From IMG/VR virus record IMGVR_UViG_3300024265_000026, positions 1 to 37,847 of that record: a stretch of 37,847 bases of DNA; one strand, given 5' to 3'. Both the position numbers and the translations under genes were made by a program. A model generated the notes under the pieces. That model did no database searches, had not been told where the DNA came from, and was given only the letters and a program-made list of their open reading frames with translations. Numbering within the stretch: the stretch's first letter is position 1; the number at the start of each line of letters is the position of its first letter. The stretch is from a virus. Shown here piece after piece: positions 1 to 37,847 of the stretch.

Positions 1-127
1 CGTCTAAGGGTGGGCTTTATTGAGATGATAGTTTCATTTTCACAATATTTTTATTATACTTAAGACATGTTTACACAGAATAGTCATGTATATCGTAAAA
101 ATGATCTCAGATATAGAGGTCAAACTA
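1..127. repeat. Terminal direct repeat, copy 1 (contig circularity)
   Basis: Bases 1-127 are identical to 37721-37847. A repeat of exactly 127 bases at both contig ends is what a de Bruijn assembler leaves on a circular or circularly permuted molecule. It is best read as an assembly overlap, although a genuine short terminal repeat cannot be excluded without reads. The unique genome is then 37,720 bp. Confidence 0.95.
32..60 (+). promoter_or_regulatory. Candidate sigma70-like promoter at the start of the packaging region
   Basis: TTTCAT (32-37), a 17-base spacer and TATACT (55-60) resemble a sigma70 promoter with a poor -35 box. It sits just downstream of the structured element that ends at 37737 (equivalent to position 17) and upstream of the packaging genes. 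It is inferred from sequence only. Confidence 0.4.
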
Positions 128-214
128 GAGCAAATGCTCAGAGAAATTATATTAGAAACAAACGATGAAAAGTTAAAAGATATTAACTTAAGTGATATAT
201 ATTCTGTAAATTAA
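86..214 (+). CDS. Small hypothetical protein
   Basis: An open frame of 42 codons from ATG 86; a second in-frame ATG at 101 would give 37 residues. The product is acidic and helical (many E, K, L, I) with no recognised domain. Neither start has a convincing Shine-Dalgarno sequence, so the start and even the coding status are uncertain. It is the first gene of the packaging region, downstream of a promoter-like sequence, and begins inside the terminal repeat. Confidence 0.4.
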   Translation: MYIVKMISDIEVKLEQMLREIILETNDEKLKDINLSDIYSVN

Positions 215-254
215 ACGTAAATAATGAGATAGTTGAAGTTTCGACAAAGATGCG

Positions 255-587
255 ATGAAAAAAAATAATGAACTAAGCACCAACATAGTTAACAGAGAAG
301 CACGTAAGAAATTAGTCGATTTCCGCGACGAATATTTTACCTCAGAACAGTTAAAACAAGACTTAAAAGATGCAGGAGCTATAGTAAGATTACAATTCTA
401 TAAAATCCTGCTAGACTTTACTATGCCTAAGCCCATCCAGGTAACAGAGGAAGGTGTAAACTATGCAGGAATTGAATTCACACCAAATAAAGAACTCTCT
501 AAACGCAAGATATATACGTTTGAGAACATATTAAAAGAATCTAATATTGAATTTAATGGAAATGGTAAGAACGGGACGAATGGATAA
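255..587 (+). CDS. Hypothetical protein, possible small terminase subunit
   Basis: A 110-residue protein directly upstream of a zinc-finger gene and the large terminase, the usual place of the DNA-recognition (small) terminase subunit. The N-terminal half (to about residue 60) is charged and predicted helical, with a segment from about 28 to 55 that could be a helix-turn-helix. The C-terminus is Asn/Gly rich. I do not recognise a terminase family from sequence alone, so the role rests on position. The start at 255 is the first ATG in frame; an ATG at 250 runs into an immediate stop. Confidence 0.55.
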   Translation: MKKNNELSTNIVNREARKKLVDFRDEYFTSEQLKQDLKDAGAIVRLQFYKILLDFTMPKPIQVTEEGVNYAGIEFTPNKELSKRKIYTFENILKESNIEFNGNGKNGTNG

Positions 588-696
588 AAGAGATATTATT
601 GATAGAAATATATTCAGATGTAGAGAATGTAACTGTTTGATATGGCCGTTTGCAGGAATTATTCTAATAGAATTTTGTTCTAAATGTAATGCATGA
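580..696 (+). CDS. Com-like zinc-finger microprotein
   Basis: A 38-residue protein with a four-cysteine knuckle: C14-R-E-C17 and C33-S-K-C36, the second pair almost at the C-terminus. Phage Mu Com, a zinc-finger translational activator that binds mRNA, has the same small size and paired CxxC layout, and Com-like proteins are often found near terminase genes. The frame overlaps the upstream gene's end (587) and its stop TGA at 694-696 overlaps the terminase start (689), so translation is probably coupled. An in-frame ATG at 562 is an alternative start. What RNA or DNA it binds is unknown. Confidence 0.6.
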   Translation: MDKRDIIDRNIFRCRECNCLIWPFAGIILIEFCSKCNA

Positions 697-1981
697 AACT
701 ACTGCATCTCTCTTCCCCACCCAATTAGACTTTATAAAATCAGAACATAAACCTGGGCAATGCTATAAACACCCTGCTTTAGTAGCTGGATTAGGTTATG
801 GCAAGACAACAACAGCCGTGTATAAAGCTCTTGATCTAGCTAATTCGAATCGCGGGTTTATGGGCGCTATGTATATGCCTACCCATGATCTAATTAATAC
901 TGTGTTGATTCCTAAGTTTGAAGAATTAGGGTTAAAGCATAACATACCGTTAAAAATTGACCATTCAGCTACCCCACATATAGACATACGCTTTGCAGAT
1001 GGTAGTGTGACGAGAATATTACTTAGATCGATGACCCACCCTGAAAGAATAGTGGGTTATGAGCTGGCCTGGGCGATCTGCGATGAGATAGACACTATAC
1101 CTTTAGTTAAAGCATTGGATATATGGCGGCGTATCCAAGGACGGGTTAGAATCGGGGTATTTAGACAGATAGCTGTTGTCGGATCGCCGGAAAGCTTAAA
1201 CTTCTTATTTGAATTATGGGAAAACAACCCACCAAGCCCACACTACAAGCTGTACAGAGCATCTTCGCTAGAGAATCCATATTTGCCTGATGATTATTTC
1301 CAGACTATGTATGATTCCTACGGCGAGAAAGCAATCCAGGCTTATATACACGGGAAGTTTGTTAATCTACACGGCGAGACTGTATACGACGCATTTGATC
1401 GTAAGAGACACGTTAAGACTCTAGACCAAGCCTTTGTTCATGCCCCAATGGGTAGAAGATTCCAATACTATACCGGAACTGATTTCGGCTGGGCTAATCC
1501 ATCATCTATTCTGTTCGGGAAAGTTTATAACAACCACATGTATATTTATAACGAGTACGAACGATCACAATTTAAATTATGGGATTTCTTAGATGCTTCA
1601 TTAGGCAAAATGGAAAGTCCGTCATTAGCGGATTGGTGTGATCCATCAGGCAAGAAGAATTTAGAAAACGCGCCACAAACCAACCTGCAGATTATGCAAA
1701 GCAAAGGGATGCACCCTAAGTTCTTAATAGCTAATATAATGGAAGGTGTTAATGTAGTTAATAACTTATTTGAGAAGGATCGTTTACATATCCACCCACG
1801 TTGTACAGGATTAATTGACTGCTTAGAATCTAATTCACGTACATTTGACTCAAAAGGGAACTGGGTAGATTTTACTCAACATGATAAACATGCTGTTGAT
1901 GCACTTAGATATATGTGCTACGGGGTATTCGGCAGACAATCAGAGCTATTTAAAACAGAGATGGTTAAGCACCAGTATTAA
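689..1981 (+). CDS. terL: Terminase large subunit
   Basis: A 430-residue DNA-packaging motor: the ATPase pumps DNA through the portal and the nuclease cuts concatemers. The Walker A-like loop is A33-GLGYGKTT-41 and Walker B is W128-AICDEID-135 with catalytic E133. GSPE at 165-168 fits the coupling motif. The C-terminal RNase H-like nuclease is marked by acidic residues in GTDFGW (D265), ADWCD (D315, D318) and HDKHAVDAL (D404), as in the Terminase_3/6-type nuclease. Length is normal for the family. The start overlaps the Com-like gene by 8 bases. The 3' end overlaps the convergent minus-strand gene by 17 bases, with no terminator between. Confidence 0.93.
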   Translation: MHETTASLFPTQLDFIKSEHKPGQCYKHPALVAGLGYGKTTTAVYKALDLANSNRGFMGAMYMPTHDLINTVLIPKFEELGLKHNIPLKIDHSATPHIDIRFADGSVTRILLRSMTHPERIVGYELAWAICDEIDTIPLVKALDIWRRIQGRVRIGVFRQIAVVGSPESLNFLFELWENNPPSPHYKLYRASSLENPYLPDDYFQTMYDSYGEKAIQAYIHGKFVNLHGETVYDAFDRKRHVKTLDQAFVHAPMGRRFQYYTGTDFGWANPSSILFGKVYNNHMYIYNEYERSQFKLWDFLDASLGKMESPSLADWCDPSGKKNLENAPQTNLQIMQSKGMHPKFLIANIMEGVNVVNNLFEKDRLHIHPRCTGLIDCLESNSRTFDSKGNWVDFTQHDKHAVDALRYMCYGVFGRQSELFKTEMVKHQY

Positions 1982-2231
1982 TTGATCCGTTTTGAATTCT
2001 CATGCCCATAAGCCATCGTTCTTCGACTTGGTAATACCATCTATGTTTATTTACCCCATAATATTTAAATATAATTAAATCAACATAACCTGTATTCTGG
2101 TGGTCTCTGATTACATCGATAACATGGCATTTATATTTCTTGCCTAAATGCAAATCCCTAAACGTGTCACCTTTTTTAAATACAGCTAACTCTATATAAG
2201 AGTTAAACTCTCTCTCCCATTTTTCGCTCAT
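1965..2231 (-). CDS. Hypothetical protein, the only minus-strand gene
   Basis: An 88-residue basic/aromatic protein with no recognised domain. The start at 2231 (reverse strand) is preceded by a good AAGGAAG ribosome site, whereas upstream starts to 2324 would run through the promoter. A reverse promoter-like sequence (2250-2278) lies just upstream. Its end overlaps the terminase end by 17 bases. A lone gene against the direction of all the others, with its own promoter, is typical of a moron or an early-expressed antagonist of host functions. That role is inferred, not shown. Confidence 0.72.
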   Translation of the reverse strand: MSEKWEREFNSYIELAVFKKGDTFRDLHLGKKYKCHVIDVIRDHQNTGYVDLIIFKYYGVNKHRWYYQVEERWLMGMRIQNGSINTGA

Positions 2232-2249
2232 AATTCTTCCTTTTACCCC

Positions 2250-2278
2250 AATATACAAAATAATATCTTTTTTTGAAA
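2250..2278 (-). promoter_or_regulatory. Reverse promoter for the minus-strand gene
   Basis: On the minus strand: TTTCAA (complement of 2273-2278), a 17-base spacer, then TATATT (complement of 2250-2255), about 20 bases before the start codon at 2231. It overlaps the forward AATATCTTTTT element, so this is a compact divergent promoter region. Confidence 0.5.
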
Positions 2279-2295
2279 GAAAAATGTAGTATAAT
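2262..2295 (+). promoter_or_regulatory. AATATCTTTTT element with -10-like box, copy 1
   Basis: AATATCTTTTTTT begins at 2262 and TATAAT lies at 2290-2295, 27 bases after the ATATC core. The same core occurs in four other intergenic gaps of this phage. It may be a phage-specific promoter or activator site for the rightward genes from 2387. Confidence 0.45.
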
Positions 2296-2331
2296 GGCCA
2301 AGCACCAATATTAAATAAGTGCACTTTATCC

Positions 2332-2359
2332 TTGACTTTTGTGTAAGATATGTTATATT
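2332..2359 (+). promoter_or_regulatory. Sigma70-type promoter
   Basis: TTGACT (2332-2337), a 16-base spacer and TATATT (2354-2359) give the most canonical sigma70 promoter in the window, 27 bases upstream of the ATG at 2387. It would drive the small genes 2387-3005 and perhaps on into the portal gene. Confidence 0.65.
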
Positions 2360-2386
2360 GTAATCAGACGAACAAAAGAGGCTAAA

Positions 2387-2605
2387 ATGAGACCATCAAA
2401 CGAAATCATCGAGAAAGCAGAAAAAGAAACAATGAACAACACTTTCGCGGTTAAAGCCTTTTGCTGGGAGTTTCATAAAAATCATTTCGTTGTTTTCCGT
2501 GTTATAAAAAGAGCAAACTGGACTTTTGAAGATGATCTTTACTACACAAACAAAACAGGCAAATTAAGTAAAACTGTTAGTGTGTCTAAATCTTATAATA
2601 TTTAA
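2387..2605 (+). CDS. Hypothetical protein
   Basis: A 72-residue protein without a recognised domain; the first half is charged and helical, the second half looks beta-rich with several aromatics. The ATG at 2387 follows a sigma70-type promoter and an AGAGG ribosome site. An upstream extension to 2339 would overlap the promoter and is rejected. First gene of a short rightward group. Confidence 0.65.
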   Translation: MRPSNEIIEKAEKETMNNTFAVKAFCWEFHKNHFVVFRVIKRANWTFEDDLYYTNKTGKLSKTVSVSKSYNI

Positions 2606-2619
2606 ACAAGGAGAGTAGA

Positions 2620-2829
2620 ATGGAAAGAATCATAAACAAGACCATTTTAGTATTAGAACATATCGAATTTAACACATTGACGAATATCTTACTTATCGAT
2701 TTACCTAGACAGATAAAAGAATATTCATCTTTAGAGAAAACACCCTCCTATAAAATTCTTACGGATTGCGGCTATAGCGATAAATGGATAACGGAAAATA
2801 TGGAGCATTTCAGAGAAGAAAGTGTATGA
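2620..2829 (+). CDS. Hypothetical protein
   Basis: A 69-residue acidic protein of unknown function, preceded by an AAGGAG ribosome site. Its stop overlaps the next start in an ATGA junction (2826-2829), indicating translational coupling. Confidence 0.68.
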   Translation: MERIINKTILVLEHIEFNTLTNILLIDLPRQIKEYSSLEKTPSYKILTDCGYSDKWITENMEHFREESV

Positions 2830-3005
2830 AATCAATTCTAATAGTAACAACAGATAAACTAGAAGCATTTAAAAGCATGAGGGGTATTATTGGGAGATAC
2901 CCTTCTTTAAAAATAGACACGCTTAAACATTATTTATCCAGGAAGAAAATACCCTATGATAGAGATGGAATTAAAATCGAGCGATTAGACATAATTAAAT
3001 ATTAA
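2826..3005 (+). CDS. Hypothetical protein
   Basis: A 59-residue basic protein. The ATG at 2826 is chosen because it overlaps the upstream stop (ATGA) and has a GAAG-type ribosome site; the frame stays open upstream to 2784. Residues about 15-45 could form a small helical DNA-binding fold (I-G-R-Y-P-S-L then T-L-K-H-Y-L), but no family is recognised. Confidence 0.6.
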   Translation: MKSILIVTTDKLEAFKSMRGIIGRYPSLKIDTLKHYLSRKKIPYDRDGIKIERLDIIKY

Positions 3006-3010
3006 TCCAC

Positions 3011-3310
3011 ATGGCAATACTCAAAGGGAAAAGAAGGAAAGTTTACAACAGATACAACGGGCGTTGCGCTTATTGTGGTGTTTATATGATGTTTGAAGAA
3101 TTTACAATTGACCACATTAACCCAGAATCATTATATAAAAAGAAAATGGTTAATTTTAATAATTTATCTAACTTAATGCCTTCATGCCGACTTTGTAATA
3201 GTAGAAAAGGTAACACAAATTTAGATATATTCAGAAAGGTTGTACAAAAGTATAACAAAATAGAAAAATTTTACTTTGAAACATTGACTGACTTTTTAAA
3301 TCAACATTAA
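3011..3310 (+). CDS. HNH endonuclease
   Basis: A 99-residue compact HNH nuclease. A zinc knuckle C19-A-Y-C22 is followed by the ββα catalytic segment T-I-D-H-I-N-P (about 33-39), the helix N-N-L-S-N-L-M-P-S-C (about 49-58) and C-N-S-R-K-G (about 61-66), the usual McrA-like arrangement. It cuts double-stranded DNA. In phages such free-standing enzymes near terminase and portal either assist packaging or are mobile homing nucleases. No strong ribosome site is visible, and the start follows the upstream stop by 5 bases. It is unrelated in sequence to the three HNH-like proteins at 27547, 33946 and 34886. Confidence 0.88.
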   Translation: MAILKGKRRKVYNRYNGRCAYCGVYMMFEEFTIDHINPESLYKKKMVNFNNLSNLMPSCRLCNSRKGNTNLDIFRKVVQKYNKIEKFYFETLTDFLNQH

Positions 3311-3327
3311 TTTACTATATTTGGGCT

Positions 3328-3513
3328 ATGAGAGAAGAAACCAGAAAAAGACTTCACGAAGTTGATGTATTGCTTTTTAATAGTCTTTCTACAGAATTAA
3401 AGCAAATATGTTGGGATTCTCAACAATTAAAAGATGCAGAAATGCAATTAGTAGAAAATACTTTAACCCGGTTATATAAAAAAGATAAAGAATTAAATAG
3501 GAGAAATATGTAG
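3328..3513 (+). CDS. Hypothetical helical protein upstream of portal
   Basis: A 61-residue, highly charged, predicted all-helical protein (Glu/Lys/Leu rich, coiled-coil-like). Its last codons (AGG AGA AAT ATG TAG) contain the ribosome site of the portal gene that follows without a gap, so the two are translationally coupled. No family is recognised. Confidence 0.6.
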   Translation: MREETRKRLHEVDVLLFNSLSTELKQICWDSQQLKDAEMQLVENTLTRLYKKDKELNRRNM

Positions 3514-5190
3514 ATGCCTTTAGATGTTACCGCCCGTGCTGAACAGCTAGGATTGGCTGGCAGTATCGACGAAAACACAAAGGTTTTATTCGAACAGTTG
3601 TTTGAAAGAGCGAGTCTAGTTAGTCTCACAGATGCACAAACCAAGTCATTAATAGATATGACATTCAGATTTATTAATGCGTTTACATTCAGTAGAACAC
3701 AGGAACGCACCGATCAGAAAGAACGCTACTTAAAAGCCAAGAATTATTATCTTAACAGAACAGAAGAACATCGTACTGAAATCCTCAGCGGTTTATTCGA
3801 AGAAAAAGCTAAGACTATGTTAAATAGTTTAGGTCAAACTGTTTCCGTTCCAGAAGAGGGTGTTAGAGGCAAAGCTGAAGCACTTTTTGAGACAATAGGC
3901 TTTACTAATGATGTCGTTGATCAGCTCTCACTTATGTATAATGAAGAACCCGAACGAATCTTTTTAAAATCTAAAGCAGAAAAAGTAAGTGATGAAGTTA
4001 ATGACCAATTAATCTCTATTTATGATAAGATAGGTAATGATAAATTCCAGAGATTGAATGATTTAGTTATAGGGACAGATATACCTATATGCAGGATAGC
4101 TTGGCGACGCGAAGAAGGTGTTAATCGAGGTAAGTCCAGAATATGGATCGACATACGGACACCGGATCAATATGAGGTGATAGTAGATAGCCAAAACGAT
4201 ACGATAGCCGAAGCAATATTCTTTGAAACACGTGATTATGATTCCCTCTTAGATCAACAGAATAAGTTTATTAAATTCCAACTATGGACAAATGAATTTA
4301 TTATAGGTTACGCTATTCCTATCCAAAAGAATCTAAACGAAATAACTGAAGTTAAACCTAACGAGCTAAGAATATTAGAATTGATCCTAAACCCGTACAA
4401 AGTTTTAACATTTCTGCCTCTACATTCGAAAGAACCATTCCAAGATTATTTTGTTGATGATAATTCACGTAGATTTGTAAGCGCAGAAGAACAATTATCT
4501 GTTAAACAACTTTCTGATAATACCGGAGCGTTTAGCCAAGGTTTCTCGCAGCCGTGGATGAAAACATCTAACCCTTCTAAGTATGGACAAATTAGAATGG
4601 GGCCAGATCGTTTATTTATGCTTGAAAAAGGCAACCCAGGTGAAAGTGATGATGAGATCGGCTACGCATCACCTAATACGCAAATCAACGATATCTCTCA
4701 AAACTTTGCAGCGTCTTATTCGCGTGCTGCAGCCAGATTTGGTTTAGGCACAGCCGAAGGACAGTCTACAAGCTCAGCGAGTGGTGTTTCTCTATTCATT
4801 TCCGACGATAAGAAGAACAAACGAATCAATAACGATAGGCCAAGATATAATAAATTTGAAGCAATGTTATTTGAGATTATTAAAAAGGTAAATAACTTCC
4901 ATGTCGGGAACTTGCAAGAAGGTGAAAAAACAGACAATAAAACAATCGCTGATGATGTAACTTTGGAAGCTCGCTTTAGAAAAATAGTCACACCGCTTAA
5001 TAATACCGAACAATTAGAAAAAGAGCAGTTTGATTTAGACAATCGTCTTGCTGACAGAGTTAAAATAGTTATGGATCGTAACCCAGACATTACAGAAGAA
5101 CAAGCAAAGGCCAGCATAGAAGCTATCGATGCTAGAGCAGATAACCCAATTGATGATGTACCAATAGAGCCTGTTGTTATAGAGGAATAG
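3514..5190 (+). CDS. Portal protein
   Basis: A 558-residue protein in the position and size range of the portal, the twelve-subunit ring at the capsid vertex through which DNA passes. It has a helical N-terminus, a mixed core (about 150-300) with an IWIDIRTPDQYEV strand set, an S/G/Q-rich segment (about 410-430) near the expected clip or crown region, and an acidic C-terminal tail ending in a run of P/V/I/E. No catalytic motif is expected. The start at 3514 has AGGAG about 10 bases upstream. The call rests on length, composition and position after terminase; I do not see a diagnostic motif. Confidence 0.75.
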   Translation: MPLDVTARAEQLGLAGSIDENTKVLFEQLFERASLVSLTDAQTKSLIDMTFRFINAFTFSRTQERTDQKERYLKAKNYYLNRTEEHRTEILSGLFEEKAKTMLNSLGQTVSVPEEGVRGKAEALFETIGFTNDVVDQLSLMYNEEPERIFLKSKAEKVSDEVNDQLISIYDKIGNDKFQRLNDLVIGTDIPICRIAWRREEGVNRGKSRIWIDIRTPDQYEVIVDSQNDTIAEAIFFETRDYDSLLDQQNKFIKFQLWTNEFIIGYAIPIQKNLNEITEVKPNELRILELILNPYKVLTFLPLHSKEPFQDYFVDDNSRRFVSAEEQLSVKQLSDNTGAFSQGFSQPWMKTSNPSKYGQIRMGPDRLFMLEKGNPGESDDEIGYASPNTQINDISQNFAASYSRAAARFGLGTAEGQSTSSASGVSLFISDDKKNKRINNDRPRYNKFEAMLFEIIKKVNNFHVGNLQEGEKTDNKTIADDVTLEARFRKIVTPLNNTEQLEKEQFDLDNRLADRVKIVMDRNPDITEEQAKASIEAIDARADNPIDDVPIEPVVIEE

Positions 5191-5200
5191 CTTTTAAAAT

Positions 5201-5236
5201 AAATATCTTTTTATTTAACTTGTTTATATCTATATT
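5201..5236 (+). promoter_or_regulatory. AATATCTTTTT element with -10-like box, copy 2
   Basis: AAATATCTTTTT (5201-5212) and TATATT (5231-5236) lie in the gap between portal and the lipoprotein gene. TTTTTA at 5208-5213 with a 17-base spacer would serve as a poor -35. It probably gives the accessory cassette 5257-7885 its own transcription start. Confidence 0.5.
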
Positions 5237-5256
5237 GAGGTAAACAAGGAGATGTC

Positions 5257-5451
5257 ATGAAAGCAATAATTATACTTTTGTTCTTATTGGTTACTTGTTC
5301 TAGTAAAGGTACACCAAAAAATAATAATTCCCATTTGTTCACTACTATTAAGGTTATTGGTGGTCATCAATATGTAATAGCAGCTTTAGATTGGATGAGA
5401 GAAGGTGGACCTAGTATAGTCCACCATGCAGGATGTTATGCTAAACATTAA
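5257..5451 (+). CDS. Small lipoprotein (lipobox LVTC)
   Basis: A 64-residue protein with a classic bacterial lipoprotein signal: K2, a hydrophobic stretch I4-V12 and the lipobox L11-V-T-C14 followed by S-S-K. The mature part would be about 51 residues, lipid-anchored on the outer or inner membrane facing the periplasm. AAGGAG precedes the ATG by a good distance, and an own promoter-like element lies upstream. Phage lipoproteins of this size include superinfection-exclusion factors such as T5 Llp and outer spanins. The location between portal and head genes favours the former, but this is inference. Confidence 0.7.
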   Translation: MKAIIILLFLLVTCSSKGTPKNNNSHLFTTIKVIGGHQYVIAALDWMREGGPSIVHHAGCYAKH

Positions 5452-5632
5452 ACCATTCCGGTATAAAGCGGATATAATTTATTCAGTTAATTCTTTGATG
5501 CCGTTTAAAGAATCGTACTATTACAAAATAAAAGAATTGATTAGAGGCAAAATAGTGTTAAAAGGTGAAGCCGATACCAGAGATCAGGCACAAGCAGCAA
5601 TAAATCATTTTCTGAGCGCGCCTAATGACTAA
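5438..5632 (+). CDS. Hypothetical protein
   Basis: A 64-residue basic protein with helical and beta segments and no recognised domain; the C-terminal part (A-D-T-R-D-Q-A-Q-A-A-I-N-H-F-L) looks like an amphipathic helix. The ATG at 5438 has AGGA just upstream; ATG 5426 in the same frame is an alternative. It overlaps the lipoprotein end and the next gene's start. Confidence 0.6.
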   Translation: MLNIKPFRYKADIIYSVNSLMPFKESYYYKIKELIRGKIVLKGEADTRDQAQAAINHFLSAPND

Positions 5633-5807
5633 ACCTAAATACTATATATACCCAAATAAAAAGCCAAAGCAAAATGAAGTATATCTTGTTTATGTGGGGC
5701 TGGGTGAATACCCAGAGGCGCTTCTTAACGGACACCAAGAATATGAGTGTCGAATGGTTCTAGGACACGACGAGTATATCAGTGGTTGGTTTTGGAGATA
5801 CCCATGA
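5625..5807 (+). CDS. Hypothetical small protein
   Basis: A 60-residue protein with many Tyr, Trp and Gly, ending S-G-W-F-W-R-Y-P. The pattern of a V-Y-L-V-Y-V strand plus a Trp-rich end loosely resembles the short DUF551-type proteins of phages, but I cannot establish that. Starts inside the preceding gene's end and ends in an ATGA overlap with the next gene. Confidence 0.55.
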   Translation: MTKPKYYIYPNKKPKQNEVYLVYVGLGEYPEALLNGHQEYECRMVLGHDEYISGWFWRYP

Positions 5808-6040
5808 CAACTTTAACAACAGCATTCTTTATACTCTTTCTTATTTGTGTGTTTATTTTACTCACCCCGATGTTATGGTTAATCTTTCTCCCCATCAGAT
5901 TATGTATATGGATGATTAAGTTAATCTTTGATATAGGGAATTTAATAATCAGATATATTTATATGAAATCAATTAATCGTAATGTTAAAGAGATTCAAGA
6001 GCGCGGGTTAATTAAAGATTATGAGGAGATGTTGAAGTGA
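5804..6040 (+). CDS. Small membrane protein
   Basis: A 78-residue protein with a long hydrophobic N-terminal half: one clear transmembrane helix (about 5-27) and a second amphipathic or membrane segment (about 28-50), then a charged cytoplasmic tail. The start at 5804 is chosen for its GGAG site and ATGA overlap; extension upstream would lie in the other gene. Its neighbours encode two lipoprotein-like products, so the cassette may act at the envelope. Confidence 0.65.
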   Translation: MTTLTTAFFILFLICVFILLTPMLWLIFLPIRLCIWMIKLIFDIGNLIIRYIYMKSINRNVKEIQERGLIKDYEEMLK

Positions 6041-6264
6041 ACATGGATTACCAAAAAGCAAAGGAATTAAAATTAACACAACTAAATAGATGGGAAAATG
6101 GAATTAGCCATCATCCTATGAGCGAGAGAGTAGTAAAATTTATGGCTGAGTATGATTTCCGTGACTGTAATGATTCTATGGATATTAATATAGGTGGTGA
6201 TGGGGACAATGGCGAAGAAATGATGTTTTTAATGGATGCTTTTTTTGAAATGCTTGATAATTAG
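6037..6264 (+). CDS. Acidic hypothetical protein
   Basis: A 75-residue acidic protein (Asp, Glu and Met rich, with D-I-N-I-G-G-D-G-D-N-G-E-E in the second half). The GTG at 6037 has GGAG eight bases upstream and a GTGA overlap with the previous stop. The ATG at 6043 is the alternative. Strong negative charge can reflect DNA mimicry, but no family is recognised. Confidence 0.6.
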   Translation: MNMDYQKAKELKLTQLNRWENGISHHPMSERVVKFMAEYDFRDCNDSMDINIGGDGDNGEEMMFLMDAFFEMLDN

Positions 6265-6583
6265 TTTGCTTATAAGTTGTCAACCAATCACGGTCGGCAC
6301 AAACAACTTAAAAATCTACAACAGTCATAGACAAGATTATTTGTTTATTAAATTTAGTTCAGATGAAGATTTCAGACATATGCAGTCAGGAGAATTCGGG
6401 CAACCGTTAGAGTTTTATACTTGTGCTGAATCTACAGTAATCATAATAACAGACCCAGAAGAAGGTTATGACTTTATTAGAGCAATGTTAGTTATTATGA
6501 ATAAAGATACTATCTATCGAGGCTATTCAGTTAAACACGAAATTGAGATAAATTTAATTAATGGGGAATGGAGTAATTTGTGA
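6236..6583 (+). CDS. Second lipoprotein-like protein (lipobox LISC)
   Basis: A 115-residue protein with a signal-like start: K5, hydrophobic L7-I13 and the lipobox L12-I-S-C15 followed by Q. The mature region of about 100 residues is mixed alpha/beta and has one further Cys (in Y-T-C-A-E). It overlaps the acidic gene by 29 bases and has no strong ribosome site, so TTG codons at 6245 or 6254 may be the real start. Together with the lipoprotein at 5257 and the membrane protein at 5804 it makes an envelope-directed set. Confidence 0.6.
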   Translation: MLFLKCLIISLLISCQPITVGTNNLKIYNSHRQDYLFIKFSSDEDFRHMQSGEFGQPLEFYTCAESTVIIITDPEEGYDFIRAMLVIMNKDTIYRGYSVKHEIEINLINGEWSNL

Positions 6584-6804
6584 AAGATTTAATAGAGGCT
6601 TTACAGATTTTAATAAAATATGATGATTCAAAATATCCAACAAATTGTAGTCATGATTATCTAGTTTTCTCTAATATTAAATGGAGAGATATTGATAAAG
6701 AGGATAGAAAAAAATTAAAAGAACTAGGGTTCCATAAAGACAAAGAATTTGAAGACGATAATGATGAACGTTGTGTAGGTTCATTTAGATATGGCAGTTG
6801 TTAA
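6580..6804 (+). CDS. Hypothetical protein
   Basis: A 74-residue charged protein, mostly helical, with Cys near both ends (C23, C65, C74). GTG start at 6580 overlapping the upstream stop (GTGA), with GGAG upstream. Its stop overlaps the ATG of the minor head gene (TAATG). No family is recognised. Confidence 0.6.
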   Translation: MKDLIEALQILIKYDDSKYPTNCSHDYLVFSNIKWRDIDKEDRKKLKELGFHKDKEFEDDNDERCVGSFRYGSC

Positions 6805-7535
6805 TGGCAATTGAAGACGAATTAAAAGCAATAGAAGTTGAAATTGGTCTCATAATAACGGCTAGAATTCAAAAGTTCATTTCTTTAATCAATGCTCAAT
6901 TATTTGGTAAGACTTCATTCACTCGGATAAAAGATGATCTGCCTTCATTGATTAGATTTAAGAAAAGAATACCCAGACTTTATCGTGAAGCCGGACTTGA
7001 TACACTCACTAAAGATATTGCTGATAGATTTCCAGATGTAGCGAAAGAAACAATAGAGGACACCGCTAAAAGACTAGGTGTTGAAACTTTAAGAGCAGGT
7101 ACGGTTACAGAATCAGGGCGGACTATCCTTAAGAGAACATTAAGAGGCGTTCGCAAGACTGAGCTTTTAAATAATCGTAGATTCAGGCAGGTTCTTAGAT
7201 TAAAGACAATCAAGGATTTAAATCTAAAACAATTTAAAAAGTTAATAGCTGAAACAGCCGCAAAAACCAGAGGACAATTACAAACAGAAGCTTCTACCGC
7301 AGTACAGGGTTTTGATAACGCAGTGACTACAGTTAAAGCGAATAAAGCAGGAGCCAATGAGTTTAGATACGCTGGCCCATCTGGTGGCCCTATCCGTGAA
7401 TTCTGCGCAGAGAGAGTTGGCAAAACGTTCACAGACACCCAGGCGGAAAGTTGGAATAATGGTCAAATAAGCCCAGCTAGTGTCTATTTAGGAGGTTATA
7501 ATTGTCGGCACAGAAAAGAATACATAGTAGAATGA
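6804..7535 (+). CDS. Minor head protein, SPP1 gp7 / Mu gpF-like
   Basis: A 243-residue head morphogenesis protein. The N-terminal two thirds are basic and helical. The C-terminal domain carries the family signature: F-R-Y-A-G-P near residue 190, a conserved C-A-E-R-V-G-K-T-F segment, then a W and the closing G-G-Y-N-C-R-H-R motif. Proteins of the SPP1 gp7/Mu F family bind the portal and act in procapsid assembly or DNA ejection. The start at 6804 forms TAATG with the upstream stop. Unusually, seven small genes separate it from the portal gene. Confidence 0.87.
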   Translation: MAIEDELKAIEVEIGLIITARIQKFISLINAQLFGKTSFTRIKDDLPSLIRFKKRIPRLYREAGLDTLTKDIADRFPDVAKETIEDTAKRLGVETLRAGTVTESGRTILKRTLRGVRKTELLNNRRFRQVLRLKTIKDLNLKQFKKLIAETAAKTRGQLQTEASTAVQGFDNAVTTVKANKAGANEFRYAGPSGGPIREFCAERVGKTFTDTQAESWNNGQISPASVYLGGYNCRHRKEYIVE

Positions 7536-7660
7536 GAATGAAAAGTTTTTTACAGATCGATGGCAACTTGTGTATTTTTACATATTATATCGGTACAGAA
7601 AAAACAGTATACAATTCTCTTGAAGTGAATTTTAGGATTATGCACATAAATCTGAATTGA
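7532..7660 (+). CDS. Small hypothetical protein
   Basis: A 42-codon frame from ATG 7532 (overlapping the minor-head stop as ATGA), with a second ATG at 7538. The product is beta-prone and aromatic, with no recognised domain. It fills the space to the next gene with 6 bases to spare, which supports a real gene. Confidence 0.45.
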   Translation: MRMKSFLQIDGNLCIFTYYIGTEKTVYNSLEVNFRIMHINLN

Positions 7661-7666
7661 GGATTG

Positions 7667-7885
7667 ATGAAAAAACACATCCAATTAAACGATACATTAA
7701 AAACTATCTTCAATGGTAAAATAATCACTTTAGCCAGAACGACACAAGGCAGTAAACCTATCATTGAAATAACGTTTGAAACCAAACTTACTAAACAGAT
7801 TAGAATATTGACTTTGAGTTATAGCAAACAACAAACGATGACTGATGATTATCATTTACTTTTTAAATCAAAATATCTATATTAA
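7667..7885 (+). CDS. Hypothetical protein
   Basis: A 72-residue basic protein rich in Thr and Lys, probably a small beta-barrel fold (alternating hydrophobic strands). The ATG at 7667 has GAGG upstream. It is the last gene before the strong terminator. No family is recognised. Confidence 0.62.
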   Translation: MKKHIQLNDTLKTIFNGKIITLARTTQGSKPIIEITFETKLTKQIRILTLSYSKQQTMTDDYHLLFKSKYLY

Positions 7886-7908
7886 GAATAGCTTAGATTA
7901 CCCCAGAT

Positions 7909-7956
7909 AACCCGCCAACTTCCTTTCACACTCCTTGTATTTGATGGCGGGTTTTT
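7909..7956 (+). terminator. Rho-independent terminator
   Basis: AACCCGCCA (7909-7917) pairs perfectly with TGGCGGGTT (7945-7953), followed by a T run (7952-7956) and TTCTTT-type sequence. The 27-base loop is long, but the 9-bp GC-rich stem plus U tract is convincing. It separates the accessory/minor head genes from the scaffold and capsid operon. Confidence 0.85.
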
Positions 7957-7990
7957 CTTTGCCCATTTACAAAAAATTCTTTTTATATAA

Positions 7991-8032
7991 AAATATCTTT
8001 TTCTAATAGTTTACTTTTATCAAAATTATAAT
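7991..8032 (+). promoter_or_regulatory. AATATCTTTTT element with -10-like box, copy 3
   Basis: AAATATCTTTTT (7991-8002) and TATAAT (8027-8032) sit between the terminator and the scaffold gene, the expected place for the main structural (late) promoter. The spacing to the -10-like box is longer than in the other copies (34 bases from ATATC). Confidence 0.5.
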
Positions 8033-8065
8033 TACATTGATTTTAATTATTAAGGCATTCCAAGA

Positions 8066-8659
8066 ATGGATAAAGACCCCATCCTTTCTAAAATCAAATC
8101 CCTATATACATATATCGAAGGTTTAGAAACCGACGATTTCAAACTTCCATCTGATATTAAAAGTAAATTCAATGATATTGAAGATGATGTTGATGTAATA
8201 GTGAACAGAATTAGCGAGGTTAACCAAGAGAGTAAAGGACGTAAAGAAAAATTACGCACAAACCAAAAAGAATTTGACAAGATGTCAGCAGAACTTGAAG
8301 AAGTTAGCGGTAAGTTTACCCAATCAGAGGAAAAAGTTACATCACTGGAAGATAAGATAAAATCTTCTGACGATAAACTTGAAGGCTATCATACCCAACG
8401 ACGTGCTGATTTAAAGTCTTTAGTCGAGTCCAATAATATTAAAGATAAAGAGAATATCCTAAAATATCTCTCCGGTGATATTAAAGAATTGGATAAAATG
8501 TCAAATGATGATATTGAATCTAATCTTACCGAACTCAACAAGATGAAAGACTTAGGAGTGTTAGAAGCTGTAACACCTCCGCAAACACATCAACCACCTC
8601 AAAACGGGAAGAAGCCAGAAGAAAAAACCTCTGATCTTATTAGTTTATATAAAACATAA
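8066..8659 (+). CDS. Scaffold protein
   Basis: A 197-residue, very hydrophilic, Glu/Lys/Asp/Ser-rich protein with a long predicted coiled coil (about 45-115) and a Pro/Gln linker (about 168-180) before a basic, helical C-terminus, immediately upstream of the major capsid gene. This composition and position are typical of internal scaffolds, whose C-terminal helix binds the capsid protein during procapsid assembly. No protease is recognised nearby, so it is probably released intact or cut by the host. It is the first gene after the terminator and late-type promoter. Confidence 0.82.
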   Translation: MDKDPILSKIKSLYTYIEGLETDDFKLPSDIKSKFNDIEDDVDVIVNRISEVNQESKGRKEKLRTNQKEFDKMSAELEEVSGKFTQSEEKVTSLEDKIKSSDDKLEGYHTQRRADLKSLVESNNIKDKENILKYLSGDIKELDKMSNDDIESNLTELNKMKDLGVLEAVTPPQTHQPPQNGKKPEEKTSDLISLYKT

Positions 8660-8669
8660 GAGGTAAATT

Positions 8670-9605
8670 ATGGCATTTCCAACCTTATTGGAACTTGCTG
8701 CCGCTAATGGCTCGGATGCTGATAAGCTGATTGCAAGTGAGATCATACAACGATCTGACTTACTTAATATTATGCAATGGCGCAGTATAGCAGGAGCTTC
8801 AACAACGGCGCAATTAATTACGTCACGCCCAACGGTAAACACGCGCGGATTTAATCAAGGTGTTACCCCTGCTGTGGTAGGACGCTCATCAAGAGTATGG
8901 AAAACGGCTTTATTTGAAGAACATTCAAATGTTGATGTTTTCTTAGCAAATGATAACCCAGCTACCGCCGGTGGCCCTCAGGGATTTAGAGCAGACGAAG
9001 ATATGGAATTTCTCCGTGCTATGGGTCTTAAATGGGAATCACTAGCAATAAATGGTAACCAAGAAACCACGCTTACAGATTTTGACGGCATGGAAAAATT
9101 TCTAAATGCTTCTACGCAAAGCAATGTAACATTGTCTACGGGCGGTTCAGGAAACAGGACATCGATTCTTTTCTTCTCAATTGGCAATCGCTCAATTCTC
9201 GGTCTTTACAATGAGAATTCCAGCGCATTCCCTAAAATGGATGATAAAGGCGAAGTTTCTTATGTCCAAGATGCTAACGGCGATCCTTTAAGTGCTTTCC
9301 AGACTGTATTCACATGGCAAGCTGGGCTTCGTATCGATGAAGCAGGAATAGGCCGTGTAGCTAATGTACAACCAGGGGCTACTAATCTTCTCGACGATAT
9401 GGAAGAAATTGGTATCCAAATGAAGATTCCACCTACTGCAATTATCACTAGTCGTGCTGGTTTGCAGGAAATCCAAAAAGTTAAAACAGGTGTATTACAA
9501 TCTCAGGTTGAAAGCCTTGAACTCAAACGCATGGTCACAACTTGGAACGGATTGCCTATCTTAGTCACTGACTCAATTTCAAGCGCAGAAGCCGCGGTAA
9601 GCTAA
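8670..9605 (+). CDS. Major capsid protein (HK97 fold)
   Basis: A 311-residue protein. The N-terminus (F-P-T-L-L-E-L-A) followed by an N-arm, an E-loop-like region (about 50-80, V-N-T-R-G-F-N-Q-G-V-T-P) and a long spine helix region (about 105-130, M-E-F-L-R-A-M-G-L-K-W-E) match the gp7-like capsid group with the HK97 fold. It forms the icosahedral shell. AGAGG precedes the ATG. High Ala, Ser and Thr content and more frequent G/C third positions than the accessory genes are typical of a highly expressed structural gene. Confidence 0.9.
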   Translation: MAFPTLLELAAANGSDADKLIASEIIQRSDLLNIMQWRSIAGASTTAQLITSRPTVNTRGFNQGVTPAVVGRSSRVWKTALFEEHSNVDVFLANDNPATAGGPQGFRADEDMEFLRAMGLKWESLAINGNQETTLTDFDGMEKFLNASTQSNVTLSTGGSGNRTSILFFSIGNRSILGLYNENSSAFPKMDDKGEVSYVQDANGDPLSAFQTVFTWQAGLRIDEAGIGRVANVQPGATNLLDDMEEIGIQMKIPPTAIITSRAGLQEIQKVKTGVLQSQVESLELKRMVTTWNGLPILVTDSISSAEAAVS

Positions 9606-9615
9606 AGGAGATAAC

Positions 9616-10011
9616 ATGGCACATGGCACAATACATATACTACCTGATTTAGAGAATTCAACAACTAATGTTATTACAGGATCAGCCGCAGAAATATTAC
9701 ACGCACAAGATATCAGCGATGATACCAGACGCCCTGAACGCGGGGATATGGAATTTGTGATTGATATCACAGCGTATACTTCGGGCACGATTGTACCAAC
9801 ATTAGTAGCGGCAGATAATGCAGCGTTGACAACTAACGCGGTAGTTTATTTAACAGGTCGTTCATTTACAGCAGTTGGGACTTCGATTATACACGTACCA
9901 CAAGATGTAATCGATAAGGATTTCGTTGGAATTCTCACAACAGCAGTTGCACATGCAGCGACAGTAACAACTAGAGTACAAAGTTCTCAAATGAGACAAC
10001 GAGGCAGATAA
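9616..10011 (+). CDS. Probable capsid decoration/stabilisation protein
   Basis: A 131-residue Ala/Thr/Val-rich, beta-rich protein directly after the major capsid gene with an AAGGAG site. The pattern (I-H-I-L-P-D near the start, alternating strands, a middle stretch of A-A-D-N-A-A-L-T-T) resembles the small decoration proteins such as Bordetella phage Bbp16 that cap capsid trimers. This assignment is by position and general pattern only; a connector role is the alternative. Confidence 0.7.
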   Translation: MAHGTIHILPDLENSTTNVITGSAAEILHAQDISDDTRRPERGDMEFVIDITAYTSGTIVPTLVAADNAALTTNAVVYLTGRSFTAVGTSIIHVPQDVIDKDFVGILTTAVAHAATVTTRVQSSQMRQRGR

Positions 10012-10443
10012 TTGGCAACTACCTGGACGGATGCAACATTATACACTGACTCTGAAGCGTTTAATGATTTGCCATCTTTATTGAGTGATAATTTTGTGCT
10101 CACTACAGATAGCGGGACTTATTATTTAGAGACAGATGTTAAGAAGAGAATCGAGGAAATGATATTAAATAACTTTAATGATTTTCCTCAGTTTGATATC
10201 GAAGAAATAACCACCGCATCTATAACAGATATATTAAAACCGATTGCATTGCAACTTAATAGTGCGCTCGTCGCTCGTTTTACATCTAAAGACCAGTCAG
10301 ATGCTTATTTTGGTCTATGGGATGATTTTCATGCTGATGTATTAGCAAGAATGCGCAGAATCATGAAAAGAACCGGATTGCAATACAATGATCCAGATGG
10401 TATTAATGAAAGAAAGTTTCAAACTGTACCAATTATCAGGTAA
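10012..10443 (+). CDS. Head-tail connector-like protein
   Basis: A 143-residue protein, largely helical with an acidic first half and a C-terminal basic stretch (M-R-R-I-M-K-R-T). It starts with TTG directly after the upstream stop, with GAGG at good distance. Size, helical content and position after the capsid genes fit a gp6-like adaptor that extends the portal. No diagnostic motif is seen. Confidence 0.7.
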   Translation: MATTWTDATLYTDSEAFNDLPSLLSDNFVLTTDSGTYYLETDVKKRIEEMILNNFNDFPQFDIEEITTASITDILKPIALQLNSALVARFTSKDQSDAYFGLWDDFHADVLARMRRIMKRTGLQYNDPDGINERKFQTVPIIR

Positions 10444-10454
10444 GGCTAAAAATT

Positions 10455-10925
10455 ATGGCTTTAAAAATTGTCGAAAATAATATACCAGAAGAATTCATTA
10501 GGCTGATTAATACATTTAGTCAGTCTGATAAAATAATGGAACGCTCAGGTGTCCGAATGATCGGGATAATTAGCCGACGTACTGACGCGGGACGCTCTGT
10601 AAATGGTGCTCCTTTTATTGATTATTCTGCAGGGTATAAGAAAAGACGTCAACGATCTGGCCGTTCTGTAAAACCCAATTTACAATTCTCCGGCGAGATG
10701 CTTAGAGGTATGAAATTTACAGTTGACGAACGCATTAAAGACGTTAGGGTGATTGTAGACTTCCCCAAAAGATTTCACTCACGTTCACGGATTCCTATCG
10801 ATGAATTAGCTGAAGTTCAACATAAGACAAGACCGTTTTTTGATTTATCAGCACGTGAACAAGCGTTGGAAGAATTAAAGATTATAGCAGATTTAGAGCG
10901 ATTGTTTAAAGGGCGAGGTTTTTAA
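10455..10925 (+). CDS. Phage virion morphogenesis (tail completion/neck) protein, gpG-like
   Basis: A 156-residue basic protein resembling the virion-morphogenesis family (Mu gpG, P2 gpS). The family hallmarks are a middle segment with S-G-R and L-Q-F-S-G-E-M-L-R-G-M (about 75-88) followed by strands, then a C-terminal R-P-F-F-D-L-S segment. These proteins join head and tail. AAGG lies upstream of the ATG. It ends in a TAATG overlap with the next gene. Confidence 0.75.
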   Translation: MALKIVENNIPEEFIRLINTFSQSDKIMERSGVRMIGIISRRTDAGRSVNGAPFIDYSAGYKKRRQRSGRSVKPNLQFSGEMLRGMKFTVDERIKDVRVIVDFPKRFHSRSRIPIDELAEVQHKTRPFFDLSAREQALEELKIIADLERLFKGRGF

Positions 10926-11467
10926 TGCCTTTTGGTAATAATCCAAACGTAAGCGGTGTTAACCCAAATGCTCTTGATTTTTCAAGCACAACAAGTTCCT
11001 TGACAACGGCTATAGATTCTTTAAGAGAAGCAATGTTTGAATTTGTTGACGATGCAGGCGCATTTGTCTTCCAGTCTGTACATGAAAATATATATTCTGT
11101 GACTGATAACGCTCCGTTAAGAAACTTCCCACTATTTTTAATTGAGTCTGTAGTTGAGGACATAGCTGAAATTACATCGACATCGATAGCGACATTAAAT
11201 TGTTTTGGGATTTTTAAAAGTACCAAGGGCGATAGCATGATTACACAATTACCTTTAATTACGGCGAAACTTCGGAAAGTATTCAATGAACCTGACTTAT
11301 TTTCTACTCTATGGCCGAGTGGGAATGCTTTAAATACAAGATTTAACAATTTAATAAGACTTGAACGATCGGCGGGACTTCCTCAAAGAGTCTTTTCTAA
11401 CATAGAAGATCGTGAGCCTTATTGGACAATTTCAATGACAATACAAATAAAACTAATAGGATATTAA
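10925..11467 (+). CDS. Hypothetical structural protein, possible tail terminator
   Basis: A 180-residue protein in the slot normally occupied by the tail terminator, between the neck protein and the tail proteins. The N-terminus is Ser/Asn/Thr rich, followed by a mixed alpha/beta body and a beta-rich end (W-T-I-S-M-T-I-Q-I-K). No family motif is recognised, so the role is positional. Confidence 0.62.
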   Translation: MPFGNNPNVSGVNPNALDFSSTTSSLTTAIDSLREAMFEFVDDAGAFVFQSVHENIYSVTDNAPLRNFPLFLIESVVEDIAEITSTSIATLNCFGIFKSTKGDSMITQLPLITAKLRKVFNEPDLFSTLWPSGNALNTRFNNLIRLERSAGLPQRVFSNIEDREPYWTISMTIQIKLIGY

Positions 11468-11468
11468 T

Positions 11469-11924
11469 ATGGCATTAACAGCATATGTACCCGTAGCATC
11501 AGCGAATGTACCCGTTGAGATAGATTCTGTTGTATTCGGCACTATAACAGGCGGCGCAGGTGGTGATAACGTTACGATCGACGCTGCAGCGACACAAGCA
11601 ATAGAAATATTATTTGATGATGTATCACCTCCTAATTCACACTCAGAAGCAGGTGTCCCCGTAAAAAGTACAAGTCAACTTACGGTGGATTTAGCAACAT
11701 TGGGTGAATCAGGCGCGACAACATTCGCAAATGAGCTAGTGACCGAAGTCATCGCTTACATTAAAGTAACGTGGGTCGGTGGTAAGTTCTTTGAATTAGA
11801 CTCAGGCACAACAGGAAAAGCAATTCTGTATTTCCGTCGTAGTTTAGTTCAAGGCGAAGAAGGCCAAATTTGGCGTTTAATTGGTCAACGTACTTTACCT
11901 AGAAATAACGTGGTGATAGCGTAA
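11469..11924 (+). CDS. Tail structural protein (tail tube candidate)
   Basis: A 151-residue Thr/Val/Gly/Ala-rich, beta-rich protein with few charges. Such proteins at this position are often the major tail protein that stacks into the tube; the 197-residue product at 12140 is the alternative. The stop overlaps the ATG of the next small gene (TAATG). Confidence 0.62.
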   Translation: MALTAYVPVASANVPVEIDSVVFGTITGGAGGDNVTIDAAATQAIEILFDDVSPPNSHSEAGVPVKSTSQLTVDLATLGESGATTFANELVTEVIAYIKVTWVGGKFFELDSGTTGKAILYFRRSLVQGEEGQIWRLIGQRTLPRNNVVIA

Positions 11925-12061
11925 TGGACACAACTAAAGTTGGTATAGCTGTCTCAGACGAGGCAGTTAAAAAGGGTGAGGAATCACTTAAAAAGAAGCC
12001 TGAGGTTATTAAAAAAACTAAAAAGAAAGAGGATAAAGATGCCGAACAAAAACCAGATTAA
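11924..12061 (+). CDS. Lysine/glutamate-rich microprotein
   Basis: A 45-residue protein of which nearly half is Lys, Glu or Asp; it begins M-D-T-T-K-V-G-I and then becomes almost pure charge. The ATG overlaps the upstream stop (TAATG). Inside it lies the AGAGG site and ATG (12039) of another charged microprotein in a different frame. Function unknown; low-complexity charged peptides among tail genes may be assembly aids. Confidence 0.55.
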   Translation: MDTTKVGIAVSDEAVKKGEESLKKKPEVIKKTKKKEDKDAEQKPD

Positions 12062-12140
12062 AGAATGGGCGAGAGAGGTTTATTTAGAAGAAAAAGAAAA
12101 AGAAAAAGCTTCTAAACCTAAAAAAGAACCTAAAAAATAA
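12039..12140 (+). CDS. Lysine/glutamate-rich microprotein
   Basis: A 33-residue, highly charged peptide (K/E repeats, then K-P-K-K-E-P-K-K at the end). It overlaps the previous microgene by 23 bases in another frame, has AGAGG upstream, and its stop shares an A with the next gene's ATG (TAATG). The unbroken chain of start/stop overlaps is the main evidence that it is translated. Confidence 0.5.
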   Translation: MPNKNQIKEWAREVYLEEKEKEKASKPKKEPKK

Positions 12141-12733
12141 TGGGTAATACGTTTACTTTCACAATTAGCAATGTAGGCATAGCAACAGGGTTAATTGATT
12201 CGATGGTTCAAGTAACTAGTTTCCACCGGATTTTTGTGTCAGATGAGTTTAATGATGTTGTTGATTTCACAGATTTAGTTGGTAAAACGCTCACAATAGC
12301 TAATGCAACTAATACAGGTTATGACACATCGACCACTATACAGGCACAAGGCGAATCTGGCGGATTGAGGTTTGTAGATATTAACAGGCTAGAAGGCAAT
12401 AGAGTGTTGGGAATTGATGGGATTGTCCCAGCGGCAAACTCAATTATAACATTAGACTCTGCTATTGCCCAATTTGATGCCACTGATGTAGACGGGAAAG
12501 TTATAACGGTTGCGGGTTGCGTACAATCAGCCTGGAACACTACGTGGACTATTACATCGAGTACATCTACGACATTAACCATCATAGGCGGCTCTGGTAA
12601 TGACCAAGAATTCAGCGATTCGCCTGGAACCGTGACTATTAGTTTGGATTTATTGGATGAATTATCTTCTCCCGCAGATTATAGTATTGCCAATATCCCT
12701 CTCGACGACGGCACAGTGATAAAATTAGAATAG
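12140..12733 (+). CDS. Beta-rich tail protein with repeated domain
   Basis: A 197-residue Thr/Ser/Ile-rich protein. Two segments look alike: about 48-70 (V-G-K-T-L-T-I-A, then T-N-T-G-Y-D) and about 117-140 (D-G-K-V-I-T-V-A-G, then a W and T-I-T-S). This suggests two copies of a small beta domain, which I also see in the 729-residue tail protein (15565). It could be the tail tube or a tube-associated protein. Confidence 0.65.
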   Translation: MGNTFTFTISNVGIATGLIDSMVQVTSFHRIFVSDEFNDVVDFTDLVGKTLTIANATNTGYDTSTTIQAQGESGGLRFVDINRLEGNRVLGIDGIVPAANSIITLDSAIAQFDATDVDGKVITVAGCVQSAWNTTWTITSSTSTTLTIIGGSGNDQEFSDSPGTVTISLDLLDELSSPADYSIANIPLDDGTVIKLE

Positions 12734-12741
12734 GGAATAAT

Positions 12742-13086
12742 ATGGAATCAATAGGAATAACAGTATCTACAAGCTCGACAGAAGTGTATACAGAGAACCC
12801 AAACCGTTATGGACTTTCATCTATAAGTAACAACGTTGGGACTCTTAGACTTCAAACAGAAATTACTTCAGGGATTAATTTTAATACAAAATACCCGCCC
12901 GCTACGGTTTTACAAGTTAACGGGTCATTAAGTACGGTCGTTGCAATAGCTTATAATGGTGACCAAACTGTTTCGGCCTCAACAGCAGGCGGCCAGATAG
13001 ATACCGACAGAGCATTTACAGCCGCAACCACGACAGAAGGTAATGTAGGCAAAAGTTTAGATTTAACAGCAGTAGGATTAATATAA
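12742..13086 (+). CDS. Hypothetical tail protein
   Basis: A 114-residue, Ser/Thr/Val-rich, beta-type protein with almost no charge, between tail proteins and the tail chaperone. AGGGA lies upstream. It may be a tube-associated or decorating protein; no family is recognised. Confidence 0.62.
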   Translation: MESIGITVSTSSTEVYTENPNRYGLSSISNNVGTLRLQTEITSGINFNTKYPPATVLQVNGSLSTVVAIAYNGDQTVSASTAGGQIDTDRAFTAATTTEGNVGKSLDLTAVGLI

Positions 13087-13096
13087 AGGAAATACA

Positions 13097-13510
13097 ATGG
13101 AGTTTACCGTTGAAGATCGTGTGTATGATGATGATATTAAATATTTAGTAGGTCATCAGTATAACAGAGCTAATAGTTTATTAGCAAAAGTGGATGTCAT
13201 GAAAATTTTAACTGTGACAGAAGGCGAGAATTTAGGAGAAGGTATTAATGAATTTATCACGGCGCAAGGTGATCCAGATTTCTTAATAGGAATAGCGGCG
13301 TGTGTATTTAAGCCAAAAGGTAAAGCATGGAAGCATGATGATTATGAGACTTACAAGGAAGATTTAGGCTATGCAGATGTGAAATATCTACTGCATGGAT
13401 TAGGTTTTTTTTTAACATTAAGTCCGATTATGCCAAAAAATTTCCATCCCTTTTTAAGAGAACACCTAATGCTTTCCTTCGCAAAAAACGGCAAGAAAAA
13501 GATTGGTTAA
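13097..13510 (+). CDS. Tail assembly chaperone, short (G-like) form
   Basis: A 137-residue helical protein directly upstream of the tape measure, the position of lambda gpG. It has no signature motif. The identification rests on position and on a downstream frame that continues in -1 after a slippery site (13483-13489), as in lambda G/GT. AAGG precedes the ATG. The basic C-terminus (K-N-G-K-K-K-I-G) is lost in the frameshifted product. These chaperones bind the tape measure and recruit tail-tube subunits; they are absent from the virion. Confidence 0.8.
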   Translation: MEFTVEDRVYDDDIKYLVGHQYNRANSLLAKVDVMKILTVTEGENLGEGINEFITAQGDPDFLIGIAACVFKPKGKAWKHDDYETYKEDLGYADVKYLLHGLGFFLTLSPIMPKNFHPFLREHLMLSFAKNGKKKIG

Positions 13511-13644
13511 CAGAGACGGTACTTTTTCTATGTGATGGGGATTTGACTAGTTATGATTATTACGGGAACCAACATCTAGGACGTGTTCTAACGTTCATTT
13601 GGAATAAACAAGAATATAGCAAGAAAGCTAAAAATTATGGCTGA
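13097..13644 (+). CDS. Tail assembly chaperone, -1 frameshift (GT-like) fusion
   Basis: Reading shifts back one base at A-AAA-AAC (13483-13489). The ribosome then continues from 13489 in the -1 frame for 51 codons to TGA 13642-13644, making a product of about 182 residues. The added part is acidic and aromatic (L-F-L-C-D-G-D, S-Y-D-Y-Y-G-N). The extension has no start codon of its own and no ribosome site. Its end overlaps the tape measure start (13637) by 8 bases, exactly as GT precedes H in lambda. Efficiency cannot be read from sequence, and no obvious downstream stem-loop is seen. Confidence 0.78.
13483..13489 (+). promoter_or_regulatory. Slippery heptamer AAAAAAC for -1 frameshifting
   Basis: In the zero frame the codons are GCA AAA AAC GGC, so the heptamer is A AAA AAC in the correct phase for tandem -1 slippage. 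A second, weaker run, G AAA AAG (13495-13501), lies in the same phase. Confidence 0.78.
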
Positions 13645-15565
13645 TTTTAAAATAGAAGCAATCTTTGATACATCCGATCTCCGTAGAGGTGCGAAAGATG
13701 TCAAAGCCTTCCAGGAATCACTCCAACGTGAGACAAAAGAAACCACAAGCGATTTACGTAAGACTGAAAAACAAGCCAAGAAAACTACAAAATCTGTGGG
13801 TGATTTTTTCAGAAGGCTGGCTATTGGGTTTCTGGCATTTCAAGGTGCTAAAGCAGCTATTAGTTTAGTTAATGATTTGCGTGATTTATCAGCCGAGATG
13901 GAAGTAATTTCCCAGAGAGCACGAATAGTTTTTGGTGAATCTTTCCCTCGAATACAGAAAACAGCCGTTACTCTCGGAGCGCGGATCGGAGTGACTAAAA
14001 ATGAATTTATCGGGCTTGCGTCAGCTACGCAGGATTTATTAGTACCTTTAGGTTTTACTCGAGAACAAGCAACCGGATTAACGGAAAACGTTACTATTTT
14101 AGGAGCCGCTCTAGCAGAATTTAATAATATACAAGGCGGGGCTGCCGCAGGTATTAATATAGTCACAAAAGCCCTCTTGGGTGAGAGAGAGCAGCTCAAG
14201 ACTTTAGGTATTTCTATACTAGAGTCAGATGTTCAATTCCGTTTAGCATTAAAAAATCAAGAAAAATTAACAGGCGCAGCACTTAAACAGGCGAAAGCTC
14301 TGGCAACGGTCGAACTTATAACCGAAAGTGCGTCCGATGCTGTAACTTTATTTGGAGAGAGTGCAGGTAAACAAGCTACTCAAATTGCTCAAGCAGATGC
14401 TGCTTTCAGGCAAGCCAGGGAGACTTTAGCGAATAGACTTGAGCCAGTTCTTAAATTAATCAACTCCTTGTGGCTCGCTTTTGGGGAAACTGTTGCAGAT
14501 TTTGTTGAAGATTTAGGCGAATTAAAAGCAGAGCCGATAATTGAATTTCTTAGACAAATTACATTGGGATTTGTCAGATTTGGCGTTGCCTTAAAAACTA
14601 CTATCGATAATGTTGGTATTTTTGCGCTTGTGACAAGTAATCTACTGCAAGGTAAAATCATTGAAGCTGTTACTCAATTTCAAGTTGGTACTAGAATTAT
14701 AGCGGAGAATGCTAAAAAAACAATAGAAGAAATCACTTCTTCGACTAATGATTTTTTTGACAATATACGAACAATCACAGCGAACCAATTTAACGCTGCC
14801 GAAGCTTTAAGAAAAAACCAAGCTCTTGCAACTCAGTTTTCAATTCAGGATGAATTGGCTACCGTCACGAGACTTATAAAAGAAAGCCAAGCTAAAAGAA
14901 CAGCAATTATGGCAGAGGAAGAAAGGAAACGTTCCAGAACAAGAGGAGAAAATTTAGCTGCGACTATAGCGACAGTTAACAAAGCCAACCAAGCTGAAGC
15001 GGACGCACAAGAAGAACGAGAAGCTCGCTTCGCGGAGAATACCGCTTTGCAAATTGCTAACGTTCAAAGTCTGGAAGATGCAGGCAAGGTTACTCTTAGA
15101 ATAATTAAAAGTGAAGTTATCGGTCTTATTGTCCGCTCAATTTTATCTAATTTAGCCATTCCGTTTCCTATTAATATTGCGATTGCGGGCGGGGCTGGTG
15201 CAATCGCTTCGGCTCTCTTTTCAGAAGTAGGTTTTAAAAAAGGTGGCATGGTTCCTGAATTTGCAGGCGGTGGTTTTGTATCAGGTTTTACTGGTAATAT
15301 TCCTGAAAGTCGTCCTGCTGGTGTGGTGCATGGCGGCGAATTAGTAATTCCCGCTCAAGCAGTTAAAAATATGGTAAACGGCCAAGGCTTTAACCAAGCA
15401 ATGGCAGGCGTAAGCGGCGGCGGTATGTCTGAAAGTCTTTTAGAGAGAATCGCTGAAAATACCGAGAACCGTAATATTCGAATAGTCAATAAAGTTGAAG
15501 CTAAAGAATTTATCACTGTCTTGGAGCGTGGCCGTAAAGATGAAGAATTTGATAGGATTGATTAA
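13637..15565 (+). CDS. Tail tape measure protein
   Basis: A 642-residue protein with long helices, Ala/Thr/Gln-rich stretches and a hydrophobic segment near 55-75 that fits a membrane-inserting region. A second hydrophobic, Gly/Ala/Ile-rich segment lies at about 490-530. The C-terminus has the F-A-G-G-G-F-V and H-G-G-E-L-V-I-P-A-Q-A motifs common at tape measure ends. It sets tail length and is ejected into the host. At about 1.5 Å per residue the predicted tail is near 95 nm. It overlaps the frameshifted chaperone end by 8 bases. Confidence 0.92.
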   Translation: MADFKIEAIFDTSDLRRGAKDVKAFQESLQRETKETTSDLRKTEKQAKKTTKSVGDFFRRLAIGFLAFQGAKAAISLVNDLRDLSAEMEVISQRARIVFGESFPRIQKTAVTLGARIGVTKNEFIGLASATQDLLVPLGFTREQATGLTENVTILGAALAEFNNIQGGAAAGINIVTKALLGEREQLKTLGISILESDVQFRLALKNQEKLTGAALKQAKALATVELITESASDAVTLFGESAGKQATQIAQADAAFRQARETLANRLEPVLKLINSLWLAFGETVADFVEDLGELKAEPIIEFLRQITLGFVRFGVALKTTIDNVGIFALVTSNLLQGKIIEAVTQFQVGTRIIAENAKKTIEEITSSTNDFFDNIRTITANQFNAAEALRKNQALATQFSIQDELATVTRLIKESQAKRTAIMAEEERKRSRTRGENLAATIATVNKANQAEADAQEEREARFAENTALQIANVQSLEDAGKVTLRIIKSEVIGLIVRSILSNLAIPFPINIAIAGGAGAIASALFSEVGFKKGGMVPEFAGGGFVSGFTGNIPESRPAGVVHGGELVIPAQAVKNMVNGQGFNQAMAGVSGGGMSESLLERIAENTENRNIRIVNKVEAKEFITVLERGRKDEEFDRID

Positions 15566-17754
15566 TGGCTAATTTCCAAATCATCCCACAAACCCGTAAT
15601 GCCGCGGGGGCTTTTGTAGATTCGCCTATTAATTCGGTAGTGGGAACCGAGATTAAATTTTATATCAACGGGCGTACCACTCTTACAAAAATTCGTGAAG
15701 AGATTTTAAACGGCTCTGATATTTCTATTATATATGAATTCGATAAAGTTGGTTTTGCTATGCAGGGCACGATAAGTTTACTTATTTCTAACGATAAGGG
15801 CACGATAGATTCAAATTATGTTGCTCTTAGAGATGGAACATGGTTAATAGATATAGATTCAACAGAATACTTTAGAGGCACACCCGATAAAAGTAGTTTT
15901 ACATTTAATAGACAAGACCGGACTGTTTCACTGATTTTAGGAACAGGGAAAGTTGATGATAATACTCTTACGCAAAGTATAACAACGTCATTTCCTCAAC
16001 CGACCGTAGCAGAGATTATAGCAGATTATTTTGATCAACTTTTCTCAATAACAACAACTAATTTTGATGTTGATTTTGCTTACCCTGTCGATGCGAAAAA
16101 TGCCTATATAGACGATGCTGACGCAGGCGCACAAGATGTAGTGATCACTTCGACTGAAACATCGCCCACTTTAAAAGTTGAAAATAGATTTAAACAATTT
16201 GTCGCTCAATTCGCGCTTAATTTTGCTATCTGGAAAGGGGAGGGGCATGTTTGGTTTAAGAATAATTTCTTCTCAAACACTGTCACAGTCTCGTTAACGG
16301 ATTCGACAACGCTATCGGTTATAGAAAATCTGGATTATAAACAAGAAGATTTCTTTAATCAGGCGGTGATGGACATACATAGGTGGGATACTTCTTTTAA
16401 TTTTAAGAAAGATAAACGCTTCCTAAGAGCCAACGACAGTGAGGTAATAGATTACGAATCTCTGTCTTTTATCCCGTGGTGGAAGACTCATTCTATGGGT
16501 AACTGGTCTGGCACAGGCTGGGCGCAAATATCACAAGTTATATCAGGGACGACTGAATATTGGGCCACACTTCAAGTGAGAAACAACCTAGCAACATCGA
16601 CAGAATATATTATTTCGGTGACTCCAACGGAGACTTTAGATGTCGGTGATAAAATCCGTGTCTCATTAGATTATATGAATTTTACAGGGGCAGAAAGGTT
16701 GTGGTTTAAAGTAGGAACTGCAGCAGAATACACCCCGTATGATATAGAAATTGAAGTTTCAACTTCGACACTAATCAATACTGTTGAAAGAGGGAACAGT
16801 TTAGTATTTGAATATGAAGTTGTTATAACAGGTGATATTTTTATCAAGTTAATATCTACCGATATGTGGTCAAATCAAGAAAGTGCATTTAATATAAATA
16901 GAATAGTCAAGGACGAGGCCACAGCTCAATTTAGGTGGTTTTCCAGAGGTGACCACGATATGAATGTAGGGGCTGGTGTTGAGAAATATGAAATAAGAGG
17001 CGCGAGCAGTGATTTTGACGGATCGGAAAGCACTACATTCCTTGATGGTGTTTTCACTTCTGACAGTGATTTAATTGGCGGTGGTTCATTTAACACCGAA
17101 ATTGGCACTGATGCGCTTGTCATAGTTAATAATCCTGGCAGCACTACTAACAGTGTTTCTTTTAGTGAGGTAGCTGTAGATAAGGCAAATGCTGATTTTG
17201 CCAATAGTAATAACGAACGACATAGACTATCTGTCGGCGACACCATTATCGTTGAAGGTACAACAAATTATAATGGTCAATTTGACATATTATCTATTAT
17301 AAATGTGACGACTGTACAATTCGCAAGAACGGAAATAGGCTCAGGGACAGAGGCAGGTGAAGCATTTAAGAAGTCATTAGATAAGGATTTTTGGTTCAGA
17401 CATTTTCAATCTTATAAAATAACCAACGGGAATTCAACAACAGTAGTAGATTATGATGGTAATTTTAACGTTAACGATAATCCTAGATTAGAGCCATATA
17501 AAAAAGGAACAGGTGCAGGATTTTTAGACTACACATTTATAGACGAGTTGAATATTGCTATTTTAAAGAAGTCTTTAGAAATCTACGAAGATAGGAATAA
17601 TACAGAATTTGTTCGTAAGGCATCAATGTCGCTTAATTTGACGACAATCAACCCCTGGACAAGAATATCTTTTGATAGTGTGTTTTTTTTAATAGAAAGA
17701 TTTAAATTCAACCTGAGAACGGGTGTTACTGACCTAGATTTAATAGAGGCATAA
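15565..17754 (+). CDS. Large tail protein (distal tail/tail tip)
   Basis: A 729-residue protein that starts on the last base of the tape measure stop (TAATG). It is beta-rich, with a lectin- or carbohydrate-like middle section (many Trp, Tyr and Ser, about 300-440). A small domain near 550-590 (V-G-D-T-I-I-V-E-G-T, then N-Y-N-G) resembles the repeat in the 12140 product. Its place after the tape measure fits a distal tail or tail-tip component. No peptidase motif is visible. Confidence 0.75.
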   Translation: MANFQIIPQTRNAAGAFVDSPINSVVGTEIKFYINGRTTLTKIREEILNGSDISIIYEFDKVGFAMQGTISLLISNDKGTIDSNYVALRDGTWLIDIDSTEYFRGTPDKSSFTFNRQDRTVSLILGTGKVDDNTLTQSITTSFPQPTVAEIIADYFDQLFSITTTNFDVDFAYPVDAKNAYIDDADAGAQDVVITSTETSPTLKVENRFKQFVAQFALNFAIWKGEGHVWFKNNFFSNTVTVSLTDSTTLSVIENLDYKQEDFFNQAVMDIHRWDTSFNFKKDKRFLRANDSEVIDYESLSFIPWWKTHSMGNWSGTGWAQISQVISGTTEYWATLQVRNNLATSTEYIISVTPTETLDVGDKIRVSLDYMNFTGAERLWFKVGTAAEYTPYDIEIEVSTSTLINTVERGNSLVFEYEVVITGDIFIKLISTDMWSNQESAFNINRIVKDEATAQFRWFSRGDHDMNVGAGVEKYEIRGASSDFDGSESTTFLDGVFTSDSDLIGGGSFNTEIGTDALVIVNNPGSTTNSVSFSEVAVDKANADFANSNNERHRLSVGDTIIVEGTTNYNGQFDILSIINVTTVQFARTEIGSGTEAGEAFKKSLDKDFWFRHFQSYKITNGNSTTVVDYDGNFNVNDNPRLEPYKKGTGAGFLDYTFIDELNIAILKKSLEIYEDRNNTEFVRKASMSLNLTTINPWTRISFDSVFFLIERFKFNLRTGVTDLDLIEA

Positions 17755-18162
17755 ATGCAGTTTAAATATAATGACGGTGCGCCACAATCATTTATCATAA
17801 CCGATAATTCGATGTCGTGGCTAGAAGTCCGTGAGAAAAGAAAGATAGAATTTGTGTCAATCGATCAGGTAATCACTGAAAAAGTACTTGATTTTATTTA
17901 TGTATTGGATATTCAAATTGCAAGTATGACTTTAACAGAAAAAGATAATCTTTCTTTGTTTTATGAAAATTCAAGAGTCAGTTTAGATAATGAAGATGAA
18001 GTAGACACTGGCGATACATTTTTTACTTATTCAGGTAATTTATATGTTAGGAGACCGTTAAGAAAATTAAACTTCGTTCGCGGTCAGACAGAAAAAGACA
18101 TTGATTTTTTTAATATAGGTTTAGAGATATTAGCAGATACAAGAGGATCGGCGGTTAAATGA
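17755..18162 (+). CDS. Hypothetical tail protein
   Basis: A 135-residue acidic protein that follows the large tail protein without a gap and overlaps the adhesin gene by 4 bases (ATGA). Alternating strands and a charged D-N-E-D-E-V-D-T-G-D segment (about 80-90) suggest a beta-rich tail-tip subunit. No family is recognised. Confidence 0.65.
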   Translation: MQFKYNDGAPQSFIITDNSMSWLEVREKRKIEFVSIDQVITEKVLDFIYVLDIQIASMTLTEKDNLSLFYENSRVSLDNEDEVDTGDTFFTYSGNLYVRRPLRKLNFVRGQTEKDIDFFNIGLEILADTRGSAVK

Positions 18163-20009
18163 GTTACCCACAATTACCCTGTTTAAAAGACTATTTTGAA
18201 AACAAAGAAGGCATGCGCGACCAACATATAAATAAAAGTCAATTAGATTTTAGATTAAACGGCGGCGCAACTTCAGAAGATATAGGTGATGCAACGAAAG
18301 AAGCTAATAATATACAAGGCTTCGATGGTGGTGCGTTAGTCTCTGAACTAAATAGATTAAAATCCAGATTAGGTTTAACGGGCAGATTCCATATAAATGA
18401 TTTAATCAGACAAGCATGTGATGAGGCTTTATATGGGTTTGGCTTTACTGGTGAAATTACCCGCTTTCTTCCCCAGACTATAGATCATAGAATTTCTGGC
18501 GGGTTTGCTCTTGGGGTAGGCTCTACAGATAGAATACCGCTTACAGGCAGTGCATTACAGGGCAGCGGCGCAAATAATGTTAATTTTGGTGTTGTGGCAG
18601 GGATGAACGCGGGAACAAACGATTTTACTTTATATTGCAGTGGAAGAAAGAACGCTACTTCGGGCTCTAACCAAATGGTATGTGGAACGGGCATTTTTGA
18701 TGTGGGCGAATTTGGGGAAGAGTTCTCTTTCAATGGTTCGAATAATCTTCAATTTGCGATAGAAGATGCGGGGGGCGTGACTGTTATTGTTTCCGATGGT
18801 GTTACTCCTATCAATACTGATTTTACAATTTTCGGATTAAGAAATTTCGGCGTTGAGATGGCTATGTGGAAAAAGGAAGGTTCAGGTTCATTAGCTAAAC
18901 AAGCAGCCACATCCACAGAATCAAGAGACTTAGATTCATCTGGCCAAGATAGCACAATGTTTGGGAGTCCGTTAGGTGCTGGCCTTTCCGACGATACCAT
19001 ATATGAATGGGGCATTATTCAAGATGTCGTGTTGACAGAAACACAAATGAATTCTATTGTTAATATCCATGACTTCTTAGCCTTCCAGACAGACGATACA
19101 AAAAGATTCGGCTATCATGCTGATGAATCCGCAGGCACGAATTATTATGGTTTAGGCTCTAGCAACCCCACAGGAACAGGCACCGCTACTTGGTTAGCTG
19201 GCGATACATTTCCATCTGTTAGTAATCAAATTGGTTATGCTGAATCAAGCGACTTGGTTGCAGGTGTAAAAATACCGTTAGATACTGATAAATTGACCCC
19301 TGTTTATAATCTTAATATCACTGCGACCTTTTTAGGCAAAGTTGCTTTACGGCTTAAGCTCACAGGTGGGGCGTGTAAAGATGTGGACGGGATTAACCAA
19401 GATTTATTACTAAATTTCACACCAACGACCGTAGTAAACGCAGGAACAGCAACAGCAATAATAAACGGTGATACAATAGAATTTACTACGGCAGGGACGG
19501 TATTCGATTTATTAATTGATAGCGTGTTTAAATTTCCTTGCGCTGAACAGGGTGATGCTTCATCAGGCCAGACATCTTATTGTGTAAATGACGTAACAAA
19601 AACGGGTATTTGGCAAAACGACGATTTGACTATGCATTCAGGCACCGATGATAATGTTTCTTACCATAATGAGCAATTTGGCGCAACAAAAACAGGTGTT
19701 TTCTTTATTCCCGCAGAAACAAGTAACGATGTTTCAACGAATTTTGATGTATTGGGAGCCGCTATTAGTAACATACTAGGCACAATAAACACAGGTTTTG
19801 AAATGGATGCCACATTTGATAGCGCACCTGAACTTGCTAATTTTACAGCAACAGTTATAGCCAGCATAGATTTAGACTTTTCATATATAAATAGCGATAC
19901 TACCCCAACAGATCATTCTAAAGATTGTTTATTATTTAATGAATCTACATTAGCAGGTGGGTATCCAGCAGGTGAGCGAGCCAAAATATTAGCATTTACG
20001 GATAACTAA
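18159..20009 (+). CDS. Tail fibre/adhesin with lectin-like domain
   Basis: A 616-residue Gly/Asn/Thr/Ser-rich protein, the last of the tail genes. The N-terminal 100 residues are more helical (virion attachment). From about 110 to 310 a beta-rich domain ends with Y-E-W-G-I-I-Q-D-V-V-L-T-E-T-Q-M, the typical closing strand and helix of concanavalin A/LamG-like lectin domains. A second beta-rich section (about 330-600) contains several Cys residues. It is the best candidate for the receptor-binding protein. The receptor is unknown. Confidence 0.72.
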   Translation: MSYPQLPCLKDYFENKEGMRDQHINKSQLDFRLNGGATSEDIGDATKEANNIQGFDGGALVSELNRLKSRLGLTGRFHINDLIRQACDEALYGFGFTGEITRFLPQTIDHRISGGFALGVGSTDRIPLTGSALQGSGANNVNFGVVAGMNAGTNDFTLYCSGRKNATSGSNQMVCGTGIFDVGEFGEEFSFNGSNNLQFAIEDAGGVTVIVSDGVTPINTDFTIFGLRNFGVEMAMWKKEGSGSLAKQAATSTESRDLDSSGQDSTMFGSPLGAGLSDDTIYEWGIIQDVVLTETQMNSIVNIHDFLAFQTDDTKRFGYHADESAGTNYYGLGSSNPTGTGTATWLAGDTFPSVSNQIGYAESSDLVAGVKIPLDTDKLTPVYNLNITATFLGKVALRLKLTGGACKDVDGINQDLLLNFTPTTVVNAGTATAIINGDTIEFTTAGTVFDLLIDSVFKFPCAEQGDASSGQTSYCVNDVTKTGIWQNDDLTMHSGTDDNVSYHNEQFGATKTGVFFIPAETSNDVSTNFDVLGAAISNILGTINTGFEMDATFDSAPELANFTATVIASIDLDFSYINSDTTPTDHSKDCLLFNESTLAGGYPAGERAKILAFTDN

Positions 20010-20149
20010 TGACAAAAGAAGAAGAAGTAATTTTTAACAGAATCCAGAAACACAATAATGATGGCTGCGCAGACTGCAAAAAATGGTGGTCTAAAGGTGC
20101 TATCAATTATAATCGAGAGAAACCACTTTTAAAAGGAGCAAAAAAATGA
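20009..20149 (+). CDS. Small CxxC protein
   Basis: A 46-residue protein with C20-A-D-C23 followed by K-K-W-W and a basic C-terminus. A single CxxC could be half a zinc site shared in a dimer, or a redox pair. It overlaps the adhesin stop (TAATG), and its last codons carry the AAAGGAG site of the next gene, with which it overlaps in ATGA. Confidence 0.55.
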   Translation: MTKEEEVIFNRIQKHNNDGCADCKKWWSKGAINYNREKPLLKGAKK

Positions 20150-20355
20150 GCACATCAGTAGAAGTAATTTTAGCACATGCGGAGCCTAAACATGTTGATA
20201 ACGGGGTCGAGTATAAAAAACGAGTTCAAGATGAAGATTATATTGCTTACCACGAAGCAAACGGGAATGTCTGGCTTAATATTGGTTTAGTAGGTGAGAT
20301 AGTTACCGAAGGTTGCCCAACGTCAGGTTGTTGTATACCATCAGGTAGTTGTTAA
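20146..20355 (+). CDS. Small protein with cysteine-rich C-terminus
   Basis: A 69-residue acidic protein whose last 14 residues hold four cysteines (G-C-P-T-S-G-C-C-I-P-S-G-S-C). The cluster suggests metal binding or disulfides. A strong AAGGAG site precedes the ATG, and the stop overlaps the next gene's ATG. No family is recognised. Confidence 0.62.
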   Translation: MSTSVEVILAHAEPKHVDNGVEYKKRVQDEDYIAYHEANGNVWLNIGLVGEIVTEGCPTSGCCIPSGSC

Positions 20356-20954
20356 TGTATGAATTTTATTCAATGGCGCGGATAATTTTATTTGTTTTCG
20401 CGCTATTTACTTCATTAACAGATAAATATTACCCATTTATATTAATATTGCTATTTCTTTCACAGCTTCTTTTGGGTAACTTGTCATACAGTCTAAATAT
20501 TTACCAGCTCACGCCATTGATGGCATTATTTTCCTTTGGTTTGGCTATTTTTTCTATAGCGTTGAGGAAGAAAACTCTAGCAATGTTGTTTGTGTTCCAG
20601 GGTTTAATGTATTCCTGGTATTTGTCGGTTGATTTATATGCGGCGGCTACAGGCGAAGGTACAAAGCTCTTAGCTGTGTTTTTATATAATAGTCTGCATC
20701 CAGATTATATTTATACGGCGATACCCGCTTGGATGAACTTGGTAAGTATTATGGAGCTTGTGATTTTGTCTTACGTGGTGATCATGAATGGAATTTGTAT
20801 TTATACTCATCGTAGTGGTCTTGTTAATCGTGTGGCGGGCAATTTACGCCATATCCGCGAGTTTTTTATTCATATGGCAATCGAAATACGCAAAGATATT
20901 AAGACTAAAAATCCTAAAGCGTTTCTCAAGGCGTGGAAAAACCACGGATCGTAA
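20355..20954 (+). CDS. Multi-pass membrane protein
   Basis: A 199-residue integral membrane protein with about five hydrophobic segments (roughly 8-20, 25-45, 50-70, 75-95, 125-150) and a basic cytoplasmic tail (R-K-D-I-K-T-K). It begins the lysis region. It is larger than typical holins, so it may be an envelope-modifying or exclusion protein rather than a holin. The ATG at 20355 overlaps the upstream stop. A second frame open from 20788 overlaps its 3' end. Confidence 0.65.
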   Translation: MYEFYSMARIILFVFALFTSLTDKYYPFILILLFLSQLLLGNLSYSLNIYQLTPLMALFSFGLAIFSIALRKKTLAMLFVFQGLMYSWYLSVDLYAAATGEGTKLLAVFLYNSLHPDYIYTAIPAWMNLVSIMELVILSYVVIMNGICIYTHRSGLVNRVAGNLRHIREFFIHMAIEIRKDIKTKNPKAFLKAWKNHGS

Positions 20955-20976
20955 TGGAGGAGCTGCTCAAAAGTGA
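20788..20976 (+). CDS. Possible embedded membrane protein (out-of-frame)
   Basis: A 62-codon frame inside and beyond the 3' end of the membrane gene. The product has one very hydrophobic helix (F3-W16) and a second hydrophobic segment (about 20-30), then a highly basic tail (K-Y-A-K to R-R-G-K). This hydrophobic-then-basic layout is what small holins or antiholins look like, and GGTGA lies upstream of the ATG. However, the overlap with two other genes means it could be a chance reading frame. Confidence 0.32.
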   Translation: MEFVFILIVVVLLIVWRAIYAISASFLFIWQSKYAKILRLKILKRFSRRGKTTDRNGGAAQK

Positions 20977-21166
20977 AGAGGTATGGAAACATTTAATTGT
21001 CGTTCTGCTCACACTAGTATCAAATATAACCTTCACAGGCATACGTAAAAAATTTACAGCTTTCTATGATAGAGTGATGGGCAAAAAAAGCTTACATGAA
21101 AAGATAGATGAATTAGATAAGAAAATTGATATGTTAATTGAATCACAATCTAAAAAGAAACGGTAA
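20954..21166 (+). CDS. Membrane protein with coiled-coil tail (holin-like)
   Basis: A 70-residue protein with an N-terminal amphipathic part, one transmembrane helix (about 12-32) and a charged, heptad-like C-terminus (K-S-L-H-E-K-I-D-E-L-D-K-K-I-D). This layout resembles small phage holins of the BhlA/UviB type. The ATG at 20954 overlaps the upstream stop (TAATG). Confidence 0.6.
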   Translation: MEELLKSEEVWKHLIVVLLTLVSNITFTGIRKKFTAFYDRVMGKKSLHEKIDELDKKIDMLIESQSKKKR

Positions 21167-21172
21167 GGTTTT

Positions 21173-21319
21173 ATGAGTTTATTTATGCTTATTGTCGTTG
21201 TGTCATTTATTTTCCTTATAAGTGTGATACTTATTTACAAATTTTTCTTAGAAGCTTATCTTAGGCGAAGAAAAGCTATGCAAATATTAAAAAGTATCCA
21301 GAAAATATGGAGAGGGTAA
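21173..21319 (+). CDS. Small single-span membrane protein
   Basis: A 48-residue protein with one long hydrophobic helix (L3-Y22) followed by a basic tail (L-R-R-R-K-A). AAGG lies upstream. It ends one base before the next ATG. A holin accessory or antiholin role is possible because of the lysis context. Confidence 0.58.
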   Translation: MSLFMLIVVVSFIFLISVILIYKFFLEAYLRRRKAMQILKSIQKIWRG

Positions 21320-21760
21320 ATGTCATACACAACCTTTAGCAATTTGTTACAAGATACCCAAAATTCTAAAACAGAAATATTTCTAAAAGCCACTGGTGAG
21401 AGTATGGGCACTTTTTATATTACTTCCGCAAGTGCATTGAATGCAATCAACGAAACTATTTATGAAATAAGAGAATTAGCAGGTGATGCTTTAGTAGATA
21501 CTGGTGTTTTTGTAGATCCATTAATTTCACTTTCTAATAATGATATGTGTATAAATATTATCTCTGATAACACTAACCGTATCGCCAATTACAGGATAAC
21601 AGGATCGGGTGTCACCCAATACGCTAAGAGAATCGATATAAGAGAAGGCGAAAGTACAATGTTTGTTGCGTCTATCTCGGAAATAGATGGCAAATTATTT
21701 GAATTCTATACAAAAGATTATGATATATTTTTCACAACATTCAAGGAGTTTATTAGTTGA
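21320..21760 (+). CDS. Hypothetical protein in lysis region
   Basis: A 146-residue soluble, mixed alpha/beta protein with no signal peptide, membrane segment or recognised motif. GAGAGGG precedes the start. Its position among membrane proteins does not by itself define a role; it could still be a minor tail protein. Confidence 0.65.
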   Translation: MSYTTFSNLLQDTQNSKTEIFLKATGESMGTFYITSASALNAINETIYEIRELAGDALVDTGVFVDPLISLSNNDMCINIISDNTNRIANYRITGSGVTQYAKRIDIREGESTMFVASISEIDGKLFEFYTKDYDIFFTTFKEFIS

Positions 21761-21782
21761 GTCATAAACGTAAAAAGAAAAA

Positions 21783-22112
21783 ATGAAGTTTGTTGTAATC
21801 ATTCTTTCAGTTTCCACCGTGTTCGCACTTGTAGAACGTTTTATTAAGGTAGATGACTTATCTAACCAAATAGACCGTTTAACGCTCAGAGAAACTATCC
21901 TCAGCTCACAGAGAGATAGCCTGAAGCGGAAAGATACCCAAAATACACATTTATTACATTTATATGTAGATTCTTTAGAGATTTTAAAAGAGATCGTTAT
22001 TAAACCAGTTTTACTTAGAGGAATGAATGAAGCAGATATTAATGCTGCTATCCGTCTTAGGATTAATGCAATCACAGAACGACACAACCACACACAAGAT
22101 TCTGGTAACTGA
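21783..22112 (+). CDS. Inner-spanin-like protein (TM plus coiled coil)
   Basis: A 109-residue protein with an N-terminal signal-anchor helix (F3-L16) and a long periplasmic heptad-rich coil (about 20-80), the layout of inner spanins (Rz-like) that bridge the periplasm to disrupt the outer membrane at lysis. No strong ribosome site is seen. The start of another secreted-type protein (22027) lies inside its 3' end in another frame, like Rz/Rz1. Confidence 0.55.
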   Translation: MKFVVIILSVSTVFALVERFIKVDDLSNQIDRLTLRETILSSQRDSLKRKDTQNTHLLHLYVDSLEILKEIVIKPVLLRGMNEADINAAIRLRINAITERHNHTQDSGN

Positions 22113-22458
22113 TTTAGAATTACTTTTAGAGGAATCAGATAGGGTAGAGCATTTAGATTCTTTGGTTTCAGCTTATGGGAAAGTCTGGATGCAAGCTAAA
22201 CTTACTTTAGCAGATAAAGATTCACTTATAAGTAATGGCGATAAGTATATTAAGAATCTTAAAAAGCAAAGATTAGTTTATAAAAAAGCTTGGGTGAGAG
22301 CAGAACGGAGATTAAGAACGGCCAATAGGCTAATGATAAGCACGGTCTTTTCAAGTATCACATATGCTTATGAGCAAAATATAACAAATGCAGGATTAAC
22401 TTTTATAGGTACTTACTTACTACAGCAATTTAATATTATAAGATGGAGTTTATTATGA
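22027..22458 (+). CDS. Overlapping secreted coiled-coil protein (spanin partner?)
   Basis: A 143-residue protein whose frame begins within the preceding gene, with AGAGG five bases upstream of the ATG. It has a signal-like N-terminus (K2, L5-L13), a charged coiled-coil centre (about 25-100) and a C-terminal hydrophobic part (about 105-135). There is no lipobox Cys, so it is not a classic outer spanin. It may be a spanin variant or an unrelated envelope protein. Confidence 0.52.
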   Translation: MKQILMLLSVLGLMQSQNDTTTHKILVTDLELLLEESDRVEHLDSLVSAYGKVWMQAKLTLADKDSLISNGDKYIKNLKKQRLVYKKAWVRAERRLRTANRLMISTVFSSITYAYEQNITNAGLTFIGTYLLQQFNIIRWSLL

Positions 22459-22661
22459 GCATTAATTATATGCATATGATTGAACAAACGGATGAAGAAA
22501 AACTAAAAATGTATATGAAATCTACAAAATTAAAACTAGCTGAAATGTTATTAGAATCCAATAGATATAAAAGACCAATGGAATATACTTATACCAACCA
22601 CCAACCAAGCTGTGCATGTGATAAATGTGGTGGTTATAGAAGTTTTTGGGTGGGTTCATGA
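22455..22661 (+). CDS. Small protein with CxCxxC motif
   Basis: A 68-residue protein, helical and Met/Lys/Glu rich in the first half, with C-A-C-D-K-C-G-G near the C-terminus that suggests a metal site. The ATG at 22455 has GGAG upstream and an ATGA overlap with the previous stop; an in-frame ATG at 22443 is less likely. Overlaps the next gene by 4 bases. Confidence 0.6.
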   Translation: MSINYMHMIEQTDEEKLKMYMKSTKLKLAEMLLESNRYKRPMEYTYTNHQPSCACDKCGGYRSFWVGS

Positions 22662-22831
22662 CAAAAAGAACACGCTTTAAAATCGCTTTAGGGTTAATAA
22701 CCTTCTTAGGCAGTATATGTATCTATTCTTTAATAATAGAGCAATACGAGCTAACCTCGGAGACTTTAGCGGCTATTATGGTCGTAGCTCCGGCTTATAT
22801 AATCAGCGATGGATATAGGAAATCAGAATGA
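22658..22831 (+). CDS. Small two-span membrane protein
   Basis: A 57-residue protein with two hydrophobic helices (about 9-25 and 34-49) separated by an acidic turn, a layout typical of class II holins (both ends on the same side). The ATG overlaps the upstream stop (ATGA), and the stop overlaps the next start. A holin candidate, without proof. Confidence 0.6.
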   Translation: MTKRTRFKIALGLITFLGSICIYSLIIEQYELTSETLAAIMVVAPAYIISDGYRKSE

Positions 22832-23142
22832 GTAAATTTTATTATGAATTAACTAAGCGAAATATATATGTTCATGCGCATTTTTATTTGGCGTGCTTAA
22901 TGACTTTGTTTGTTTTCTGGTTGGCAGAGTTGGCGAAGGTTGGGACAGAACAAATACTATTTTATTTAACTTTAGCTATGGTCACAATGATTGGTTTTTT
23001 TAGTGAATATAATCAGCATGTATCAGAACAAGTAAAAGCTCGTAAAGAATTACGCCAGCCTGTTTCGTTAACCAGGGATTCTATAGAAGATATGTTATTT
23101 AATTATCTTGGCTGGATTACTGCTTATTTGATATGGTTTTAA
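22828..23142 (+). CDS. Membrane protein, holin candidate next to endolysin
   Basis: A 104-residue protein with two or three hydrophobic helices (about 16-35, 42-60, 90-104) and a charged loop in the second half (V-K-A-R-K-E-L-R). It ends directly before the endolysin start, the usual place of a holin. An ATGA overlap couples it to the gene upstream. Several other small membrane proteins nearby compete for the role. Confidence 0.6.
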   Translation: MSKFYYELTKRNIYVHAHFYLACLMTLFVFWLAELAKVGTEQILFYLTLAMVTMIGFFSEYNQHVSEQVKARKELRQPVSLTRDSIEDMLFNYLGWITAYLIWF

Positions 23143-23143
23143 A

Positions 23144-23545
23144 ATGTTTGGTCATTATTGGAGCAAAGGTGCTGATAACTTCGAATCATTAGAAGCTGAT
23201 TTAAAAGGAATAATGGTATTTGTGGCTAAGCACATGACGATTGAGCCATTTTATGGGCATAGAGGCGCGAAAGAACAAAACGATTTATTTGAAAAAGGCA
23301 GATCAGAAAAAAAATACCCCAACTCTAAACATAATAAACACCCTTCACAAGCTGTCGATATTCAAATTTATGTTGGTGGTAAAGCTACTTGGCAGACTTC
23401 TAAATATATCCAGCTTTGGCATTTAATTAGTTTCTACTGTATGGATAATGATATTTCTATTAGATGGGGCGGCAACTGGGACAATGACAACACAATTATT
23501 GATGATCAAGATTTAGATGATTTAATGCATTTTGAATTAGCTTAA
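23144..23545 (+). CDS. Endolysin, peptidase M15 (VanY/L-Ala-D-Glu peptidase-like)
   Basis: A 133-residue zinc peptidase that cuts peptide bonds of peptidoglycan at lysis. The zinc-binding set is visible: S61-x-H63 in S-K-H-N-K-H, Q69-A-V-D72 (family S-x-H-x-x-G-x-A-x-D) and D-L-M-H129-F-E131 near the C-terminus. It has one catalytic domain and no signal peptide, so a holin must release it. The small globular form fits endolysins of phages of Gram-negative hosts. It is the last gene of the lysis region, followed by a promoter-like gap. Confidence 0.85.
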   Translation: MFGHYWSKGADNFESLEADLKGIMVFVAKHMTIEPFYGHRGAKEQNDLFEKGRSEKKYPNSKHNKHPSQAVDIQIYVGGKATWQTSKYIQLWHLISFYCMDNDISIRWGGNWDNDNTIIDDQDLDDLMHFELA

Positions 23546-23571
23546 CCTTTTTTATTTAAACTTTATTAAAA

Positions 23572-23605
23572 AATAATATCTTTTTTTGAAACTATGACGT
23601 ATATT
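23572..23605 (+). promoter_or_regulatory. AATATCTTTTT element with -10-like box, copy 4
   Basis: AATAATATCTTTTTTT starts at 23572 and TATATT lies at 23600-23605, exactly 24 bases from the ATATC core, the same spacing as the copy at 26869. It precedes the excisionase-like gene and is a good candidate early promoter. Confidence 0.55.
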
Positions 23606-23636
23606 GATCGTAAGAATAAACAAAGGAGAACAAAAA

Positions 23637-23837
23637 ATGGATTTAGAAGAAAAGAAAATCTTAACATTCGAACAAGCTTGTCAGTTCACCAATCTTTCTA
23701 AAAGTTACTTATACAAACTGACATCTCAGAAGCAAGTGCCACATTATAAGCCAAGAGGTAAGAAACTCTATTTTAAACGCACCGAGTTAGAGAATTGGAT
23801 GTTAAGCAAACCAGTAGGTTCAAACACAGGAGAATAG
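23637..23837 (+). CDS. Excisionase/MerR-like helix-turn-helix DNA-binding protein
   Basis: A 66-residue protein of the helix_turn_helix_17 (excisionase) type. It shows L-T-F-E-Q-A-C-Q-F-T-N-L-S-K (about 8-21), then S-Y-L-Y-K-L (recognition helix), then the wing P-H-Y-K-P-R-G-K-K-L-Y-F-K and E-L-E-N-W-M. Such proteins act as excisionases or small transcription regulators. With no integrase seen, regulation of early transcription is more likely. The ATG at 23637 has AAGGAG upstream and lies just after a promoter-like element; extension to 23604 would cross the -10 region. Confidence 0.82.
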   Translation: MDLEEKKILTFEQACQFTNLSKSYLYKLTSQKQVPHYKPRGKKLYFKRTELENWMLSKPVGSNTGE

Positions 23838-23841
23838 AAAA

Positions 23842-24318
23842 ATGAAAATAAGTAAAAATTCGTGGCACTACAGATTTAACAAGTTTTTGGCAGGAGACGG
23901 TAACTACAGCCGCTGGCATGGAGAGACTAAAACATTATGCGGTTACTTCTGGAAAACAGTATTGAAAATATCCTTACTCCCTTTTATGGCTGCGCTGGTA
24001 TATACCCTTAGTTTTAAGTTAGGGAAGCTTTTCTGGTTAGAGGTGTTGTATGGCTTCACAAACGAACAAATGAAAGCTTACACTCTCTCTGGTTGGGAAT
24101 TAGTATGGGTCCCTGCATTTGGTCTATTAATAATTGCGGTGGCTCTAACAATAATAATAGCCGTCCCGTCTTATATAGGCTACCGAAGAGATATACATAG
24201 AGAGAAAAAACGACTCAGGCGTTCTCTCAATAACGAACCAGAGCCTAAACCTAATATTGCTGTAGAATATATCAAAGCCAAGAAACGTAAGATATGCCCA
24301 CTTTTGGACTATAATTAA
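23842..24318 (+). CDS. Conserved-type phage membrane protein
   Basis: A 158-residue protein with an N-terminal S-W-H-Y-R-F segment and L-C-G-Y-F-W, two or three transmembrane helices (about 42-60, 68-75, 88-115) and a basic cytoplasmic tail (H-R-E-K-K-R-L-R-R). Proteins with the W-H-Y-R-F start and C-x-Y-F-W are common in phages of proteobacteria, function unknown. AGGAG precedes the ATG. A hairpin follows 2 bases after the stop. Confidence 0.7.
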   Translation: MKISKNSWHYRFNKFLAGDGNYSRWHGETKTLCGYFWKTVLKISLLPFMAALVYTLSFKLGKLFWLEVLYGFTNEQMKAYTLSGWELVWVPAFGLLIIAVALTIIIAVPSYIGYRRDIHREKKRLRRSLNNEPEPKPNIAVEYIKAKKRKICPLLDYN

Positions 24319-24319
24319 A

Positions 24320-24341
24320 AAAGCCCTCTGAGAAGGGCTTT
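24320..24341. terminator. Hairpin, weak or bidirectional terminator
   Basis: AAAGCCCT (24320-24327) pairs with AGGGCTTT (24334-24341) across a 6-base loop. Downstream on the plus strand there is no real U tract (TTTAAAC), but on the minus strand the hairpin is followed by TTTTTAATTA. It may only attenuate rightward transcription, or protect the mRNA end. Confidence 0.6.
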
Positions 24342-24358
24342 AAACACAGGAGTCAATA

Positions 24359-24397
24359 ATGGATACAATAGAAATATTTATAATTAGGAGTAAGTAA
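24359..24397 (+). CDS. Possible 12-residue leader peptide
   Basis: ATG 24359 has a well-spaced CAGGAG site and a 12-codon frame ending at TAA 24395-24397. Its last sense codons contain the AGGAG that serves the next gene (24401). It may be a leader that passes ribosomes on; a coding role for the peptide itself is uncertain. Confidence 0.3.
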   Translation: MDTIEIFIIRSK

Positions 24398-24400
24398 GTA

Positions 24401-24550
24401 ATGATGTACACGGTTCACTCTTTGCAATGGGATAAGCAAGATCGGCTTTTAAAGTCATGGTGTTTATGTAAGAGCTTTGCCGAAGTCTTGGAAATAATGG
24501 AGCTAAGAAAACCCTCTTGCGAAGTAGTATCAATTAAAATAGGCAGGTAA
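24401..24550 (+). CDS. Small hypothetical protein
   Basis: A 49-residue protein with three Cys (C21, C23, C40) and a mixed fold; no family recognised. AGGAG lies just upstream of the ATG pair at 24401/24404. It is followed 3 bases later by the tandem zinc-ribbon gene. Confidence 0.55.
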   Translation: MMYTVHSLQWDKQDRLLKSWCLCKSFAEVLEIMELRKPSCEVVSIKIGR

Positions 24551-24553
24551 GTA

Positions 24554-24850
24554 ATGAATGAATTTAAGCAATGTAAATCCTGTCTTGAAATAAAAAACGT
24601 CTCAGAATTTTATAAAGGCACGCATAATGCAGACGGTCTTCAAGGTTGGTGCAAAGCTTGCGATAAAGGCAACCATCGTGCTCCCAACACTACTACAAAA
24701 AAAGAAAAGTGGTGTGTCGCGTGCGGTCTTGTAAAGCCTGTTTCTGAATACTATACAATTAAAAGGAGATATGACGGTCTGGATTCACGTTGCAAAACCT
24801 GTAAGAAGTCACACCGAAAAAAACTACGTAAAGCGAGGAGTTTAAAATGA
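24554..24850 (+). CDS. Tandem zinc-ribbon protein
   Basis: A 98-residue protein made of two copies of one module. The first is C7-x2-C10 ... D27-G-L ... C33-x2-C36 and the second C54-x2-C57 ... D74-G-L ... C80-x2-C83, with V-S-E-F-Y matching V-S-E-Y-Y. The same module forms the N-terminus of the HNH-like proteins at 33946 and 34886, but no HNH domain follows here. The basic C-terminus suggests nucleic-acid binding. It may be a duplicated, nuclease-less derivative, perhaps a regulator. Confidence 0.75.
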   Translation: MNEFKQCKSCLEIKNVSEFYKGTHNADGLQGWCKACDKGNHRAPNTTTKKEKWCVACGLVKPVSEYYTIKRRYDGLDSRCKTCKKSHRKKLRKARSLK

Positions 24851-25095
24851 ATGAATTTATAAAGAAGTTTAGCCAGTATTTTATTTATGAGAATACAGCT
24901 CATGTTGGGCTTTTATACTACAATATAAAATTACTAGGAGTGCCGTCTTTATTGAGATGCCAAGGTGATTATGCTATAGTAGTCGACCCGCGGGCGGCGA
25001 CAGCATGGCTTTTATTCACGGGTAACGATGTTGAAGCTAGTGAAATCTATGAACGAATCATTAATTTTTATAATGAAAATATAAAGGAGAAGTGA
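24847..25095 (+). CDS. Hypothetical protein
   Basis: An 82-residue protein with mixed helices and strands, ATGA-coupled to the zinc-ribbon gene and TGATG-coupled to the next. A stretch with A-A-T-A-W-L-L-F (about 50-57) is hydrophobic but not a clear membrane helix. No family is recognised. Confidence 0.62.
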   Translation: MNEFIKKFSQYFIYENTAHVGLLYYNIKLLGVPSLLRCQGDYAIVVDPRAATAWLLFTGNDVEASEIYERIINFYNENIKEK

Positions 25096-25463
25096 TGGAA
25101 GAAAAAGCAACTCAATTGCTAGAACAACTAGCAGCAAAACTCGGGACAACAGTTGATAAAATTTTAGAGGTTTATTTAGCGCAAGCACAAGTAGAGATAG
25201 TTATTTATTCTGTGTGGGTGGCATTCTTCTTAGTTACTGCTGTCCCTGCGACTAAACTAGTTATAAAAGCGATAAGGGTAATGGTAGAATGTGGCGAAGA
25301 TGAGATTGTTAAGCCTGTTTCAAATGGGCTTGTTATAATTTTTACTTTTGTGTTCTATTTGGTTTTATTTATTGCAATACTAGCAGAAATGAGAACGGCT
25401 ATTACGCAATTATTTAACCCTGAATATTGGGTGATGACCGAAATATTTAAATTAGTCATGTAG
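25095..25463 (+). CDS. Membrane protein with N-terminal helix
   Basis: A 122-residue protein: an acidic N-terminal helix with the phrase L-A-A-K-L-G-T-T-V-D-K-I, then two transmembrane helices (about 34-55 and 75-98) and a short C-terminus. Small phage membrane proteins with this start are widespread and uncharacterised. AAGGAG precedes the ATG; a GTG three bases upstream is the alternative. Confidence 0.65.
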   Translation: MEEKATQLLEQLAAKLGTTVDKILEVYLAQAQVEIVIYSVWVAFFLVTAVPATKLVIKAIRVMVECGEDEIVKPVSNGLVIIFTFVFYLVLFIAILAEMRTAITQLFNPEYWVMTEIFKLVM

Positions 25464-25475
25464 GGGAAATTATTC

Positions 25476-25613
25476 ATGAGCAACTACACTAAGGAAAAAC
25501 CAAAAGAAGAGATCGATGTTTATAACTGTCCTGAATGCGATATTGAGAACGACGGCAAAGAAGGGGAGTATATTGTATGTTTTGATTGTGGGGGGAGGTT
25601 TTATGCCTTATAA
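25476..25613 (+). CDS. Zinc-ribbon microprotein
   Basis: A 45-residue protein with C18-P-E-C21 and C35-F-D-C38-G-G, a complete four-Cys zinc ribbon. AGGGGA lies upstream. The GGAGG inside its last codons serves the next gene (25603), which overlaps by 11 bases. Function unknown; such ribbons bind nucleic acid or a host protein. Confidence 0.62.
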   Translation: MSNYTKEKPKEEIDVYNCPECDIENDGKEGEYIVCFDCGGRFYAL

Positions 25614-25770
25614 GAAGAAAGTTCACATCAGAGGGTGTGATATTGGTATGTTAGACCCTGGACCACTGTGTCATATTTATTATAAGGTAACTTTCATATT
25701 TACAAAAGAGCCATCATTAGTAACTTGTAGATATTGTATGCAGTCGAGGGATAAGTTAAGTGGGAAATAA
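25603..25770 (+). CDS. Small Cys/His protein
   Basis: A 55-residue basic protein with C12, C22, H23 and C42-R-Y-C45, which could form a zinc site. The ATG at 25603 has a strong GGAGG site; the long upstream extension of the frame lies inside the preceding gene and is rejected. Confidence 0.58.
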   Translation: MPYKKKVHIRGCDIGMLDPGPLCHIYYKVTFIFTKEPSLVTCRYCMQSRDKLSGK

Positions 25771-25805
25771 ATCTACTGCAGTTTAATGACAAAGGAGTTT
25801 TAAAG

Positions 25806-25919
25806 ATGACAAATATAAAACTTGTGCTTACCGCCTTTAATCTAAAGATAGAGGCTCACCGTGTGATGATAGCGGACTTAAGAAAGCGCATACAGAAGTT
25901 GGAAAAGAATGCTAAATAA
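25806..25919 (+). CDS. Small helical protein
   Basis: A 37-residue, predicted all-helical, basic peptide ending R-K-R-I-Q-K-L-E-K-N-A-K. AAAGGAG lies at a good distance upstream. Overlaps the next gene by 11 bases in another frame. No family is recognised. Confidence 0.5.
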   Translation: MTNIKLVLTAFNLKIEAHRVMIADLRKRIQKLEKNAK

Positions 25920-26259
25920 AAAAAGCTATCTATTGCAGACAGCTCTAATTATATTTGAAGCAACTAAACTAAAATATGCTCGCAATGTAACTAAACTATC
26001 CCCCATTGTAAAATTATTCTTTTTTAGTTCTAAAAAGTTTTTTGATCGGTTGCCACTTTTCAAAAGGCATCCTTCTCTAATGTTACCCGTAGCTACCATA
26101 CTTCCGGTATCACAGAGTAAAACAGGATTCGCACCAAGTAACTTAGTTGAGAATCCGCTTCAAAGTAAACAGCTGGTAGTGGAGTTAATGACAGCTAACC
26201 TCTCCACAGGCTGGGTAGAAGATACAAGTCAGTCTTTTATTCGACGATTAACTAAGTAG
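25909..26259 (+). CDS. Hypothetical basic protein with unusual codon use
   Basis: A 116-codon open frame whose product is basic and rich in Leu, Ser, Phe and Pro (S-S-K-K-F-F-D-R-L-P-L-F-K-R-H near 40-54). Leucine is often coded by CTA or CTT here, whereas neighbouring genes mostly use TTA, and the local GC content is higher. GGAAAAG lies upstream of the ATG. The gene may be a recent acquisition. Because the composition is odd, a non-coding structured region is an alternative, although a 117-codon frame in AT-rich DNA favours coding. Confidence 0.5.
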   Translation: MLNKKSYLLQTALIIFEATKLKYARNVTKLSPIVKLFFFSSKKFFDRLPLFKRHPSLMLPVATILPVSQSKTGFAPSNLVENPLQSKQLVVELMTANLSTGWVEDTSQSFIRRLTK

Positions 26260-26294
26260 TCATTAAGGTTAGCTATGTCTAAAAAGGAGAAGAA

Positions 26295-26567
26295 ATGTTA
26301 AATAAATTGATTAAAGAATGCGATAAAAGATGGTCTGAAAATGTTAAGAGATTTAATAAATCTAAGAATAGCACTGAAAGGGGCGGCATAGCTATCGAGA
26401 ATAACTGTTTACTAACTAAAATTGCTTTACTCAGAACTTTGCAGAAAGAAATAAGAGAATGGATTGAAACAAATACATTCGAATTGCTCGAAGGGACTGA
26501 TGAAATAAGCAACCACGTTATAGACCCGTTTGATTTAAAAGAAGCTCTTGGATTAAACAATGAATAA
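26295..26567 (+). CDS. Hypothetical helical protein
   Basis: A 90-residue charged, helical protein with an AAGGAG site. The middle part (C-L-L-T-K-I-A-L-L-R-T-L-Q-K-E-I) looks like a dimerisation helix. Overlaps the next gene by 8 bases. No family is recognised. Confidence 0.65.
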   Translation: MLNKLIKECDKRWSENVKRFNKSKNSTERGGIAIENNCLLTKIALLRTLQKEIREWIETNTFELLEGTDEISNHVIDPFDLKEALGLNNE

Positions 26568-26862
26568 AGAAAAAGTCCTAGACTACCACAGAGAAAACCC
26601 ACAAGTTTATCAAGAGTTCCATAAAATGGCTCTAAAGAAATGTAAACAAAGAAAATATTACTCAGCTAAAGCAATTATTGAAATCTGTAGATGGGATACG
26701 AGGGTTAGCTCTAAAGGCGAGTTTAAGATAAACAATAACGCAGCACCGCTTTTCATTAGATTGTTTCTTAGAAATCATCCTCGTTACGCTGAGCACTTTC
26801 AATTAAGGTCGTCTATGTTTGATGAGAAAGAATTAGATGAAGCCCAAATGGAGATATTTTAA
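26560..26862 (+). CDS. Conserved phage protein of unknown function
   Basis: A 100-residue protein with the layout N-P-Q-V-Y-Q-E-F near 13-20, Y-Y-S-A-K-A-I-I-E-I-C-R-W near 33-45, K-I-N-N-N-A-A-P near 56-63 and H-P-R-Y-A-E-H-F near 73-80. I recognise this pattern from a common but uncharacterised phage and prophage family, often near recombination or replication genes. Helical throughout. It overlaps the preceding gene. Confidence 0.72.
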   Translation: MNKEKVLDYHRENPQVYQEFHKMALKKCKQRKYYSAKAIIEICRWDTRVSSKGEFKINNNAAPLFIRLFLRNHPRYAEHFQLRSSMFDEKELDEAQMEIF

Positions 26863-26867
26863 AAAAT

Positions 26868-26898
26868 AATATCTTTTTCTTTACATTGTATATATATT
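26868..26898 (+). promoter_or_regulatory. AATATCTTTTT element with -10-like box, copy 5
   Basis: AATATCTTTTT (26868-26878) and TATATT (26893-26898), 24 bases from the ATATC core, in the gap before the SSB/recombination genes. The spacing matches copy 4 exactly. Confidence 0.55.
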
Positions 26899-26917
26899 AC
26901 AAGAAAACGAGAAATGA

Positions 26918-27151
26918 ATGAGCAAACACATAAGACCAATTAGACATATAGTTTTAGTGAGAGAAAAAACATCCAGGGTTTATACGATATATAGGACGTT
27001 AAGCGATGCCTGTAATTCTGTTAAGTTTGACCACGATTACCACACAGTATGGCGATTTATGAAAGCAAAAGGTCAGTATTCCGATGATAACCATATAGTA
27101 GAGAAACGTCCCGTATATGGTAAAGTGAGGGAAAATGAAAACGCAAAATAA
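26918..27151 (+). CDS. Hypothetical basic protein
   Basis: A 77-residue basic protein. A middle segment (S-D-A-C-N-S-V-K-F-D-H-D-Y-H-T-V-W-R-F) could be a helix-turn-helix like those of small phage regulators, but this is weak. First gene after a promoter-like element; it overlaps the SSB start by 17 bases. Confidence 0.6.
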   Translation: MSKHIRPIRHIVLVREKTSRVYTIYRTLSDACNSVKFDHDYHTVWRFMKAKGQYSDDNHIVEKRPVYGKVRENENAK

Positions 27152-27539
27152 TATATCAATTACAGGCTTTGTAGGCCAAGACCCCAAAATATCAATCACA
27201 GAGAAAGCCACAAGAGCGAATTTTAGTGTTGGAATCTCAATGGGCAAAGATGTTACTACGTGGGTAAATGTAACCGCTTGGCATGATGTAGCGAGAATGT
27301 GCGGAGATTTGGTAAAAAAAGGCACTGAAGTTATTGTTGTGGGTGAGTTGCATGTTTACAAAGCTGATAACGATAAAACATTTACATCAATTAATGCTGA
27401 AGAAGTACGCCCACTGGTTAAAGTAGATTGGGCTAAATATAAAAAAGGTGTAGAACATATTAAGGAAGAGATTGCAAAAAAAGAAACAGCTTTTGATATA
27501 CCAGATACAGAATTTAAAGATGATGATTTACCATTTTAG
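27135..27539 (+). CDS. ssb: Single-stranded DNA-binding protein
   Basis: A 134-residue OB-fold SSB: I-T-G-F-V-G-Q-D-P-K-I (9-19), A-N-F-S-V-G-I-S (strand 2), T-W-V-N-V-T-A-W-H-D-V-A (46-57) and G-T-E-V-I-V-V-G-E-L (68-77). The C-terminus ends D-D-D-L-P-F, the acidic tip that binds host replication and repair partners. It coats single strands during replication and recombination. GAGGG precedes the ATG. It leads the recombination gene set (ERF and exonuclease downstream). Confidence 0.93.
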   Translation: MKTQNNISITGFVGQDPKISITEKATRANFSVGISMGKDVTTWVNVTAWHDVARMCGDLVKKGTEVIVVGELHVYKADNDKTFTSINAEEVRPLVKVDWAKYKKGVEHIKEEIAKKETAFDIPDTEFKDDDLPF

Positions 27540-27546
27540 GAGAAAA

Positions 27547-28014
27547 ATGAATAAGAAAAATTATGATAAAGAGTACAGGATAAAAAACAAGGTGAAAATT
27601 GCCAAGAGGAAAAGAGCATACTACGAAGCGAACCGAGAATATATTCTAGCTTATGTTTTAGAGTATAACACCATGTATAGGGCTGCAGAACAAGGGAAAA
27701 TAGCCCAAGCAAAATCTTCTAGGCTTCATAGCGCGACATTCCCCGAAAAAGCTAGGGTAAGATCAAAATTTACTTACTTTAAAACAAAAAACGGGGTAAA
27801 GACGCCAAATGGTTATCATTTCCATCATTACAGTTATAATTTAGATGATTATATGGGTGTGGTTCTTTTACCATCTTGGTTACATCGAGAGTTGCATAGT
27901 AGGATGGTTTATATACAACCCTGTAAATATTACAAAACAAAAGATGGGGTCTTTCTTGATACGAAATTTAAGCACTTGTCATTCATAAATGACGTGAGAA
28001 AGAGCCTGAATTAA
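27547..28014 (+). CDS. HNH-like protein, family copy 1 (no zinc ribbon)
   Basis: A 155-residue protein whose C-terminal half matches those at 33946 and 34886: Y-F-K-T-K-N-G-V-K, G-Y-H-F-H93-H94-Y-S-Y, L-P-S-W-L-H113-R-E-L-H117, then G-V-F-L-D-T-K-F-K-H. The HH and H-x3-H spacing fits a degenerate HNH (ββα-metal) nuclease. The Asn of the classic motif is replaced by a hydrophobic residue. The N-terminus is Lys/Tyr rich and lacks the C-x2-C ribbon of the other two. AGGAG lies upstream. It is inserted between ssb and the annealase, as homing-type genes often are. Confidence 0.75.
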   Translation: MNKKNYDKEYRIKNKVKIAKRKRAYYEANREYILAYVLEYNTMYRAAEQGKIAQAKSSRLHSATFPEKARVRSKFTYFKTKNGVKTPNGYHFHHYSYNLDDYMGVVLLPSWLHRELHSRMVYIQPCKYYKTKDGVFLDTKFKHLSFINDVRKSLN

Positions 28015-28028
28015 AACAAGGAGTAATA

Positions 28029-28598
28029 ATGCCAGATACAAAAGTAGAAACAATTTATGAGACAATTTTAAAAGTTAGGGATGATGTAGCGGGGTCTATC
28101 GATAAAGATGGTAAAAACGAGCACCACAATTATAACTACGCTACTCATAATAATATTGTGCATCATGTGCGGGATGCTTGTAAAAAACACAAACTTTTAA
28201 TCATACCTATGGGTTTAACCGATGCTTTTTATGCAAAAAGTGATACTGTTGTTTCTGGGAATTTTCGTTATTCATTAGTTAATAAAGACGGGGATCAAAC
28301 GCAGGCTATTATATTTGCTGCTGGATACGACAGTTTGGATAAACATGCTTATAAATTAGACACAGGAGCGCTTAAATACCTGCATATCCAATTATTTATG
28401 CTTGCTACTGATCTCGATCCAGAAAATCCGAAACATGAAACGAAACATGAAACGAAACAGCCGACAGAAGCCGACCCACTAGAGAGAATACAAAACTGCG
28501 GAACCACAGAAGAATTAAATAAATTATGGGCTGTGTATCCTAAATGGCACGATACTCACAAAGATGCATTTAGTAAACGTAAACTGGAATTATCATGA
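28029..28598 (+). CDS. erf: ERF-family single-strand annealing protein
   Basis: A 189-residue recombinase of the ERF superfamily (phage P22 Erf), which anneals complementary single strands for recombination-dependent replication and genome circularisation. Family features: H-N-Y-N-Y-A-T-H-N-N-I near 33-43, G-D-Q-T-Q-A near 86-91, D-K-H-A-Y-K-L-D-T-G-A-L-K-Y near 103-116, then D-L-D-P-E. A short K-H-E-T repeat forms the linker to a C-terminal helical domain. AAGGAG precedes the ATG; an ATGA overlap couples it to the exonuclease. Confidence 0.88.
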   Translation: MPDTKVETIYETILKVRDDVAGSIDKDGKNEHHNYNYATHNNIVHHVRDACKKHKLLIIPMGLTDAFYAKSDTVVSGNFRYSLVNKDGDQTQAIIFAAGYDSLDKHAYKLDTGALKYLHIQLFMLATDLDPENPKHETKHETKQPTEADPLERIQNCGTTEELNKLWAVYPKWHDTHKDAFSKRKLELS

Positions 28599-29353
28599 CG
28601 CACCAAGACTATTTAAAAATAGAGAAAATGAGTAAGTCTAAACTGTCAAGATTTGCAGAGAATCCGATTAACTATGATGAGCCTTTCCAAGATACGTCCG
28701 CTACTGATTTTGGCTCGGCTGTTGATTGTGCTTTTTACACACCTAAAGTTTTTAAGAAAATCTACTCTGTTATAGATTGGTCAGAAAGACCAGCACCAAA
28801 ATATAAAGAAGGCCAAATTAATTTAGCGTGGCTAGAAGACAAAAAAAGCAATGCTAAATTAAAAGGCTTAGAATTGATTACAAGCGAAAACGTGTCAAGA
28901 GTGACACAAATCATTGATAATTTAAATTCAGATGAATACGTACGCAATATGATCGATAAAAGCATAATTCATAAAGTGTTCGAGGGTGAAATTAACGGTG
29001 TGGAGATGAAATGTGAAATTGATAACGCTTATAAAGTTGGAGACAATCATATCCTGTGTGATTTAAAAACTATTTATGACTCAAATAAATTCATCGCCAG
29101 AGCTAAATATGAATTCAAATACAGAATGATGCCATATATTTACAGTGAATTAATGAGACAGAGTGACATTATTATAGATAGAGTTGAGTTTCTGGTTGTG
29201 GACACTAAAACATTTGATTCACAATTTTTTATTGTTAGTGGTGATTATATGGATATGTCGAAAGAATTAGTATTTAAGTACTTGGATTTATACAAAGAAG
29301 CAGGACGCAGTGGTGTTTGGAGCAAGAGAATATTTGGAGAGCAATATATATGA
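28595..29353 (+). CDS. RecE-like PD-(D/E)XK exonuclease
   Basis: A 252-residue nuclease of the exodeoxyribonuclease VIII/PDDEXK type. The N-terminal S-K-S-K-L-S-R-F-A-E-N-P and F-G-S-A-V-D (about 12-50) are family hallmarks. The catalytic core is K-C-E-I-D (about 130-134), then I-L-C-D-L-K-T (about 143-149) giving D...D-x-K, with a downstream helix Y-I-Y-S-E-L. It resects double-strand ends to give 3' overhangs on which the ERF protein acts. The ATGA overlap with erf supports a two-component recombination unit. Confidence 0.85.
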   Translation: MTHQDYLKIEKMSKSKLSRFAENPINYDEPFQDTSATDFGSAVDCAFYTPKVFKKIYSVIDWSERPAPKYKEGQINLAWLEDKKSNAKLKGLELITSENVSRVTQIIDNLNSDEYVRNMIDKSIIHKVFEGEINGVEMKCEIDNAYKVGDNHILCDLKTIYDSNKFIARAKYEFKYRMMPYIYSELMRQSDIIIDRVEFLVVDTKTFDSQFFIVSGDYMDMSKELVFKYLDLYKEAGRSGVWSKRIFGEQYI

Positions 29354-29649
29354 ATATTTATAAAAGTAATCTAAGGCATAATGTCAAACTTATTCATAAG
29401 ATTTCCAGACAGACATTAGAGCAAACTGCAAAAATGATTGGCGAGGGGATACACCATACTACTTTGGCACAATTTCTAAATAATGAATTGATAGACACTT
29501 GCGGAGCTGGTGATAGCCGTTATAAAAAATACAAGACATTCGTTAAAGAACTCTATCCTTTTATTGATCCTGAAAGCGATCTTTTGGCAGAAATTTTAAC
29601 CCCACATAATATTGAAGAAGTTTACAACCATACAAGAGAAGAGGTGTAA
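29350..29649 (+). CDS. Putative helix-turn-helix protein
   Basis: A 99-residue protein with a Cro/repressor-like HTH: S-R-Q-T-L-E-Q-T-A-K-M-I-G (helix 2) followed by H-H-T-T-L-A-Q-F-L-N (recognition helix), near 21-45. The C-terminal half is acidic. It could regulate the recombination genes. GGAGAG and an ATGA overlap define the start at 29350. The HTH reading is by eye only. Confidence 0.62.
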   Translation: MNIYKSNLRHNVKLIHKISRQTLEQTAKMIGEGIHHTTLAQFLNNELIDTCGAGDSRYKKYKTFVKELYPFIDPESDLLAEILTPHNIEEVYNHTREEV

Positions 29650-29656
29650 ATTGAAA

Positions 29657-29848
29657 ATGCTTCCTATGTACCAACAAAATAAATTAATTGATTATTTCGA
29701 CAGTTTGGTTGATGCTGAAACCTGGATAAGCGAATTTGGCGCAGGTGTTTTCTATTTATATACCTACATTCCTTACAATTGGGGATGGGAAGGCAGAAAA
29801 CACAGGCATCCTTTAGGCAAACTTATAGCAATTTTGAGGTGTAAATGA
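29657..29848 (+). CDS. Small hypothetical protein
   Basis: A 63-residue protein rich in Tyr, Trp and Gly with a basic end (G-R-K-H-R-H). A TTG at 29651 nearer to the GAGG site would add two residues. It ends in an overlap with the ninG start. The same GAGGTGTAAA sequence precedes both this gene and ninG. Confidence 0.55.
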   Translation: MLPMYQQNKLIDYFDSLVDAETWISEFGAGVFYLYTYIPYNWGWEGRKHRHPLGKLIAILRCK

Positions 29849-30351
29849 AAAGAAAAAAAGGGCAAAGATATAAATCATTAGCTGATTATAAACTTAGCGA
29901 TTTAGCCAGTATTCTTTGGGAAATATTTAGTTTATATACTCGCTTGAGGTTCGCTGATTTTGAAGGAAAAGTTAAATGTTATACCTGTATAAGCGAAGGT
30001 CATTTTAGATCGTTAGACGCTGGCCATATGATCCCTAGAGCATTTTTACGAGTTAAGTTTTCAGAATGGAATGTTCACCCTCAGTGTATGAAATGTAACA
30101 AAGGACTTGGAGGGAATAGAGACCAATATGAAAAAAATGTCGAGCGTGATTACGGCAGCGATGTCTTAAAAATGCTAAAAAATGCTGGGTCGGATACAAC
30201 GACTTTCAAACTTGAGAGATCATGGTACATCAAACAGATACTTTTCTACCTACAAGCACTTAGAGAACTTCCAAATTATGAACTAGACGAGAATAAATTA
30301 GAAACTCGTCACAAGATATTCATTGCTCATTTATACAAAGAGGCAGCATGA
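29845..30351 (+). CDS. ninG: NinG/Rap-like recombination protein
   Basis: A 168-residue protein of the lambda NinG (Rap) family, a structure-specific nuclease that processes recombination intermediates. Two zinc knuckles C45-Y-T-C48 and C81-M-K-C84-N flank the conserved D-A-G-H61-M-I-P-R, and G-L-G-G-N-R-D-Q-Y follows (87-95). N-terminal basic segment. GAGG precedes the ATG. Its presence next to the ERF and RecE-like genes completes a lambda-type recombination set. Confidence 0.85.
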   Translation: MKRKKGQRYKSLADYKLSDLASILWEIFSLYTRLRFADFEGKVKCYTCISEGHFRSLDAGHMIPRAFLRVKFSEWNVHPQCMKCNKGLGGNRDQYEKNVERDYGSDVLKMLKNAGSDTTTFKLERSWYIKQILFYLQALRELPNYELDENKLETRHKIFIAHLYKEAA

Positions 30352-30593
30352 ACCAATACAGAGAACGGATTAAAAAACAAAAAATACATTATGAAGAACT
30401 TTTAGCACTCTACCAAATGGTAGAAGATAAAGAAAATGAAATAAAAAAAGATATCCCCCAGGCGGATAACGTGACCAGCGGGCGAGAGATTAATTTAAAT
30501 GTATGCATTGCCCAAGTAGGCGATGAATTTAGCAACAGAGTTGAAATGTTAGCTACGGATGAAATAAAAAGAAAACTTGAGAGGGCATCTTAA
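30348..30593 (+). CDS. Hypothetical coiled-coil protein
   Basis: An 81-residue charged, helical protein (N-terminal heptad-like stretch about 5-35). ATGA-coupled to ninG and the last gene before a 9-bp inverted repeat. No family is recognised. Confidence 0.65.
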   Translation: MNQYRERIKKQKIHYEELLALYQMVEDKENEIKKDIPQADNVTSGREINLNVCIAQVGDEFSNRVEMLATDEIKRKLERAS

Positions 30594-30639
30594 CCACTAA
30601 CCATAATAACTTATTTTTTTGACTAAAATAGGTTAGTGG
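30594..30639. promoter_or_regulatory. Intergenic inverted repeat (9-bp arms)
   Basis: CCACTAACC (30594-30602) and GGTTAGTGG (30631-30639) are perfect complements separated by 28 bases that contain a T7 run and TTGACT. Without a trailing U tract it is not a terminator. It may be an operator pair or an mRNA hairpin upstream of the gene at 30656. Confidence 0.65.
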
Positions 30640-30655
30640 AGAAGTTGTAAAAGAA

Positions 30656-30907
30656 ATGCAAAAAACTATAAATCATAACGGCATAGCGACAGTTATAGAT
30701 TTTGGTGAAGGTAAATTCCAAGCTGATAAAGAAAGAGTTTTGCTGCTAACCGCCCTTAATGAATGTGGTTTAAGAACAAGAAGTCATTGTTATGGTCATG
30801 AAACAGGCAGGTCATTTGTAACTATAGATTTAAGTAATGTTGATCTAAATATACGACCTACTAAAGAAGGTCATGAATTATTAATTAACTGGAAACGAAC
30901 AGATTAA
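30656..30907 (+). CDS. Hypothetical protein
   Basis: An 83-residue protein with strands at both ends and a helix with C37-x6-C44-Y-G-H in the middle. No family is recognised. The start at 30656 has no strong ribosome site, so expression may depend on the inverted repeat upstream. The stop directly abuts the RNA methyltransferase start. Confidence 0.6.
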   Translation: MQKTINHNGIATVIDFGEGKFQADKERVLLLTALNECGLRTRSHCYGHETGRSFVTIDLSNVDLNIRPTKEGHELLINWKRTD

Positions 30908-31348
30908 ATGAAAGAAAGCGGATTTTTTGGAATTGGTTGTTTGAATATGAAAAACACTTTGAACTATGGCACGTTGTTTAGAACTGCTCAATTATTTAAT
31001 GCTGACTTTATATTTTTGATTGGGAAACGATTTAAAAAACAAAGCAGCGATACGATGAAAAGCTATAAACATATGCCATTATTTGAATTTAAGAATTTCA
31101 AAGATTTCAAAGATCATATGCCTTATTCATGCCCTCTTGTTGGAATAGAAATGACAGAATCGGCGACACCGATTAATAAATATAAACACCCGAAACAGGC
31201 TTGTTACTTATTAGGAGCTGAAGATAACGGATTAACAAATGAAGCCATAAATTCATGTAGAGACATCATAAGCTTACCCACCAAAAGAAGTTTAAACGTG
31301 TCCGTGGCGGGTAGTATTGTACTGTTCGATAGATTAAATAAAGGATAG
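30908..31348 (+). CDS. SpoU/TrmH-family (SPOUT) RNA methyltransferase
   Basis: A 146-residue protein with all core SPOUT motifs: N19-Y-G-T-L-F-R25-T (motif 1), L101-L-G-A-E105-D-N-G-L (motif 2, SAM knot) and L123-P-T, then S128-L-N-V-S132-V-A (motif 3). The family 2'-O-methylates ribose in tRNA or rRNA. The size is like the minimal TrmL type, which modifies the wobble base of leucine tRNAs, but the target here is unknown. It sits in the recombination region without a convincing ribosome site. A phage-borne copy is unusual. Confidence 0.88.
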   Translation: MKESGFFGIGCLNMKNTLNYGTLFRTAQLFNADFIFLIGKRFKKQSSDTMKSYKHMPLFEFKNFKDFKDHMPYSCPLVGIEMTESATPINKYKHPKQACYLLGAEDNGLTNEAINSCRDIISLPTKRSLNVSVAGSIVLFDRLNKG

Positions 31349-31353
31349 ATAGA

Positions 31354-31644
31354 ATGGAAGAAGGATTGTTTATAATATTTATGCATTTTGCTGTTTTCTG
31401 TGGTATGTGGCTCACAATGAAGATAATGGCAACTATAGTAATACCAGAAGATAGAGTAAAATTTATATTGTTCTGGCATAATCAAATAATCTACAGAATC
31501 ACATCAATCTTTACCGCTAGAGACAAAACAGAGTTTTATTACATGGTTATTAAAGGGTTAGATTTATGGGCGATCCATGATATTAAAGAAAGCAACAAGG
31601 TTTTAAATGATTTTAAAGAAATGTTTTTAAGTAAGAATGGATAA
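31354..31644 (+). CDS. Small membrane-associated protein
   Basis: A 96-residue protein with one N-terminal transmembrane helix (about 5-30, L-F-I-I-F-M-H-F-A-V-F) and a charged, helical soluble part. AAGGAT precedes the ATG. Overlaps the next gene by 8 bases. No family is recognised. Confidence 0.62.
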   Translation: MEEGLFIIFMHFAVFCGMWLTMKIMATIVIPEDRVKFILFWHNQIIYRITSIFTARDKTEFYYMVIKGLDLWAIHDIKESNKVLNDFKEMFLSKNG

Positions 31645-31903
31645 ACAATTGAAATTAAAAAACAAAGAAAGATTGTACTTGCTGTCATTGGTCAAGGAGG
31701 ATATTAGGAAAGTTGAATCAAATCAAAAATCATGTGGCATTGCTAAATTAACAACAATGTATACAGTTAGAGAAAATTTGAGGGTGAACAGGATTGTTAC
31801 CTACAAACCGACATTAAGCGAAGCCAAAATTGAAGCGAATAATCATTACAAACAATTAATGAAACTAATAAAAAAATCAATTAGTGGTTTAAATAAAGGG
31901 TAG
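31637..31903 (+). CDS. Hypothetical basic helical protein
   Basis: An 88-residue Lys-rich, helical protein. The start overlaps the membrane gene in another frame; AAGTAAG lies upstream. Possibly nucleic-acid binding because of charge. No family is recognised. Confidence 0.6.
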   Translation: MDKQLKLKNKERLYLLSLVKEDIRKVESNQKSCGIAKLTTMYTVRENLRVNRIVTYKPTLSEAKIEANNHYKQLMKLIKKSISGLNKG

Positions 31904-31908
31904 AGAAG

Positions 31909-32043
31909 ATGAAAATAGAAAATGTTTTACAAAATATTTTTACACAAGTAGAACAAATAAAAGAAACTAAATCCGGCCAACAGATTTCTTTAAGCCTAGA
32001 AGAAGCAATGATAATTTTATCAGTGAAATTTGAGGTTAATTAA
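31909..32043 (+). CDS. Small hypothetical protein
   Basis: A 44-residue amphipathic, helical protein (I-F-T-Q-V-E-Q-I-K and L-E-E-A-M-I-I-L). GGGTAGAGAAG precedes the ATG. Too short to classify. Confidence 0.5.
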   Translation: MKIENVLQNIFTQVEQIKETKSGQQISLSLEEAMIILSVKFEVN

Positions 32044-32064
32044 CTATGTGGACAAGGAGATAAT

Positions 32065-32271
32065 ATGAGTGGGAAAATTTTAAAAGCTGGTATAGGAATT
32101 TTTATGGAAGATGAAGGAATACGCAGAAATTTCGAAACGCATATTTTTTTAAAGAAAATGCCAACAGACTCAGACATGGAAGAAATACAAGAATTAGTAA
32201 AAATATGTGCTGAGCAAATCGTAGACGCAATTGAAATACTGCCCTTACCTAAACCACCGGAGAAGAAATGA
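32065..32271 (+). CDS. Hypothetical protein
   Basis: A 68-residue acidic protein ending P-L-P-K-P-P-E-K-K. An AAGGAG site precedes the ATG. ATGA-coupled to the next gene. No family is recognised. Confidence 0.62.
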   Translation: MSGKILKAGIGIFMEDEGIRRNFETHIFLKKMPTDSDMEEIQELVKICAEQIVDAIEILPLPKPPEKK

Positions 32272-32447
32272 AAAAACACAAAATTCATTTAGCGAGAGGT
32301 GCGTTCCCTCTCACAGGCGGTATATGGTATTGGTGTGGGAGAATGACAAAATCAGGTTCGGCACACTCTATTGATAAAACTACATGCTTATCGTGTATTA
32401 AAAGATTCAAAGAAAGTAAGCGTCTTAAATCGATACAGATAAATTAA
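32268..32447 (+). CDS. Small zinc-binding protein
   Basis: A 59-residue basic protein with H-L near the start, W-C23-G-R and T-C40-L-S-C43-I-K, with H33 between. This H...C-G...C-x2-C layout recurs in small phage proteins thought to bind zinc. Starts in an ATGA overlap. Function unknown. Confidence 0.6.
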   Translation: MKKHKIHLARGAFPLTGGIWYWCGRMTKSGSAHSIDKTTCLSCIKRFKESKRLKSIQIN

Positions 32448-32467
32448 AATTAGGTTGAGGATTAGCT

Positions 32468-32635
32468 ATGTATAACATGAATAAAAAAATAACTGTTTGT
32501 AGTGAATGTTTAACGGCTAGTTGCTGGCAAGGGATATTTATGTGCGATGAAAATCAAAACGCTGGAACAGTTGAAAAAACTATCGGAGAATTAAAAGAAT
32601 TAAACTTAGAAAACCAAGAATATTGGGCGGGTTAA
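32468..32635 (+). CDS. Small conserved-type zinc-ribbon protein
   Basis: A 55-residue protein with C11-S-E-C14, then A-S-C19-W-Q-G, then M-C26-D. After an A-G-T segment the C-terminal half is a charged helix ending Y-W-A-G. I recognise the C-x2-C...S-C-W-x-G...C layout from small conserved phage and bacterial proteins, function unknown. TGAGGAT lies upstream. Confidence 0.6.
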   Translation: MYNMNKKITVCSECLTASCWQGIFMCDENQNAGTVEKTIGELKELNLENQEYWAG

Positions 32636-32661
32636 TTGATGCATAAAGAGAAGAAAGAAAA

Positions 32662-33300
32662 ATGAAAGTACTGAATTTATATGCTGGTTTAGGTGGTAAT
32701 CGTAAACTGTGGGAAGATGTAGAAGTGACTGCAATTGAAATTAACCCCAAAATTGCAGGTGTGTATAAAAAATATCATTCAGGCGATAAACTTATAATCG
32801 GCGACGCTCACCAGTATTTGTTAGACCATTACAAAGAATTTGATTTCGTATGGAGTTCGCCGCCATGCCAGAAGAATTCAAAAATGATAATTTCAGGAAG
32901 AAACAGAAGGCCAGATTACGCAGACACCAGGCTTTACCAAGAGGTTATATTTTTACAAACTTATTTCAATGGTAAATGGGTAGTTGAGAATGTAGACCCA
33001 TATTATAAGCCGCTGATAGAGCCCAGTTTTAAAATTGGTAGACATTTGTTTTGGGGTAATTTTACAGTGTCAAGTTTCCAGGGCCCCGAGCTCAAAAGTT
33101 TCATCAAAAGATCCAAAGAAGATATAGAGAATTGGTTGGGGATCAGCACAAATAAAAACATTTATTATGATGGTAATCATGACCCTATACAAGTTCTTAG
33201 AAACTGCGTCCACCCAGAAACAGGATTACATATACTAAATTGTGCCAGAGGTATTATTAACCAGGAAAATGTTGAGCAGGTAGAATTGTTTAACCATTAA
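32662..33300 (+). CDS. Compact DNA cytosine-5 methyltransferase
   Basis: A 212-residue C5-type DNA methyltransferase: motif I L-Y-A-G-L-G-G12 (SAM binding), motif II A-I-E26, motif IV S-S-P-P-C69-Q (catalytic Cys) and motif VI V-V-E109-N-V. It is much shorter than bacterial enzymes (over 300 residues), with a very short target-recognition region. Such compact enzymes occur in phages and prophages and probably protect phage DNA from host restriction. There is no partner nuclease next to it. GAGAAG precedes the ATG. Confidence 0.85.
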   Translation: MKVLNLYAGLGGNRKLWEDVEVTAIEINPKIAGVYKKYHSGDKLIIGDAHQYLLDHYKEFDFVWSSPPCQKNSKMIISGRNRRPDYADTRLYQEVIFLQTYFNGKWVVENVDPYYKPLIEPSFKIGRHLFWGNFTVSSFQGPELKSFIKRSKEDIENWLGISTNKNIYYDGNHDPIQVLRNCVHPETGLHILNCARGIINQENVEQVELFNH

Positions 33301-33309
33301 GGAAATAGA

Positions 33310-33519
33310 ATGAAAGTGAATGGAGGCGATAGAATCAAAAAATGGCTTGAGTATAAAAACATACCTGTGACAGTAAATTATAATAGCGCGGGTAGAGGCT
33401 TCTATAGGGTCATGTACAAAGAAAAACCCCTGCCAATTACTTCATTCGAAAAAGAAAAAGACGCGTGGTTGTGGATAGATAAATACAGTGATTTAATAGA
33501 ATATCTAGCTGAGGATTAA
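33310..33519 (+). CDS. Hypothetical protein
   Basis: A 69-residue protein with a K-K-W-L start and a W-L-W-I-D-K-Y segment near the end; mixed fold. AAGGAAATAG precedes the ATG. It follows the methyltransferase by 9 bases and may be co-expressed with it. No family is recognised. Confidence 0.62.
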   Translation: MKVNGGDRIKKWLEYKNIPVTVNYNSAGRGFYRVMYKEKPLPITSFEKEKDAWLWIDKYSDLIEYLAED

Positions 33520-33521
33520 TT

Positions 33522-33701
33522 ATGTCTAAGATAAAAACAGAGGAAAAGAACGCGATAAAAAAATTGGCCGATTGGGTGGAATTCTTTTTAGATCAAACAA
33601 ATGATGTTAAAAGTAATGATAAAGATTATTTAAAAGCTGTAGCGAAAAAAAGAGAATATATAAAAATAATTAGGAATTTTTTAACAAAGGCTAGTTTATG
33701 A
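33522..33701 (+). CDS. Small helical protein
   Basis: A 59-residue, Lys-rich, fully helical protein. GAGGAT lies upstream at good spacing and the stop overlaps the next ATG (ATGA). No family is recognised. Confidence 0.55.
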   Translation: MSKIKTEEKNAIKKLADWVEFFLDQTNDVKSNDKDYLKAVAKKREYIKIIRNFLTKASL

Positions 33702-33949
33702 CAACAGAGAATGAAGTTTATAATCTTGTGCAAACATATGTTAAACGAAAATATTTTATCAGTACAGCCCATCGCAAGGCTTCAACACTAGAAGAAATGT
33801 GGTATTTCGAAACAATTGTCTGGGAATGGGAGCATGAAAAAAGAAAAGTAGGCAAAATGTTAGATTCTATGGATTCAGGCTCTATCGAAGAAGCAGCTTT
33901 GGTAAATCATTTTGAAGAAGTCAAAAAATATGCAGGTGAGGTTTTATGA
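33698..33949 (+). CDS. Hypothetical helical protein
   Basis: An 83-residue protein with a Trp-rich middle (M-W-Y-F-E-T-I-V-W-E-W-E-H), otherwise charged and helical. It is ATGA-coupled on both sides, to the small gene upstream and the HNH-like gene downstream. Both it and the HNH-like gene begin with M-T-T-E. Confidence 0.62.
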   Translation: MTTENEVYNLVQTYVKRKYFISTAHRKASTLEEMWYFETIVWEWEHEKRKVGKMLDSMDSGSIEEAALVNHFEEVKKYAGEVL

Positions 33950-34512
33950 CAACAGAACAGATAGAAGCTAAGATAAAAGAATGTTCAAAATGCAAAAAAG
34001 TAAAGCCTTTAGACCGTTTCAATAAGCGAAAATCTACAAAAGATGGTTTGGGGAGTTGGTGCAAAGAATGTATTAAAGAATATTACCTGGAGAATTCACA
34101 ACATCTTAAGGACTATGCTAGAAAATATCGAACGGAAAATTTACAACATATAAAGGAACACATTAAAAAGTATAACAGAACAAGCGCGGGTAAGGCCACA
34201 GTTAAGAAGGAGCGATTAAATTTTATTGGGAGATACCCCGAAAAGGCAAAATGTACAGCTTTATGGGTTTACTTTAAAACAAAAAACGGTGTAAAAGTGC
34301 CTAGTGGTTATGAATTTCATCACTATTCTTATAAAGAAGAACACCACCATGATGTAATTTTCTTGCCAAAATGGTTGCACAAACAAATACATCGCAGAAT
34401 TGCATATTCGCAAGAGAACAAATGTTACAAATCGAATAACGGCGTTCTATTGGACACCAAAGAAAAACATATGTTCTTTATCCAAAAATTAATACACGCA
34501 GCTAAGGCTTGA
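33946..34512 (+). CDS. Zinc-ribbon HNH-like protein, family copy 2
   Basis: A 188-residue protein with an N-terminal zinc ribbon (C13-x2-C16 ... D33-G-L ... C39-x2-C42), a basic helical linker (about 50-100) and a C-terminal HNH-like domain: G-Y-E-F-H125-H126-Y-S-Y, L-P-K-W-L-H145-K-Q-I-H149, then G-V-L-L-D-T-K-E-K-H. The C-terminal half closely matches the 27547 protein, and the ribbon matches the modules at 24554. Probably a DNA-nicking or homing-type nuclease; the Asn of the classic HNH is not conserved here. Confidence 0.8.
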   Translation: MTTEQIEAKIKECSKCKKVKPLDRFNKRKSTKDGLGSWCKECIKEYYLENSQHLKDYARKYRTENLQHIKEHIKKYNRTSAGKATVKKERLNFIGRYPEKAKCTALWVYFKTKNGVKVPSGYEFHHYSYKEEHHHDVIFLPKWLHKQIHRRIAYSQENKCYKSNNGVLLDTKEKHMFFIQKLIHAAKA

Positions 34513-34530
34513 GGATAACTAAAAGAAGTA

Positions 34531-34547
34531 CAGAATCAAAGATTCTG
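34531..34547. other. Perfect small hairpin upstream of a start
   Basis: CAGAATC (34531-34537), loop AAA, GATTCTG (34541-34547). It lies 20 bases before the ATG at 34567, just upstream of the CGGAGG ribosome site. It could modulate translation or stabilise the mRNA; there is no U tract. Confidence 0.5.
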
Positions 34548-34566
34548 GAACCTAACGGAGGTAAGT

Positions 34567-34878
34567 ATGGATAAACAAATAGAAGAACGAATAAAATATT
34601 TAAAAGATAGCTTAGATATCAAGCCGTTGAGCAAGAGGGATGGCGCATATTGCTTAGCTCAAGAAGGAGAGTTAAAATTCCTAGAATCCCTTGATTTATC
34701 AAATTATGTGAATATTGATGATTTACTAGAATATGATAAAAAGCGTAATTGGGGTGATTTATCAGGCTATGTAAAAAAAGAAGATGTGATCGCAAAGTTA
34801 GATAACTTGGTCTTTGAACACCATAACTGGCAATGGGGCGGTGTGAATGACGCTATAAAGCTTTGGTTAAATAGGTAG
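34567..34878 (+). CDS. Hypothetical protein
   Basis: A 103-residue acidic protein with helices and a late aromatic segment (H-H-N-W-Q-W-G-G-V-N). A strong GGAGG site precedes the ATG. No family is recognised. It lies between two HNH-like genes. Confidence 0.65.
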   Translation: MDKQIEERIKYLKDSLDIKPLSKRDGAYCLAQEGELKFLESLDLSNYVNIDDLLEYDKKRNWGDLSGYVKKEDVIAKLDNLVFEHHNWQWGGVNDAIKLWLNR

Positions 34879-34885
34879 CAAAAAT

Positions 34886-35383
34886 ATGATAGAATTTAAA
34901 AAATGTTCTAGTTGCAGAGCTGAAAAACCTTTGGATGATTTCCACAACTATAAAAATTCTAAAGACGGGAAAGTGCATAGATGCAAGGATTGCGCTAGGG
35001 CTGGCTCGCTTAAATGCATGAGGAGAAAAAAGGGCACTAGGGACAAAGGGTTGGCTATTAAAGCTGTAAGAAAATACATGGCTAAAAGGCCAGAAATTCC
35101 CAAAGCAAGTTCAATCTGGTATGAATATAAAATAGCAAATAAAATAGAACTACCATCAGGCCATCACGCTCATCATTGGTCATATAATAAACCAAAAGAT
35201 GTTATAGTTCTGTCCCTGGCTAATCATAGGAAAATTCATTGCTATTTGGGTTATGACCCCGAAACAAAATTATTCAAAATTAAAGAAAACGGTGAATTGT
35301 TAAACACAAAAGAAAAGCATATGGATTTCATAAAATCAATTCTAGTGAGATCCGTAAGCTCAGTTGAATCTATAAAGGAATAA
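34886..35383 (+). CDS. Zinc-ribbon HNH-like protein, family copy 3
   Basis: A 165-residue protein: zinc ribbon C7-x2-C10 ... D27-G ... C33-x2-C36, basic linker, then H93-H94-A-H96-H97-W-S-Y, N113-H114-R-K-I-H118 and L-N-T-K-E-K-H-M-D-F-I. Here the N-H-x3-H retains the Asn of a classic HNH motif, unlike copies 1 and 2, so this one is the most likely active nuclease. The C-terminal seven residues (S-V-E-S-I-K-E) are encoded by a 22-bp repeat found again at the end of another gene (35872). Confidence 0.8.
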   Translation: MIEFKKCSSCRAEKPLDDFHNYKNSKDGKVHRCKDCARAGSLKCMRRKKGTRDKGLAIKAVRKYMAKRPEIPKASSIWYEYKIANKIELPSGHHAHHWSYNKPKDVIVLSLANHRKIHCYLGYDPETKLFKIKENGELLNTKEKHMDFIKSILVRSVSSVESIKE

Positions 35384-35384
35384 A
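35363..35384 (+). repeat. 22-bp gene-end direct repeat, copy 1
   Basis: Identical to 35852-35873. It encodes the last residues V-E-S-I-K-E and stop of the HNH-like gene and carries the AAGGA ribosome site of the next gene. Confidence 0.9.
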
Positions 35385-35389
35385 CAAAG

Positions 35390-35578
35390 ATGACTACTTT
35401 CGATTGTCCAAAATGTAATCATAAACAGACCAGATATGGAAATTGTGAAGAATGCGGCTGGTATGTAGGCAATAGAAATAAGAAGAAATCAGAGCCGGTG
35501 CATGGTCATTATAATCCAGAATTAGAGAATTTTGAAATAAGCTGTAATAAAATAGTATTTGATAGGAGAGAACATTGA
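35390..35578 (+). CDS. Zinc-ribbon protein
   Basis: A 62-residue protein with C6-P-K-C9 and C18-E-E-C21-G-W, a compact zinc ribbon, followed by a hydrophilic tail with another Cys. AAAGGAAT lies upstream, inside the 22-bp repeat. Its stop lies in the flank of the first structured-RNA element. Confidence 0.65.
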   Translation: MTTFDCPKCNHKQTRYGNCEECGWYVGNRNKKKSEPVHGHYNPELENFEISCNKIVFDRREH

Positions 35579-35688
35579 ATTTAGCACATCTATGTACCCG
35601 ATTAGCTATAGTTTACTAGTTACGCTATTAGTGAATACCACTTTAAGGGTGGCTATCAGACTCGGAACCTGTGGGTGTGCTATATTGA
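35575..35688 (+). ncRNA. Candidate structured RNA element, copy 1
   Basis: Closed by TAGCACA (35582-35588) and TGTGCTA (35676-35682), flanked by TTGAATT (35575-35581) and TATTGAG (35683 onward overlaps). Inside are: P2, GATTAGC/GCTATC (35600-35606 with 35652-35657, one bulge); P3, ATAG/CTAT (35608-35611 with 35625-35628); the linker GTGAA (35631-35635); and P4, CCAC/GTGG (35638-35641 with 35649-35652). The same order of helices, the GTGAA linker, the TCTA after P1 and the GGG before P1' recur at 37641-37737 with different stem sequences. It lies in the only sizeable gap of this gene chain. Function unknown; it does not fold as a tRNA. Confidence 0.55.
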
Positions 35689-35707
35689 GTGTTTAAAGGG
35701 AGAGTAA

Positions 35708-35872
35708 ATGAAGTTTGTTATTAAAAAAGAATTAATGTGCGGTGAATGGCATTGGATGATATATACACATCATTATTTATTCGGTGACAAATTTTTTGAA
35801 AGATGGAATAACTTAGAATCTGCGGCAATAAGACTGAAAGAATTGAATTCCGTTGAATCTATAAAGGAATAA
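35708..35872 (+). CDS. Small hypothetical protein
   Basis: A 54-residue protein with Trp, His and Tyr in the first half (C-G-E-W-H-W-M-I-Y-T-H-H-Y). It ends in the same S-V-E-S-I-K-E as the HNH-like protein at 34886 because of the 22-bp repeat. GGGAGAG precedes the ATG. First gene downstream of the structured element. Confidence 0.58.
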   Translation: MKFVIKKELMCGEWHWMIYTHHYLFGDKFFERWNNLESAAIRLKELNSVESIKE

Positions 35873-35873
35873 A
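35852..35873 (+). repeat. 22-bp gene-end direct repeat, copy 2
   Basis: Identical to 35363-35384. The 489-bp unit between copies holds a zinc-ribbon gene, the structured element and a small gene. Confidence 0.9.
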
Positions 35874-35874
35874 G

Positions 35875-36072
35875 GTGAAAACAGAAATAAAATCATCCTA
35901 CTACTTATCAAAAAAACTGACTAGAGTTGAAGCTAAACTATTTAAGCTTAATCAATTAATAGAAGAACAAATCAAAGAAAACAAAAAATGGCGCGATTAC
36001 TACAAAGGCTCAAAAGATTTAGGGCGAAGAAGCACGAAAAACCAAAACAGCTACATACCATGTTGCACTTAG
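35875..36072 (+). CDS. Coiled-coil protein, apparently frameshifted
   Basis: GTG start at 35875 with AAAGGA upstream; read as is, 65 residues with a helical N-terminal part (L-T-R-V-E-A-K-L-F-K-L-N-Q-L-I). After L49 the frame degrades into R/S/T/N/C and stops at 36070-36072. Moving one base forward at GGG (36022-36024) opens a frame to TGA 36134-36136. Its product is helical (H-V-A-L-R-L-Y-D-A-Y-L, L-E-Q-L-K-S-E-L-E), and its stop makes the ATGA overlap with the next gene usual in this genome. The intact protein would be about 86 residues. Confidence 0.55.
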   Translation: MKTEIKSSYYLSKKLTRVEAKLFKLNQLIEEQIKENKKWRDYYKGSKDLGRRSTKNQNSYIPCCT

Positions 36073-36136
36073 ATTATACGACGCATATTTAAAAGTAATT
36101 CATGATCTTGAACAATTAAAATCGGAGCTAGAATGA
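36023..36136 (+). other. Downstream +1 frame of the coiled-coil gene
   Basis: An open frame without its own start, continuing the coiled-coil character of the gene at 35875 and ending in an ATGA junction with 36133. It could result from a one-base insertion (assembly error or true mutation) or from +1 frameshifting. No classical +1 site is evident. Confidence 0.5.
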
Positions 36137-36441
36137 ACATAAAAGAGAAATGGCAGGATTTATTAGAACATATGGATGATGACTCAGCTAATTGCGACGC
36201 TGAAATAAAAGCTTATATGAGAGAATTCCTAACCGACCTAGCTACTATAGATAAAGAGCATGAAGAAGAAATGGCTAACGAAGTTTTAGGGAAAGCGATG
36301 GAATTTGATCGGACTATGTGGAAAGCTAACCTGCTCACATGGATAGAAGAGAATAAAGATGCAATGCAATATCCATCTGGACAATATAAAGACTATGTGC
36401 ATGTTGATGATCTAATAAACTATATAAAGAGGGATAAATGA
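36133..36441 (+). CDS. Hypothetical acidic helical protein
   Basis: A 102-residue acidic, helical protein (M-D-D-D-S-A-N-C-D-A-E near 14-24, D-K-E-H-E-E-E near 40-46). Overlaps both neighbours by 4 bases (ATGA). Its last codons belong to a 27-bp repeat found again at 36604. No family is recognised. Confidence 0.65.
   Translation: MNIKEKWQDLLEHMDDDSANCDAEIKAYMREFLTDLATIDKEHEEEMANEVLGKAMEFDRTMWKANLLTWIEENKDAMQYPSGQYKDYVHVDDLINYIKRDK
36415..36441 (+). repeat. 27-bp gene-junction repeat, copy 1
   Basis: Matches 36604-36630 with one mismatch. It covers the 3' end of one gene, the AGAGGG ribosome site and the start of the next. Confidence 0.85.
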
Positions 36442-36599
36442 GGATAGCAGGAAGCCCAAAAGATAAATTAATCTGTAAACTACTAGGGCATAACATATAT
36501 ATGGTGTACCAAGCGGTTAAGCCTGTGTATACGATCAAAACATTGCATAGATGCTCTCGCTGCAATTATGAAAGTGTGGAGACTCACTACACAAAATAG
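36438..36599 (+). CDS. DUF1660-like zinc-binding phage protein
   Basis: A 53-residue protein with I-C13-K-L-L-G-H18 and H-R-C39-S-R-C42-N-Y-E, the typical C-K-L-x-G-H ... C-x2-C zinc site of the DUF1660 family of phage proteins. Function unknown. AGAGGG precedes the ATG and the start overlaps the upstream stop. Confidence 0.7.
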   Translation: MRIAGSPKDKLICKLLGHNIYMVYQAVKPVYTIKTLHRCSRCNYESVETHYTK

Positions 36600-36603
36600 G
36601 GCG

Positions 36604-36630
36604 ATAAACTATATAAAGAAGGATAAATGA
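36604..36630 (+). repeat. 27-bp gene-junction repeat, copy 2
   Basis: Differs from 36415-36441 at one position (GAGGG versus GAAGG). Here it is intergenic and supplies the ribosome site for the gene at 36632, suggesting it was copied with its old gene end. Confidence 0.85.
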
Positions 36631-36631
36631 A

Positions 36632-36820
36632 ATGAGCTACAAACTAAGTGTTGAAATTACATTAGAGGAAATGCCCGAATCAACAACAGCAAAAGAATCA
36701 AGAGACTACGGTAAAACCTTAATGAAATTCGATGTTAACTATAAAAACAAAGACTACGAAGCGCTAAAGAAATCATTTTTGCATTTAGTGGGTGAGTCTG
36801 ATGGTACAGAAACTGGCTGA
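36632..36820 (+). CDS. Hypothetical protein
   Basis: A 62-residue acidic protein with an N-terminal strand (K-L-S-V-E-I-T-L-E-E) and a C-terminal helix. AAGGAT lies upstream in the repeated junction. No family is recognised. Confidence 0.6.
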   Translation: MSYKLSVEITLEEMPESTTAKESRDYGKTLMKFDVNYKNKDYEALKKSFLHLVGESDGTETG

Positions 36821-36838
36821 CTGAATAAAGGATAAGTA

Positions 36839-37063
36839 ATGAAGGAAATCATCGAATTTAAATATATACCTCAGGAACCAGATAAAAGATTTGTACTTAA
36901 AAAATATATACTTGATGATGAAAGCCAACTCATTGGCTCATTTGATGAACTGGCGGGTGTACTAGAGAATTTAAGAAACAATTTCTTTTACAAATCTGAC
37001 GGTTATTCAGTTTATGATAGAATTGAAGGAAAATATCTTTATTTAGAAGGAGAACCAGATTGA
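36839..37063 (+). CDS. Hypothetical protein
   Basis: A 74-residue acidic protein: beta hairpin (I-I-E-F-K-Y-I, then R-F-V-L-K-K-Y) and a helix (D-E-L-A-G-V-L-E-N-L-R), ending in strands. AAAGGAT precedes the ATG. No family is recognised. Confidence 0.62.
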   Translation: MKEIIEFKYIPQEPDKRFVLKKYILDDESQLIGSFDELAGVLENLRNNFFYKSDGYSVYDRIEGKYLYLEGEPD

Positions 37064-37107
37064 ATATTAATAAATTAATTAAAGCTTTTGGATTAGAGGA
37101 AGAATGA
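37060..37107 (+). CDS. Possible 15-residue microprotein
   Basis: TTG 37060 overlaps the upstream stop (TTGA), has AAGGAG at good distance, and the 15-codon frame ends in an ATGA overlap with the next gene. The start/stop coupling supports translation; the peptide may only serve to pass ribosomes on. Confidence 0.35.
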   Translation: MNINKLIKAFGLEEE

Positions 37108-37313
37108 AAATACACTGGAAACATTGGTACCACCCAATACTGAGCGAAAACGGCAAAAACAGCTTAAACGGCAAATATATTTACGAATTCTTAAACAAAA
37201 CGACCCCAAGAAATAAAACACTGTATATAAGGCAAGCCGAATATGATCCTGGCATCGATGATTCTATAAGAAATATCCATTGTAAAAGTATAACTAATTA
37301 TATGGGGTGGTAA
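37104..37313 (+). CDS. Hypothetical basic protein
   Basis: A 69-residue protein with an aromatic N-terminus (H-W-K-H-W-Y-H) and basic middle. GAGGAAG upstream, ATGA-coupled start. No family is recognised. Confidence 0.6.
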   Translation: MKIHWKHWYHPILSENGKNSLNGKYIYEFLNKTTPRNKTLYIRQAEYDPGIDDSIRNIHCKSITNYMGW

Positions 37314-37628
37314 ATGAATTATAAAAAAGAAGTATTAAAGTATTACCCAGATGCAAGAGTTAGAACTAGAGAAATTGATAAGTATACAGATGACCGTTAT
37401 GACGTTGACGTAGGCTCTTTAAGTTTATCATCACTTGAAGTAAACGAAGATCAAGCTTGGGAAGCTGCATATGAGGCTATCAAACCCCTTAAACAAACAT
37501 GTATTCTTAAAGAGGAGTTAAAAGAAATATTTGATAAATACTTTACAAAAGAAAATGCTAAAAAAATAGTAGCCGAAGCTTTTAAAAAAGCAAAGATTGA
37601 AATAAAAAAAGATAATACATTTGAGTAG
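37314..37628 (+). CDS. Hypothetical protein, last gene of the chain
   Basis: A 104-residue protein with an N-terminal K-E-V-L-K-Y-Y-P-D-A-R segment common in small phage proteins, an acidic middle (about 25-55) and a Lys-rich C-terminal helix. It starts directly after the upstream stop. It is followed after 5 bases by the second structured element. Confidence 0.65.
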   Translation: MNYKKEVLKYYPDARVRTREIDKYTDDRYDVDVGSLSLSSLEVNEDQAWEAAYEAIKPLKQTCILKEELKEIFDKYFTKENAKKIVAEAFKKAKIEIKKDNTFE

Positions 37629-37633
37629 GTCAT

Positions 37634-37743
37634 TTGAATTAAGCCCATCTAAGCCGCTTTTGCTTAGAAGCAGAGTTAACTATGCGTGAAGCCTGAAAAG
37701 GTATAAGCAACATTGTAAGCCGTCTAAGGGTGGGCTTTATTGA
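37634..37743 (+). ncRNA. Candidate structured RNA element, copy 2
   Basis: P1 AAGCCCA (37641-37647) pairs with TGGGCTT (37731-37737), with the same outer flanks as copy 1 (TTGAATT before, TATTGAG after). Internal helices: P2 TTGCTTA/TAAGCAA (37660-37666 with 37704-37710), P3 GCA/TGC (37670-37672 with 37683-37685), linker GTGAA (37686-37690) and P4 CCT/AGG with a GAAA tetraloop (37692-37701). Arm sequences differ from copy 1 but remain paired. It lies at the genome junction, upstream of the packaging genes. Confidence 0.55.
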
Positions 37744-37847
37744 GATGATAGTTTCATTTTCACAATATTTTTATTATACTTAAGACATGTTTACACAGAA
37801 TAGTCATGTATATCGTAAAAATGATCTCAGATATAGAGGTCAAACTA
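37721..37847. repeat. Terminal direct repeat, copy 2
   Basis: Identical to bases 1-127. It holds the 3' end of the second structured-RNA element (37641-37737), the promoter-like sequence and the 5' end of the first small gene. Joining the ends therefore restores one continuous region. Confidence 0.95.

Follow-up and report, generated by a model that had tools for sequence, protein, structure and literature searches.

The window analysed here, the whole 37,847-nt stretch of IMG/VR record IMGVR_UViG_3300024265_000026, is a phage genome that encodes a terminase, a major head protein, an ERF annealing protein, an exonuclease, an SSB and NinG, with every gene of recognised function carried on the + strand. 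Its opening 127 bases recur exactly at its end (1-127 = 37721-37847). Since assemblers often work with words of 127 nt, this repeat probably reflects circularity or circular permutation of the record and not true 127-bp terminal repeats. Two related hairpins, which we call E1 and E2, lie at stop codons within the same-strand gene array (Table 1). E1 begins within the last codons of the gene upstream of it, such that the stop codon TGA (35576-35578) sits inside the 5' arm; 13 nt separate the end of E1 from the start codon at 35708. E2 follows the stop codon TAG (37626-37628) of its own upstream gene without a gap; in the circular genome, the first ORF of at least 80 aa that follows it starts at window position 255 and precedes the terminase large subunit gene.

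Table 1. Features of the two hairpins, their neighbouring genes and selected phage genes, in window coordinates
Feature	Position	Strand	Remarks
E1, complete hairpin	35570..35694	+	22-rung conserved helix plus branched head
E1 5' arm, GAACATTGAATTTAGCACATCT	35570..35591	+	pairing extends to 35594 in E1
E1 head	35592..35672	+	A plus 80 nt
E1 3' arm, GGGTGTGCTATATTGAGTGTTT	35673..35694	+	
E2, complete hairpin	37629..37749	+	spans the arbitrary point at which the circular record was cut; 37721-37749 is the same as window 1-29
E2 5' arm, GTCATTTGAATTAAGCCCATCT	37629..37650	+	
E2 head	37651..37727	+	A plus 76 nt
E2 3' arm, GGGTGGGCTTTATTGAGATGAT	37728..37749	+	
Gene upstream of E1, 62 aa	35390..35578	+	cysteine-rich; resembles a zinc ribbon by eye; no family assigned with confidence
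Gene downstream of E1, 54 aa	35708..35872	+	
Gene upstream of E2, 104 aa	37314..37628	+	no confident family
ERF	28029-28598	+	
NinG	29845-30351	+	
Terminase large subunit gene	starts 689		

Hardly any relatives of this phage lineage are known. Searches with the portal, terminase, 54-aa protein and capsid recover a single relative among 2.9 million viral contigs, L022, a 6.8 kb piece that is 73-79% identical in DNA to the window over the longer aligned stretches. L022 begins just past the place of E2 and is therefore uninformative on E2 conservation. It does encode a homologue of the 54-aa protein (L022 6051-6224), in another neighbourhood and with a different C-terminus; there is no element upstream of this homologue, and thus E1 is not tied to the 54-aa gene. 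L022 also carries tRNA-Leu(TAG) and tRNA-Ser(TGA) after its terminase gene (2333-2491, - strand); no tRNA is detected in the window.

Several other features of the genome were recorded along the way. Direct repeats of 25-27 bp (96%), each made up of a gene end and a ribosome site, occur as two pairs, at 35360-35384/35849-35873 and 36415-36441/36604-36630; the first, a 25-bp repeat, encloses gene 35390, E1 and gene 35708, and the second brackets gene 36438. Both pairs resemble the boundaries of cassettes exchanged by homologous recombination, and the repeats, together with the differing C-terminus in L022, suggest that gene 35390, E1 and gene 35708 may have entered as a cassette by this route. 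Three + strand genes (24554-24850, 33946-34512 and 34886-35383) have a cysteine-rich module in common that matches endonuclease VII/HNH-like families, with the module apparently present twice in the gene at 24554-24850. A gene at 30908-31348 (+) encodes a SpoU/TrmH-family RNA 2'-O-methyltransferase (Pfam E 5.8e-23), relatives of which occur in 4 of 50,697 phage records. Finally, AATATCTTTTT occurs five times, always on the + strand and ahead of genes (2262, 5202, 7992, 23575 and 26868), several copies being followed by TATAAT-like hexamers; 0.8 copies are expected, none of 100 shuffles reaches five, and the motif is also present in L022. It resembles a promoter or activator motif of a phage-specific kind.

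We find that E1 and E2 are closed by a common stem of 22 rungs, 20 of which are standard pairs in each copy, and that all 20 are kept in both. A preliminary description of this DNA had recognised two elements flanked by TTGAATT and TATTGAG, with TCTA after the first arm and GGG before the last, and this pattern is indeed present at 35575 and 37634, with none expected in shuffled sequence. The supposed flanks are, however, part of the helix, which continues outwards for a further 5 bp, formed by GAACA/TGTTT in E1 (35570-35574/35690-35694) and by the almost wholly unlike GTCAT/ATGAT in E2 (37629-37633/37745-37749). The closing arms inside them pair in both copies, as described, but the statement that they "differ completely" does not hold: five of seven positions are identical between TAGCACA and AAGCCCA, and TAGCACA/TGTGCTA differs from AAGCCCA/TGGGCTT by two pairs, both compensated. 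Over the entire stem, rungs 2-5, 13 and 17 differ between E1 and E2, each having changed on both sides from one Watson-Crick pair to another, giving six double-compensated changes with none one-sided and none broken. Six further rungs are of the same non-Watson-Crick type in the two elements (G.U at 1, U.G at 6, G.G at 8, U.U at 12, and U.G at 20 and 22), with Watson-Crick pairs at all others. When the partner arm is slid by 1-3 columns, only 38-47% remains paired, with at most one double change. This compensatory evidence comes from two copies in one genome, and one control of the compensated-pair count (5/500) is weak by design with two sequences.

Folding of the two elements leads to the same stem. 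With more flanking sequence included, RNAfold returns an identical outer notation for E1 and E2, i.e., 7 pairs, a 1x1 mismatch, 3 pairs, a second 1x1 mismatch and at least 10 pairs, and pairing probabilities in the stem range from 0.77 to 1.0. An outer run of at least five pairs is present in E1 and in E2, although such runs are found at just 0.95% of genome positions. A residual-fold scan of the whole 37.7 kb genome, in 5804 segments of 130 nt covering both strands, places E1 at rank 1 (z = -4.86) and E2 at rank 3 (z = -3.50), and folding relative to shuffled sequence is better on the + strand. The wobbles distinguish the strands as well, with 20 pairs formed in the sense RNA vs 16 in the antisense RNA, since four G.U wobbles turn into A.C; the wobbles fit + strand RNA only. 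Selection on RNA structure, as originally proposed, is thus supported, and in the stem with greater strength than that proposal had seen, by six compensated pairs, sense-fixed G.U wobbles and top-ranking folds, and we consider it very probable that E1 and E2 function as + strand RNA structures. Neither cruciform DNA nor a packaging role, both raised at the same time, finds any support here.

The heads present a different picture, as their 80 and 76 nt show no significant likeness in sequence. A common three-helix head had been proposed for the two elements, but joint alignment and folding yields z ≈ 0.8, a value matched by 22-24 of 100 shuffled pairs. The inner helices on which that proposal was built have pairing probabilities of 0-0.12 in E1 and of 0.62-0.98 in E2, and so are plausible in E2 alone. 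For E2, the predicted helices are GCTT/AAGC and TTGCTTA/TAAGCAA, with the hairpins GCA..TGC and CCT-GAAA-AGG (pairing probabilities of about 0.6-0.98); among the helices examined in the E1 head, CCGA/TCGG is the only one well supported by pairing probability, and it is placed comparably to GCTT/AAGC of E2. GTGAA lies 40 nt from the closing arm in each element, as noted before, but this is a weak coincidence: an in-register word of at least 5 is found in 5.9% of shuffles, and overall identity over the 3' 45 nt of the heads is at chance level. A search of the phage genome for guide-like complementarity to the heads finds a longest antisense match of 9-10 nt, vs ≈10.6 nt in shuffles.

Neither element matches any family in Rfam 15, whether at the gathering threshold or at E<=10, and ARAGORN finds no tRNA or tmRNA in the window, in agreement with the initial impression that the fold is neither a tRNA nor a familiar ribozyme or riboswitch. 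A covariance-model search for homologues, suggested at the outset, can be run on the stem but recovers just the two copies in the window; beyond their mirrored minus-strand selves, the next matches in the window score <10 bits. No third copy was found in the window, in L022, or in viral contigs, bacterial and archaeal genomes, phages and plasmids (plasmids with the E1 query only). Pattern scans of viral contigs and genome contigs, using the flanks plus arms or a single arm, return chance matches that do not pair, blastn against phages (E1 and E2) and plasmids (E1) returns nothing beyond one 22-nt chance match at the query edge, and L022 and the other fetched loci contain no convincing element. 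As a kind, a phage intergenic structured mRNA element is already known; as a family reaching beyond this phage, if there is one, the RNA is apparently undescribed as far as these searches extend.

What might such a stem do? In mRNA, a helix of some two turns that has fixed mismatches and lies where genes of a long same-strand array adjoin resembles the processing and stability signals that are recognised by double-strand-specific proteins, and our favoured reading, with a probability of roughly 40%, is that E1 and E2 are RNase III-like signals of this type. They would be paralogous cis-acting elements of a polycistronic phage message, in which the helix, ≈two turns of A-form RNA, may be the target of a double-strand-specific protein, with a host RNase III-type ribonuclease the likeliest candidate and an RNA-binding protein of the phage the alternative. 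This protein would cut or protect the message at E1 and E2, with the stem mismatches setting where, or whether, one strand gets cut. The genes either side of E1 could in this way acquire separate transcript ends and stabilities, as could, across E2, the small-gene block (35.7-37.6 kb) and the terminase and structural genes. Against RNase III, the strong sequence conservation of the arms exceeds what a generic double-strand nuclease needs.

The early mRNA of phage T7 is cut by RNase III at five sites (PMC4858673). Like E1 and E2, the T7 sites (R0.3, R0.5, R1, R1.1 and R1.3) are multiple intergenic sense-strand hairpins within one genome, and in both systems a common stem sequence and mismatches in a ≈20 bp helix are combined with outer stems that differ. 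When we folded the T7 sites, several intergenic hairpins had the common stem AAGG..../....CCTT with differing outer stems; for sites other than R1.1, this common motif and the fold were the sole check on the positions used. The T7-type arrangement, an intergenic sense-strand helix of at least ≈20 bp with internal mismatches, is also what we find here, as 22 rungs with 20 pairs and two 1x1 mismatches. T7 sites are, in contrast, ≈50-60 nt long with short loops, whereas E1 and E2 measure ≈125 nt and have heads of 76-80 nt that differ in sequence. No sequence relation is claimed, and the likeness would be one in the way of working, not of membership.

A second cis-acting possibility, which we regard as unlikely, is that E1 and E2 promote antitermination or antipausing, in that the nascent hairpin binds RNA polymerase and allows readthrough of terminators into the next genes. 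The lambdoid phage HK022 encodes two such put RNAs with mutual sequence similarity, each ≈70 nt, folded into two stem-loops and located downstream of an early promoter (PMC9378689). As with putL and putR, there are two related structured RNAs per phage on the transcribed strand; E2, with the small-gene block on one side and the terminase genes on the other, would be suitably placed for this role, and the phage has the lambdoid-type recombination genes ERF and NinG. Unlike put, E1 and E2 are each one closing hairpin of ≈125 nt, placed inside a gene array or where it ends, and the + strand has few terminator-like sites. A leader riboswitch or protein-binding attenuator acting on the next gene is less probable still. 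The short distance from E1 to the start codon at 35708 is compatible with a leader, and the head could be an aptamer, but the two heads are unlike, E2 does not directly precede a clear gene (the next ORF of at least 80 aa being that at 255), the L022 homologue of the gene downstream of E1 has no element, and Rfam yields no match. An RNA that is excised and acts in trans, as a decoy or binder of a host protein or RNA with the heads conferring specificity on a common scaffold stem, is about as doubtful as the put-like reading; a conserved stem with wholly differing heads is as expected of a scaffold with exchangeable payload, but the heads are no more complementary to the phage genome than shuffled sequence is, and neither a promoter nor a terminator belonging to the elements is apparent. 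The more specific proposal that the constant 22-rung stem with its fixed mismatches is a protein-docking scaffold for interchangeable heads, which would make this a new class of phage RNA directed in trans at a host factor or defence, we consider a long shot.

Least probable of all is a DNA element, whether protein-bound inverted repeats or a hairpin for recombination or packaging, of the kind proposed for extended start-associated sequences (ESAS) or analogous to integron attC sites. The inverted arms with a variable centre are what such an element would have, and E2 lies ≈230 nt before the ORF at 255, ahead of the terminase large subunit gene in the circular genome. ESAS of cluster K mycobacteriophages are likewise imperfect 17-bp inverted repeats, present repeatedly and with a variable centre, located between small phage genes (PMC3203893). 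Their authors set RNA hairpins aside as the arm differences generally do not support pairing (PMC3203893), whereas all six differences here are compensated in RNA; in addition, the ESAS spacers are mostly 4-13 bp, compared to a centre of ≈80 nt in E1 and E2. The six rungs at which the arms break Watson-Crick symmetry are shared by the two copies, which fits pairing in the sense RNA, and in a DNA palindrome mutational correction would be expected to clear mismatches, not to hold them in place. On reading by eye, neither the ESAS start-associated 13-mer GGGATAGGAGCCC near E1 or E2 nor an attC core pair RYYYAAC/GTTRRRY in E2 was seen, and a scan of proteins from part of the ORFs revealed no recombinase. 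The integron-like and cruciform readings were set aside on the fixed wobbles and the lack of a recombinase among these proteins.

E1 and E2 thus provide a clear case in which paired changes within one genome indicate selection for RNA structure, and the contrast between a fixed stem and unrelated heads is both unusual and directly testable. Should the favoured reading as processing sites be correct, T7-like transcript cutting would have an example in an unrelated group of phages; if the heads prove functional, the elements would define a new RNA class.
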